This document shows, one piece after another, positions 1-37,004 of a stretch of DNA of 37,004 bases; position 1 is the first letter of the stretch, and each line of letters opens with the position of its first letter. A program made the position numbers and the translations under genes. The notes below the pieces were generated by a model. It did not search any database, was not told the DNA's origin, and saw nothing but the letters and a program-made list of their open reading frames with translations. The DNA comes from a virus. The DNA is taken from positions 1 through 37,004 of the IMG/VR virus record IMGVR_UViG_3300047319_000913, one strand, 5' to 3'.

Positions 1-36
1 TCAGTTCGACGGCTGACGCGCTTGCCAAGGGCTGGA
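1..36. repeat. terminal direct repeat, left copy
   Basis: These 36 bases are identical to 36969-37004. The gene interrupted at the right end continues in frame here, so the repeat is best read as the overlap left when a circular (or circularly permuted) molecule was assembled. A true short terminal redundancy is the alternative. Confidence 0.95.
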
Positions 37-1466
37 CGCCTGCCATGGGCACGTTCGGCGTGAGTCCCGACGGTGGCACGGGCGGGGGCGGTGGTGGCGC
101 AGTCGGTCAGAGCACGGGCGGGGGTGCCTACGATCCCAATCTGCCCGGCACCCCTGCCCAGCAACAGGCCGTCCTGGCATCGGCGGCCCAGAGCGCCGGC
201 ACCACGCGTGAAGCCCTGGCCGAGTCGGCCCGTCAATTCAATGCCACATTGGCACAGCAGCAGGCGATGTGGCAGCAGCAGGGCTTGCCCGAACTGGAGA
301 TCGCCCAGAGGACGCAGGCGCTCGAGGACGAGCAGTTTCGCGCCCAACTGGCATTGGCTCAGCAGACCCAGGCCCAGGCGAACGCTGCCGCCGTCGCCGC
401 GTTGACGGGCTATTACAACCAACCCGACATTACCCCGACCGGCAGCGCCGCGCAGCAGATGCTCAACGGTCAGCCTATCGGCGGTGTCGGTGCTGGTGGT
501 GCCGCCGCGGGTGGGTCGTCGACACAGGCCCAGTATTTGCAGGCGCGCACCGCGCAGTTAGTCGGGACCGGCATGAGCCCCCAGCAGGCCCAGCAGACGG
601 CGCAATCGGAATGGGCACAGGGCCTGGCTCAGAGTGGCAACGTCGCGTTCGGCATGCCGTCGGGCATGGGCACGGCCGGCGCCGCCGGAGTCGGGGCGGG
701 ATGGCAAGCACCCACCTCGGCGCAGTGGATGGCCGCGCGAGTGCCGCAACTGCAAGCGAACGGCATGGGCGCGGCCCAGGCGGCGCAAACCGCCCAATCC
801 GAGTGGGCGCAAGGCTATGCGCAGTCCGGCAACGTGGCGTTTGGCATGCCCCAGGGCATCAGCTTTACCCCGCCACCCGTGGCCGCGGCACCAGCCGCGA
901 CGGGTGGGACGTCGGCTGTTCCCACTGGGACATCGACACCGCTCGGCACCCGGACGCTGGCTGGCACAGCCCAGGATGCCGCCCTGAGCGGCATGTACAA
1001 CGGGTCGCCCACCGAGGCGGCGCGCGAGTTCAACTCGACGCAGGGGTTGAATTACCTGACCACGGCTGCCAGCCTGGGTGGTCCGTCCAACGTCTTCAAC
1101 GCCGCGGATTTCCTGAGAGGTGCCCAATCCACAGGTCAGATGCCTTCATTTCTGGGGGCACTGGCCACCAATACCCAGTTGCCCTCGTTCAACGGTGTTG
1201 GCAACCAGCAGGCCACACCGGTGACCATGGGCTCACTGGCCAGCGGGCTCACCGGTGGCGGGATGAACACCGACCAGGCGCTGTCTCAGATCGGGAGCAT
1301 CTTTCAGCGCGGGCCGTCTCAACTGGCAGCGGGGTCTATTGAACGAATGACTCCCTCCGAACTGGCGATCTTCAAAGCCGGTGGAACAAAATTGGGCTAC
1401 AGCCCCGATGACTGGCTGAAACAGTACGCATCGTCGGGAGTCGGTCAGGGCAGCGGCGGGGTCTAG
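1..1466 (+). CDS. structural protein with tandem repeats (3' part of junction-spanning gene)
   Basis: This is the downstream part of a gene that starts at ATG 36929 behind a strong AGGAGG site and crosses the circle junction. Counting the 36-base overlap once, 28 codons precede the ATG at 45 in the same frame, giving about 501 residues. The protein is rich in Gln, Ala and Gly. It has a helical segment with repeated ARQFNAT/AREFNST-like stretches and two copies of a roughly 47-residue unit, each ending in SEWAQGxAQSGNVAFGMP, spaced 64 residues apart (about residues 190-236 and 254-300 of the full protein). It lies between structural genes and 3 bases before the giant virion protein, so a virion or ejection role is inferred. 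No family is recognised. Starting at 45 would lose the Shine-Dalgarno site, so 36929 is preferred. Confidence 0.85.
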   Translation, partial: SSTADALAKGWTPAMGTFGVSPDGGTGGGGGGAVGQSTGGGAYDPNLPGTPAQQQAVLASAAQSAGTTREALAESARQFNATLAQQQAMWQQQGLPELEIAQRTQALEDEQFRAQLALAQQTQAQANAAAVAALTGYYNQPDITPTGSAAQQMLNGQPIGGVGAGGAAAGGSSTQAQYLQARTAQLVGTGMSPQQAQQTAQSEWAQGLAQSGNVAFGMPSGMGTAGAAGVGAGWQAPTSAQWMAARVPQLQANGMGAAQAAQTAQSEWAQGYAQSGNVAFGMPQGISFTPPPVAAAPAATGGTSAVPTGTSTPLGTRTLAGTAQDAALSGMYNGSPTEAAREFNSTQGLNYLTTAASLGGPSNVFNAADFLRGAQSTGQMPSFLGALATNTQLPSFNGVGNQQATPVTMGSLASGLTGGGMNTDQALSQIGSIFQRGPSQLAAGSIERMTPSELAIFKAGGTKLGYSPDDWLKQYASSGVGQGSGGV

Positions 1467-1469
1467 CCG

Positions 1470-4400
1470 ATGCCGGTCAACTTCGCGCTGACGCCTGAGC
1501 AAATGAATGGTGCTCAGGCGGATATTTGGGCACAGAAGGCCAATGCCGCCGTGGCCGACGCCTGGCAGGCGCAACAGGTGGCCAAGCTGCAGCCCATACC
1601 CGTGCCGCCATCGCCAGCCCTGGACACGCCCACCCCCAGTGACAGCCTCACCCAACCGATGCAGGCGGCACCGCAACCGGCCCCTTTAGTCGGCACCGTT
1701 CCAGAGGGCACGCCCAGTACTGACGCGTCCCAGCCTCCGCCTGTAGCGACCTCAGCCCCACCACCCGTCACCGCGCCGCTGGTCTTTCCGGGCGCGCCGC
1801 CACCGACGCAGCAGCCGATCGCGCCAGCGCCGCCGTCGACGCCCGACGAGACGATCAGCAACCCCTTCGGGGAAGCGTTCCGCCAGCTCCAGGGCATCAC
1901 CCAGCCGCAAGCGTCACCCCCACCGTCACCCCCACCGCCACCCACGCCCACCTGGTCGGCGCCCACGGGTAGCGACACCCTCACCAATCCCATCCAGACC
2001 CAACAGAATCAGGCCACTGGCGGCGATCTGGAAAGCATCGTGCGCGACAGTGCCGCTCGCTACGGCATTGATCCCGACACGGCCGTACGCGTGGCCATGT
2101 CTGAGGGCGGCCTGTCCGAAGGCGCGCGACCGGGCGACTCCGGCTCGAGCTTCGGACCGTTCCAGTTGCACTACGGCGACGTCGCTCCGGGCGGCAATGC
2201 CGTCAGCGGCCTGGGTGACGCGTTCACCGCGGCCACGGGCCTCGACGCCCGCGATCCCAACAACGCGGCTGCCGCCATCGACTACGCCCTCAGCAACGTG
2301 GCGAAATCCGGCTGGGGGCCATTCCACGGCGCGGCGCGCGTGGGCATCGGCCCTATGGATGGGATCGGCGGGCGACCGTCGAACCTGGCGCCCACGCCGT
2401 CCGACGCGTTGACCAACCCACTGGGCAGCGGGCCGGCTGCGAGAACCTCGCAGTTCGGCCTGGGGTTGAGCGCGCAGGCCGCGTACGCCGCGTGTGGCCC
2501 GGCCGCCGCGATCGCGTTCGCCAACACCTACGGCCGCTATCCCACGCCCAACGAAGCGATGCAGCTCGCCAGCAGCGTGGGCTGGTCCGCCGATTCGGGC
2601 ATGGCCGGCGTGTCGTCCGAACAGCAACTGCTCGGCAAGATGGGCATTCCCACCAAGCTCGAGTCGACGGTGGATTGGAACCACGTGGCCGCCGACGCGG
2701 CCAACGGCAACCCAGTGATTCTCGACACGCCAGGCCACTACTTCTACGTCAGCGGTGTCCGCCAGGGCCAGAACGGCCTCGAGTTCAACGTCGGCACCAG
2801 TGGCACCGATTTGCGCCAGGGCAGCCAGTGGATGAGCGCCGCCCAGATCGGTGGCGTGGGCATGGGCTCTGTGCGCGCGGCACTGTACGCCGACAACCCC
2901 ACCAGTGCCACGCCCAGCGTGGCCGCGCCAGCCCAGCCGTCCACACCGGGCCCTGCCCAGCAGGCATCCCAGTGGATGACCAAGGCCAACCTCGTGGCCG
3001 GCGTCACCCCCCAGACCGACGAGACCATCAGTAATCCGTTCGGCGAGGCGCTCCGCCAGGCGGGTGACATCGCGGGCGGCATTGGCCAGACCGTGGGGAA
3101 CGCGGCCAGTAGCGTCGGCTCAGCCGTCCACACTGCGCTGGGTCCGCAGCCACTGGCCGCCGCTCAGCAGCCTACACCGTCCGACACGTTGACGAATCCC
3201 ACCCTCAGCACGGTGCCGCCGGCTGATCGCAGCACGGTCCCGTCGATGCCTGGCGCCACGGAGGGACCAATCCCTCCAGGCATTCCCATCGTGAGCGGCG
3301 CCGGCAACCTGGCGGCCAACGCGATCAACACGGTCGGCGATGCGGTCAAGTCGAACATTCAGAACGACCCCAGCCTGCCCGCGGTGGCCTTGCGGGCGCT
3401 GGCGGGTGGCGAAAGCTCCACCGCGATTCAGCGCGACCTGATGGCCAAATATGGCACCTGGATTCCTGACGATCGGTTCACTCCCGAGGACCGCGAGCGA
3501 GCCGGCAACCTGGTCATGCTCATCGGCGGCATGGAACTGGGTGGTGGCAAAGAAGCCGTGGACGCGCTGGGCAACAAGATCGCCCCGCTCGAGGAGCAGG
3601 CCGCGCAGATGGCTGGCAGAACCCTCGAGAGCGGCGCCGGTCTGCTAGGGCTCGGCCGACCGGCGGCGTCTGCTCCGCTCTCGGAGCCCGCGCAGTATCT
3701 CCTGAATGAGGCAGGTGGGGATCTCACGACCGCGATCGACAACGCGGCCCAGCGACTCCAAACGACCGATCCTGGTGAGACCGCCCTCACCGCGCGGATC
3801 AGCCGCGCGCATGACGAACTGGTGCAGGCTCGGGACGCGGCGGGTGCGACCGGCGCCGTCCCAGCACCCCAGGCAGCCCCCGCACCCCCAGTTGAAGCCC
3901 AGGCCGCACCCCCCACGTCAGCGACCAATGCGCTCGACCACCTGGTGCCGCCAGGTGCGAAGGCATCGCCCGTCGAGCAAGTCCTCGACCGCGGGCTGAT
4001 CGTTCCACGTGAGACTGGCCCGGTCCAGATCCTGGGACCACGGGGTGAAGTGCTCAGCACGGTGGCCCGACAGGGTCAGGACGTGGGCATCGTGCGGTCA
4101 GCCGGTGTGGGCGCCGAGGTCGCTGCACCATCCGCTGCCACCGTGGCGCGTATGCCCAACATCGCCAAGCTGGCGCCAGAGATGCCCGAGGTGGCAGCGT
4201 CGCTGCAGCGCGTCGCCGAAGAGAACCCGCACCTCATGGACACTGCCACCCAGGGGCGGATCACCCATCAGCAACTCGTCGAAGACCTGGCCCCCAAACT
4301 GGGCATGACTGCCGCCGAGTTTGAGAAATCCCCGATCGGCAAGGCGTACAACCCCCAGGAGTTGCTGACGCTGCGTGCGGCGGTCGTCCAGAAGCAGGTG

Positions 4401-7106
4401 CAGGCCGCGAGGATGGCCGCGGATATCGCCGCTAAAGGTGGCGTCGAGGCGCTGACGCCGACGCAGAAGGCCGAGTACATCGCTCAGATTGTGGATGCCG
4501 CACGGCTGCAGGCGGTCGGTCGGGGCGCCGCGGCGACGGCTGGGCGGACGCTGAACCAGCAGAAAATCGTCATCAATCAGGAGATGGCCCAGGCCATCAC
4601 CGGCGGCAACGAGGCCCGCGCGGCCAAAGCGGCGGCGGATGCCGCGGAGGCACGCCTGGCTCGAGCGCAGAAGCTGGCCGCGAACAACACGCAACTGGCC
4701 ACCGAGAAGGCGAACGCGGTCAGAGCCGCACAACGGATCACCTCCGAGGCTCGTGCCGCTCGGCCCGCCACCACTCCTCAGACCAGCACGCTCCTGGACA
4801 AGATTGCGAAGGCGTACGACGACCTGGCCGCGTACCACGCCATGTCGATCGACGAGAAGGGCGCCGATCTGGCATCACGGGACGCCCAGCGCGTGGCTGC
4901 GGCGGCCAAACGGGCCGAGGCCCTGAAGAACACCAGTGCGCCCCAGGAATTGCTGGACGCGCTGAACAACGAGCTCGCCGCCGAACGTGGCTATTTCAAG
5001 ACGACGAAGGCGGCAGGCGACAGGACCGCCGCGGACGCTGCCAAGCGGCTCGAGGGGCTGAAGCAGGCCGGCGTGGACAAGCCCGGTGCGAGGAATGGGC
5101 CGGTGGCGTGGCTCGACGCGCAGGCCCAGAATGCTCGGCGGGACGCGAACCTGGCCAACCGGCGCAGCGCGGCAGCGTTCGATGCCCAGTCGCGGGTTGC
5201 CTCGCGCCAGACCGAGCAGGCAGGGCGGTTGCTCGAGAAGATGGGCGGGAAAGCCGTGACCGACGACGTGCTGAAACAGTTTGTCGCGGCGCAGCAGTCG
5301 GGCAATCCTCTGGCGGCGGCGAAGTTCCTGCAGAGCCTGCAGCACGTCGGCTGGTGGGACCGCATCAGCATGTTGCGCTACGCCAGCATGCTCAGCGCGA
5401 CCACCACGCACCTGACGAATGCCCTGGGCAACACCATCCAGGGCGGCCTGGACGTGGGCCTGAAGCCGCTGGCGGTCGGCATCGACGCGGCCCGTGCCGC
5501 GGCCACCGGTGGTCCGCGCACGCGCTACCTGGGCGAGATCGCGCCCCAGTTACGGGGTATGGCGGAAGGGGCCGTGCAGGGACTCGGCGAGGCCCTGACG
5601 ACACTGCGAACGGGGGTCAATCCCCAGAGCGCGGGCAAGCTCGAGAACGTGCGCGGCGGCTTTCAATCGGGCAGCAGCAAACTCGACGCGGCGGTGGAGA
5701 TGCCCCTGCGTGCGCTGGAGGCGTCGGACCTGGTCTTCAGGGGCGCCGCGCGTGGAGGCGCGACACGAGCGATCGTGGCCAGGCGTGCGATTCAGGAGGG
5801 CTACACGGGCCAGGCCCTGCGGACGCGCATGGACGAGATCATGCAGAACCTGCCCGAGTATCCGGCCATCATGGCCGAGGCAGACAAAACCGCCGCCCAC
5901 TCGGTCCTGCAGGAGCCGAATTCCCTGGCGTCTGCGTTCAGTTCCATCGGGCGCGGGCCTGGTCCGAAGAATATGGCGGCGCGCATCATCCGCGAGCTGG
6001 TGGTGCCCTTCACGAAGACGCCCGCGAACATCCTGGCCCAGGGGCTGGAGCTGTCGCCGGCGGGCGCCATCGACCTGTTGCAGCACATCAGAGCCGGTGA
6101 TACGGGCTCGGCGGCCGACTCGGGCGCTCGGGTGCTGTTCGGCTCGAGCGTGATAGCCGGCACCGCGGCGCTCGCGGCGCATGGCCTGGTCACCGGCGGG
6201 TATCCGGCCGATCCGAAAGAACGCGACACGCTGCCAACCGGCTGGCAGCCCTGGAGTCTCAAGATCCCCGACGGTCAGGGAAACTTCACCTATATCGACT
6301 TGAGCAAACTTGGCCCGCTTTCCATCCCGCTGGCCATCGGCGCGGTCGTTGGCCAGTCGCAGCAGGAAGGCTCAGTCTCGGACCCCACCCGATTGGCCGT
6401 GTCCCTCGGGAAATTCATGACGGATCAGACGTTCCTGCAGGGGCTCAACGCGGTGATGAACGCGGTACAGGATCCCAAGCGGTACAGCGAGAACGTCACC
6501 GAGCAACTGGCCACGTCGTTCGTGCCCTACGCCTCGTTTGCCCGGCAGATGACCCGAGCTCTGGGCCAGGCCGACCGGAACCCGAAAGGCGCGATTCAGG
6601 CGATCGAGGCGCTTATCCCAGGTGTAGCCGAGAACGTGCCGCGGCGGCAGAACGCGCTGGGTCAGGACATCCAGAGCGACCAGACCGGGGCGGGCGCGTT
6701 CATCTCCCCGTTGAAGTACAGCAGCTCCCAGCCCGAGCCGATCCTGAACGCGTTTCGGGATGTCGGCATGGGCATCCCCAGCGCGCCGACAGAGATCCGT
6801 GTCAAAAATCCGTTGACCAATAGTCTGAGCCCGCCGATGACGCTGACCGAAGCCGAAAAGAACACCTACCAGCAGAAGTTCGGCGAGTTGTTGCAACAGC
6901 GGCTCAACGCCCAGGTGAGCGATCCGAACTGGCAGCGGCGTACGCCAGAGGCGCGGAAAAAAGTGCTCGAGGTGCAGACGCAGGCGGCGCGCGATTACGC
7001 CGAGGCTCAGGTATACGCGGCGATGGCGCCGACGGACCGTCAGGCCAGGATGGCCGAGGGCCGTATCAGACTGCTGACGCCACCCAAAGCGTTACCGGCG
7101 GCTTAG
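1470..7106 (+). CDS. giant virion/DNA-ejection protein with lysozyme-like and C39-like peptidase domains
   Basis: This 1878-residue protein resembles the large polyvalent or internal virion proteins of tailed phages, which enter the cell with the DNA. The first 180 residues are a Pro/Ala-rich linker. Residues about 185-300 look like a transglycosylase/lysozyme fold (E212 in a MSEGG motif is the likely acid; SFGPFQLHYG follows). Residues about 325-475 look like a C39-type papain-fold peptidase (C342 in AACGPAAA, H423 in GHYFYVSG). Six copies of a short motif, (T/P)SDxLTNP or DETISNPFGEAxRQ, sit at residues 55, 124, 166, 309, 516 and 569, in the linkers around these domains. Long Ala-rich helices fill about 750-1250. 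After residue 1300 comes the THLTNALGN segment seen in such proteins, then PFTKTPANI near 1513 with a hydrophobic stretch. It starts 3 bases after its neighbour. The role in wall digestion and DNA transfer is inferred from domains and position. Confidence 0.85.
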   Translation: MPVNFALTPEQMNGAQADIWAQKANAAVADAWQAQQVAKLQPIPVPPSPALDTPTPSDSLTQPMQAAPQPAPLVGTVPEGTPSTDASQPPPVATSAPPPVTAPLVFPGAPPPTQQPIAPAPPSTPDETISNPFGEAFRQLQGITQPQASPPPSPPPPPTPTWSAPTGSDTLTNPIQTQQNQATGGDLESIVRDSAARYGIDPDTAVRVAMSEGGLSEGARPGDSGSSFGPFQLHYGDVAPGGNAVSGLGDAFTAATGLDARDPNNAAAAIDYALSNVAKSGWGPFHGAARVGIGPMDGIGGRPSNLAPTPSDALTNPLGSGPAARTSQFGLGLSAQAAYAACGPAAAIAFANTYGRYPTPNEAMQLASSVGWSADSGMAGVSSEQQLLGKMGIPTKLESTVDWNHVAADAANGNPVILDTPGHYFYVSGVRQGQNGLEFNVGTSGTDLRQGSQWMSAAQIGGVGMGSVRAALYADNPTSATPSVAAPAQPSTPGPAQQASQWMTKANLVAGVTPQTDETISNPFGEALRQAGDIAGGIGQTVGNAASSVGSAVHTALGPQPLAAAQQPTPSDTLTNPTLSTVPPADRSTVPSMPGATEGPIPPGIPIVSGAGNLAANAINTVGDAVKSNIQNDPSLPAVALRALAGGESSTAIQRDLMAKYGTWIPDDRFTPEDRERAGNLVMLIGGMELGGGKEAVDALGNKIAPLEEQAAQMAGRTLESGAGLLGLGRPAASAPLSEPAQYLLNEAGGDLTTAIDNAAQRLQTTDPGETALTARISRAHDELVQARDAAGATGAVPAPQAAPAPPVEAQAAPPTSATNALDHLVPPGAKASPVEQVLDRGLIVPRETGPVQILGPRGEVLSTVARQGQDVGIVRSAGVGAEVAAPSAATVARMPNIAKLAPEMPEVAASLQRVAEENPHLMDTATQGRITHQQLVEDLAPKLGMTAAEFEKSPIGKAYNPQELLTLRAAVVQKQVQAARMAADIAAKGGVEALTPTQKAEYIAQIVDAARLQAVGRGAAATAGRTLNQQKIVINQEMAQAITGGNEARAAKAAADAAEARLARAQKLAANNTQLATEKANAVRAAQRITSEARAARPATTPQTSTLLDKIAKAYDDLAAYHAMSIDEKGADLASRDAQRVAAAAKRAEALKNTSAPQELLDALNNELAAERGYFKTTKAAGDRTAADAAKRLEGLKQAGVDKPGARNGPVAWLDAQAQNARRDANLANRRSAAAFDAQSRVASRQTEQAGRLLEKMGGKAVTDDVLKQFVAAQQSGNPLAAAKFLQSLQHVGWWDRISMLRYASMLSATTTHLTNALGNTIQGGLDVGLKPLAVGIDAARAAATGGPRTRYLGEIAPQLRGMAEGAVQGLGEALTTLRTGVNPQSAGKLENVRGGFQSGSSKLDAAVEMPLRALEASDLVFRGAARGGATRAIVARRAIQEGYTGQALRTRMDEIMQNLPEYPAIMAEADKTAAHSVLQEPNSLASAFSSIGRGPGPKNMAARIIRELVVPFTKTPANILAQGLELSPAGAIDLLQHIRAGDTGSAADSGARVLFGSSVIAGTAALAAHGLVTGGYPADPKERDTLPTGWQPWSLKIPDGQGNFTYIDLSKLGPLSIPLAIGAVVGQSQQEGSVSDPTRLAVSLGKFMTDQTFLQGLNAVMNAVQDPKRYSENVTEQLATSFVPYASFARQMTRALGQADRNPKGAIQAIEALIPGVAENVPRRQNALGQDIQSDQTGAGAFISPLKYSSSQPEPILNAFRDVGMGIPSAPTEIRVKNPLTNSLSPPMTLTEAEKNTYQQKFGELLQQRLNAQVSDPNWQRRTPEARKKVLEVQTQAARDYAEAQVYAAMAPTDRQARMAEGRIRLLTPPKALPAA

Positions 7107-7282
7107 CGTGGGCGACCGAAGTAGTGCGTTGCCCAACTGGAGCCGTCGTCGTGCGGCAGTTTCGACCTCACCCATTCGCGCAGATCCTGCATGACCGGGT
7201 GGCGGTACAGCGCCCACAGCAGAGTGGCCATGGTGCCAAACCCGACGATGGCATACAGGGTGTCCGAGTAGGAGAGGTTCAT
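7103..7282 (-). CDS. small single-span membrane protein, antisense to the late genes
   Basis: This 59-residue open frame is short but looks coding: nearly every third base is G or C, while the opposite strand over the same bases has poor codon use. One transmembrane helix spans about residues 7-27 (DTLYAIVGFGTMATLLWAL), followed by a charged cytoplasmic-like tail (HPVMQDLREWVRSKLPHDD). Its stop overlaps the tail of the giant virion gene by 4 bases, so the two converge. It is the only minus-strand gene between the late blocks and diverges from the ParB-like operon across a palindrome-rich region. No strong Shine-Dalgarno site is visible. Such an isolated opposite-strand membrane gene could act in the prophage state, for example in superinfection exclusion, but this is inference only. 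Confidence 0.5.
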   Translation of the reverse strand: MNLSYSDTLYAIVGFGTMATLLWALYRHPVMQDLREWVRSKLPHDDGSSWATHYFGRPR

Positions 7283-7432
7283 GGTGAGCGTGGTTATACG
7301 CCGCGCTCCGAAAAAGGGAGGTGTGTTTCGTTCTCGCGTCGGGTTACGAAACGGTTAAAGGTGCGTGGTTTGCAAGAATCTTGCAGTCCGTGTTGGCACT
7401 GGCGCACATGGGGCCACAGAAACTCAACCCGC
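7283..7432. promoter_or_regulatory. palindrome-rich intergenic region
   Basis: No gene is supported here. Two inverted repeats stand out. GTTTCGT at 7325-7331 pairs with ACGAAAC at 7346-7352 across 14 bases. TGCAAGA at 7371-7377 pairs with TCTTGCA at 7379-7385 around a single central base. On the minus strand a TATAAC at about 7297-7292, 9 bases before the membrane-protein start, is a possible -10 box, but no good -35 is seen. Binding of a phage or host regulator is inferred. Confidence 0.45.
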
Positions 7433-7476
7433 CGTCAACCCGGCGTTGACGCCACTGCGCAGTGGCGCGATACACT
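7433..7476 (+). promoter_or_regulatory. promoter with palindromic operator in a 19-bp spacer, ahead of the ParB-like gene
   Basis: TTGACG (7446-7451) and TACACT (7471-7476) form a sigma70-like pair with an over-long 19-bp spacer. Almost the whole spacer is a perfect 18-bp palindrome, CGCCACTGC/GCAGTGGCG (7450-7467). A second inverted repeat, CGTCAAC-N5-GTTGACG (7433-7451), covers the -35. A 19-20 bp spacer with a dyad between the two boxes is the known layout of MerR-family-controlled promoters, but no MerR gene is in the window. A 17-bp alternative uses GATACA at 7469-7474. Confidence 0.55.
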
Positions 7477-7491
7477 CTTCGTTGAGTGGCA

Positions 7492-7524
7492 GGAGAGCCG
7501 CGAGGCTTCATCTCGCGGCCCTCC
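7492..7524 (+). promoter_or_regulatory. leader hairpin of the ParB-like operon
   Basis: An 8-bp perfect stem (GCCGCGAG 7497-7504 with CTCGCGGC 7512-7519, 7-base loop) extends through one mismatch to GGAG/CTCC, giving a 13-position stem. It begins 15 bases after the TACACT -10 box, so it would form at the 5' end of the transcript. There is no T-run after it, so it is not a standard terminator. RNA stability or antitermination roles are possible. Confidence 0.55.
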
Positions 7525-7561
7525 CTAGGCCACCCGATCTGTAAAGGAGATCAGGTAACCC

Positions 7562-8533
7562 GTGGCAGAACCTACCACGCAACCGTTGTTCCTTGGCGAC
7601 TCGCGGTACGAGGCCAAGTTCAAGGAGTGGAACCTCGAGCATCGGCTCGAGCTCGCGTTCCCCATCGACCAGCTCCGCGTCGCCGACTGGGCGCAGGTCC
7701 GCAGTTCCAATCACGTAGCGCCGCAAGATGAAGTCGAGGAGTATCGCCAGCAGATGGCTGCGGGCGCCGCATTCCCGCCTGTCATTCTGATGGCGCCAGA
7801 CACCTTGATCGACGGCAATACGCGACTTGGCGCGGCCAAGAAGCTGCACAAGAAAACCATCGCTGCGTATCTGATCGATTTCCCGAGCGTGCCGATGGCC
7901 AAGTCACTGGCGGCGGCCATCAACAACATGGGCGGCAAGCGGCTCTCGACAGAAGAGGCTGTCGATGCGGCGAAGTTGCTCATGGACATGCATTTCGCAG
8001 ACGAGGCGATCGCGCGAGAGATCGGCCGATCACCCGAGCAGGTACGGCGTATTCGCAACCAACTCGAGTTCGCCGACCGCACCAGAAAACTGCACCTGGA
8101 GGACGAGCGCGACCGGATCAGCATGGACAATCGTGCTCGCCTGAACTCGGTCAAGCACGACCCCGTCTTCGGGGAATTCGTCGAGTTCGTCTCACAGGCG
8201 GTCCCGGCCAAGAAGACCATCACCGACCTGCTCAAACAGGTCAACGCGGCACCATCAGACGCTGATGCGATCTCGGTGATCGAGCAGGCCAAGCGTGACT
8301 ACCGCCCGGCTGGGCCACCGCCGCGCGACCGCGAAGTCTCCATCTCCGGCACCGTGCGCCAGGTCGGGATGCACATCAGCGCACTCGTGAAGTTGAGTGC
8401 TGCACCGGAGGCGTTATTCGACCCGCGTGAGGACAAGCGCGAGGAGCGCATCCAGCAGTGGCAGGTGGTCGCCCAATTGAGCACCCGCATGCTCGAGCTC
8501 TACACGCCCGTAAGAGAACTCGTCACCGCGTGA
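7562..8533 (+). CDS. ParB-like nuclease-domain / DNA-binding protein
   Basis: The 323-residue product has a ParB N-terminal domain at about residues 25-120 (FPIDQLRVADW, then a region of variable loops and the DGNTRLGAA box at about 80-88). A helix-turn-helix middle region follows (STEEAVDAAKLLMDMHF, then AIAREIGRSPEQVRRIRN, about 120-165), typical of ParB/Spo0J and of phage ParB-like regulators. The C-terminal half is not recognised. The GTG start is preceded by AAGGAGA at a usable distance. No ParA is encoded anywhere in the window, so a full partition system is not supported; a regulatory or nuclease role, or use of a host ParA, remains open. It heads a two-gene cassette with its own promoter, inserted between virion genes. 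Confidence 0.85.
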   Translation: MAEPTTQPLFLGDSRYEAKFKEWNLEHRLELAFPIDQLRVADWAQVRSSNHVAPQDEVEEYRQQMAAGAAFPPVILMAPDTLIDGNTRLGAAKKLHKKTIAAYLIDFPSVPMAKSLAAAINNMGGKRLSTEEAVDAAKLLMDMHFADEAIAREIGRSPEQVRRIRNQLEFADRTRKLHLEDERDRISMDNRARLNSVKHDPVFGEFVEFVSQAVPAKKTITDLLKQVNAAPSDADAISVIEQAKRDYRPAGPPPRDREVSISGTVRQVGMHISALVKLSAAPEALFDPREDKREERIQQWQVVAQLSTRMLELYTPVRELVTA

Positions 8534-9129
8534 AGCGCGAAAGCGTCCGTGGCACCGGTCGAGACCAGACCGGTGCCACGAGCGTCACCATGCAGATCTG
8601 GTATGAGCTCGATCAGTCCGGTCAGGCTGGTCTGACGTTCGAGGAAGTGCTCGAAAAGGTGAGTCCGCGGGTTCCCGCGGGCTACGCCTGGCGACGCTTT
8701 GTCCGTGATACAGAGAACCACCGGCGGTACGACCGTCGTCGAACCTCATCGGAAAGTACAGCGCGTTCCCCACTTTCCGATGAGGTTCCCGACACTGCCC
8801 ACAATCGCCTGGCGGCTGTGCGCTATGTAGTTCGCAACACGGCTAACAGCATGGTCGCGAGTGGCACAGCCCTGAAGCGTCCGGATGGCCGCTTCGTCGC
8901 ACTGCGCAAACCCAGGTCCGTATTTACCGATGAGCAGCACGATTTCGATGGCTCGGTCACCCACAAGTCCGTGGCGCTGATGGAGCTCCTGCGCCTCGCC
9001 CGCCCGTTCGTTGAGCGCATCGAGGCTGAGTGGCTACCGAGTAAGGCCCCCGGCCACATGCCGCATATTCCCGTCACGTTGTACGCGGCTCTGACACGCC
9101 TGGTCGATGCTCACACGCAGCCGCAATAA
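8530..9129 (+). CDS. hypothetical protein, partner of the ParB-like gene
   Basis: The GTG at 8530 overlaps the ParB-like stop in a GTGA junction, the coupling used throughout this genome, giving 199 residues. ATG 8590 (MQIWYELDQSG) is a credible alternative, because the first 20 residues look unstructured and are encoded by a perfect hairpin. The remainder looks folded and soluble: FEEVLEKVSPRVPAGYAWRRFVRD near the N-terminus and a helical LMELLRLARPFVERIEAEW near the C-terminus. No family is recognised. A 17-bp perfect inverted repeat (8741-8788) lies inside the coding sequence. A terminator follows about 70 bases downstream, so the two-gene unit ends here. Co-function with the ParB-like protein is inferred from the overlap. 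Confidence 0.75.
   Translation: MKRESVRGTGRDQTGATSVTMQIWYELDQSGQAGLTFEEVLEKVSPRVPAGYAWRRFVRDTENHRRYDRRRTSSESTARSPLSDEVPDTAHNRLAAVRYVVRNTANSMVASGTALKRPDGRFVALRKPRSVFTDEQHDFDGSVTHKSVALMELLRLARPFVERIEAEWLPSKAPGHMPHIPVTLYAALTRLVDAHTQPQ
8548..8580 (+). repeat. perfect 13-bp hairpin at the ParB-like/partner junction
   Basis: CGTGGCACCGGTC (8548-8560) is exactly complementary to 8568-8580 across a 7-base loop. It lies between the ParB-like stop and the alternative ATG 8590. No T-run follows. It could modulate translation of the second gene or protect RNA ends. Confidence 0.7.
8741..8788. repeat. perfect 17-bp inverted repeat inside a coding sequence
   Basis: The arm GAACCTCATCGGAAAGT at 8741-8757 is exactly complementary to 8772-8788, with a 14-base loop. 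It lies entirely within the ParB-partner gene. A perfect 17-bp stem is much longer than expected by chance or codon bias and is not explained by the encoded protein. Confidence 0.8.
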
Positions 9130-9159
9130 GCGTGGAGTACAAAACACCCCAGAACGCGG

Positions 9160-9233
9160 TAGACTCTGACCACCCCAGCCGCTAACGCAAGTTAGCCAGC
9201 GAGGCCCCGACCGTCAGGTCTGGGCCTTTTTTT
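9160..9233 (+). terminator. leader hairpin plus rho-independent terminator before the scaffold gene
   Basis: A 6-bp hairpin with a GNRA-type loop (GCTAAC-GCAA-GTTAGC, 9181-9196) is followed five bases later by a strong terminator: AGGCCCCGACC (9202-9212) pairs with 9217-9227 with one mismatch and is followed by seven T residues (9227-9233). It ends the ParB cassette and any readthrough from upstream. A TAGACT resembling a -10 box lies at 9160-9165, 15 bases before the first hairpin, but no matching -35 is visible. How the capsid genes downstream are then expressed (own promoter or antitermination) is open. Confidence 0.8.
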
Positions 9234-9266
9234 GTCTCACTCGCTACGGTGGCTCAGGGACCAAGC

Positions 9267-10151
9267 ATGGCCGAAGGTCCAGCCCCAAGCGCACCCCCGG
9301 CACCAGCCCCGACTGAATCGGCCCCGTCTCCATTGACGGGACCGATTACGTCGATGGCTGATCTCGACGTGCGTATGGCCGAGATCAAGGCTGGATCAAC
9401 CGCACCTGTGCAAGGTGTGGACCGCACCCCACCGCCGCAAGGCCGACCCGCCGACCCCGTGCAGGGTGACGCGCCGGAAGCCGACGACGGACCTCCCGAT
9501 CCCACCGACACCGCCGACAAGCCCAAGCCCGGCGGCCGGTTCGAACGCATCCGCGCCCAATTGACCGCGGCCGAAGAAAAGGCCCGCACCCTCGAGGGAC
9601 AGCACCAGCAGCGTGAGGCGCAGTATGCCCACGCCCTGCGGCAGTTCGTCGACCTGGTGCTACCCGACGCGCAGCTCGAGCAACTCAGGATGCAGGCCGA
9701 GGCCGGCGACTGGGAAGCCAAGCAACGGGTAGACCTCGCGCGCCAGTGGCGCAGGATGGTGGCGCCGATCGCCGATCTGGCGGAACGGGCGCACCAGCAG
9801 CAATTCAATCAAGACCTGGCCTCGCTGCGCACGCTCGACGGCATGGACGCGGATAGCCATCAAAGGCTGCTCAATGCCCAGACACCGGGCGAAAAGCTGA
9901 AGTTGATGCATGACGTGGCCTACAAGGCGGCGGCGGCGGAACACCGGGAACGGATTGCCGCGCTGGAGGCCGAGGTGCAATCTCTGAAAACCAACCGGGC
10001 CGCGAACGGCCAGCAACCGGCGAGCGGCGGGGGTCGTGCAGTAAACGGCTCCGGCGTGTTGGCTGGTTGGCTGGGCAGTGACGGCCTGCCGACCGAGGAA
10101 GCCATTAGCCGCGCCCGTCAGGGCGGGTTCCGCGACCTCGCCACCCACTGA
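9267..10151 (+). CDS. putative scaffolding protein
   Basis: This 294-residue, acidic and charged protein sits immediately before the major capsid gene, the usual place of the scaffold. The first 90 residues are Pro/Ala-rich and disordered. About 90-235 is strongly helical and probably coiled coil (KARTLEGQHQQREAQYAHAL, then RERIAALEAEVQSLKTN). A short C-terminal tail (EEAISRARQGGFRDLATH) may be the capsid-binding end. ATG 9267 is chosen over GTG 9249 because AGGGA lies six bases upstream of it. The function comes from composition and position, not from a diagnostic motif. It starts just after the terminator at 9202-9233. Confidence 0.75.
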   Translation: MAEGPAPSAPPAPAPTESAPSPLTGPITSMADLDVRMAEIKAGSTAPVQGVDRTPPPQGRPADPVQGDAPEADDGPPDPTDTADKPKPGGRFERIRAQLTAAEEKARTLEGQHQQREAQYAHALRQFVDLVLPDAQLEQLRMQAEAGDWEAKQRVDLARQWRRMVAPIADLAERAHQQQFNQDLASLRTLDGMDADSHQRLLNAQTPGEKLKLMHDVAYKAAAAEHRERIAALEAEVQSLKTNRAANGQQPASGGGRAVNGSGVLAGWLGSDGLPTEEAISRARQGGFRDLATH

Positions 10152-10164
10152 AAGATTGTCGTAA

Positions 10165-11121
10165 ATGGCCACATCCACCTACGGAACGCTTACCGCTGAA
10201 CAGCGCACGTTCTACGTCGGAATTTTGATCAAACGGCTTATTCCGTATCTGCCCCTGATTGGCGACGGGCAGAAAGTCACCATACCCAAGCACATGGGCA
10301 TGGTGGCCAATTTCCGCAAATACGGCGTGTTGTCGTTGGCGACCACGCCACTGTCCGAGGGGGTCACGCCCGCGGGCAACTCGCAGGTGGTGACGGCGGT
10401 CACAGCCACCGCTGCCCAGTACGGCGATTTTCTCACGGTCAGCGACGTGCTCGAGACGGCGGGCATCGACGACAGCGTCGTCCAGGCCGTCGAGCAGTTG
10501 GGCGAGCAGGCGGGCCAGACGGTCCACCGATTGGTCGTCAACGAGCTGGGCGCGGGCTCGACGGTGCGGTACGGCGGCGCGGCCACGTCCAGGATCACGG
10601 TGGCGGCGGGCATGAACCTGAACGTGGCCGCGATCCGGCTGGCGGTCAGGGATCTGGAAAATGCCAACGTCCCGAAATTCAGCGACGGCTTTTATCACGC
10701 GGCGGTGACGCCCTCGCAGAAGTACGACCTCGTCACCGATACCGCGTGGCAGGACATCTATCGGTACACCAACACCCGCCCGATGATGGCCAACGAAGTC
10801 GGCGAGGTGTACGGCGCGCTGATCCGTGAAACCACCGATCTGCCGATCTACCCGACGGGTGGCGCGGCGGGCATCCCGGTGCATGCCGCGGTGATCTACG
10901 GCCCGAACGCGTACGGGGTGATCGACCTCGAAAGCATGGGTGTCGGCAGCATCAACGACGAGACGAACAAGGGAGTCCAGGTCTTTACGACAGGGCTCGA
11001 CGTGCCGTCGAAGTCAGACCCCTTGCACCAGCGTGCGTACGTGGGCTGGAGCGTGGTGTTCGTGGCCAAGGTCCTTGACGCCCTGCGCGTCATCCGGATC
11101 GAGACGGCAGTCAGCCCCTAG
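10165..11121 (+). CDS. major capsid protein, N4-gp56 family
   Basis: The 318-residue product matches the N4 gp56-type HK97-fold capsid family along its length. Recognisable blocks are TYGTLTAEQRTFY at the start, GQKVTIPKHMG, FRKYGVLSLATTPLSEGVTP, a QYGDFLTVSDVLETAGIDD segment, EQLGEQAGQTVH, and a C-terminal half with the YVGWSVVFVAKVLD strand. It forms the icosahedral shell. It follows the putative scaffold by 13 bases and precedes a run of small virion genes. No clear Shine-Dalgarno site lies before ATG 10165, which is unusual for so highly expressed a gene; strong expression may rely on other leader features. Confidence 0.93.
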   Translation: MATSTYGTLTAEQRTFYVGILIKRLIPYLPLIGDGQKVTIPKHMGMVANFRKYGVLSLATTPLSEGVTPAGNSQVVTAVTATAAQYGDFLTVSDVLETAGIDDSVVQAVEQLGEQAGQTVHRLVVNELGAGSTVRYGGAATSRITVAAGMNLNVAAIRLAVRDLENANVPKFSDGFYHAAVTPSQKYDLVTDTAWQDIYRYTNTRPMMANEVGEVYGALIRETTDLPIYPTGGAAGIPVHAAVIYGPNAYGVIDLESMGVGSINDETNKGVQVFTTGLDVPSKSDPLHQRAYVGWSVVFVAKVLDALRVIRIETAVSP

Positions 11122-11127
11122 CCGGTC

Positions 11128-11598
11128 ATGCCGAAGGACGAACAGCCGTCGGACCAGGCGTCCGACCCGCGCGACCTCGAGATGGATGCGATGCGCCAGC
11201 AGATCCAGGGTCTTACCACCCTGGTATCCGCGGTGCTGGCCGCCCGCGACACCTCCGTGGTCGCACCACCCCCGCCGCCAGTACCCCTCGAGCCCAAGGA
11301 AACCGAACGCGACCGCATCCTGGCCGCGTGGGCCAGCGAGCCGCGCGTCGAGATGACCATCAACCCCGACGAAAACGACCGGCGGGCGGCGTCCGCGCTG
11401 GCGGCGCGGGGCTTGCCCGCGGAGTTTCCCCCGCACATCTTCCAGGTCAACGGGGTGCAGCTCTGCGTGCCGGTGGGCGAACAGACCAGCGTGCCCCAGA
11501 GCATCGCGGCGTTGTACGCCTACACCCAGAATCCGTGGAAAGCACAGCAGAAACAAAAACCCCTGACGTTCGACGTCATAGCCGCCCGTCTGGGCTAG
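11128..11598 (+). CDS. small virion-region protein, unknown
   Basis: 156 residues with a disordered, charged N-terminus (PKDEQPSDQASDPRDLE), a short helix (MRQQIQGLTTLVSAVLAARD), a run of prolines near residue 50, and a compact C-terminal domain (about 60-150) containing RVEMTINPDENDRRAASALAAR and HIFQVNGVQLCVPVGEQTSVP. It is six bases downstream of the capsid gene and clearly in the same transcript. The position and C-terminal beta-rich look would fit a capsid decoration or head protein, but no family is recognised. Confidence 0.75.
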   Translation: MPKDEQPSDQASDPRDLEMDAMRQQIQGLTTLVSAVLAARDTSVVAPPPPPVPLEPKETERDRILAAWASEPRVEMTINPDENDRRAASALAARGLPAEFPPHIFQVNGVQLCVPVGEQTSVPQSIAALYAYTQNPWKAQQKQKPLTFDVIAARLG

Positions 11599-11611
11599 GA
11601 GTTTTCCCATC

Positions 11612-12064
11612 ATGGCAGAACACTCAGAACCACAACACGCCGCGCCAGAAAAACCCGCGGTGGCGACCAGGACAGCGCCGGCTCTCAAAGAACTGCACCC
11701 TGCACCACTCGCAGAGGTGGCCGCCACGCATACAGCCGCGGCAGAGCTCCAGCAGCGGTACGTCGCGTCGCGGCTGTACACCGAGGGGTTCGGGCTGCAC
11801 GGCCGCCAGGCCGACGCCATCGGGCTGTGGGGCGACGGCTCGACGTACGTGGGCAATGGCCAGATCGTCGACGTGGATACGCTCGAGGTTGTCCAGGCCT
11901 TCGACGGCGCCCTGTTCACTGGTGGCTCCGTGTACGCCAATTCACGAGATATCCCGGCCGCGTTGCTCGAGGCGTTGCTCGAGGGTGGGACACCGCTCGC
12001 CGTCCGGAGCCGAAAGTCTGACGCGCGGGGTGGGAACGATGCCGCTGAAAAAATCCGCCAGTAA
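11612..12064 (+). CDS. hypothetical virion-region protein
   Basis: 150 residues. The first 60 are Ala/Glu/Pro-rich and likely disordered or helical. The middle (about 55-120) is a compact region with LYTEGFGLHGRQADAIGLWG and STYVGNGQIVDVDTLEVVQA that looks like a small beta domain. AGGAG lies upstream of ATG 11612. Its 3' end overlaps the next small gene by 26 bases in another frame. No function is recognised; a head-associated role is inferred from position. Confidence 0.7.
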   Translation: MAEHSEPQHAAPEKPAVATRTAPALKELHPAPLAEVAATHTAAAELQQRYVASRLYTEGFGLHGRQADAIGLWGDGSTYVGNGQIVDVDTLEVVQAFDGALFTGGSVYANSRDIPAALLEALLEGGTPLAVRSRKSDARGGNDAAEKIRQ

Positions 12065-12170
12065 GGCCGCGGTCGGCCAGAACATCAAGGCCGAACTGAA
12101 GGCTGGCAAGCCCAGAGCCCAGGCGATCGCGATTGCGCTGGACGTGCAGCGTCAGGCGAAGAAGAAGTGA
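12039..12170 (+). CDS. short basic protein, DUF6496-like
   Basis: This 43-residue gene is short and lies in its own frame between two larger ones. Its sequence, with KSASKAAVGQNIKAELKAGKP and then AQAIAIALDVQRQAKKK, resembles the small basic DUF6496-type proteins often found near phage head genes. The ATG at 12039 has GGGTGGGA just upstream. It overlaps the preceding gene by 26 bases and the next by 4 (GTGA). Nucleic-acid binding is plausible from the Lys-rich ends but not shown. Confidence 0.75.
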   Translation: MPLKKSASKAAVGQNIKAELKAGKPRAQAIAIALDVQRQAKKK

Positions 12171-12409
12171 CGACAACCCCCGTCGAGTACGTCTGCACCT
12201 GCCCAGGTTTTCTGAGCTTGAAACTCGAGCAGTTTTGTGTACGGTGTCTGGCCACCTATGCCGAGGGGTTGCCGCATGCGCTCGAGGGGGAGGCGTTGAC
12301 GTCCGAGATGCGACGGGTGGCCGTGTGTTTGAAACGTGTGATCGAGGCCGATCCACTGCTGGGCGAACAGTACGTCCATGTGGGTGGTCGGCTTCAGGAC
12401 TATGGCTAA
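12167..12409 (+). CDS. small Cys-containing protein, possible zinc binding
   Basis: 80 residues beginning with a GTG that overlaps the upstream stop. Two paired cysteines, CTC near residue 10 and CVRC near 24, suggest a small zinc-binding knuckle, followed by a helical region (LTSEMRRVAVCLKRVIEADP). It is directly followed by the adaptor-like gene, whose ATG abuts its stop. No family is recognised. It is coding by overlap, codon bias and position in the head-tail block. Confidence 0.65.
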   Translation: MTTTPVEYVCTCPGFLSLKLEQFCVRCLATYAEGLPHALEGEALTSEMRRVAVCLKRVIEADPLLGEQYVHVGGRLQDYG

Positions 12410-13354
12410 ATGCCTGGCGCGCGCCGCTCGCTCCTGAACCTGCGGCGCCTGGTTGCCCAGGCGTTGCACAGCCTGACCGTGGCCACCACGACCGCGGCGG
12501 GCAACCCGGCGGGCACCAGCGTCATCTCGACCAGACTGGCCAACGCGGTCACCGCCAATCGCTACAAACACGCCTGGGTGATGCCCGTGACGGGCACCCA
12601 GGCCAGCGTGATGCGCCGGGTCAGATCCGAGGACGCCCTGAACCTGACCACCGGCGAATTGATGGTGGCGCCCGTGTTTCCTGGGCAGGTGGCGGTGGGC
12701 GTCGACGTGGAGCTCCACCGCTTGCTGCCGCCCGACGACGACGACGGCTGGACGGGGCTGCGGTCGCTGATCAACCAGGCGCTGGGAGAATGCTGGGTGC
12801 CGCAGCGGCTCCCCATCGTGGGCGTGAACGGGCAGCCGTCGTACAGCCTGGCCGCGTACGAGGAATGGCTGGACCCTGACGCGGTGCTCGAGTTCCGCGG
12901 CGCGGCGCTGGATAGCACGCTCAATCCGTTTGCGGCGGGCCAGTTTCAACCGGTCGCCGACGTCGATACCCTCACCCTGCAGATCGCGCCGACGCTGTCG
13001 GCGGGCAACGCCGCGACCGTCGAGGTGTTCCGTCCCACCGACACCTGGATCCGAGTAGGCGGCGTGTGGGGGCCGTCCACGGTGGGCCTGGTCAATGACA
13101 CCGATGAGTGCCTGCTGACGCCGGACCTGGTGGTGGCGGTGACGCTGGCGCACGCCTACGACGCGCTGGCGACCGGTCCTGAGGGTGCCAGGTATGACGC
13201 GCTGGCCACCAAGGCCCGCACGGCGGCTAACGTGGCCAAACTGATGCAACTGAGCCACAAGCAGCGGCAACTGGGCAGCGAGTTGACCACGGGCTACGGG
13301 TGGCACGGCGACGGAAAAGAGTGGCCTCTCGGCATGGGTTGGAGCACCTGGTAA
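12410..13354 (+). CDS. putative head-tail adaptor / neck protein
   Basis: 314 residues, starting directly after the previous stop. The N-terminal helix (RRSLLNLRRLVAQALHSL) is followed by a beta-rich centre containing ATANRYKH-like and VELHRLLPPDDDDGWTGLRS segments. Near the end comes a helical region (VVAVTLAHAYDALATGPEG, then KARTAANVAKLMQLSHKQRQ) typical of phage adaptor or gp4-like connectors. Its location after capsid and small head genes and before the large tail protein supports a connector role. The assignment is by position and overall character, so moderate. Confidence 0.5.
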   Translation: MPGARRSLLNLRRLVAQALHSLTVATTTAAGNPAGTSVISTRLANAVTANRYKHAWVMPVTGTQASVMRRVRSEDALNLTTGELMVAPVFPGQVAVGVDVELHRLLPPDDDDGWTGLRSLINQALGECWVPQRLPIVGVNGQPSYSLAAYEEWLDPDAVLEFRGAALDSTLNPFAAGQFQPVADVDTLTLQIAPTLSAGNAATVEVFRPTDTWIRVGGVWGPSTVGLVNDTDECLLTPDLVVAVTLAHAYDALATGPEGARYDALATKARTAANVAKLMQLSHKQRQLGSELTTGYGWHGDGKEWPLGMGWSTW

Positions 13355-13357
13355 CTC

Positions 13358-15274
13358 GTGCCCCCGATCGCGTTCCCGTGCGAGCTCAAGATCGACGGCG
13401 AGTCATACCGCGCGCGTCCACTGAGTACGCCCACGTCGTACGTGGTCGAGTACATACCCCAGGTGAAAGGGCAAGTGGCGATCCGCATGACGGCCGAGAT
13501 CAGGCCGTCGGTGCAGATCGACCCGTTGAACGAGACGGACTGGAGCGACGGTCGCGGCTGGGGGCGAAACGTCGACAACGCGGACGGCATGATGCTGCCC
13601 GGCCCCCAGGTCACCTCGGTCCCGCTGCCGATCGCCCCTGGCGCGGACATCGTGGACTGGGCCGAGCAGGACAACAACATCTACCTGGTCGGCGGACGGT
13701 ACGCCTACAAGATCGCCGGCGGCTCGGGAGCTCCCACCCAGGACCAGGATCTCGGGGCAGGGTACGTGGCGGTCAGCATCGAGCCCTGGAAAACCAACTT
13801 GATCGTGGGCGGCCGTACCACGGGAAACATCTGGCAGCTCCCGAGTCTGGGAGCGTGGTCGAACACGATGGTCGCCGGCGCCGTGCAACGCGGCAAGTCG
13901 ACCACCGTGTGGTGGAACACCGACGGATTGTCGAGCCTGCGCATGGTGTCCGAGGTCAGCCCCACCACACTGTCCTACGTGGCCGCCAACCCCATGAACG
14001 CGCCCGATTGGAAGGTGCCCCTGGCACTGGGGGCGTACCCGGTGAGAAGCATGGTGGCGACCCGCGCCCACGCGTACGCGGTGACCACCGGCGGCATCTT
14101 CGATTTTGGCAGTGATGGCACCGCGCCGAACCTGACGCCAGACGTCGAGCAGACCGTGATGGACACCAACGGGGTTGCCAGCCTGAGTAGTGACGGGTAC
14201 CTGTACTTCAACGCGGGCTACACGCTGAAGCGACTCAATGTGCAGAATGCCCAGACCTACGGCACGTCCGAGGACTGCGGCTGGGCGTCCCAGGTGCCCC
14301 CCCAATGCCCGATGAGCGGGTATGCCACGGCGTTGGCGAAGTACGGCCGCTGGATCTGGGCGTCGGTGTACGACGGCGCCAACACGTGGGTGTGCAAGGC
14401 CAGGGTAGCGATCACGGGTGACATCGTGGGGCCGCTGGTGTGGTTCGTGGCGCCCATCTACCTGCCCGGTCTCAAGGTGACCTCGATGCACGTGTCGGGC
14501 CTGGTGACCATGAATCCGCGGCTGTGGATGGCCACGGTGGATGGCTCAGGCGTGCGCAGCCTGTCCTGGGCGTACCTGCCATTGGACTCGGCGTACCGCG
14601 ACTTGCGCCAAGCCCGCGCGTACCGCTTCGCCACCAGCTTTCAGTACGACAGCCCCGAGACGGACCACGGCGACGACAGTCTGCCGAAATTCCTCCGCGA
14701 ATTCGTGGGTGAAGGGGAGACGCTGGGCACGGGCCAGCAGATCGCGCTGAGCGTGGCCACCGATGGCTCGAGCGCGTATACCCCCATTGGCACGTACCGC
14801 CGCAATCCGCGGGCCACGGTGCGGCCGGTGCTACCGGTGATGGCCAATCGGTACGTATTGCGGCACGTGGGCAGCGGCAGCGCCACCACGCCGGCGTTGT
14901 TGAGAAAGCAGTCACGCCGCACCATCCCCAGGCCCGATCTGCTGCAGGTACGGACGTATCAGGTGGTGGTGGGCCAGGAGGTGCGGTACGGCGACGGGGC
15001 GGTGGATGGCCGCACGCGTGCCCAGGCCCAGAGCAAGCTCGAGGGTTTGCAGGGCAAGGGGCCGGTGCCGTTCGTCGACGAGAATGGGATTGCGCTGACC
15101 ACGCTGATCGTGGCGGGGATGACGATGACTCAGGTCGAGGCCACCCTCGGGGATGCCAGCGCACGGCGCGTGATGACGGTCGACCTCCAGGTGGCGATTC
15201 TGGCGACGACGGGCACGCCGTGGCTCTGGAACGATGGCACGACCTGGGGCCAGGTCGGAAAGGTTTTTTCATAG
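13358..15274 (+). CDS. large tail protein, possible beta-propeller nozzle
   Basis: 638 residues, GTG start three bases after the previous stop. The sequence is rich in regularly spaced beta strands with aromatic and Gly turns: DIVDWAEQDNNIYLVGGRYA, GYVAVSIEPWKTNLIVGGRT, TTVWWNTDGLSSLRMVSEV, YAVTTGGIFDFGS and ALAKYGRWIWASVYDGANTW. Repeats of this kind suggest a beta-propeller, as in the T7 gp12 nozzle of short-tailed phages. The C-terminal 150 residues look like a separate domain (VATDGSSAYTPIGTYRRNPR; TRAQAQSKLEGLQGKGPVPF). It sits between the adaptor-like gene and the fibre. Assignment is structural inference from visible patterns; no signature motif decides it. Confidence 0.6.
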   Translation: MPPIAFPCELKIDGESYRARPLSTPTSYVVEYIPQVKGQVAIRMTAEIRPSVQIDPLNETDWSDGRGWGRNVDNADGMMLPGPQVTSVPLPIAPGADIVDWAEQDNNIYLVGGRYAYKIAGGSGAPTQDQDLGAGYVAVSIEPWKTNLIVGGRTTGNIWQLPSLGAWSNTMVAGAVQRGKSTTVWWNTDGLSSLRMVSEVSPTTLSYVAANPMNAPDWKVPLALGAYPVRSMVATRAHAYAVTTGGIFDFGSDGTAPNLTPDVEQTVMDTNGVASLSSDGYLYFNAGYTLKRLNVQNAQTYGTSEDCGWASQVPPQCPMSGYATALAKYGRWIWASVYDGANTWVCKARVAITGDIVGPLVWFVAPIYLPGLKVTSMHVSGLVTMNPRLWMATVDGSGVRSLSWAYLPLDSAYRDLRQARAYRFATSFQYDSPETDHGDDSLPKFLREFVGEGETLGTGQQIALSVATDGSSAYTPIGTYRRNPRATVRPVLPVMANRYVLRHVGSGSATTPALLRKQSRRTIPRPDLLQVRTYQVVVGQEVRYGDGAVDGRTRAQAQSKLEGLQGKGPVPFVDENGIALTTLIVAGMTMTQVEATLGDASARRVMTVDLQVAILATTGTPWLWNDGTTWGQVGKVFS

Positions 15275-16414
15275 ATGGCGAGCTTTATCGACCCGCAGAA
15301 TGGCGACCTGGCAACCGCGGAGCACGTCGCGCAGCTCGTCGAGGATTTCCAGGGTTTGAGAAACATCCCAATTTCGCTGAGTGGGATCAACGATGCGGCC
15401 ACGTACGCGCTGACGTTGAAAAACGCGGGCACGGGCTCGAGAGACCTGATCGCCTATGCTGCGGACGGGACCACGGTGCTGCTCCAGGTGGACGCGACGG
15501 GGGTGACGCTGGGCTCCGTGCCACCGGGCAGCATCTCGGGCACCGCCATCGCCGCGGGCTCGATCACCAACGCCCAGCTCGGCCCGGACGTCGCGCGCGC
15601 CAACCTGCTGACGAATGGCGGCCTGGAAATCTGGTCGAGGGGGCTTGGCCCATTCTCGAATACCTTTGCGGCAGACCGTTGGCTCCTCAGTCCAGGAGCC
15701 GGCTCCACGATGAGCGGTACCCGTATTGCGGGTAATGGGGGCGGCTTCGCCCTGCAAGTCGTGTATACGCACAGCACGGCCAGTGGCATTTCTCAGGACA
15801 TCATGGCAAGCGAAAACCCGGTCTTGCCAGGCAAGGTAGTGTCCTTCAGCGCGGACGTCAACGCGAGTGCCGCGGGTGCGGCTCAACTCAAGATCCTCAC
15901 CAACGGAGCCGGGGCGATCAACGTGGTGTCATCGTTCCATCCGGGCGGATCGACCTGGCAGCGTCTGACGGTGACCGCGACGACCAACGCGGCGACCACT
16001 GACGTGCAGGTGTCACTGGCACTGAGCGCGTCGGGCACCTTCCAGATCGACAACGCCATGCTGGTGGTGGGCAGCCAGGCGGCCAACTACGTGCCCATGC
16101 ACCCGGCCGACGACCTCGCGCGGTGTCTGCGGTATTACGAGGTGATCGGGACGACGCCCAACGAGATTGTCGCCCAGGCGTATGGAGTGACCGCGGGCGC
16201 GTATAGCGTGTACTACGCCCTCAAAGCTCGCAAAGCCATCACCCCGACATTTACGAAGAATGGCACATGGGTCGTCACCAATTGCGGTCAACCGGCGGTA
16301 GTGTCTGGGTCGGTGGATCAGGTGTCACTCGTGGTGACGGTGACGGCGACGGGGCAACTCGTCTTTACCAATAATGCGGCTGGCGCGAACGTGTCCGTTG
16401 AAGCGAACCCGTGA
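15275..16414 (+). CDS. tail fibre / receptor-binding protein
   Basis: 379 residues, ATG immediately after the upstream stop. The N-terminus (about 1-110) is a likely virion-attachment stretch ending in the GSISGTAIAAGSITNAQL trimer-like repeat common in fibres. From about 112 a carbohydrate-binding jelly-roll-like domain begins with NLLTNGGLEIWSRG and an AADRW motif, and ends near QIDNAMLVVGSQA. It is followed by DLARCLRYYEV, a motif often found in phage tail fibre C-termini. Role: recognition of a surface receptor. Short DNA dyads at 15682-15711 (GGCTCCT with AGGAGCC, then GGAGCCGGCTCC) lie inside it. Confidence 0.8.
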   Translation: MASFIDPQNGDLATAEHVAQLVEDFQGLRNIPISLSGINDAATYALTLKNAGTGSRDLIAYAADGTTVLLQVDATGVTLGSVPPGSISGTAIAAGSITNAQLGPDVARANLLTNGGLEIWSRGLGPFSNTFAADRWLLSPGAGSTMSGTRIAGNGGGFALQVVYTHSTASGISQDIMASENPVLPGKVVSFSADVNASAAGAAQLKILTNGAGAINVVSSFHPGGSTWQRLTVTATTNAATTDVQVSLALSASGTFQIDNAMLVVGSQAANYVPMHPADDLARCLRYYEVIGTTPNEIVAQAYGVTAGAYSVYYALKARKAITPTFTKNGTWVVTNCGQPAVVSGSVDQVSLVVTVTATGQLVFTNNAAGANVSVEANP

Positions 16415-16421
16415 GGCAACC

Positions 16422-16820
16422 ATGAGCGTCAAAGTCACTTCATTCGACGATCCAACCGCCTGGGAATATGTTCACGATGACGCTCCCGGCGGCAGCCACG
16501 GCGGCACGCTCGATCCCGCCACGGTCACCTACGGCACGAACATCGACGGCACCGACAACCCCAATACAGTGGTGGTGCCGTGTCCGTTCGAGAACTGCGG
16601 CTCGGTGAGTTACTGGCCGCCAGGTGGTGGCGCCGACGCGCTGATGGGCCAGTCGCTGCACGTCATGGTGGCGATGCAGCCCGGCCTGGGGCGTTCGGCC
16701 AAGACCGCCGAGCAGGCCGCGGCCGAGGTCAAGCAGCGCGTGATCGACACCGACGGTGAGGAGCGCTGGGTCCTCGATGACGCTGCGCTAGCGCTCATGG
16801 AGGCGAGTGTGCATGGCTGA
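16422..16820 (+). CDS. hypothetical tail-region protein
   Basis: 132 residues; ATG 16422 follows the fibre stop by seven bases with GAGG upstream. The N-terminal half is rich in Gly and Asp, with PCPFENCGSVSYWPPGGG near residues 50-67, where CPFENC may bind a metal. The C-terminal half is helical (SAKTAEQAAAEVKQRVIDTDG, then DDAALALMEASVHG). It overlaps the next gene by eight bases. It probably belongs to the tail or lysis block by position. No family recognised. Confidence 0.7.
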   Translation: MSVKVTSFDDPTAWEYVHDDAPGGSHGGTLDPATVTYGTNIDGTDNPNTVVVPCPFENCGSVSYWPPGGGADALMGQSLHVMVAMQPGLGRSAKTAEQAAAEVKQRVIDTDGEERWVLDDAALALMEASVHG

Positions 16821-17482
16821 CTACAGCATCGGTCCAGGGGTCCAGCAGGCGATGGCCGACGCAGGTGACGAGCCTCGGTCGGACGAGCAGTTTGTGATCC
16901 TGACCGAGGGCGACAAGATCAGCCAGACCTTCGGCCGCGACCGGATCTACTACTGGATCGAGAGGGACAACATCGTCAGGACGTCCCCCTTTTGAGGCAC
17001 CCGAGTCACCGCCGGAGGCAGCCTGGGATGCGTGGACACCGCAGCCAGGCCAGTGGTACGACTGGACCTGTAGCGCCGCCGCCACCGAGTGGGTCGAGCG
17101 TGCCGTGGGGGCCGCCCGCAGTGGCGACGTCTACGCCAACCGCGAGGCGGTCACCTACGCGATCGGCTACCCCAATAACATCAGTCCGGCCCTGGGCCTG
17201 CACGATGGCAGCGGCACCCACCTGCAACGGGTGCTGCGCGAGCACGCCGGCCTGGAGACCGAGCAGGCGCGGTTCTCGTTCGACGAGGCCCACGCGTTCT
17301 ACAGCGCCGGCCTGGGCCTTGGCTCAGGCCAGGAGTACTACCACTGGGTGGCATTCCGGGGCGTGGCCGGCGCGAATCTTTGGATCAGCAATTCCGCGCC
17401 GGGGTACCGGGGGATCTACGACCAGTTGAGCCGCTACGACTATGACCGCCTCGGCGGCTGGAACCACCTCAGGGTGGTGTGA
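16813..17482 (+). CDS. C39-like cysteine-peptidase-like protein, two frames joined by a likely +1 frameshift
   Basis: The first frame (16813-16995) encodes 60 residues ending at TTT TGA. The +1 frame then stays open from 16994 to 17482 (162 codons) and is strongly coding from its first base, yet has no ATG, GTG or TTG before 17105. Joined, they give about 222 residues. The peptidase-like part starts at WYDWTCSAAATEW (C86 of the joined protein), with HWVAFRG (H177), NLWISNSAPG (N188) and a C-terminal RLGGWNHLRVV, a layout seen in C39-like or papain-fold phage and actinobacterial proteins. The only in-frame start, GTG 17105, lies downstream of the likely catalytic Cys, so independent translation would give a dead enzyme. 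It precedes the holin-like gene, so a wall or maturation role is possible. A one-base sequencing error in the C5T4 run is the main alternative. Confidence 0.7.
16985..16996 (+). promoter_or_regulatory. candidate +1 ribosomal frameshift site
   Basis: CCCCCTTTTGAG is read CCC TTT TGA in the incoming frame. A Phe tRNA on UUU (16990-16992) can slip one base forward to another UUU (16991-16993), placing GAG in the A site instead of the stop. This has the same logic as the CUU UGA site of prfB. The Pro codon CCC can also re-pair with CCU. AGGA lies about eight bases upstream of the slip codon as a possible stimulator. Confidence 0.55.
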
Positions 17483-17496
17483 GTGAAAGGAAAGCC

Positions 17497-17745
17497 GTGA
17501 GTCTTGTCTGTGGTGGGCGTGGGCCGTGTTGCCACGTCGGGTATGCGCATCGTCACTGTGAGCACTGCGATGTGGTGATCGCCACAACCTACGCGCCCTG
17601 GCCCCACTACTGGATAAATGGCTACGGGATATACGGCAGCGGCTGGTCGGGCATGCAGTCCACCGCACAGAGCCAGATCGGCAACAGTCTCCAGCAACTG
17701 TCCGCAGGACTGCACCGTCAGTCGGGGGAAGGAACAAGCCAATGA
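17497..17745 (+). CDS. small Cys/His-rich protein
   Basis: 82 residues from GTG 17497, chosen because AAAGGA lies six bases before it; an in-frame GTG 17479 overlapping the peptidase-like stop would add six residues. The N-terminus holds a dense metal-binding-like cluster (CGGRGPCCHVGYAHRHCEHC), then an aromatic stretch (YAPWPHYWINGYGIYGSGW) and a Gln/Ser-rich tail. The cluster suggests a zinc knuckle. It lies between the peptidase-like gene and the holin candidate. No family recognised. Confidence 0.65.
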   Translation: MSLVCGGRGPCCHVGYAHRHCEHCDVVIATTYAPWPHYWINGYGIYGSGWSGMQSTAQSQIGNSLQQLSAGLHRQSGEGTSQ

Positions 17746-17894
17746 ACATTGCGATGCCACCGATAACCGTGGGGTTAATCCTGGCGATCATCATTTTGAT
17801 CCTTGCCGTCATCGGCCTGGTCGGCGTGCTGCCGGTCAACCCGCTGATTATCTTCGGCTTGATCGGCGGCCTGGCCCTCGCGCGTCTCTTATAG
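17742..17894 (+). CDS. small hydrophobic membrane protein, holin candidate
   Basis: 50 residues almost entirely hydrophobic: two transmembrane helices (about 8-29, TVGLILAIIILILAVIGLVG, and 33-49, PLIIFGLIGGLALARLL) joined by a short turn. GGAAGGA lies upstream of the ATG at 17742, which overlaps the preceding gene by four bases. It is the last plus-strand gene of the late block, a common holin position. It is very short and lacks the usual charged tail, so a holin role is only plausible. It could act together with the cysteine-peptidase-like protein upstream or with the secreted transglycosylase at 24761. Confidence 0.65.
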   Translation: MNIAMPPITVGLILAIIILILAVIGLVGVLPVNPLIIFGLIGGLALARLL

Positions 17895-18127
17895 GTGACG
17901 ATCTCGTCTAGCGATCGAGCAGCGCTGGAGTGTACGTCGCAGGGCGGCGGCATCGCGTGCGCCTGCTTGAGGCGCGTACACCCATCGTTCCAGGGCAAAC
18001 GGGAGCGATTCGGTCGGCGCGAGGCCGATTGTAGAACGCCCTGGGACACGTCTGACGTAGTGATTGTGACGCTTTGCCGAGGCCGCGCATCACGCTGTGT
18101 CGGCCTTGTGGTCCAAGCGTGAAACGT
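17895..18127. other. intergenic region between converging late genes and minus-strand cassette
   Basis: No convincing gene is seen on either strand in these 233 bases. The region has several dyads, including GTGTACG (about 17930) with CGTACAC (about 17976), GCGCC/GGCGC inside that, and AGGCCG (about 18081) with CGGCCT (about 18101). Converging transcripts should end here, but no hairpin with a T-run is visible, so termination may be rho-dependent. A structured RNA cannot be excluded. Confidence 0.4.
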
Positions 18128-18364
18128 TCAGATAGAAGTGCTCATAGGTCTATCAAGCCCATGATGAGGACAGTCAGCGGCGTCGGACAACCTGATCCAG
18201 CCAGCCCCGAGTGAGATGCCGTAGAGCGAGCCAATGCTGCGCCGCCATTCGTGCGGGCATGTGCAGCCTGTCAGGCCAAGCCACTCCAGTCGATGCGCCA
18301 AGGTTTCGTGCGTAGCGGTGTGCTGCGTCGGGGCTGGCTGCTCCGCAGAATTGGCATCGGTCAA
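18128..18364 (-). CDS. small zinc-finger-like protein (frame B of an overlapping pair)
   Basis: 78 residues. The C-terminal half looks folded and coding: GCTCPHEWRRSIGSLYGISL, then WIRLSDAADCPHHGLDRP. The two C and several H residues could bind zinc, and third positions are G/C-rich. Its ATG at 18364 lacks a Shine-Dalgarno site and lies inside frame A (18174-18413), whose own start is well coupled to the gene upstream. The two frames are offset by +1, so the real product may begin in frame A and end here. Either a frameshift or an independent gene is possible. Confidence 0.5.
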   Translation of the reverse strand: MTDANSAEQPAPTQHTATHETLAHRLEWLGLTGCTCPHEWRRSIGSLYGISLGAGWIRLSDAADCPHHGLDRPMSTSI

Positions 18365-18413
18365 GGCTGAGGTTCTCTCCGAGGCAGTTGGTGCAGCACC
18401 ACGGGTTGGTCAT
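18174..18413 (-). CDS. zinc-ribbon-like protein (frame A of an overlapping pair)
   Basis: 79 residues from ATG 18413, one base after the stop of the 88-residue gene upstream, which supports its translation. The N-terminus WCCTNCLGENLSLDRCQFCG carries a C-x2-C-x8-C-x2-C arrangement typical of a small zinc ribbon. Downstream of about residue 30 the codon use worsens while frame B becomes convincing, so the last part of this reading may not be real. It overlaps frame B over about 190 bases. Confidence 0.45.
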   Translation of the reverse strand: MTNPWCCTNCLGENLSLDRCQFCGAASPDAAHRYARNLGASTGVAWPDRLHMPARMAAQHWLALRHLTRGWLDQVVRRR

Positions 18414-18414
18414 C

Positions 18415-18681
18415 CTAACGGGATTTAGCGTCATCAAGCGGCATGACCAGCGTGCCGCTGGCAGCGCCCGCCGCTAGTGAATACAGATACAAGCGGTGGT
18501 GCTTCAATTCAATGTCTGCCGTTGCCCAGGCGTGATGAGCCGCCTTGTACCGCTTGTTCAATTCGCGTTGTTCAGCGCGCAGCCGCGCTACCTCTGGAGC
18601 CAGCGCCTCAATGCGCGCCATCACCTTGTCGCGGGCATCCAGAGCCTCATCCGCAGTAGCTGGACGGGTTGGTCTTGCCAT
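18415..18681 (-). CDS. coiled-coil protein, unknown
   Basis: 88 residues, almost wholly helical: ADEALDARDKVMARIEALAPEVARLRAEQR continuing into LNKRYKAAHHAWATADIELK (broken here at residue 31), a likely coiled coil, ending in a more hydrophobic LYLYSLAAGAASGTLVMP tail. It begins two bases after the upstream stop and ends one base before frame A, forming a tight minus-strand operon. No family is recognised; a scaffold or partner-binding role would be speculation. Confidence 0.65.
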   Translation of the reverse strand: MARPTRPATADEALDARDKVMARIEALAPEVARLRAEQRELNKRYKAAHHAWATADIELKHHRLYLYSLAAGAASGTLVMPLDDAKSR

Positions 18682-18683
18682 CC

Positions 18684-19148
18684 CTAACTCGCGGCCTTAC
18701 CGGTGGCTGGCCTGGCGAGCGGGATGCGGCACGTCTGAGCGTTGGTCCTGGCGATGCACGGCGGGCAAACCCCGCAATCGCGCGGCAGGTACAGGTCCAG
18801 GCGACTCAGGTCGATGAGTTGCTTGCGCGGGTGGTGGCAGGGCTTGGCCGACTCGATGTCGGGTACGCCCTTGGCGTAGATGATCTCGAGGGGGCCGCCG
18901 GCCAGGTCGACGGCGGCGGCGTCGAACCACCAGTCCTCGATCTGGTCGAGCTCGTCGTCACGGATGCCGCGGTGCAGGCACAGGGTGATGCACATGCGGA
19001 ACATGCGCTCGCGGTTCTCGTCGCCAGCGCCGCGCAGGGCGTAGTTCTTGAGGGTGTCCTCGGCGTAGCGCCACTGGCGCGGGGTCCACTTCGCGGTGCC
19101 GATGATGTCGCCGCGCTTGTCGCGGAGGCTGACTGATGCGAGCCACAC
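18684..19148 (-). CDS. hypothetical protein of the lysogeny-side cassette, Cys-rich C-terminus
   Basis: 154 residues from GTG 19148. Its body (RDKRGDIIGTAKWTPRQWRY, LKNYALRGAGDENRERMFRM, HRGIRDDELDQIEDWWFDAA) is a well-formed soluble domain with many charged helices. Near the C-terminus DCGVCPPCIAR may bind metal. The start is uncertain: in-frame sequence upstream (CTG GAC GCC TTT GGC GGC GCG CCC) also looks coding and reaches back to the TGA of the preceding 46-residue gene in the same frame. Either GTG 19148, a CTG start at 19172, or readthrough of that TGA could be used. No family recognised. Confidence 0.7.
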   Translation of the reverse strand: MWLASVSLRDKRGDIIGTAKWTPRQWRYAEDTLKNYALRGAGDENRERMFRMCITLCLHRGIRDDELDQIEDWWFDAAAVDLAGGPLEIIYAKGVPDIESAKPCHHPRKQLIDLSRLDLYLPRDCGVCPPCIARTNAQTCRIPLARPATGKAAS

Positions 19149-19172
19149 GGGCGCGCCGCCAAAGGCGTCCAG

Positions 19173-19313
19173 TCAACGGTTGGCCGTCAGTCCGACGGTG
19201 GCGTGGTATTGACTGGCGGGCACCCGTTCGAAATGGTCCCAGCTGCCAGGTTTGACATCGGCCGCTCTGGCGGCGGGATTGGCGAGCGCGCGGCGCTGCA
19301 GTTCGGTGAGCAT
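19173..19313 (-). CDS. small protein of 46 residues
   Basis: A short gene supported by a strong AAGGAG eight bases before ATG 19313, G/C-rich third positions, and a TGATG overlap with the stop of the upstream gene. The product (LTELQRRALANPAARAADVK, SWDHFERVPASQYHATVG) has an amphipathic N-terminal helix and no membrane segment. It is in frame with the gene downstream (18684-19148), separated by a single TGA followed by CTG. Function unknown. Confidence 0.6.
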   Translation of the reverse strand: MLTELQRRALANPAARAADVKPGSWDHFERVPASQYHATVGLTANR

Positions 19314-19600
19314 CACTCAGTCTCCTTCATTGGATCCAGCCCTGCTCGCGCATCCTGGCGAAGCCCTCGTGCAGGACGCCCGGCCGGAACAGGAGCGTTT
19401 CGTGGCAGCCGGGGCAGCGGGCGGCGATCTGGGCGTGCTCCTTGCCGGCGATCTGCGACTCGTGGAGGTGGGTTGACGCAATCGCACGTCTCGACTGGGC
19501 CGCAGTCATGGGGGATGATGTGCGCCTGGTCGATGCGCGGATCGTGGGCTGGCTGACACCCGTCGCCCACGTAGTGAGTCTGACCAGGGTCAGTGCTCAT
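19313..19600 (-). CDS. hypothetical protein, N-terminal part convincing (frame 1)
   Basis: 95 residues from ATG 19600, which forms an ATGA overlap with the stop of the 68-residue zinc-finger gene. The first 40 residues (STDPGQTHYVGDGCQPAHDP, then IDQAHIIPHDCGPVETCDCV) look like a real Cys/His-containing protein. After that the frame becomes Arg/Pro-rich with poor codon use, while the +1 frame (19327-19509) becomes strongly coding. A frame change near 19480 would join the two good halves. As written it ends in a TGATG junction with the next gene. Confidence 0.45.
   Translation of the reverse strand: MSTDPGQTHYVGDGCQPAHDPRIDQAHIIPHDCGPVETCDCVNPPPRVADRRQGARPDRRPLPRLPRNAPVPAGRPARGLRQDARAGLDPMKETE
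19327..19509 (-). CDS. small CxxC protein in the +1 frame (frame 2)
   Basis: 60 residues from ATG 19509, lying wholly inside frame 1 but offset by one base. Third positions are almost all G/C and the sequence looks folded: STHLHESQIAGKEHAQIAAR, CPGCHETLLF, RPGVLHEGFARMREQGW. No Shine-Dalgarno site precedes its ATG. It may be the true C-terminal half of the protein that begins at 19600, or a gene started by coupling. Zinc binding by CPGC with nearby His is possible. Confidence 0.5.
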   Translation of the reverse strand: MTAAQSRRAIASTHLHESQIAGKEHAQIAARCPGCHETLLFRPGVLHEGFARMREQGWIQ

Positions 19601-19803
19601 GGCACGGGTCGGAAATGCTCGAGCGCCTGGTCGACCTCGTCCGGCTCGAGCTGGTGGCTGACGTTGAACCGCACGCTCGATAAACAGAGGTGACCGTCCG
19701 GGAGCTGGTCGTGTTCGGCGCAGAAGACGCGCACGCAAAGCGGACACCAGGTGGTCATCGGCGCCTGGCAATCGGCCCTGTCGCACTGGTCAGGGATAGT
19801 CAT
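19597..19803 (-). CDS. small B-box/AN1-like zinc-finger protein
   Basis: 68 residues. The N-terminal 42 residues contain CDRADCQAPMTTWCPLCVRV, CAEHD and HLC, a Cys/His spacing like small cross-brace (B-box or AN1-type) zinc fingers, followed by a short helical tail (EPDEVDQALEHFRP). AAGGAG lies 11 bases before ATG 19803 inside a duplicated leader. The stop overlaps the next gene's ATG. A regulatory protein-protein or nucleic-acid contact role is plausible but not shown. Confidence 0.65.
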   Translation of the reverse strand: MTIPDQCDRADCQAPMTTWCPLCVRVFCAEHDQLPDGHLCLSSVRFNVSHQLEPDEVDQALEHFRPVP

Positions 19804-19804
19804 T

Positions 19805-19862
19805 GTGGTCAGTGCTCCTTATCGGTGACCAGTCAGTGTGGTCAGTGCTTTTTATCGGTGAC
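19805..19862 (-). repeat. direct repeat of a leader segment carrying the ribosome binding site
   Basis: Two 25-base copies (19805-19829 and 19838-19862), offset by 33 bases, differ at only two positions. On the minus strand the copy nearest the zinc-finger gene reads GATAAGGAGCACTGACC and supplies its Shine-Dalgarno site; in the other copy AAGGAG has become AAAAAG. The duplication lies between two minus-strand genes. Confidence 0.75.
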
Positions 19863-20067
19863 GATGTACGTCTTGACCGGGAAGGGAAACGGGTGTCCAC
19901 TGATTGAACGCGCCCGCGTGACGCGCGCGACGTCTCCCCGCACGAGACGGAAGGGGGGATGACGACCAGACAGATCTCGCAGTTCGTGACTCTTTGCACG
20001 ACCCCACGAGCTGCTCGACGACCATCTGTGTCGCCATCCCTCCCATCTCTACAGGCTGCCCCGTCAC
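19852..20067 (-). CDS. doubtful small gene after the HNH gene
   Basis: 71 residues from a GTG that overlaps the HNH-gene stop (GTGA). The N-terminal 25 residues (EMGGMATQMVVEQLVGSCKE) look acceptable; after that the reading becomes Ser/Arg-rich. In the -1 frame the sequence CEICLVVIPPSVSCGE appears, which looks more like a Cys-containing domain. The segment may be a decayed or frame-disrupted gene. The stop falls inside the repeated leader. Confidence 0.3.
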   Translation of the reverse strand: MTGQPVEMGGMATQMVVEQLVGSCKESRTARSVWSSSPLPSRAGRRRARHAGAFNQWTPVSLPGQDVHRHR

Positions 20068-20699
20068 AGCAGTCCAGGTTGGCGTGGCTGGCGACGGGGT
20101 CGTGGTGTTCTAGCCAGTGACCCGCCGCGTTTGATGGCGGCAATGGTCCTGCCCAGTTGGAGCATCACTTCAGGCGTCAGCGTGTTTCCTTTGACGGTGT
20201 TGCACCAGGAGCAGCACGGCACGACGTTCCCCATCACGTAGCCGATGGTCGGATCGAGCCGGTCGAGTGCTGAGCCAGTCTTGTTCAGCGGGCTCAGGCA
20301 ATAGTGGCAAGAGGCGCCCGTACGCAGGGTGCTGTACTCATCGAGAGTGAGGCGCCAATCGATTCTGCGGGCCTTTGCCTGGCTGCAGGCGGCCGCGAAT
20401 AGGCTTTGCATTTTGCGAGCATGGCGATCGGCACCAGATTCGATACTGGTCGCTGTGCGGGCTGTTGGCCCGCCGACAATGGCGGGGACAGGTGGACGAG
20501 GTGCCGGATACGCTGCCAGCCGACGCGCCTGCTCCTCTTTGCTGAGAGTGTTCCACTCACGAAAACGTCTGCGATACTCGGCCACGACCTGAATCTGATC
20601 GTCTCGGGTAATTGAATGCACGAGCGCCAGGTGGGCTTTGAGATCGAAGAACTTTTCTCTGCATTCGGCGATAAACACATCAATCTCGGTTGGTGTCAT
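20064..20699 (-). CDS. HNH-type endonuclease
   Basis: 211 residues from ATG 20699; an upstream start at 20780 would run into the integrase gene and is rejected. The N-terminal half is helical and basic (CREKFFDLKAHLALVHSITR, FREWNTLSKEEQARRL). The C-terminal part holds the zinc-bound nuclease core: CHYCLSP, then a NKTGSALDRLDPTIGYVMGN segment, then CCSWCNTVKGN. These are two CxxC pairs around a D-R-L-D-containing hairpin, as in HNH/McrA-like endonucleases. Codon use is less G/C-biased than in the structural genes, which suggests acquisition. It lies next to the integrase. Homing or DNA-processing activity is likely; the target is unknown. Confidence 0.75.
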   Translation of the reverse strand: MTPTEIDVFIAECREKFFDLKAHLALVHSITRDDQIQVVAEYRRRFREWNTLSKEEQARRLAAYPAPRPPVPAIVGGPTARTATSIESGADRHARKMQSLFAAACSQAKARRIDWRLTLDEYSTLRTGASCHYCLSPLNKTGSALDRLDPTIGYVMGNVVPCCSWCNTVKGNTLTPEVMLQLGRTIAAIKRGGSLARTPRPRRQPRQPGLL

Positions 20700-20706
20700 G
20701 TCAGGT

Positions 20707-21633
20707 TTACAGTCCCCACCGTGCGCTGAGTGATGCCACCTCAGCGATTTCGCCGACGGTCCGATCTGACAGCGACACATAGTCGCTGAGCACTTCCCGC
20801 GACAACTGGCCGAGCCGTGACCGAAGCTGAATTTCGGCGCCCGGCCGCTGGGCTAAAAATTCGGAGGCGGCCGAGTGGCGCGTGCGGTGAGGATGGCTGT
20901 TGGGGACGCGGCCGGCCTGACCGAGCTCCGAGAAGATCTCGCGTACTCGGCGGGTCGACAGCGCCAGGCGTTCGCGTGTGGTGAACAGCGCGGTCACGCC
21001 CGCGCGGGCCTCGCGCACCTTGAGCCAGTTTCTCAAGGCCGAGAGTGCCGGCCCGCCGTCGCGGCGCGAGGGAACGCGGAAGGTGACCCGCCGCGGGCTG
21101 CCATTTTTGGTGCGCCTGAAAAGAATCGAGCCCTCGACCAGGTCGACGTCAGTGACCGCGGCGTTGCACAGCTCGCCGACACGACAGCCGGTATCGAGCA
21201 GCAGCAGCAGCAGGGCGCGATCGCGGATCGGGTTGGGACCGGCCGAGGCGGATTGCACCAGGCGGCGCGCCTCGTCTTCGGTGAAGGGCTTGCGGTGGAT
21301 TTTCTGGACACGGGGTACCTTGAGCCGACCGAGCGGGTCGAAGGCGAAGACGTCGTTGTCCCAGCACCAGCGTGCCCAGGTCTTGAGCGTCATCACGCCC
21401 TGTTTTTCCGTCACCAGGCCGCCACGGCGGCCGGTGGACTTGCCACGCAGCCATGATTGCCACTCGCGCACGAATTGTGGGTTGAGCGCGTCAAGCGACG
21501 GCGAGACCTCGTGCTCGGCCAGGAAGGCCAGATACGAATCCTGATACGTACGGTACAGCCGCAACGTGGCAGGCGACCGATTGAGTCGCTCGAGTGCGTC
21601 GCGGTGGAAGTCGGCAGCTTCGGCCAGATTCAT
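20707..21633 (-). CDS. int: tyrosine-recombinase integrase
   Basis: 308 residues from ATG 21633, chosen over ATG 21672 because GGGGG precedes it and 21672 lies inside the predicted promoter. The N-terminal SAM-like core-binding domain covers about 1-105 (RLYRTYQDSYLAFLAEHEV). The catalytic domain has R151 in DTGCRVGEL, K176 in RRTKNGSP, H249-x-x-R252 in HPHRTRH, and the nucleophile Y285 in LSDYV. The position usually held by His or Trp in LGH is Gln (LGQ, Q276), a departure from the consensus. It catalyses integration and excision at att sites. No attP core can be defined from the sequence alone. It is transcribed with the HNH gene on the minus strand. Confidence 0.9.
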   Translation of the reverse strand: MNLAEAADFHRDALERLNRSPATLRLYRTYQDSYLAFLAEHEVSPSLDALNPQFVREWQSWLRGKSTGRRGGLVTEKQGVMTLKTWARWCWDNDVFAFDPLGRLKVPRVQKIHRKPFTEDEARRLVQSASAGPNPIRDRALLLLLLDTGCRVGELCNAAVTDVDLVEGSILFRRTKNGSPRRVTFRVPSRRDGGPALSALRNWLKVREARAGVTALFTTRERLALSTRRVREIFSELGQAGRVPNSHPHRTRHSAASEFLAQRPGAEIQLRSRLGQLSREVLSDYVSLSDRTVGEIAEVASLSARWGL

Positions 21634-21658
21634 AGGAAAACCCCCGTTGAATCTGCCT

Positions 21659-21687
21659 AAAGTAGAACTCATGTTCTATACAGTCAA
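21659..21687 (-). promoter_or_regulatory. integrase promoter
   Basis: On the minus strand TTGACT (21687-21682) and TACTTT (21664-21659) are separated by exactly 17 bases, ending about 25 bases before the chosen integrase start. The spacer contains the dyad AGAAC-N4-GTTCT (21664-21677), a possible operator. Confidence 0.55.
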
Positions 21688-21755
21688 CTAAGGGCGGCGG
21701 TTGGGCGACAACTGGGAGTGCTAACGGCGTCCGAGTCCGGCATGGGTGCAGGTTG

Positions 21756-22292
21756 TTAGGCGACACGGCGTCGGTTGGTGATGCCGGGGTAGCCGTCTAA
21801 CACATCGCTAGCGCGATGTTGTGCTGGCCTTAACGGACCCTTGTCGTCTTTTCGTCGGTTGCGGCCACGTTCAGCGCGACCCGCAACCGACGCATTAACG
21901 GCGGCATCACCTGGCGCATTAACGGCGGTCCTGACCTGACGGATCAGGTCGACCGCGGATTCGCCCTGCGCTTTTAGCACGGCCAACAGCAACTCTTCGT
22001 CTTCGGGACTAACGTCATTGAGCCACTGCTCGACCTGGGCGTGGACGGCCTGGCGCCGTGCATCGGGTCGTGGGACGGGCTCACCCAGCAGGTAGCCGCA
22101 CATCCTGGCCAGTTCTTCGTAGGGGACGCCGAGCGCCGGCGCGAGCCTTCTCAGGTTGGTGTCGGTCGGGCGGCCGATCCCATCCCGCCACCGACCCAGC
22201 ACGTGCGAGGTAATGCCGCTGACTTCGGCCAGTCGCGCCAGGTCACCTCGTTCCCTGAGTCGTGACTGCAGGAGCGCGATGAATTCGTCCAC
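21756..22292 (-). CDS. CI-like phage repressor, XRE helix-turn-helix
   Basis: 178 residues. An XRE-family helix-turn-helix occupies about 4-62 (LRERGDLARLAEVSGITSHV, then LGRWRDGIGRPTDTNLRRLA), followed by ALGVPYEELARMCGY. Residues about 75-115 are helical (QAVHAQVEQWLNDVSPEDEE) and may dimerise. The tail is short and basic, with no LexA-type peptidase domain, so induction would not use RecA-driven self-cleavage. The GTG start at 22292 lies exactly six bases after a TAACAT -10 box, so its mRNA is predicted to be leaderless. It diverges from the Cro-like gene. Two 15-base direct repeats (around 21891 and 21918) encode a repeated AVNA motif. Confidence 0.85.
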   Translation of the reverse strand: MDEFIALLQSRLRERGDLARLAEVSGITSHVLGRWRDGIGRPTDTNLRRLAPALGVPYEELARMCGYLLGEPVPRPDARRQAVHAQVEQWLNDVSPEDEELLLAVLKAQGESAVDLIRQVRTAVNAPGDAAVNASVAGRAERGRNRRKDDKGPLRPAQHRASDVLDGYPGITNRRRVA

Positions 22293-22370
22293 GGACGGAT
22301 GTTAATTCATACGCGTCTGCTCGTCAACGCAATTGTTGACGGTCCAGCAGGGATGGACTATTATCCGAGC
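22293..22370. promoter_or_regulatory. divergent leaderless promoters and operator of the lysogeny switch
   Basis: Rightward: TTGACG (22336-22341), 17 bases, TATTAT (22359-22364), six bases, ATG 22371. Leftward: TTGACG (22327-22322), 17 bases, TAACAT (22304-22299), six bases, GTG 22292. With a start about seven bases after each -10, both transcripts begin at the start codon. The two -35 boxes lie back to back and form CGTCAAC-N6-GTTGACG (22322-22341), so one bound dimer could block both promoters. A further GTTGAC half-site lies at 22374 inside the Cro-like gene. Confidence 0.85.
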
Positions 22371-22595
22371 ATGGTTGACAATAGGGGAATGCACCCCATC
22401 AAGGTGGAGTTGGCTCGACGCTGGCCACCGATGAGTCAGGCTCAACTCGCCCGTCGGCTTGACCTGAACGCGTCGGTCCTGAGTCGCTATCTCAACGGGA
22501 TCGCGACCCCGCCGGAGAGTTTCTACGGAGCGGTCGGAGCCGTCCTCGGGTGCGACCCATCGGAACTCAAGCCATCGGAGCCCGCGGCCGCCTGA
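22371..22595 (+). CDS. Cro/CI-type helix-turn-helix regulator
   Basis: 74 residues with a compact XRE helix-turn-helix: VELARRWPPMSQAQLARRLD, then LNASVLSRYLNGIATPP, then FYGAVGAVLGCDPSEL. It is small enough to be a bare DNA-binding domain like Cro. ATG 22371 is chosen because it lies exactly at the predicted transcription start of the rightward promoter; ATG 22389 is an internal alternative preceded by AGGGG. It opens the early operon and should oppose the divergent repressor at the shared operator. Confidence 0.8.
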   Translation: MVDNRGMHPIKVELARRWPPMSQAQLARRLDLNASVLSRYLNGIATPPESFYGAVGAVLGCDPSELKPSEPAAA

Positions 22596-22609
22596 ACTAC
22601 TGACCGCGA

Positions 22610-22674
22610 CCTGGCCCTACCAGGGAGATCGCGACCGAGACAAAAAGAAAGGACCCCGCCCTACGGAGTCCTTT
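22610..22674 (+). terminator. hairpins after the Cro-like gene, possible attenuator or bidirectional terminator
   Basis: A small stem (CCTGG/CCAGG, 22610-22624) is followed by an 11-bp stem with one mismatch (AAAGGACCCCG 22648-22658 with 22664-22674). On the plus strand only TTTC follows. On the minus strand the stem is followed by a T-rich TTTCTTTTTG, so it is a better terminator for leftward transcription. It may act as an early attenuator. Confidence 0.55.
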
Positions 22675-22699
22675 CAACAACTACGAAAGAGGAAGACCT

Positions 22700-23011
22700 T
22701 TGCACGACCCACTCGATTCCGCAGTTGCAGGATCATCATACCGAAACGGTGCCGGCGCGCAACCGATCCGGTCAACCAGTGACGTAACGATCTCGTCAGG
22801 GTTGGTGACCGATCGCCCCTGGTCGATGCAGGCCGCGTCGGACCGCGACAAGGCCATCGCCCTGATCCAGGACGCACGCCAGCGCATCTGCGACGTGCGC
22901 CTGCTGCTGAACCACTACGACACGTCGCTGTCGTTCAAGCTGGATTCGTTCCAGCGCGAGCTCAACGACAGGCTCGGTGGACTGCTTGTCGCCAGGGAAG
23001 ACGCGCTGTGA
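22700..23011 (+). CDS. early hypothetical protein
   Basis: 103 residues from TTG 22700, chosen because GAGGAAG lies five bases before it. The first 45 residues are Ser/Gly-rich and disordered. The rest is helical (RDKAIALIQDARQRICDVRL, then FKLDSFQRELNDRLGGLL), probably a coiled-coil or helical bundle. The stop overlaps the next GTG start. First gene after the attenuator-like hairpin. No family recognised. Confidence 0.65.
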   Translation: MHDPLDSAVAGSSYRNGAGAQPIRSTSDVTISSGLVTDRPWSMQAASDRDKAIALIQDARQRICDVRLLLNHYDTSLSFKLDSFQRELNDRLGGLLVAREDAL

Positions 23012-23265
23012 CCGTGACGGCCGAGGTCACGACCGTGCTGAAGCGGCTGTACGAAACGTCGGTCAAAGTCTGGGACGATTCGTCCGACTCATCGTCAGGC
23101 CACGTGAGCGACCCGTCGGTATGGGCTGAGTGGATCGACGCCATCGAGGCCACGGGCAAGTTTCTCAAGGACACGCCAATTCCGTACGGGGGGCCGGTCA
23201 AGCGGGTGCCCGGTTCAGTCGTGGGCGATATCCAGATCGCGCCTGATTTCGGGGTGGGCGCGTGA
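23008..23265 (+). CDS. early hypothetical protein
   Basis: 85 residues, GTG overlapping the previous stop. A helical N-terminus (TVTAEVTTVLKRLYETSVKV) is followed by a Ser/Asp-rich loop (DDSSDSSSG), a second helix (VWAEWIDAIEATGKFLKD), and a short beta-rich end (VPGSVVGDIQIAPDF). No membrane segment and no recognised family. Coding is supported by codon bias and by overlaps on both sides. Confidence 0.65.
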   Translation: MTVTAEVTTVLKRLYETSVKVWDDSSDSSSGHVSDPSVWAEWIDAIEATGKFLKDTPIPYGGPVKRVPGSVVGDIQIAPDFGVGA

Positions 23266-23393
23266 ACTGGGACGAGGTGGTGTACCGCGTCACCCTGCTG
23301 GCGGTGATCCTGGGATTGGTCTGGCTGGTGTTCGCGCCCATGCCCAACGGTGAGCCGCTCCTGCGGCTTGTCCACCAGGCGTACATCGCGTGA
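23262..23393 (+). CDS. small single-span membrane protein
   Basis: 43 residues, GTG start in a GTGA overlap and stop overlapping the next GTG. Residues about 8-27 (YRVTLLAVILGLVWLVFAPM) form one transmembrane helix with short polar ends. It may anchor or modify a host membrane target early in infection. No function is recognised. Confidence 0.6.
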   Translation: MNWDEVVYRVTLLAVILGLVWLVFAPMPNGEPLLRLVHQAYIA

Positions 23394-23956
23394 CCGTCGC
23401 CGAAGCGTCCCGCCAGTTCATGGCCACGGCCCAGCGGCTGCCCACCCTCTTTGACCTTGAGGACACGGCGTACCAGTTGCTGGCGTTGCTCGAGGCCACC
23501 GACGATCCCGTCGAGATCGCCGACGTCGAGGCGGTCGCCGAGATCAAGGCGCAGCTCGCCCTGGTCGACCAGTTGATGCTGACCAAGCAAGAAAGCTACG
23601 TCAGCGTCATCAGGTCGCTGGAGGCGATGGCTGACGCCCGCAAAGCTGAGGCAGACCGACTGCGGGACCGCGCGAAGACGGCCGAGCGCCACGCTGACTG
23701 GCTGCGAGCCAGGTTATTGACGCATCTAAAAATCACCGGGCAGGAACGCATCGAGACAGCCAGATTCTCAATCTCGGTGCGGCTGAATCCTCCGAGTTGT
23801 GTTGTGGTCGACGCTGCCGTCGTGCCGTCGGAATTCCAGAAGACCAAGATTGAAATTTCGGTGGACCGTCGCGGGATTCTTGAACACTACAAAACCAGCG
23901 GAGAGATCCCGCCTGGGGTGTCCATTGAACGGAGCGAAAGGCTCCAGATTTCTTAG
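23390..23956 (+). CDS. Siphovirus Gp157-like protein
   Basis: 188 residues. The N-terminal 130 residues are a long helical region (IKAQLALVDQLMLTKQESYV, then LEAMADARKAEADRLRDRAK, then AERHADWLRARLL). The C-terminal part shows the signature of the Gp157 family: RIETARFSISVRLNPPS, then VPSEFQKTKIEISVDRR, then IPPGVSIERSERLQI. Such proteins are common in phage early operons beside annealing proteins and were linked to phage resistance in Streptococcus thermophilus phage; the biochemical role is not established. It lies in a chain of GTGA overlaps. Confidence in the family is good, in function low. Confidence 0.8.
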   Translation: MTVAEASRQFMATAQRLPTLFDLEDTAYQLLALLEATDDPVEIADVEAVAEIKAQLALVDQLMLTKQESYVSVIRSLEAMADARKAEADRLRDRAKTAERHADWLRARLLTHLKITGQERIETARFSISVRLNPPSCVVVDAAVVPSEFQKTKIEISVDRRGILEHYKTSGEIPPGVSIERSERLQIS

Positions 23957-23958
23957 CC

Positions 23959-24414
23959 ATGACGATCATCGTCAGTACGAATCCGTGCCCACGCTGCGGT
24001 GGCCTTGAACGCTACGTAAGCAAGACTCTCCGCACAGATTGCGTCGCATGTCGCCGTGCCACTTGGCGCCGATACACCGAAACGCACGGTGCATGGAGGT
24101 TGTCTCACCCCGAAGAGCAACGGGAATTTCAACGCCAATGGATAGCTTCGCGCCCGGACTACTACCAACTGTGGAGCCGCCGAGCTCCTGAGATGAGGCG
24201 GGCTCACAGTGCCGTAGAGCGAGCACTGAAAAAGGGCATTCTCGTTCGGGCGTCAGCCTGTGACGAGTGTCATGTAACTGGTAAGCCTGAAGCAGCTCAC
24301 TACGATTATGACCGTCCGCTGGACGTCAGATGGTTGTGTCGAACCTGCCATCGGGCGTGGGACCGGGCTGCCCCTAAGACAGCGTACTCACGGGCAAAGT
24401 TGAGCATCGCGTGA
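23959..24414 (+). CDS. HNH-like zinc-binding endonuclease
   Basis: 151 residues, ATG two bases after the previous stop. It has two metal-binding parts: an N-terminal zinc ribbon (CPRCGG near residue 9 and CVAC near 28) and a C-terminal core with CDECHVTGKPEAAHYDYDRP, then LDVRWLCRTCHRAWD. The second block is the typical phage HNH pattern (C-x2-C, a histidine in AHYDY, then C-x2-CH). Third positions are less G/C-rich than in neighbours, suggesting a recent insertion such as a free-standing homing endonuclease. Its stop overlaps the RusA-like gene. Confidence 0.75.
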   Translation: MTIIVSTNPCPRCGGLERYVSKTLRTDCVACRRATWRRYTETHGAWRLSHPEEQREFQRQWIASRPDYYQLWSRRAPEMRRAHSAVERALKKGILVRASACDECHVTGKPEAAHYDYDRPLDVRWLCRTCHRAWDRAAPKTAYSRAKLSIA

Positions 24415-24764
24415 CCCTGCTGGCCGCGTTCAGTATTCCTGGCCCGCCGGTCGCGAAGGGCCGCGCCAGGGTCGTACGCGGCCATGCGTTCACTCCGAAA
24501 AAGACGCGCGAGGCCGAGGAACGCATCGGCCAGCACTTCTTTGTGAAGTACCCGCACATGCAGCCGGCGACGTGCCGGCTCAGAGTAGTGGCGCGCTTTT
24601 ACATCAAGGGCACCCGTGGCGACGGCGACAACTTTCTGAAATGTCTGCTCGACGCGGGCAATAAGCGGATCTGGGCAGACGACAAGCTGGTGGATGAGAT
24701 CGCCGTCACCGTGATCCGCTCGAGTGCTGAGCCGCGGACGTCTGTCGAGGTGTGGCAGCTGTGA
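24411..24764 (+). CDS. RusA-family Holliday junction resolvase
   Basis: 117 residues, close to the family length. Family features are the N-terminal IPGPPVAKGRARVVRGHAFT, the acidic DGDNFLKCLLDAGN centre (D71, D73) and WADDKLVDEI (D90/D91), which hold the metal-binding acids and basic DNA-contact residues. RusA cuts four-way junctions as a dimer. Here it would process recombination or replication intermediates, alongside the Rad52-like protein in the same operon. It starts with a GTG in a four-base overlap with the HNH gene. Confidence 0.9.
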   Translation: MTLLAAFSIPGPPVAKGRARVVRGHAFTPKKTREAEERIGQHFFVKYPHMQPATCRLRVVARFYIKGTRGDGDNFLKCLLDAGNKRIWADDKLVDEIAVTVIRSSAEPRTSVEVWQL

Positions 24765-25147
24765 GAGTGGCGGCGCTGGTGTCGGCGGCAGTCCTGGTGC
24801 TGACCACCCACACGGCATCCGCGCGTGACGTCGGCGATGACCCCGTACCGGTGGTAGTGGACGACACCCAGGACCAGGTGGTCGAGGCCGTCGTCGAGCA
24901 GCCCGTGCTCAATCCGCGGGTGGAATGCATCATCGCCCGCGAGTCGGGCGGGCGTGACGTGATGAACCGCCAGGGCAGCGGGGCCACGGGTCCAGGGCAA
25001 TACATGCCAGGCACATGGCGGGCGCACACGCTGGAGATGGGGGAACCGTGGCTGAACATCCACAGCCTGGCTGACGTGCGGCGTGTGGCCGCCTACGACC
25101 TGTCTATGGGCAGACGGCGGCAGTGGACCGTCGGAGGCTGTACGTGA
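24761..25147 (+). CDS. secreted lytic transglycosylase / lysozyme-like protein
   Basis: 128 residues from GTG 24761, which overlaps the RusA-like stop. A signal peptide is clear (MRVAALVSAAVLVLTTHTAS, cleavage likely near ASA-RD at 19-22). After an acidic Val-rich linker the catalytic domain begins at about 52: VECIIARESGGRDVMNRQGS, with E61 as the acid, then GATGPGQYMPGTW, matching the transglycosylase/Rpf-like fold. C56 and C127 could form a disulfide outside the membrane. The domain is short. It lies in the early operon, not with the late lysis candidates, which is unusual. A membrane gene follows directly. Confidence 0.8.
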   Translation: MRVAALVSAAVLVLTTHTASARDVGDDPVPVVVDDTQDQVVEAVVEQPVLNPRVECIIARESGGRDVMNRQGSGATGPGQYMPGTWRAHTLEMGEPWLNIHSLADVRRVAAYDLSMGRRRQWTVGGCT

Positions 25148-25335
25148 ATAGAGCGGCCAGGCAGAAATACCTGGATGAGATCTACGCGCTGGACAACGCC
25201 GGCCGTCGGCGCCGCAGTCTGACCGAGATCATTGTCGTCGCCACGATCTGGGGAGTGATCCTCGGGGTCAGCGTACTGATCCTGGTGGGGTCGGTCTTTC
25301 TCATAGTCGCGGTGGTGAGGCAGTTTCTCCCATGA
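25144..25335 (+). CDS. small membrane protein next to the transglycosylase, possible holin or anchor
   Basis: 63 residues from GTG 25144, in a GTGA overlap with the transglycosylase stop. The N-terminal 30 residues are basic and cytoplasmic (NRAARQKYLDEIYALDNAGR). One long hydrophobic helix covers about 33-60 (EIIVVATIWGVILGVSVLIL, then VGSVFLIVAVV). Its coupling to a secreted wall hydrolase suggests a pinholin, holin or assisting role, but this is inference from position and topology only. Confidence 0.65.
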   Translation: MNRAARQKYLDEIYALDNAGRRRRSLTEIIVVATIWGVILGVSVLILVGSVFLIVAVVRQFLP

Positions 25336-25538
25336 CGCGCTGGGTGCTGGTGGAGCTGGAAGAACTGCCCGCGTATCGGCAGGTGGGCCTGTTCTGCGCC
25401 TTCCAGCAGCTACCGGGCGTCGTGAGCGTCACTGACCTGGCAGCGATCTCGCAAATGACGCTGGAGAGTTTTCTGCTGGGACCAACCGAGACGGTCGTCG
25501 TGTGCGAGCCCATCAAGCAGTTGGACTTCATGACATGA
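25332..25538 (+). CDS. early hypothetical protein
   Basis: 68 residues, ATGA overlap with the upstream stop. It reads as a small alpha/beta domain (TRWVLVELEELPAYRQVGLF, then LPGVVSVTDLAAISQMTLES) ending FLLGPTETVVVCEPIKQLDF. No metal motif, membrane segment or known family is visible. Coding is supported by overlaps with both neighbours. Confidence 0.6.
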   Translation: MTRWVLVELEELPAYRQVGLFCAFQQLPGVVSVTDLAAISQMTLESFLLGPTETVVVCEPIKQLDFMT

Positions 25539-25714
25539 GTAACTACCTCGACGACTTCGCTGACGAGATGCAGCGGGTGGCAGACCGTCTCGCCCAGGAT
25601 CCCAGACATTTCCATCAGCATCTCGGGCTGCACCTTCTGGAAGACCGGAAAACCGTGGTGTTGCTCGCTTTGAGAGAACCAGAACCAGTGACGGGGAGGA
25701 CCGAGAACGCATGA
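25535..25714 (+). CDS. early hypothetical protein
   Basis: 59 residues from ATG 25535, which overlaps the previous stop. It is helical and charged (SNYLDDFADEMQRVADRLAQ) with a His-rich middle (DPRHFHQHLGLHLLEDRKT). It ends in a four-base overlap with the Rad52-like gene. No family recognised; co-expression with recombination genes is the only clue. Confidence 0.6.
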   Translation: MSNYLDDFADEMQRVADRLAQDPRHFHQHLGLHLLEDRKTVVLLALREPEPVTGRTENA

Positions 25715-26190
25715 GCACGGCGGTGCAGATACGACAGGCAGATGCCGAGGCGGACGCGGCGGCGCGCGCCGAGTTCCAGCGCGAGCAGGCGCCCAGCCCA
25801 CCGGAGTTGCTCATCACTCCCGATGGGCGGCCCACCGCGGCGGGCTGGCGCAAGATCGGCGAGCAGTTGCGCCGGGTCATGGACGTCAAGCAGCGACCAG
25901 GCCGCGGCACCCAGAAGTTCGACTACGTCACCGCTCGCCAGGTCGCCGATCGCCTCGACGCCGTGGTCGGGCCAGGCAACTGGGAGACGCGGTTCGTGGT
26001 GCTCGATTTTTCAAAACAGGTCGTGGAATGCACGGTCACCATCTTCGGCCAGCACAAAAGTGACGTCGGGTATCCCAACAATCCCAGCCGGCCGGAGCAA
26101 GAAGAGGAGCCATTCAAGGCGGCGTACTCGGACGCCTTTAAACGCGCCGCGGTGCAGTGGGGAGTGGGCCGGTTTCTCTATGACGACTGA
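25711..26190 (+). CDS. Rad52-like single-strand annealing protein
   Basis: 159 residues. After a charged N-terminal stretch, the Rad52/22-type core is visible: GWRKIGEQLRRVMDVKQRPG, then the KFDYVTARQVADRLDAVVGP segment, then WETRF. The C-terminal signature is KAAYSDAFKRAAVQWGVGRF with LYDD at the end. Such proteins form rings that anneal complementary single strands and support phage recombination. The product ends right after the signature, so it has the core without a long tail. It overlaps the next gene by 11 bases. RusA upstream would resolve the products. Confidence 0.85.
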   Translation: MSTAVQIRQADAEADAAARAEFQREQAPSPPELLITPDGRPTAAGWRKIGEQLRRVMDVKQRPGRGTQKFDYVTARQVADRLDAVVGPGNWETRFVVLDFSKQVVECTVTIFGQHKSDVGYPNNPSRPEQEEEPFKAAYSDAFKRAAVQWGVGRFLYDD

Positions 26191-26395
26191 GCACCAGGAG
26201 ATCGGCATTGTGCGACGGTGCCGACGGTGCGACCGGTGGCAGTCCATCGAGCACTTCGACGAGCTGGGCAAGTTGTGTAAGGCGTGCTGCTCCCACAAGG
26301 GCACCGCCAACCGGAGGATCGCGCATATGCGGGGCATCGTGCTCACGCCGAAAGCCCGCGCGTATCTCAACGAAGGGAGGTCAGCAGCAGCCTGA
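26180..26395 (+). CDS. small CxxC protein
   Basis: 71 residues from ATG 26180, inside the end of the Rad52-like gene. Two paired cysteines, CRRC near residue 14 and CKAC near 33, with FDELGKL between, suggest one zinc-binding unit like those that often accompany phage HNH or DNA-binding proteins. The C-terminal half is basic and helical (NRRIAHMRGIVLTPKARAYL). Nucleic-acid binding is plausible. Function unknown. Confidence 0.6.
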   Translation: MTTEHQEIGIVRRCRRCDRWQSIEHFDELGKLCKACCSHKGTANRRIAHMRGIVLTPKARAYLNEGRSAAA

Positions 26396-26396
26396 G

Positions 26397-27239
26397 ATGC
26401 CTGCAAAACGTCTGCCCTACATCAAGCTGTGGCACGAGACGATGGAGAGCGACAAGGTCCGTCAACTCTCCGACAGTCAGTACCGGACATGGACGTACTG
26501 CATCCTCGCCGCCTCGCAGCTCCCGTCGCGGTGGCGCTTCGACTCGCTCGAGCACGCCGCGTACCTGACCCGTCGATCCCTCAAAGACATCAAGGCGCTG
26601 GTCAGCGCGCGGTTCCTCGAGGTGCGCGACGACGGTGTCCACATCCACGACGCCAGCGACTATCAGGACGTGTACCCCTCGGATTACGAGAACGGACAGG
26701 ACACCAGTCACCAGCGCAGAGTGCGCCACGGGTCTACACCGTCCGCGCGAACGCTCCGCGAAGACTCCGTCAACGCTCCGTCAACGCTCCCCGAACACTC
26801 CCCCGAACACTCCGTCAACGGACAAAACGATCCGCTTGAGATGGAGATAGAGATAGAGACGGAGATAGAGACGTTTAAAGACGTACCCCCCGCTGCTTCG
26901 CAGCGACCCCCTGCTGGGGTGCGCGCGGCGGTTCCGAAACCGATCCCAAAACATCTTCCAGCCGATGCCGAGTTCGTCGAAACGCTCGTCGCCGAGTACG
27001 GCGGTAAGATCGGTGGCCCCCTGGTCGTTCGTGAGGAAGTGGAGGCTGCGCTCAACCACACCGCCTCGACGAAATGCCTCGACCAGCGGCAGTACCTGCG
27101 TACCTGGCTCAATCGTGAAGTACGCCGCGGTCCACCACGCCACACCCGGGCTGGCCCAACCGTGCCGCTCCGCTCCGTTGGCATTGCTCCCGACGTACCC
27201 CCCGATAGTCCGTTCCTGAAGTTCCGCGAGGTGAGCTGA
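26397..27239 (+). CDS. replisome organizer / replication initiator
   Basis: 280 residues from ATG 26397. The N-terminal 95 residues match phage replisome-organizer winged-helix domains: YIKLWHETMESDKVRQLSDS, then RTWTYCILAASQLPSRWRFD, LTRRSLKDIKALVSARFLEV and DGVHIHDASDYQDVYPSD. A low-complexity linker (about 105-160) follows, whose DNA holds iteron-like repeats. The C-terminal region (about 185-275) is a second helical domain (PADAEFVETLVAEYGGKIGG), probably for contact with the helicase loader. The next gene encodes that loader and overlaps the stop by one base. Role: bind the origin and recruit host helicase, as lambda O or phage-type DnaD proteins do. The C-terminal assignment is inference. 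Confidence 0.8.
   Translation: MPAKRLPYIKLWHETMESDKVRQLSDSQYRTWTYCILAASQLPSRWRFDSLEHAAYLTRRSLKDIKALVSARFLEVRDDGVHIHDASDYQDVYPSDYENGQDTSHQRRVRHGSTPSARTLREDSVNAPSTLPEHSPEHSVNGQNDPLEMEIEIETEIETFKDVPPAASQRPPAGVRAAVPKPIPKHLPADAEFVETLVAEYGGKIGGPLVVREEVEAALNHTASTKCLDQRQYLRTWLNREVRRGPPRHTRAGPTVPLRSVGIAPDVPPDSPFLKFREVS
26749..26873 (+). other. putative replication origin: iterons and purine-rich hexamers
   Basis: Six tandem 11-base units with consensus SAASRCTCCSY start at 26749, 26760, 26771, 26782, 26793 (12 bases) and 26805. After 22 more bases, six GAGAYR-like hexamers run from 26838 to 26873, followed by TTTAAAG. The 11-base period is out of step with codons, so the repeats are kept at the DNA level, not for the protein. 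An iteron array with an easily melted strand-biased tract inside the initiator gene is the lambda-type origin layout. Confidence 0.65.
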
Positions 27240-28282
27240 TGCATACCCTCGCCAAGTCCGTGCCACCCCGCGATTTCAACCTGGACGACTTCCACCACGA
27301 CCCCACCTACCTCGGCGATCCCACCGATCCCGACTACGTCGAGCGCTACCTGATGGACCTCGCGTCAACCGTTCACGTCACCCAGCAGCTCGCCCACTCG
27401 GTGACCGTGCGGGATGCGCTGCCCGACGGTGACCGGCGCCGCGAGCAGCACCAGGCTGAGATCGGCCGGCTCGAATGGCGCTTGCGGTTATGCACTCAGC
27501 GTGACGAACTGGCCGCCCAACAACCCGAGGGCTGCTGGTGTCTCGGCCTCGGCGGCCGCGGCCTCCGCTTCGACCAGTACGGCGAGCGCGTGTTCTCTCA
27601 AGGCTGCCCCTGCCCGAAAGGCGTGGCCCAGGCGGACAAGCGCAAAGAGTACGAGCGCGCCCTGAACGCTCGTCTCGCCCGAGCTCGTGCCGCGAAACTG
27701 TTCGGCCAGGCTCGCGTGCCGCACCGTTTCGAGCCCTACACGCTCGACAACTACCCCGTCAGTCCCCGGACGCAAGCCGCGTACGACACGGTGCTGTCCT
27801 GGACGAATGGCCCCGATGACGAGCCCGAGCTCACCAGGTGGCGCGCCTGGCGGAGAAAGTCGTTGCTCCTCCACGGTCCCTTCGGCACCGGCAAGACCAG
27901 CCTCGCCGTCGCCATCCTCCGCCGCGAGGTGGACCACGAAGGCGGTGGCCTGTTCTTCACCGTGCCCACGCTGCTCGACCACATCCGCGCCACGTATGCC
28001 CCAAACTCGACCGTCGACGAACGCGAGGTCATCCACGAGGTCAAGACCACCCCGTTCCTGGTGCTGGACGATCTGGGCGCCGAACGCGTCACCGAATGGG
28101 TCCGCGAAAAGTTGTTCACGGTCATCAACCACCGCCACGACGAAGACCTGCCCACGGTGTTCACCAGCAATCTGGACGTCGCCCAACTCGGCGAGCACAT
28201 CGGCGAACGCACCGTGTGGCGCATCGTGGAAATGTGCAACGCCGTGAAACTCGACGGCCCCAACCTGCGCGACTCCCCGTGA
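27239..28282 (+). CDS. DnaC-like helicase loader, AAA+ ATPase
   Basis: 347 residues. The N-terminal 150 residues are helical and include a likely zinc site: CWC at 99-101 and CPC at 123-125. The AAA+ domain follows, with Walker A GPFGTGKT (213-220), Walker B LVLDDLG (274-280), a TSNLD sensor (309-313) and an arginine-finger candidate at R324 in IGERTVWRI. This is the DnaC/IstB-type helicase loader. It would load the host replicative helicase at the phage origin, guided by the organizer encoded immediately upstream. The tight overlap with the organizer supports a joint role. Confidence 0.9.
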   Translation: MHTLAKSVPPRDFNLDDFHHDPTYLGDPTDPDYVERYLMDLASTVHVTQQLAHSVTVRDALPDGDRRREQHQAEIGRLEWRLRLCTQRDELAAQQPEGCWCLGLGGRGLRFDQYGERVFSQGCPCPKGVAQADKRKEYERALNARLARARAAKLFGQARVPHRFEPYTLDNYPVSPRTQAAYDTVLSWTNGPDDEPELTRWRAWRRKSLLLHGPFGTGKTSLAVAILRREVDHEGGGLFFTVPTLLDHIRATYAPNSTVDEREVIHEVKTTPFLVLDDLGAERVTEWVREKLFTVINHRHDEDLPTVFTSNLDVAQLGEHIGERTVWRIVEMCNAVKLDGPNLRDSP

Positions 28283-28407
28283 ACTTGAGGTGTCTACTTC
28301 TGGGTCACCGCTGGCGGTTCTGGGTCCGTTCCCCCAGCCCTGGTCTGGCCCTCGATCGCTGCGTCCGTTGCGGAAAAACCACCCCCCACTGGTCCCGTCC
28401 CGCATGA
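28279..28407 (+). CDS. small zinc-ribbon protein, DUF1660-like
   Basis: 42 residues, GTG start in a GTGA overlap and stop in an ATGA overlap with the next gene. The pattern LRCLLLGHRWRFWVR with a later CVRCGK resembles the short DUF1660-type prophage proteins (C-x4-GHxW, then CxxCGK). A four-ligand zinc site (C, H, C, C) is likely. Function unknown. Confidence 0.6.
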   Translation: MNLRCLLLGHRWRFWVRSPSPGLALDRCVRCGKTTPHWSRPA

Positions 28408-28583
28408 CTGACTACGCCCTGGTCACTCTCCGCGACCTCGCCCGCAAAATGATCGTCCTCGAAGCCAAAGCCAGAGCCGCCCTCGACCACGGCGACGACC
28501 TCAAGGCCCGCCAGCTCTGGTTTCAGCGCGTCCAGGTCAGCAGCCTGCGCTCTGCAAAACTGCGGGAGTACTGGCGCCGATGA
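28404..28583 (+). CDS. early hypothetical protein
   Basis: 59 residues, helical throughout (LVTLRDLARKMIVLEAKARA, then DDLKARQLWFQRVQVSSLRS), basic at the C-terminus. It overlaps both neighbours by four bases. No motif is recognised; a small helical adaptor or DNA-associated protein is possible. Confidence 0.6.
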   Translation: MTDYALVTLRDLARKMIVLEAKARAALDHGDDLKARQLWFQRVQVSSLRSAKLREYWRR

Positions 28584-28816
28584 CTAACCCCGTGGTCCTG
28601 GTCGAAGAGCTCGAGCAGCTCCGTCACGAGCTCGCCAACGCTAAAACCCACATCACCCTGCAAGAATCCATCAATCATCTGCTCGAGCAACACATCGCCT
28701 CACAGGACACCGTCATCGACGCCGCGCGCGCGCTGATGGCGCCGGGTTTCAAGTTCGGTTCGCACTATCGTGCTATCGCCGACGCCCTATCTGCCCTGGA
28801 CCGTGCATCATCCTGA
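28580..28816 (+). CDS. early coiled-coil protein
   Basis: 78 residues. A clear heptad-like helix covers about 5-45 (VLVEELEQLRHELANAKTHI, then LQESINHLLEQHIASQ), followed by a small helical end (DTVIDAARALMAPGFKFGSH). The last base of its stop is the first base of the methyltransferase ATG, so the two are translationally coupled. Unknown function. Confidence 0.6.
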   Translation: MTNPVVLVEELEQLRHELANAKTHITLQESINHLLEQHIASQDTVIDAARALMAPGFKFGSHYRAIADALSALDRASS

Positions 28817-29658
28817 TGGATCATCCTCTCGTGCTGTCACTCTTCCCAGGCATCGGCCTCCTCGACCGAGCTTTCGAGCTCGAGGGCTTCTGCGTCGTCC
28901 GCGGTCCAGATGTGCTCTGGGGCGGCGACGTCAGACGGTTCAACCCCCCAGCCGGCGTCTTCGCGGGCGTCATCGGCGGCCCGCCCTGCCAGATGTTCAG
29001 CCGGCTCGCCATCATGGTGCGCCACAACGGCTACGAGCCGAAGTTCGGCAACCTGATCCCCGAGTTCGAGCGGTGCATCACCGAAGCCGCGCCCACGTGG
29101 TTCGTCATGGAGAACGTACCAGCCGCCCCGGCGCCAGTCGTCGATGGCTACCTGGTTCGCCACCAGGTCGTAAACAACCGCTGGTTCGTCGACGACGGTC
29201 AGACCGGCGCCGAGCAGAACCGTACACGCCGACTATCGTTCGGCACCGCTGATGGCCGTGGGCTGGCATTCGACGTCGCCCTCTTCGAGCACCAGGCCAT
29301 CGCTACTGGTCACACCAGTAGCGATGGCGGCGGCGTGATGCGTGGACGACACGCGGCACTGGGCGATCTTCGCCCAGTGCCGATCAAGATGCTGAGCGGT
29401 GGCAAGATGAAAAGCTCCTGGGTGGCCGGCGCTGTCAGCGCCGGCCACGGCGGCGATAATTCCAAGCAGTACGTCTATTCGCTCGAAGATGCCTGCGAGC
29501 TCCAGGGCCTGCCGCGCAACTTCACCGACGACCTACCGTTCCGCAAAGACGCCAAGCTCAAGGCGGTCGCCAACGGGGTGCCCATCCCGATGGGCCGCGC
29601 CATCGCTCGCGCCGTCAAGCGTGCCATGGGCTATCCAACGTCCGAAGAGGCCGCCTGA
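28816..29658 (+). CDS. C5-cytosine DNA methyltransferase
   Basis: 280 residues, short for the family but with its main motifs: motif I FPGIGLLD (10-17), motif IV GGPPCQ with catalytic C58 (54-59), motif VI MENVP (98-102), motif VIII QNRTRR (134-139) and motif X AVANGVPIPMGRAI (250-263). The reaction is transfer of methyl from AdoMet to C5 of cytosine in a specific site. The region between motifs VIII and X, where the target-recognition domain lies, is only about 110 residues and Gly/Ser-rich. Its DNA contains three consecutive long perfect hairpins (29296-29448). It probably shields phage DNA from host restriction; no partner endonuclease is encoded beside it. Confidence 0.92.
   Translation: MDHPLVLSLFPGIGLLDRAFELEGFCVVRGPDVLWGGDVRRFNPPAGVFAGVIGGPPCQMFSRLAIMVRHNGYEPKFGNLIPEFERCITEAAPTWFVMENVPAAPAPVVDGYLVRHQVVNNRWFVDDGQTGAEQNRTRRLSFGTADGRGLAFDVALFEHQAIATGHTSSDGGGVMRGRHAALGDLRPVPIKMLSGGKMKSSWVAGAVSAGHGGDNSKQYVYSLEDACELQGLPRNFTDDLPFRKDAKLKAVANGVPIPMGRAIARAVKRAMGYPTSEEAA
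29296..29448. repeat. three consecutive long perfect inverted repeats inside the C5-methyltransferase gene
   Basis: Arm GCCATCGCTACTGGT (29296-29310) pairs with 29314-29328 around a three-base loop. Arm CGGCACTGGGCGA (29354-29366) pairs with 29370-29382 around a three-base loop. Arm GTGGCCGGCGCTG (29422-29434) pairs with 29436-29448 around one base. All 41 arm positions are perfectly complementary. They cover codons about 161-171, 180-189 and 203-211, the variable region of the enzyme. The three arms are unrelated in sequence. Confidence 0.9.
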
Positions 29659-29665
29659 CGCGCTC

Positions 29666-29866
29666 ATGCATCATCCTGAATCCATGCAGCTCTACCAGAT
29701 CGGCGATCGCGTCTACGTCCCACTCAGCGGCATCACCGCCGGCTCTGGCACCATCCAGGACCTCTGGCCCCGCGGCTTGCTCTTGATCAAATTCGACTCG
29801 GACGGCGTCGTCGCGCCCTACCAGCCAGACGACGTCCGTCCCCTACCTCCCCCTCGACCCACGTGA
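29666..29866 (+). CDS. small SH3-like/beta-barrel protein
   Basis: 66 residues from ATG 29666; ATG 29684 (MQLYQIGDRVYVPL) is an equally good start and leaves the folded part intact. The sequence QIGDRVYVPLSGITAGSGTI followed by GLLLIKFDSDGVVAPYQPDD looks like a small SH3/KOW-like barrel, a fold used for nucleic-acid or protein contacts. It overlaps the next GTG by four bases. Confidence 0.65.
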   Translation: MHHPESMQLYQIGDRVYVPLSGITAGSGTIQDLWPRGLLLIKFDSDGVVAPYQPDDVRPLPPPRPT

Positions 29867-30081
29867 CCACTACCACCCACGTCTGCTGCGCCCACTGCCT
29901 CATGTCCCTCGGCCTCGGCCCACGCCTGCAGCGCATCCTCGCCCATCTCATAGCCCACCCAGAATGGGAAGCCGACGCCTCCCTCGAGATCATCCGCTTC
30001 CGTATCCTCGACCGCGGCGCCGACGTTTCCCGCGTCACCGTCAAAACTGAATCACGAGAAACACTCGGTGACCTCAGGTAG
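29863..30081 (+). CDS. early hypothetical protein, last gene of the early operon
   Basis: 72 residues from a GTG overlapping the previous stop. It begins THVCCAHCLMSLGLGPRLQR, with CCAHC as a possible metal site, and continues with a helical, winged-helix-like run (LQRILAHLIAHPEWEADASL, then FRILDRGADVSRVTVKT). The second part could be a small HTH in which ADVSRVTVK is the recognition region; DNA binding is a guess. A terminator follows at 30131-30158. Confidence 0.55.
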   Translation: MTTTTHVCCAHCLMSLGLGPRLQRILAHLIAHPEWEADASLEIIRFRILDRGADVSRVTVKTESRETLGDLR

Positions 30082-30084
30082 GCG

Positions 30085-30158
30085 TATCATTCCCCCACAG
30101 ACACCGCCGAGTGCCCTCGGCCACGTCCTGCCCCGACTCGTTCGAGTTGGGGTTTTTT
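30085..30158 (+). terminator. leader hairpin plus rho-independent terminator between early and late operons
   Basis: GCCGAG-TGCC-CTCGGC (30106-30121) is followed by a strong terminator: CCCCGACTCG (30131-30140) pairs with 30143-30152 with one G-U pair across TT, then six T residues (30153-30158). A TATCAT resembling a -10 box lies at 30085-30090, 15 bases before the first hairpin, without a good -35. It ends early transcription and stands directly before the terminase genes. Confidence 0.8.
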
Positions 30159-30191
30159 GATCCCCAGCAACCGAGAACAGGTGGCAAACAG

Positions 30192-30509
30192 GTGGGTCGA
30201 CCAGGAACGTTTCAGCCAGGCCAGACCGGGAATCCGCGTGGTCGACCTGCGGTTGTCCGCGATTTCCGCGAACGCTGCCAGCAGTTCATGCAGTCCAAGG
30301 GCTGGACTCAACTCGAAGCACTCGCCCTCGATTCCGACCAGCCCCACCAGGCCCGTGCCCTCGAGCTCATCGCCGCCTACGCCTTCGGCAAGCCCACCCA
30401 GCCGATCGAAGCCTCAGGCACCCTGACCGTTGAGCACCTCGACAGCTCCACCGTCGACCAGGCTCTCGAGTATGCAGCTCGCCGGCGCGGCTTGCGCGCT
30501 GTCTCGTGA
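30192..30509 (+). CDS. small terminase subunit candidate, DUF5681-like N-terminus
   Basis: 105 residues from GTG 30192, which has AGGTGG seven bases upstream. The frame is open back to GTG 30111, but that start would place the terminator inside the gene, so it is rejected. The N-terminus GRPGTFQPGQTGNPRGRP is the typical DUF5681 motif of short phage and prophage DNA-binding proteins. The rest is helical (DFRERCQQFMQSKGWTQLEA, then QARALELIAAYAFGKPTQP). Its 3' end overlaps the large terminase by 38 bases. Role: recognise phage DNA and start packaging; by position rather than by a diagnostic domain. Confidence 0.7.
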   Translation: MGRPGTFQPGQTGNPRGRPAVVRDFRERCQQFMQSKGWTQLEALALDSDQPHQARALELIAAYAFGKPTQPIEASGTLTVEHLDSSTVDQALEYAARRRGLRAVS

Positions 30510-31950
30510 CGACCTCGGCGTCTACGGCATCATCGCCCACGGCCATGCCCCGGCTACCGTCCACGAACGCTGGATCGACGCCGCCACCGCCGTGCTCAAC
30601 GGCTCCGGCCCGACCCGAAAACTGCTCATCGTCGCCCCGCCCGGTCATGCGAAAAGTACCTGGCTCAGTCTCATCCTGCCCCCCTGGTACCTGGGCAACC
30701 ATCCCGACCACAGCCTGCTGTTCTTCACGTCCAGCGACACCATGGCCCGTCAATTCGGTGGCACCGTGAAATCGACCCTGGAGCAAAACGATGCCCACAC
30801 CGCCGTATTCGGTGACGTATCCGCTCGACCTGATGCTGGACGTGGCTGGTCAACCGATGGTCTGTACCTGCGCGGTGTGCCAGCAGGCAGTAAAGACCCT
30901 AGCTACCGTGCTCTTGGCTACGGCGCGGCAGTTGTTGGCGCACGAGCCCACGGCATCATCCTCGACGACCCCCTCACCCAGGAACAGGCCCGATCCCCCG
31001 TCGAGCAGCTCAAAGCCCGCCAGTACCACGACCTGACCGTCGACAGCCGCTTGCACCCCGACGGCTGGGAGCTCGCGATCATGACCCGCTGGCACGACAA
31101 CGACCTCGCCGCTCACCTCGCCAGTAAATCCGAGTGGGCCGTGCTCACCCTCCCCGCCCTGGACCCAGACGACAACGCCCTGTGGCCCGAGAGATTCAGC
31201 GCCGACTGGCTGAAAGCCAAGCGCGCCGAGATCGGCGGCGCCCAGTTCTCCGCCATCTACCAGGCCGATCCTCGAGCCCTCGGCGGCCTGGTCTTCAAGG
31301 AAAGCTCGTGGTTCCGGCCCTTCCCCACCGACCTCGACCGAGCCACCCTCACCATCGTCCAGTTCTGGGATACCGCGTTCAGCGATCGCCAGACCGCCGA
31401 TTACTCGGCCTGTTGCACCCTGGGCATTCACCCCGACGGCCGCATGTTCCTGCTCGAGCTGTTCCGCGCCCGACTCACCCCCGCCGACCTTGAAGCGGCC
31501 ATGCTGGCCAGAATCGCGCTGTGGCGCCCGTCAGCCGTCGGCGTCGAAGAGGTCGCCTTCCGCCAGGCCGCCATCGCCGACATCGTCCAGCGTCTCGCAC
31601 AGCGCGCCTCCGCCCGCGTGCAGGCCGTGAAACCCCTGGGTGACAAGGTCGCTCGAGCCTACCTGCCGGCCGGCCGCGGCGAAGCCGGCCTGCTGTACGC
31701 CGATCGCGCCGCCCCCTGGTTTTCTCAATTCGAGGCCGAGGCCCTTGGCTTTCCCCTGAGCTCACACGACGACCAGGTGGACGCGTTGTCTGGCGCGGCC
31801 CAGATGGCCGTCGACCACCTGGCTACTCGAGCCCGCGCGCACGACCTCGCCGACCTCGCCAGCAACACGCTGCCCATCGTGCGCCACACCGGCAACGGCA
31901 CGCCCCGCCTCGATCCGAAACTCGAGGGCATGTTCGGCATCCGCCGATGA
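30472..31950 (+). CDS. terminase large subunit
   Basis: 492 residues from ATG 30472; a TTG at 30430 would extend it but lacks support. The ATPase half has Walker A APPGHAKST (55-63) and Walker B IILDDP (about 160-166). The nuclease half has an RNase-H-like first acid in VQFWDTAFSDRQTADYS (about 296-312), VGVEEVAFRQ (about 357-366), and a late acid in HDDQVDALSGAAQMA (about 430-444). The enzyme cuts concatemeric DNA and drives it into the prohead through the portal. The ATGA overlap at 31947 couples it to the adenine methyltransferase. The packaging mode (cos or headful) is not decided by what is visible. Confidence 0.93.
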   Translation: MQLAGAACALSRDDLGVYGIIAHGHAPATVHERWIDAATAVLNGSGPTRKLLIVAPPGHAKSTWLSLILPPWYLGNHPDHSLLFFTSSDTMARQFGGTVKSTLEQNDAHTAVFGDVSARPDAGRGWSTDGLYLRGVPAGSKDPSYRALGYGAAVVGARAHGIILDDPLTQEQARSPVEQLKARQYHDLTVDSRLHPDGWELAIMTRWHDNDLAAHLASKSEWAVLTLPALDPDDNALWPERFSADWLKAKRAEIGGAQFSAIYQADPRALGGLVFKESSWFRPFPTDLDRATLTIVQFWDTAFSDRQTADYSACCTLGIHPDGRMFLLELFRARLTPADLEAAMLARIALWRPSAVGVEEVAFRQAAIADIVQRLAQRASARVQAVKPLGDKVARAYLPAGRGEAGLLYADRAAPWFSQFEAEALGFPLSSHDDQVDALSGAAQMAVDHLATRARAHDLADLASNTLPIVRHTGNGTPRLDPKLEGMFGIRR

Positions 31951-32498
31951 AGTACCGCACCATCGTGGCCGATCCGCCATGGCAGTACGACGATGGGTTC
32001 GCGACCGAGTCGCGAACCCCTGGCAAGTGGACCGGGCCGACCAGGCGGTATGTGCTGCCGTACCCTTCTATGCGGGTGGCAGACATCTGCGCACTCCCTG
32101 TCGTCGCTCTGTCTGAACCAGACGCCCGACTGTTTCTGTGGGCAACTAATCGGTATCTGCCGGATGCGCTGACCGTGATGGCGGCCTGGGGCTTTCGTTA
32201 TCGGCAGACACTTACCTGGGACAAGGCCGATTCCCTCAGCGGATCAGTGGCCCCGAACTCCGAATTTCTGCTGGTCGGTACACGTGGTGATCCGCGTCGG
32301 TTAGCTCGTCTCCCGAGTGCGGTAATCAGGCACGCCGCAAGTAAGACTCACTCCCAGAAGCCGGACATTTTCATCGACTGGATCGAACAAGTCTCACCCG
32401 GTCCCTACATGGAACTCTTCAGCCGGCGTCATCGGCTCGGCTGGGACGTGTGGGGCAACGAATCTGCCAATACTGCCCAACTTGAGGCGGCGGTCTGA
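31947..32498 (+). CDS. MT-A70 family adenine-N6 DNA methyltransferase
   Basis: 183 residues with the motif ADPPW at 8-12 (YRTIVADPPWQYDDGF), LPYPSMRVADICALP (about 36-50), RLFLWATNRYLPDALTVMAA, and a C-terminal AdoMet region (SHSQKPDIFIDWIEQVSPGP-like, then YMELFSRRHRLGWDVWGNE). It transfers methyl to the N6 of adenine. It lies between the large terminase and portal, overlapping the former by four bases and the latter by one, an unusual spot for a modification gene. Its codon use is less G/C-biased than the genes around it, so it looks like a later insert. A perfect 11-bp hairpin lies near its 5' end. Confidence 0.9.
   Translation: MKYRTIVADPPWQYDDGFATESRTPGKWTGPTRRYVLPYPSMRVADICALPVVALSEPDARLFLWATNRYLPDALTVMAAWGFRYRQTLTWDKADSLSGSVAPNSEFLLVGTRGDPRRLARLPSAVIRHAASKTHSQKPDIFIDWIEQVSPGPYMELFSRRHRLGWDVWGNESANTAQLEAAV
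31995..32019. repeat. perfect 11-bp inverted repeat in the MT-A70 gene
   Basis: GGGTTCGCGAC (31995-32005) is exactly complementary to 32009-32019 around a three-base CGA loop. It is inside the coding sequence just after the catalytic DPPW codons. The form (perfect arms, three-base loop) is like the hairpins in the cytosine methyltransferase gene. Confidence 0.8.
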
Positions 32499-34555
32499 TG
32501 ACCACCTCCGACTCTGACTACAACCAGGCCAAAGACCTGGTCACCCTGTGGACGCAAAACGCGTCCCGCTTCCAGCAGTCACGCGACCTGATCGCCGATT
32601 GTGCCCAGTGGTCCCTGCAGAATCGTGCCCCCAGTGTCCCCACCACCGACGGCCGCCGCCAGGGTTTTTCCCTGCAGCTCCCCAACGCCACCACCATGCC
32701 GCAAGACGTGGCCTCGTTCGTGGCCCGCCGCCAGCCCGCCCTGGTGCGCACGCCCCTCGGCTCCGGCTCACGCGCCGCCCGTACGGCCAGCGACGTCGAG
32801 ATCTGGCTGCAGGAAGCCTTCAAGAGCAAGATCAAGATCGACGGGGAGCCACTCTGGGAGGTGCTGTGTGCCCACGGTACCAGCGATGCCGAGTACGCCG
32901 TCCTCGTGCAGCCGGCCCCATCCCACTACAGTGGGCTGCTCGCGCTGTACGACGACCAGGGCGACATCCGCGGCGAGTGGTCGCGCAACGCCAACAACCT
33001 GGACCCCGAAGAGTACGCCGAGAAGACGGGTTCCAAGAAGGGCTACCGGCCGAGCACCGGGAAGTCCACCGCGGCCCAGAAGGCGTACGCCAAGGATTAC
33101 AAGGCCCGCCGCTGGCCGTTCGTGGTGAGGGTGTTGTCGGCCCCGGAGTACCTCCCCCTGGGCCGCAACCCGTTGAGCGGCCGACTGGACACTGTCCTGA
33201 TCCGGTCGGTCTGCTCAGCCACCCACCTCAAAACGCAGGGGTTCGAGTGGTGGTCGTACTCGAGCGGCGGCGCGCACGAATCCAACGTCGACGGCTCTGG
33301 CAAAACGTACTGGCTGTACGAGCTCCACAGCAGTAACCCCTGGCACATCGTGTACCAGATCGTGGGCATGGACGGCACCCAGTACACGGCCACCATGGGC
33401 GGCAACCCCGCCCAGCTCGGTCTGGACATGGAAGACCTGTACGGCATCCAGGCCCTGCCGGCTGGCGTGTTCTACGGCTGGCACCGCGCCCATGAAAAGG
33501 ATCCCGATAAACGCGGCATCCCGTTGCTTGCCCCGTTCCGTGGCATCATGGGCGCGGCCAACCGCTCTCTGGCGGGCATCGTCGAGCACAACTACCGCAC
33601 CGGCTACGGCGGCTGGGGCATTCAGCTCAATCCCGCCATGCTCGAGGCGTGGGTCGAAATGGGCAAGCCCACCCAGTTCGACCTCAAAGACGATGCCATC
33701 CACCTGCTGCTCGGCGAGCCGACCTCACTGGTGCATCAGGGCGTCGGCAACGACGCCTGGAAAATCCTCGAGTACCTGCAGGGATTGGTCGCCCAGTTCG
33801 ACGAAAGCCAGCGCGTCAGGACCAGTGCCGACGCCTCGAGCATTGCCCAGACCACCAGTCTGGCCAGTGCCGACACGATCCTGGGCCAGATCACCGCGGG
33901 CGCCCTGCAGGCCTACCAGCTCGTCGCCGAATCGTTGCTCGAGCAGTGCGCGGCGTTGTCCGAGGCCACGGGCGGCCCCATCCCGGTGTACTGCCACGTC
34001 ACCGACCAGGGCACCGAGCAGACCTACGTCGAGCTCAGTGCCAAGGATCTGATGGGCGATTACCGCGTGGACGTGGAACAGCCCACCGCCAAGGGGAGCA
34101 ACCTGCCCAAAGCCCAGGCGGGGGTGGGCTGGCAGCAGATGGGCCTGATCGGAAAAGCAGAATGGCGGAGCGATTTTTATGGCGACCCGCAGCCAGAACA
34201 GGCATTGGACACGATCGCGGCCGAGGCGTACGTCGACAGTCCCGACGGCCAGAAAGAACTGGCCCTTCTCATAGCCCGTATCCAGGGCGACCAGATGGCT
34301 CAGAAAATCAAGGGCCTGCAAGCCGCGGGCACCCTCAGTGCCGGCGGTACGCCCACCGAGGCGATCCCCGCTCAGCCCGCTGGTATGCCCACGGCACCCC
34401 AGCCGGGCATGGGCCAGAACGGCGTGCCGCAGCCACAGATGCCCAACCAGGCCGCGAGCGCTCTGGGCGGCATGACGGCGGCCGCGGTGAACCCTGGGGA
34501 ACAGACCAAAGTCGTACAGGCCACCGGCACCGGTGCGCAGACCTCCACGCCCTGA
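32498..34555 (+). CDS. portal protein
   Basis: 685 residues, in the size range of short-tailed-phage portals. It follows the terminase and adenine methyltransferase and precedes head genes. The N-terminus is helical (QAKDLVTLWTQNASRFQQSR, then DVASFVARRQPALVRTPLGS). The wing region follows with CAHGTSDAEYAVLVQ and a long mixed segment. The helical stem is plausibly IHLLLGEPTSLVHQGVGNDA through LEYLQGLVAQFDESQRVRTS and ASSIAQTTSLASADTILGQI. A Pro/Gln-rich C-terminal tail (after about 600) is probably disordered. It forms the dodecameric ring through which DNA passes. Assignment rests on length, architecture and gene order rather than on one motif. Confidence 0.8.
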   Translation: MTTSDSDYNQAKDLVTLWTQNASRFQQSRDLIADCAQWSLQNRAPSVPTTDGRRQGFSLQLPNATTMPQDVASFVARRQPALVRTPLGSGSRAARTASDVEIWLQEAFKSKIKIDGEPLWEVLCAHGTSDAEYAVLVQPAPSHYSGLLALYDDQGDIRGEWSRNANNLDPEEYAEKTGSKKGYRPSTGKSTAAQKAYAKDYKARRWPFVVRVLSAPEYLPLGRNPLSGRLDTVLIRSVCSATHLKTQGFEWWSYSSGGAHESNVDGSGKTYWLYELHSSNPWHIVYQIVGMDGTQYTATMGGNPAQLGLDMEDLYGIQALPAGVFYGWHRAHEKDPDKRGIPLLAPFRGIMGAANRSLAGIVEHNYRTGYGGWGIQLNPAMLEAWVEMGKPTQFDLKDDAIHLLLGEPTSLVHQGVGNDAWKILEYLQGLVAQFDESQRVRTSADASSIAQTTSLASADTILGQITAGALQAYQLVAESLLEQCAALSEATGGPIPVYCHVTDQGTEQTYVELSAKDLMGDYRVDVEQPTAKGSNLPKAQAGVGWQQMGLIGKAEWRSDFYGDPQPEQALDTIAAEAYVDSPDGQKELALLIARIQGDQMAQKIKGLQAAGTLSAGGTPTEAIPAQPAGMPTAPQPGMGQNGVPQPQMPNQAASALGGMTAAAVNPGEQTKVVQATGTGAQTSTP

Positions 34556-35046
34556 TGCCCACGACCGACTACTCGAAGATCCCGAACACGCTCGAGCGCA
34601 GGGCAACCATGATCGTCGAGATGCTCAACGACAAGGCCCAGCACATCGTCGACGCGCTGGATGAGCCCCCGCCAGGTACGCAGGAGCCCAGCACGGACCA
34701 GGTGCGCGATATGTGGACGTTCTCACCCTTCGGCGATCGCGCCCCGTTCGTGTACTGGCAACTGCACGACCTGGCCCTCGAGTCGCTCATGAACGAGATC
34801 TCCCAGATGCCCAACCTCGCGCCCCAGGACCGGCTCGACAAGATCCAGCAGGCCCACCAGATGGCTGAAAGGTCAGCCCTGGACAAGGCGTACCCGCATC
34901 GTTCGGCCTTGCTGATGCTGGGGGTGACCACACCCGAACGGAGCGTGCAACTGGCCCAGCGCGCCGCGCGTATCGCCGCTCAGGCGCCGCCAACCCCTGA
35001 GCCAACCACACCCGAGCCCATGGCCATGGAGATGAGCGGTGCCTGA
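34555..35046 (+). CDS. hypothetical structural-region protein
   Basis: 163 residues, ATG sharing one base with the portal stop. It is mostly helical (LERRATMIVEMLNDKAQHIV, then REQVRD-like and SPFGDRAPFVYWQLHDLALE, then QDRLDKIQQAHQMAERSALD), with a Pro/Thr-rich C-terminal tail (APPTPEPTTPEPMAMEM). It overlaps the next GTG start by eight bases. A virion or assembly role is inferred from position. No family recognised. Confidence 0.7.
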   Translation: MPTTDYSKIPNTLERRATMIVEMLNDKAQHIVDALDEPPPGTQEPSTDQVRDMWTFSPFGDRAPFVYWQLHDLALESLMNEISQMPNLAPQDRLDKIQQAHQMAERSALDKAYPHRSALLMLGVTTPERSVQLAQRAARIAAQAPPTPEPTTPEPMAMEMSGA

Positions 35047-36919
35047 CAACCCGTACCAGCGGTCGATCGACACCGCGGCCAACACCCTCGCCGCCGCCAA
35101 TGCCGACTGGGATCGCATCAACACCGCGATGGAGGCTATCCCGGCCAGTGACAAGGCCACGGGCGGCCCCAGGGAGAACGAGTACGCCAGTCTGGCCAAG
35201 CAGCTCGACGCCGCGGCCAAACGGTCGGCCACCTCCGAGGCGGCCTACCAGAACGCGATCTCGGACGCGGACAAGGCCGCCGTTCAGGCCAAGGTCTACC
35301 AGCCCAAGGGCACCACCCGCGACCGCCTCGACACCACCAGCGGCAACGTCCTGGTCACGATCCGCGAGATCGCCGATGGCCAGGGTGGGTGGACCCTGGA
35401 CAAGAGCACGCCCATCACCAAGGTCGACGTGCAGGGCGCCGCCGGAGCCGACGACAAGATCACGGCCGCGCCCACGTCGCGCATGATCCTGAAAAACGGG
35501 GTGCTGGTCGACAACCCCGCCTACGACCCGCCGAAACCGGCCAACGTCGGTGGCGCGGTGCCCACGTCCGAGTACGTCTATGACGAGAACGGCAAGCCGG
35601 TCAAAAACCCGGCGTACGTGCCGCCCAAGACACCAGACGAGGGTCTCACCACGGGCCAGAAGGCGACCGACGCGGCCACGGCGGCCAACGCGGCCGCCAC
35701 CGCTTCGGCCAACCTGACCACGCTACAGACCAATGCTGACGTGGCTAAGGCCAACCTGGAGGATGCCCAGCGTCGAGCTCGCCAGGCACCGTCCGATGCC
35801 CAGGCCCAGCAAGCCATCAAGAACGCGCTGGACACGGCGCAGACCGCGAACGACACCGCGCAGCAGGCATTGGCCCAGGCGAAAGCCCTGGCCCCCGGCG
35901 CGGTCGCTCAGCAGGGCGCCACCCTGGCCAGCACCCAGGCCGCCACGGCCGCCAGCAACGCCACGGTGCAGCAGGGCTTGCAGGGACCGATCCTGTACGG
36001 GCTGCAGGACAAGATCAAACAGATCCACGACCTGATCGCCGCGGGCCAGATGACACCCCAGGACGGCGACCAGATGATCGCCGCCGCTCAGCGCGGCACC
36101 ACCCCGTACGAGATCGCCACCCGCCAGGCCGCCGACGCCCTTACGGCACGCGGCCAGGACGTCACCAACCGCGACAGTCTGGCCAGCACCTACGGCACCC
36201 TGATGGGTGGCGCCGGCACCATGTTCGGCGACCTCAACAAGAACGGCCAGCCAGGGTCGGATGCCAGCGGCCGCGCCTACCTGGCCATGATGGGCATGGC
36301 TCAGGACTACCTGAAGTCGCAGCAGGTGGCGCCCGCCACACCCACGGATTACCTGGGGACTGGCCCGAACCCGAATCCCAGCCCGATCGGCAACATGGTC
36401 AGCCAGGCCCAGCAGCAGCTCAACGCGGGCGGCCCTGCCGTCGCGACCACGGCCGCCGCCAAGCCACCGCCACCGGCGTTTGCGCAGACGACCTACGGGG
36501 GTCTGGCGCAGGGCGGGGCGAACCTGGGCGGGATGAATCTGTACCCCACGCCAGGCTCATCAGGGGCACCGATCGGTGGTCTGGCACAGGGCGGCGCCGC
36601 ACAGGGTGCGCAGAACTACGCATCGCCGACCACCGACTCGACGGGTCACACCATCACGATCAACATCGGCGGCACCGGCGCGGGCACCCCGGCGCCGGTC
36701 GTGGCCCCAGGCGTGGCCGGGACGGGGCTCGACCCCAGCGTGCAGCCACTGCAGGGTTTCAGCAACCGCACCGTGGGCGGCGCCCAGGATGTGTACGGCA
36801 GTGGTCCCTCGAATGTCAGCGGTCTGGTCAGGGCCGCCTCGCAGGCGGTGCCCGGCACACCCGCCGACGTGGCGGCCCTGTATCCAAATGCCGCCGCGCG
36901 CCACGGCGTGCAGTACTAG
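35039..36919 (+). CDS. large helical structural protein
   Basis: 626 residues from GTG 35039, overlapping the previous stop. The N-terminal 250 residues include a compact region (GNVLVTIREIADGQGGWTLD, then ITAAPTSRMILKNGVLVDNP) followed by PAYVPPKTPDEGLTTGQKA. About 210-320 is a long Ala/Gln-rich helix (DAATAANAAATASANLTTLQ, ANLEDAQRRARQAPSDAQAQ, TAQQALAQAKALAPG), probably coiled coil. The C-terminal third is Gly/Pro/Gln-rich with two TYGGLAQGG-like repeats. It lies between the portal block and the junction-spanning gene, where internal or ejection proteins would be expected. The function is inferred only. Confidence 0.75.
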   Translation: MPDNPYQRSIDTAANTLAAANADWDRINTAMEAIPASDKATGGPRENEYASLAKQLDAAAKRSATSEAAYQNAISDADKAAVQAKVYQPKGTTRDRLDTTSGNVLVTIREIADGQGGWTLDKSTPITKVDVQGAAGADDKITAAPTSRMILKNGVLVDNPAYDPPKPANVGGAVPTSEYVYDENGKPVKNPAYVPPKTPDEGLTTGQKATDAATAANAAATASANLTTLQTNADVAKANLEDAQRRARQAPSDAQAQQAIKNALDTAQTANDTAQQALAQAKALAPGAVAQQGATLASTQAATAASNATVQQGLQGPILYGLQDKIKQIHDLIAAGQMTPQDGDQMIAAAQRGTTPYEIATRQAADALTARGQDVTNRDSLASTYGTLMGGAGTMFGDLNKNGQPGSDASGRAYLAMMGMAQDYLKSQQVAPATPTDYLGTGPNPNPSPIGNMVSQAQQQLNAGGPAVATTAAAKPPPPAFAQTTYGGLAQGGANLGGMNLYPTPGSSGAPIGGLAQGGAAQGAQNYASPTTDSTGHTITINIGGTGAGTPAPVVAPGVAGTGLDPSVQPLQGFSNRTVGGAQDVYGSGPSNVSGLVRAASQAVPGTPADVAALYPNAAARHGVQY

Positions 36920-36928
36920 GAGGCCGCC

Positions 36929-37004
36929 ATGGTCTTAGTCCCCAATCCCAACGGTGGCTCGATGGAAGTCAGTTCGACGGCTGACGCGCTTGCCAAGGGC
37001 TGGA
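36929..37004 (+). CDS. 5' part of the junction-spanning structural gene
   Basis: ATG 36929 lies five bases after a strong AGGAGG (36918-36923), itself just after the upstream stop. The frame is open to the window end and continues without a shift into 45-1466 once the 36-base overlap is counted once. The first residues are VLVPNPNGGSMEVSSTADA. The 28 codons here and the 473 after 45 give about 501 residues. Confidence 0.9.
   Translation, partial: MVLVPNPNGGSMEVSSTADALAKGW
36969..37004. repeat. terminal direct repeat, right copy
   Basis: Identical to bases 1-36. It marks the closure point of the circular molecule; see the left copy. Confidence 0.95.

Follow-up and report, generated by a model that had tools for sequence, protein, structure and literature searches.

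The locus described here appears to be a phage endolysin gene that is decoded in two ways, as a short subunit consisting of an N-terminal domain alone and as a fusion of that domain to an enzyme, with the ratio of the two set by frameshifting. It lies in a 37,004-nt IMG/VR virus record, and "the window" refers to that whole stretch of DNA. We give this reading a probability of roughly 0.7; within it, sequence and comparison establish the slip site and its conservation, the repeated change of direction, the peptidase fold, the exchange of enzyme domains, the gene pairing in unbroken C-type relatives and the holin-like neighbor, and we infer the lytic action, the wall binding, the role of the short subunit, the assembly of the two forms and the efficiency of the slip. 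We lean slightly toward a broader proposal, namely that this is a two-subunit endolysin whose ratio is controlled via frameshifting, that a single orthologous slot has seen repeated flips of shift direction without losing either product, and that frameshifting is interchangeable with gene duplication. The sites used in this slot are UUU_UGA or UUU_CGN for +1 shifts and C_CCU_UUY or C_CCA_AAA for -1 shifts. The features of the locus in the window are given below, with the basis for each in parentheses.

16800..16804, + strand: Shine-Dalgarno-like GGAGG, 8 nt 5' of ATG 16813 (sequence)
16813..16995, + strand: ORF A, the 60-residue N-terminal domain and predicted short product (sequence, family alignment A6, pN/pS <1)
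16987..16995, + strand: putative slip site CCC_UUU_UGA (conservation among relatives)
16994..17482, + strand: ORF B, in the +1 frame, interdomain linker plus predicted C39-like papain-fold cysteine peptidase (fold search with the model of relative L018)
17051..17053, + strand: Gln80 codon, predicted oxyanion-hole position (invariant in 93 relatives)
17069..17071, + strand: Cys86 codon, predicted nucleophile (invariant in 93 aligned relatives)
17342..17344, + strand: His177 codon (invariant in 93 aligned relatives)
17390..17392, + strand: Asn193 codon, predicted third triad member, 16 residues past His177 (invariant in 93 relatives)
17742..17894, + strand: 50-residue hydrophobic holin-like protein, 3' of the peptidase (transmembrane ORF survey of relatives)
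Joined A-B product: predicted peptide spanning the slip junction, ...TSPFEAPESPPEAAW...

ORF A comprises 60 codons from ATG 16813 and ends in ACG TCC CCC TTT TGA (UGA 16993-16995), and the +1 frame is open from 16994 to a TGA at 17480-17482 (162 codons). The original prediction held that the frame starting at 16813 ends at TTT TGA and that +1 coding sequence follows with no start before the catalytic Cys. This was confirmed in the sequence: third-position GC is 0.87 on both sides of the slip site, in frame 0 before it and in the +1 frame after it, and the earliest ATG, GTG or TTG in the +1 frame is GTG 17105, 3' of the Cys codon. Since no start codon lies ahead of that Cys, re-initiation was rejected for the window, and UGA read-through was rejected because the frame that is coding past the stop is the +1 frame. 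A small Cys/His-rich ORF (17479-17745) separates the peptidase of the window from the holin-like gene; some relatives lack it and have the membrane gene directly after the peptidase.

In the mechanism that we propose, most ribosomes would stop at the UGA and release the 60-residue N-terminal domain. On some ribosomes the Phe-tRNA would slip at CCC_UUU_UGA from UUU 16990-16992 to UUU 16991-16993, skipping one base, and translation would continue to yield a 222-residue fusion of A to the C39-like peptidase, the predicted length being that obtained by joining the frames; this fusion would cut the cell wall. The short protein would itself be a functional product, most likely a subunit that serves wall binding or oligomerization and joins the full-length enzyme, and the frameshift would fix the short:long ratio. 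By analogy with known two-polypeptide endolysins, the short and long forms probably hetero-oligomerize.

Relatives were collected by scanning viral contigs with each half of the gene and with alignments, and bacterial genomes were scanned as well. The resulting 120 loci, each with a distinct catalytic domain, were sorted by profiles for A (60 aa, the window type), C (66 aa, unrelated in sequence to A) and B (the peptidase), and an Amidase_2 profile was added later. Among 82 loci that joined A to B, 61 required a +1 shift, 12 a -1 shift and 9 were unbroken, and the two loci that joined A to an amidase were both -1. C was joined to B by a -1 shift in 9 loci and without a break in 18, and to an amidase in 4, all unbroken; 5/120 loci had neither A nor C. 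Of 20 viral records searched, 19 had a single copy of the A domain and one had two. A search of 50,697 phage records returned no relative, nor did the first scan of bacterial genome contigs, and the second such scan found one Chloroflexota locus. Neither half of the window gene matched a family in Pfam or PHROGs, nor did A match one in NCBIfam. Pfam lent no support to a suspected likeness of A to LGFP repeats, and the PDB sequence matches of A and C were short and chance-like. Since A and C both lack a recognized family, wall binding by these domains is a guess. In two loci, L169 and L179 (2694-3450), a third, unrelated N-domain stands ahead of the same peptidase; they were left uncounted as frameshifts, as their frames overlap, they carry no slip motif and the peptidase may start at TTG 2914.

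The slip site of the +1 class was strongly conserved. The slip codon was TTT in 61/61 loci, compared with 62 of 359 Phe codons (17%) elsewhere in the same genes, and TTT makes up 22% of Phe codons in the window's main genes. In every one of the 61 loci this P-site codon could re-pair one base 3', from UUU to UUU or UUC, and a zero-frame stop followed 0-3 codons past it. The next codon was a slow one in the form of TGA in 36 loci, a putatively slow CGN in 22, and another C-starting codon (CCT, CCG or CTC) in 3. Ahead of a stop, UUU and CCC are reported to rank just behind CUU in slipperiness (PMC10885494). With the arrangement recurring in 61 distinct loci from many metagenomes, and with both the site and the flanking frames conserved, the proposal of a programmed +1 shift at UUU_UGA is supported. 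Of the TTTTGA motif, whose conservation had been proposed as a check, TTT was kept in 61/61 loci and TGA in 36/61. The likeness to prfB did not extend to its Shine-Dalgarno element: upstream of TTT, the last 12 nt in the +1 loci contain CCC and no AGGRGG at the prfB spacing, ~3 nt before the slip codon. Tuning at the level of release factors, as in prfB, is likewise unsupported, since many relatives carry CGN or UAA/UAG in place of UGA. Downstream RNA structure, which had been expected to explain the +1 class, was not conserved in these loci (mean z 0.02). Considering that the +1 sites have neither such a structure nor a prfB-like upstream element, the efficiency of the +1 shift could be very low.

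In the A-type -1 loci the site was CCT TTY or GCT TTC, and the stop was the next or second codon in 14/14 (12 peptidase, 2 amidase). A slippery heptamer, C_CCU_UUY, was present in 7/14; the rest were G_GCU_UUC-like and would permit an A-site slip only. The codon before Phe tracked direction: 54/61 of the +1 loci had CCC, every unbroken locus had CCT, and the -1 loci had CCT in 7/14 and GCT in the other 7/14. In the C-type -1 loci the slippery heptamer was C_CCA_AAA, followed by one codon and then a stop, in 9/9. Downstream structure in the A-type -1 loci had a mean z of -1.75, a value driven by one 7-member clade, and the C-type -1 loci gave no downstream structure signal. The loci L086, L120, L121, L123, L129, L140 and L162 have a stem-loop ~5 nt past the -1 site (z about -2.2 to -2.9), with the L120 stem in a register that differs from that of the other six clade members. 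In the nine unbroken A-type loci the sequence is CCT TTT GAN or CCT TTC GGT GAN, and all nine keep CCCTTT[TC] with a -1-frame stop 0-1 codons on, so that a -1 slip on CCCUUUY would terminate at once. Unbroken homologues that lacked the motif had been named in advance as evidence against frameshifting; unbroken homologues do exist, but every one of them retains the motif.

To place these states we used a tree of 100 peptidase domains, built by a quick method with SH-aLRT support only. The -1 A-type state required five changes on it, all forced by well-supported branches, and slip direction has flipped at least five times on this tree. Well-supported sister pairs of opposite direction were L006/L060, L083/L067 and L084/L089; the unbroken L015 group adjoined the +1 locus L038, and L070 (-1) grouped with the unbroken L039 and L087. 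Across 11 pairs of relatives, pN/pS was 0.03-0.53 in the first half and 0.13-0.34 in the second, indicating purifying selection on both. This pattern is not accounted for by sequencing error, by decay or by phase variation. A sequencing error or a decaying gene might be suspected from the short C5T4 run at the window's site, and is scarcely credible given that the 61 +1 loci are independent and many of them carry C3T3 runs only, that direction changes together with matched stops, and that both halves are under selection; the same recurrence in independent data excludes a run read with one base too many, which the original prediction had listed as a possible refutation. Phase variation at the DNA level, or transcriptional slippage in the run, would draw on the fact that one-base indels between relatives would yield the observed frames. 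We nevertheless regard it as very improbable: the runs are only 3-5 bases, too short for transcriptional slippage, a stop is kept beside the site in the frame of A (within 0-3 codons in 75/75 shifted A loci), and the slip codons obey the tRNA re-pairing rules for each direction.

To examine the enzyme, AlphaFold was run on the unbroken relative L018, which was translated plainly with table 11 and is 67% identical to the joined window protein. The model had a pLDDT of 89.7 and placed the junction in a flexible linker; the window protein folded alone gave a pLDDT of 35.8 and an unusable model. A fold search with the peptidase part only of the L018 model gave a best Z of 15.9, to the C39 peptidase 6mpz over 135 residues, and a Z of 14.3 to the pseudomurein endoisopeptidase PeiR. 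Neither the window protein nor 16 relatives had a Pfam C39 match at E 0.1. The residues of a Gln/Cys/His plus Asp/Asn active site are present: all 93 aligned relatives carry Q80, C86, H177 and N193. The product of about 222 residues foreseen for the joined frames retains C86 and H177 as predicted catalytic residues, and the third residue proposed, N188, is not invariant and gives way to N193. The catalytic pair of ComA is Cys17 and His96 (PMC10630487), and residue spacing suggests that the window Cys and His correspond to these. The fold search supports the assignment, made before, of a C39-like cysteine peptidase.

Several arrangements bear on whether the short product has a function. A separate C-only gene lay directly upstream in 21/21 testable unbroken C-enzyme genes and in 0/9 frameshifted ones (Fisher p = 7e-8, a value that ignores relatedness, the six frameshifted C loci on the tree forming one clade and the unbroken state occurring in at least four places, so that the contrast draws on few independent lineages). 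In L187 (G173:C283), from a Chloroflexota genome bin, C-only plus C-peptidase is followed by C-only plus C-amidase. This constant presence of a C-only gene beside the unbroken C-type genes indicates that the short N-domain protein itself may be needed, and what the first frame yields resembles a required product more than a failed one. A second A gene was found in only one of the four unbroken A-type lineages, so the short form in the other three would need -1 slipping; L005/L025 have this separate second A-domain gene (99 aa) ~770 nt upstream of A.

These data bear on the view that the frameshift is a brake only, which lowers or delays a toxic enzyme and leaves a short product without function. 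Low-efficiency UUU_CGN shifts are known in other viruses (PMC3498833) and late, low expression of a lysis enzyme is plausible. However, the consistent retention of the C-only gene, in one case next to both an amidase and a peptidase, and the purifying selection that still acts on A make this view decidedly unlikely. A further view, that A and A-B are virion proteins, with A a part of the tail or capsid and a few copies bearing a peptidase or amidase that opens the wall at infection, we also consider unlikely, if slightly less so. It gains from the position of the locus, which comes after the tail genes with a tail-fiber gene just before it, and from the fact that phages T3, SPP1 and the 936 lactococcal phages extend structural proteins by frameshifting (PMC5009743; PMC6669499). 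Against it stands the neighborhood on the other side: a small transmembrane ORF, a putative holin gene, lay within 700 nt downstream in 99/112 loci, compared with 0/98 upstream controls. The enzymes of the slot also point to lysis, in that Amidase_2, a cell-wall hydrolase domain, swaps in for the peptidase, whose own activity is predicted. In L235 and L243 the A domain is joined, through a -1 slip at CCT TTC, to Amidase_2 (PF01510, 3.6e-17 and 1.9e-15), and a holin-like gene of the same kind comes next; the C domain likewise carries Amidase_2 in L277-L280 and in the G173 contig. In Chloroflexota genomes, relatives of B are fused to SLT or GH19 plus SH3 domains in lysin-like proteins. Moreover, the short domain is only 60-66 aa long and matches no structural protein. 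We therefore retain the two-product endolysin as the preferred reading.

Other genes of the window encode an internal virion protein, a major head protein, a terminase and a DnaC-like protein. The large internal virion protein (1470-7106) matches Peptidase_C39_2 weakly over residues 336-434, with an E of 0.0013 that lies below cutoff, and a second C39-like enzyme may be carried in the virion; the phage may thus have another cell-wall enzyme, a point that counts against the preferred reading. A phage integrase is encoded at 20707-21672 on the minus strand (PF00589, 1.9e-24), which suggests a temperate lifestyle for a phage whose internal virion protein is T7-like, and a ParB-like partition protein match lies at 7562-8533 (PHROG 1033, 4.4e-10). 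Since one relative sits among chromosomal genes (P450, G6PD, MFS) of a Chloroflexota genome and 4 of the 400 Chloroflexota genomes searched had a match, the hosts, soil bacteria, are probably Chloroflexota; for the window's own host these data offer a tentative hint.

If the preferred reading is true, phages set the composition of a lysis enzyme by recoding, a route that we did not find in the literature searched. A single junction crossed by +1, -1 or no frameshift is a natural series, which makes it testable whether the direction of frameshifting is neutral and the product ratio selected. Gene finders miss such genes, and here they would list a 60-aa orphan and a truncated peptidase.

Endolysins of two polypeptides, phage proteins extended by frameshifting and a mixture of directions in the latter group are each already known separately; an endolysin made by frameshifting was not found in the open-access literature searched. 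In Lys170, LysIME-EF1, CTP1L, CD27L and LysP7951, a single gene encodes both the complete enzyme and a short non-catalytic form, and the endolysins of this kind that have been studied form hetero-oligomers of 1:3, 2:2 or 1:5 (PMC9430671, which does not mention frameshifting). The window locus resembles them in that one gene would yield both the complete enzyme and a short form made up of the shared non-catalytic domain. However, their short form is C-terminal and arises from an in-frame internal start, whereas that of the window is N-terminal, ends by ordinary termination at the first-frame stop and leaves the long form to be made by frameshifting. The catalytic domain shares a papain-like fold with the C39 peptidases (PCAT1, ComA) and PeiR, with Gln, Cys and His invariant in the window family, but the window enzyme differs from C39 peptidases in having no Pfam sequence match, no transporter and an Asn as third residue.

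With respect to the shift itself, prfB (CUU_UGA) and the tsh gene of a Listeria phage (CCC_UGA) share with this family a P-site tRNA that slips +1 with UGA in the A site, although here the slip codon is UUU, a Shine-Dalgarno at the prfB spacing is absent and CGN replaces the stop in many relatives. Influenza PA-X (UCC_UUU_CGU) is similar in that UUU is followed by a C-starting codon in 25 relatives (CGN in 22), and a preference for UUU_CGN has been reported for shifts of the PA-X type (PMC3498833); this family differs in being a bacteriophage gene and in having the stop 1-3 codons on. Among phage structural proteins (the Ig-like extensions of T3 and A2, the major tail proteins of SPP1 and the 936 phages, and lambda gpG-GT), +1, -1 or in-frame decoding adds a C-terminal domain to a minority of the copies, and the direction differs among phages (PMC5009743; PMC6669499). 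The window locus, by contrast, would attach a cell-wall enzyme with catalytic function to a domain of 60 residues, next to holin-like genes; direction differs inside a single orthologous slot in which the two domains stay conserved, and a duplicated short gene takes the place of the frameshift in the C-type loci.

Follow-up and report, generated by a model that had tools for sequence, protein, structure and literature searches.

We observed that the 78-bp region between a repressor gene and a divergent Cro-like gene contains two back-to-back promoters, the −35 boxes of which lie within a single perfect inverted repeat. The analysis covered a whole 37,004-bp virus record of IMG/VR (hereafter, the window). 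The explanation that we favour, and hold to be fairly probable as a whole, is that the window is the complete genome of a temperate phage and that the 78-bp region is its immunity control region. A CI-type repressor gene (leftward, from Prep) and a Cro-like early lytic gene (rightward, from Pcro) would share one dyad operator there and would be expressed from leaderless mRNAs.

Genomic context of the switch region

The terminal 36 bases are the same at both ends of the record, as a complete circular assembly would be expected to show. Its genes include those for a terminase, a major head protein and a DnaC-like helicase loader. A tyrosine integrase, the repressor and the Cro-like gene are clustered at 20.7–22.6 kb, and the nearness of an integrase to the switch is a mark of the temperate life style. 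The integrase gene (20707–21633, minus strand; Pfam Phage_integrase, 2e-24) is led by a Shine-Dalgarno (SD) sequence, GGGGG, and lies downstream of the repressor gene on the same strand.

The repressor gene (21756–22292, minus strand; 178 codons, starting with GTG at 22290–22292) matched a PHROG transcriptional repressor (5e-7) and, weakly, Pfam HTH_3 (6e-4). The first ∼65 residues of its product form a lambda-repressor-like HTH, and a variable tail follows. The Cro-like HTH gene (22371–22595, plus strand; ATG, 74 aa; Pfam HTH_31, 3e-8) has homologues in the same position in two related viral contigs, L062 and L066, and its AlphaFold2 model is a helical HTH with a mean pLDDT of 73. The arrangement is thus that of a CI/Cro-type switch, in which divergent repressor and Cro-like HTH genes have their promoters in a shared intergenic region. 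Directly downstream of cro, there is a terminator-like hairpin (22647–22675), active on the minus strand, which would halt leftward transcription short of the switch. An Rfam scan of the window detected no RNA family.

No DNA similar to the window was present in the phage DNA collection, distant mode included. Two viral contigs, G001 (L003) and G002 (L004), have the same backbone as the window (terminase 97% identical). Their immunity modules differ from that of the window, and their integrases are 34–35% identical to its integrase. When genome contigs were searched for a host, the terminase alignment gave no match and the integrase alignment gave only distant integrases (27–39%) from mixed phyla.

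Two back-to-back promoters share one dyad

The preliminary description of this DNA stated that TTGACG-N17-TANNAT is placed six bases ahead of both start codons and that the −35 boxes form CGTCAAC-N6-GTTGACG. Both statements proved exact to the base, and the promoters are the sole such sites in the window. The start codons (repressor GTG, 22292, minus strand; Cro-like ATG, 22371, plus strand) are 78 bp apart. On the repressor strand, Prep reads TTGACG-AGCAGACGCGTATGAAT(17)-TAACAT-CCGTCC(6)-GTG, with the −35 box at 22322–22327 and the −10 box at 22299–22304. On the cro strand, Pcro reads TTGACG-GTCCAGCAGGGATGGAC(17)-TATTAT-CCGAGC(6)-ATG, with these boxes at 22336–22341 and 22359–22364, respectively. 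The consensus matches of the two promoters are 10/12 and 9/12. In pattern scans of the 37,004 bp, TTGACN-N16–19-TANNAT occurred at just these two sites (0.10 expected; two sites in 0 of 100 shuffles), and the looser TTGNNN-N16–18-TANNNT-N5–8-RTG followed by at least 30 codons was also unique to these places. When the 78 bp were dinucleotide-shuffled 200,000 times, a correctly placed strict promoter appeared on one strand in 19 cases, on the opposite strand in 18 and in no case on the two together.

The 20-bp dyad, CGTCAACGCAATTGTTGACG (22322–22341), has perfect 7-bp arms (CGTCAAC-GCAATT-GTTGACG) and contains both −35 boxes. It is unique in the window at this spacing with 0 mismatches, and no further copy above chance was found at the same spacing with up to 2 mismatches. 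An isolated half-site, GTTGACA, in codons 2–4 of the Cro-like gene (22374–22380, plus strand) is possibly a weak second contact. Alone, the dyad is the weaker evidence, because identical back-to-back −35 boxes always form an inverted repeat and because a perfect 7-bp-arm dyad (gap 4–10) was present in 2.2% of 20,000 shuffles of the 78-mer. It therefore needs other support. Both points would suit an explanation in which the dyad is a by-product of two similar back-to-back sigma-70 −35 boxes and the operators are elsewhere, for instance at CGTCCACGGACG over the repressor start (22286–22297) or at GTCC-N9-GGAC in the Pcro spacer. Such an explanation would also agree with mycobacteriophage BPs, whose OR operator is located in the −10/−35 interval and not over −35 (PMC4557955). 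We consider it unlikely in view of the switch modules of related phages.

The −35 boxes change together among relatives

Relatives were found via terminase and integrase searches of viral contigs, whereas searches of viral contigs for relatives of the repressor, with a single sequence or a three-row alignment, gave none that was confirmed. Five distinct modules, including that of the window, consist of a repressor gene and a divergent HTH gene with back-to-back promoters, and within each module both −35 hexamers are identical. The boxes read CGTCAA-N8-TTGACG in the window (G000), TGTCAA-N6-TTGACA in L062, TGTCAA-N8-TTGACA in L066, GCGCAA-N10-TTGCGC in G001 and GTGCAA-N10-TTGCAC in G002. Between modules, the box sequence thus shifts on both sides together, from TTGACG to TTGACA, TTGCGC or TTGCAC; the permutation p for within-module identity is 2/120, with five modules only. 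The repressors of these modules are homologous, yet they are only 22–34% identical to that of the window.

For the three TTGAC-type modules (window, L062 and L066), promoter consensus alone could give identical boxes, and shared non-consensus boxes are confined to G001 and G002. In these two, however, both boxes share one departure from TTGACA. As TTGCGC and TTGCAC leave the consensus alike on both sides, the dyad arms are probably selected as protein-binding half-sites. Also against a mere by-product, GTGTCA-N8-TGACAC occurs exactly twice in the 54.8 kb of L062, even at 2 mismatches: once over the −35 boxes and once over the repressor start, away from any −35. This pair of 20-bp sites is the strongest evidence for such dyads as putative operators. 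The role of operator that the preliminary description gave to the dyad is hence likely, given five modules with −35 boxes alike within and different between phages.

Which protein binds the dyad is a separate matter. Lambda-type Cro and CI use the same operators, and here also the Cro-like protein might be the main binder, or both regulators might bind with differing outcomes. Cro homologues are encoded beside the TTGAC-type dyads of the window, L062 and L066, while G001 and G002, with their TTGCGC and TTGCAC boxes, carry a MerR/excisionase-like HTH_17 protein in place of the Cro homologue. Repressor homologues, on the other hand, are present in 5/5 modules, so that the association of the dyad with the repressor is at least equally close. 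We regard a leading or shared role of the Cro-like protein as an appreciable but minor possibility, and favour the repressor as the protein that would occupy the dyad.

Both start codons are predicted to be leaderless

In both genes, six bases part the −10 box from the start codon, so that +1 is expected at the first base of the codon, which is a purine in repressor and cro alike. The −10 centre would lie ∼9 bp before this +1, inside the range of 7–12 bp reported for mycobacteria (PMC3898074). In mycobacteria, leaderless translation needs a 5′ ATG or GTG, which also suffices for it (PMC4633059). For the phage, the promoter preferences of the host and its tolerance of leaderless mRNA were assumed.

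The start codons (ATG or GTG) of both genes are without a usable SD. SD pairing at the repressor start is −0.8 kcal/mol, nearly the weakest among the called genes. At any start within the first 45 codons of this gene, the best pairing is no stronger than −1.7 kcal/mol, against −5 to −13 at the SD-like starts of most genes. An in-frame TAA (22302–22304) sits in the −10 box of Prep, and the GTG at 22292 is therefore the earliest possible start. In the AlphaFold2 model of the repressor, residues 1–70 have mean pLDDT values of 79–92 (ten-residue blocks), and helix 1 comprises residues 2–15 with a pLDDT near 90. From the absent SD, the in-frame TAA and a helix that begins at residue 2, a leaderless repressor mRNA is the best reading, and a likely one. 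Upstream of cro, the sole SD-like pairing (−6.6) falls in the promoter spacer, about 13–21 nt upstream, and so would be absent from the predicted mRNA. A clear SD (−8.7) precedes the lytic-operon gene that comes next, at 22700. For cro too, a leaderless mRNA is the best reading, and a likely one.

The mRNAs could instead be leadered, with transcription beginning elsewhere or with proteins beginning at different codons, such as 22299 or 22353 upstream in the case of cro. The cro frame does stay open upstream as far as 22299, and equivalents in relatives are sometimes SD-led, as are cro of L066 and the repressor of G001; in the G001-like L067, a frameshift separates the 5′ GTG from the SD-led GTG. 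Neither start in the window has a usable SD, however, no competing promoter was found within 20000–25000, and an in-frame stop precedes the repressor GTG. We judge leadered mRNAs to be quite improbable. The earlier proposal that the mRNAs start at the initiation codon and bypass SD recognition is thus supported as a prediction by the absent SD, the in-frame stop and a start that fits the protein fold.

Among the relatives, the pattern was mixed. In L062, cro is leaderless by prediction (TTGACA-17-TATCTT-6-ATG), and the repressor has a weak −10 (GAGAGT) and a leader of perhaps 4–5 nt. The repressor leader in L066 would be at most ∼3 nt (TACCGT-9-GTG), and its cro is SD-led behind GGAAGGA. The G001 repressor is SD-led (AGGAAGGA). 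The lytic-side gene of G001 is probably SD-led too: in L067, a close relative, a one-base shift lies between the 5′ GTG and the GTG that follows the SD, so that the two are in different frames. For this reason, a leaderless start of this gene in G001 and L064 (TTGCGC-17-TATCAT-7-GTG), which had been considered, was dropped. In L067 itself (4187–4250), the promoter start coincides with a 5′ GTG whose frame is not that of the SD-led HTH gene, and this GTG possibly opens a leaderless upstream short ORF. Both genes of G002 have a −10 seven bases ahead of an in-frame start, with a repressor spacer of 19.

Viral contigs were also scanned for the exact double geometry, at N8 spacing only. The scan returned 24 stretches, mostly AT-rich with one side non-coding; where each ORF reached at least 40 aa, two HTH genes were in no case present. 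As there was no second two-HTH case, this geometry is not a hallmark that is widespread in the family. An unrelated viral contig, L091 (13849–13932), has a relaxed double-leaderless N8 geometry, with an HTH gene opposite a gene for a secreted-like protein. Double-leaderless symmetry, by these sequences, is not common to the relatives and is not supported as the essence of the device. Leaderless expression rather seems to arise often as a by-product where promoters are compact, and is most marked in the window.

The dyad alone gives the choice no direction

In the mechanism that we envisage, the 5′ end of either mRNA coincides with the start codon or lies no more than about 2 nt from it, and translation is leaderless. 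A repressor dimer on the 20-bp dyad would block RNA polymerase at both −35 boxes, which would silence the lytic promoter and at the same time autorepress the repressor's own promoter. Back-to-back polymerases would also exclude one another. From its position, the candidate dyad would be expected to bring repression to the two promoters alike: with a single site across both −35 boxes, they should be shut off together, and hence the dyad alone gives the choice no direction. The region by itself therefore falls short of the compact two-way switch that the preliminary description had seen in it. Direction must come from a further asymmetry, such as Cro affinity, promoter strength (the unequal consensus matches), the GTTGACA half-site, or an integration-linked stability of the repressor, as in BPs-type systems.

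Repressor stability is hinted at by the order of repressor and integrase on one strand, by (C)GTTAA repeats and by the PLAA terminus of the L062 repressor, in analogy with BPs-type systems (PMC4557955, PMC9934374). A divergent tail is encoded by the 3′ ends of the repressor genes (window, 21756–21960; L062, 4690–4870), in which (C)GTTAA/GTTAG motifs recur. It is possible that these repeats are integrase arm sites and that the tail end is a degradation tag of integration-dependent immunity. The repressor C-termini are RRRVA in the window, PLAA in L062 and VLAGA in L066; a canonical ssrA-like look is confined to L062 and is lacking in RRRVA. For the window, an attP/attB pair could not be demonstrated, and attB was not found.

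Just upstream of the integrase, there is a LexA-box-like palindrome, AGAAC-N4-GTTCT (21664–21677). Its position is conserved in related loci (L062, 4948–4961; L066, 4962–4975; L047, 985–998; L048, 4196–4209), although the middle bases vary and the integrases are down to 33% identical. The core, GAAC-N4-GTTC, resembles the LexA box that is typical of many Gram-positive species. The integrase or excision may be SOS-controlled; a literature search on LexA control of such integrases found nothing.

A candidate distal site

A second CGTCAAC/GTTGACG pair, with N5 spacing, lies at 7433–7451, upstream of a ParB-like gene; two such pairs are present in the window and 0 in 100 shuffles. This candidate site adjoins a perfect 16-bp palindrome, GCCACTGCGCAGTGGC. 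The segment of ∼1.8 kb around it (∼7391–9171) contains a second ORF besides the ParB-like gene (phrog_1033, 4e-10), and it is missing, as an alignment gap, from the two closest relatives, G001 and G002. The segment may be an accessory insertion that the repressor controls.

A bolder proposal, to which we attach a low probability, is that of a minimal immunity region. One symmetric operator would shut both leaderless promoters, and the decision would be made by repressor stabilisation on integration, with attP in the repressor 3′ end, and not by opposing promoter control. The second site would put the accessory ParB-like gene under the same repressor.

Comparison with known switches

A switch with both genes leaderless is already known, and novelty of the window in this respect is not supported. 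In the telomere phage PY54, the divergent cI and cro were each found leaderless by RACE, with a single mRNA species each (PMC4488713); in the window, they are leaderless by prediction. Unlike in the window, PY54 Cro binds a 16-bp palindrome, OR3, beside cI and as far as 40 bp away from the promoter of cro, without a dyad across both −35 boxes, and the host belongs to Enterobacterales (PMC4488713). Mycobacteriophages PL1 and PR2 of cluster O likewise have a divergent gene pair that is leaderless by prediction only (PMC4351075).

Lambda cro is SD-led, each lambda region has three operators, and CI activates PRM. The window differs in its predicted leaderless cro and single dyad, and resembles lambda in the predicted leaderless repressor mRNA, lambda cI mRNA from PRM being leaderless according to a citation in PMC4488713. 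With gp33/gp34 of BPs, the window shares the divergent repressor and Cro-like genes, an integrase beside the repressor on the same strand, and a short HTH repressor (PMC4557955); several operators are also spread across the BPs genome. In BPs, however, OR (in PR) and a separate ORep are 113 bp apart, whereas a single compact dyad spans the two −35 boxes of the window.

The window is therefore a tidy, largely ordinary version of a switch layout known from other phages, its underlying principle being already known from PY54 and lambda. It is nevertheless a very compact and fully annotated example, in which the operator and both −35 elements would be the same bases, and it is this coincidence, along with the joint change of the boxes among relatives, that merits a look by specialists. 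The five short regions form a natural series, by which repressor specificity becomes testable by comparison. Leaderless expression of both regulators, if true, would tie the switch to the capacity of the host for leaderless translation, for example under stress.
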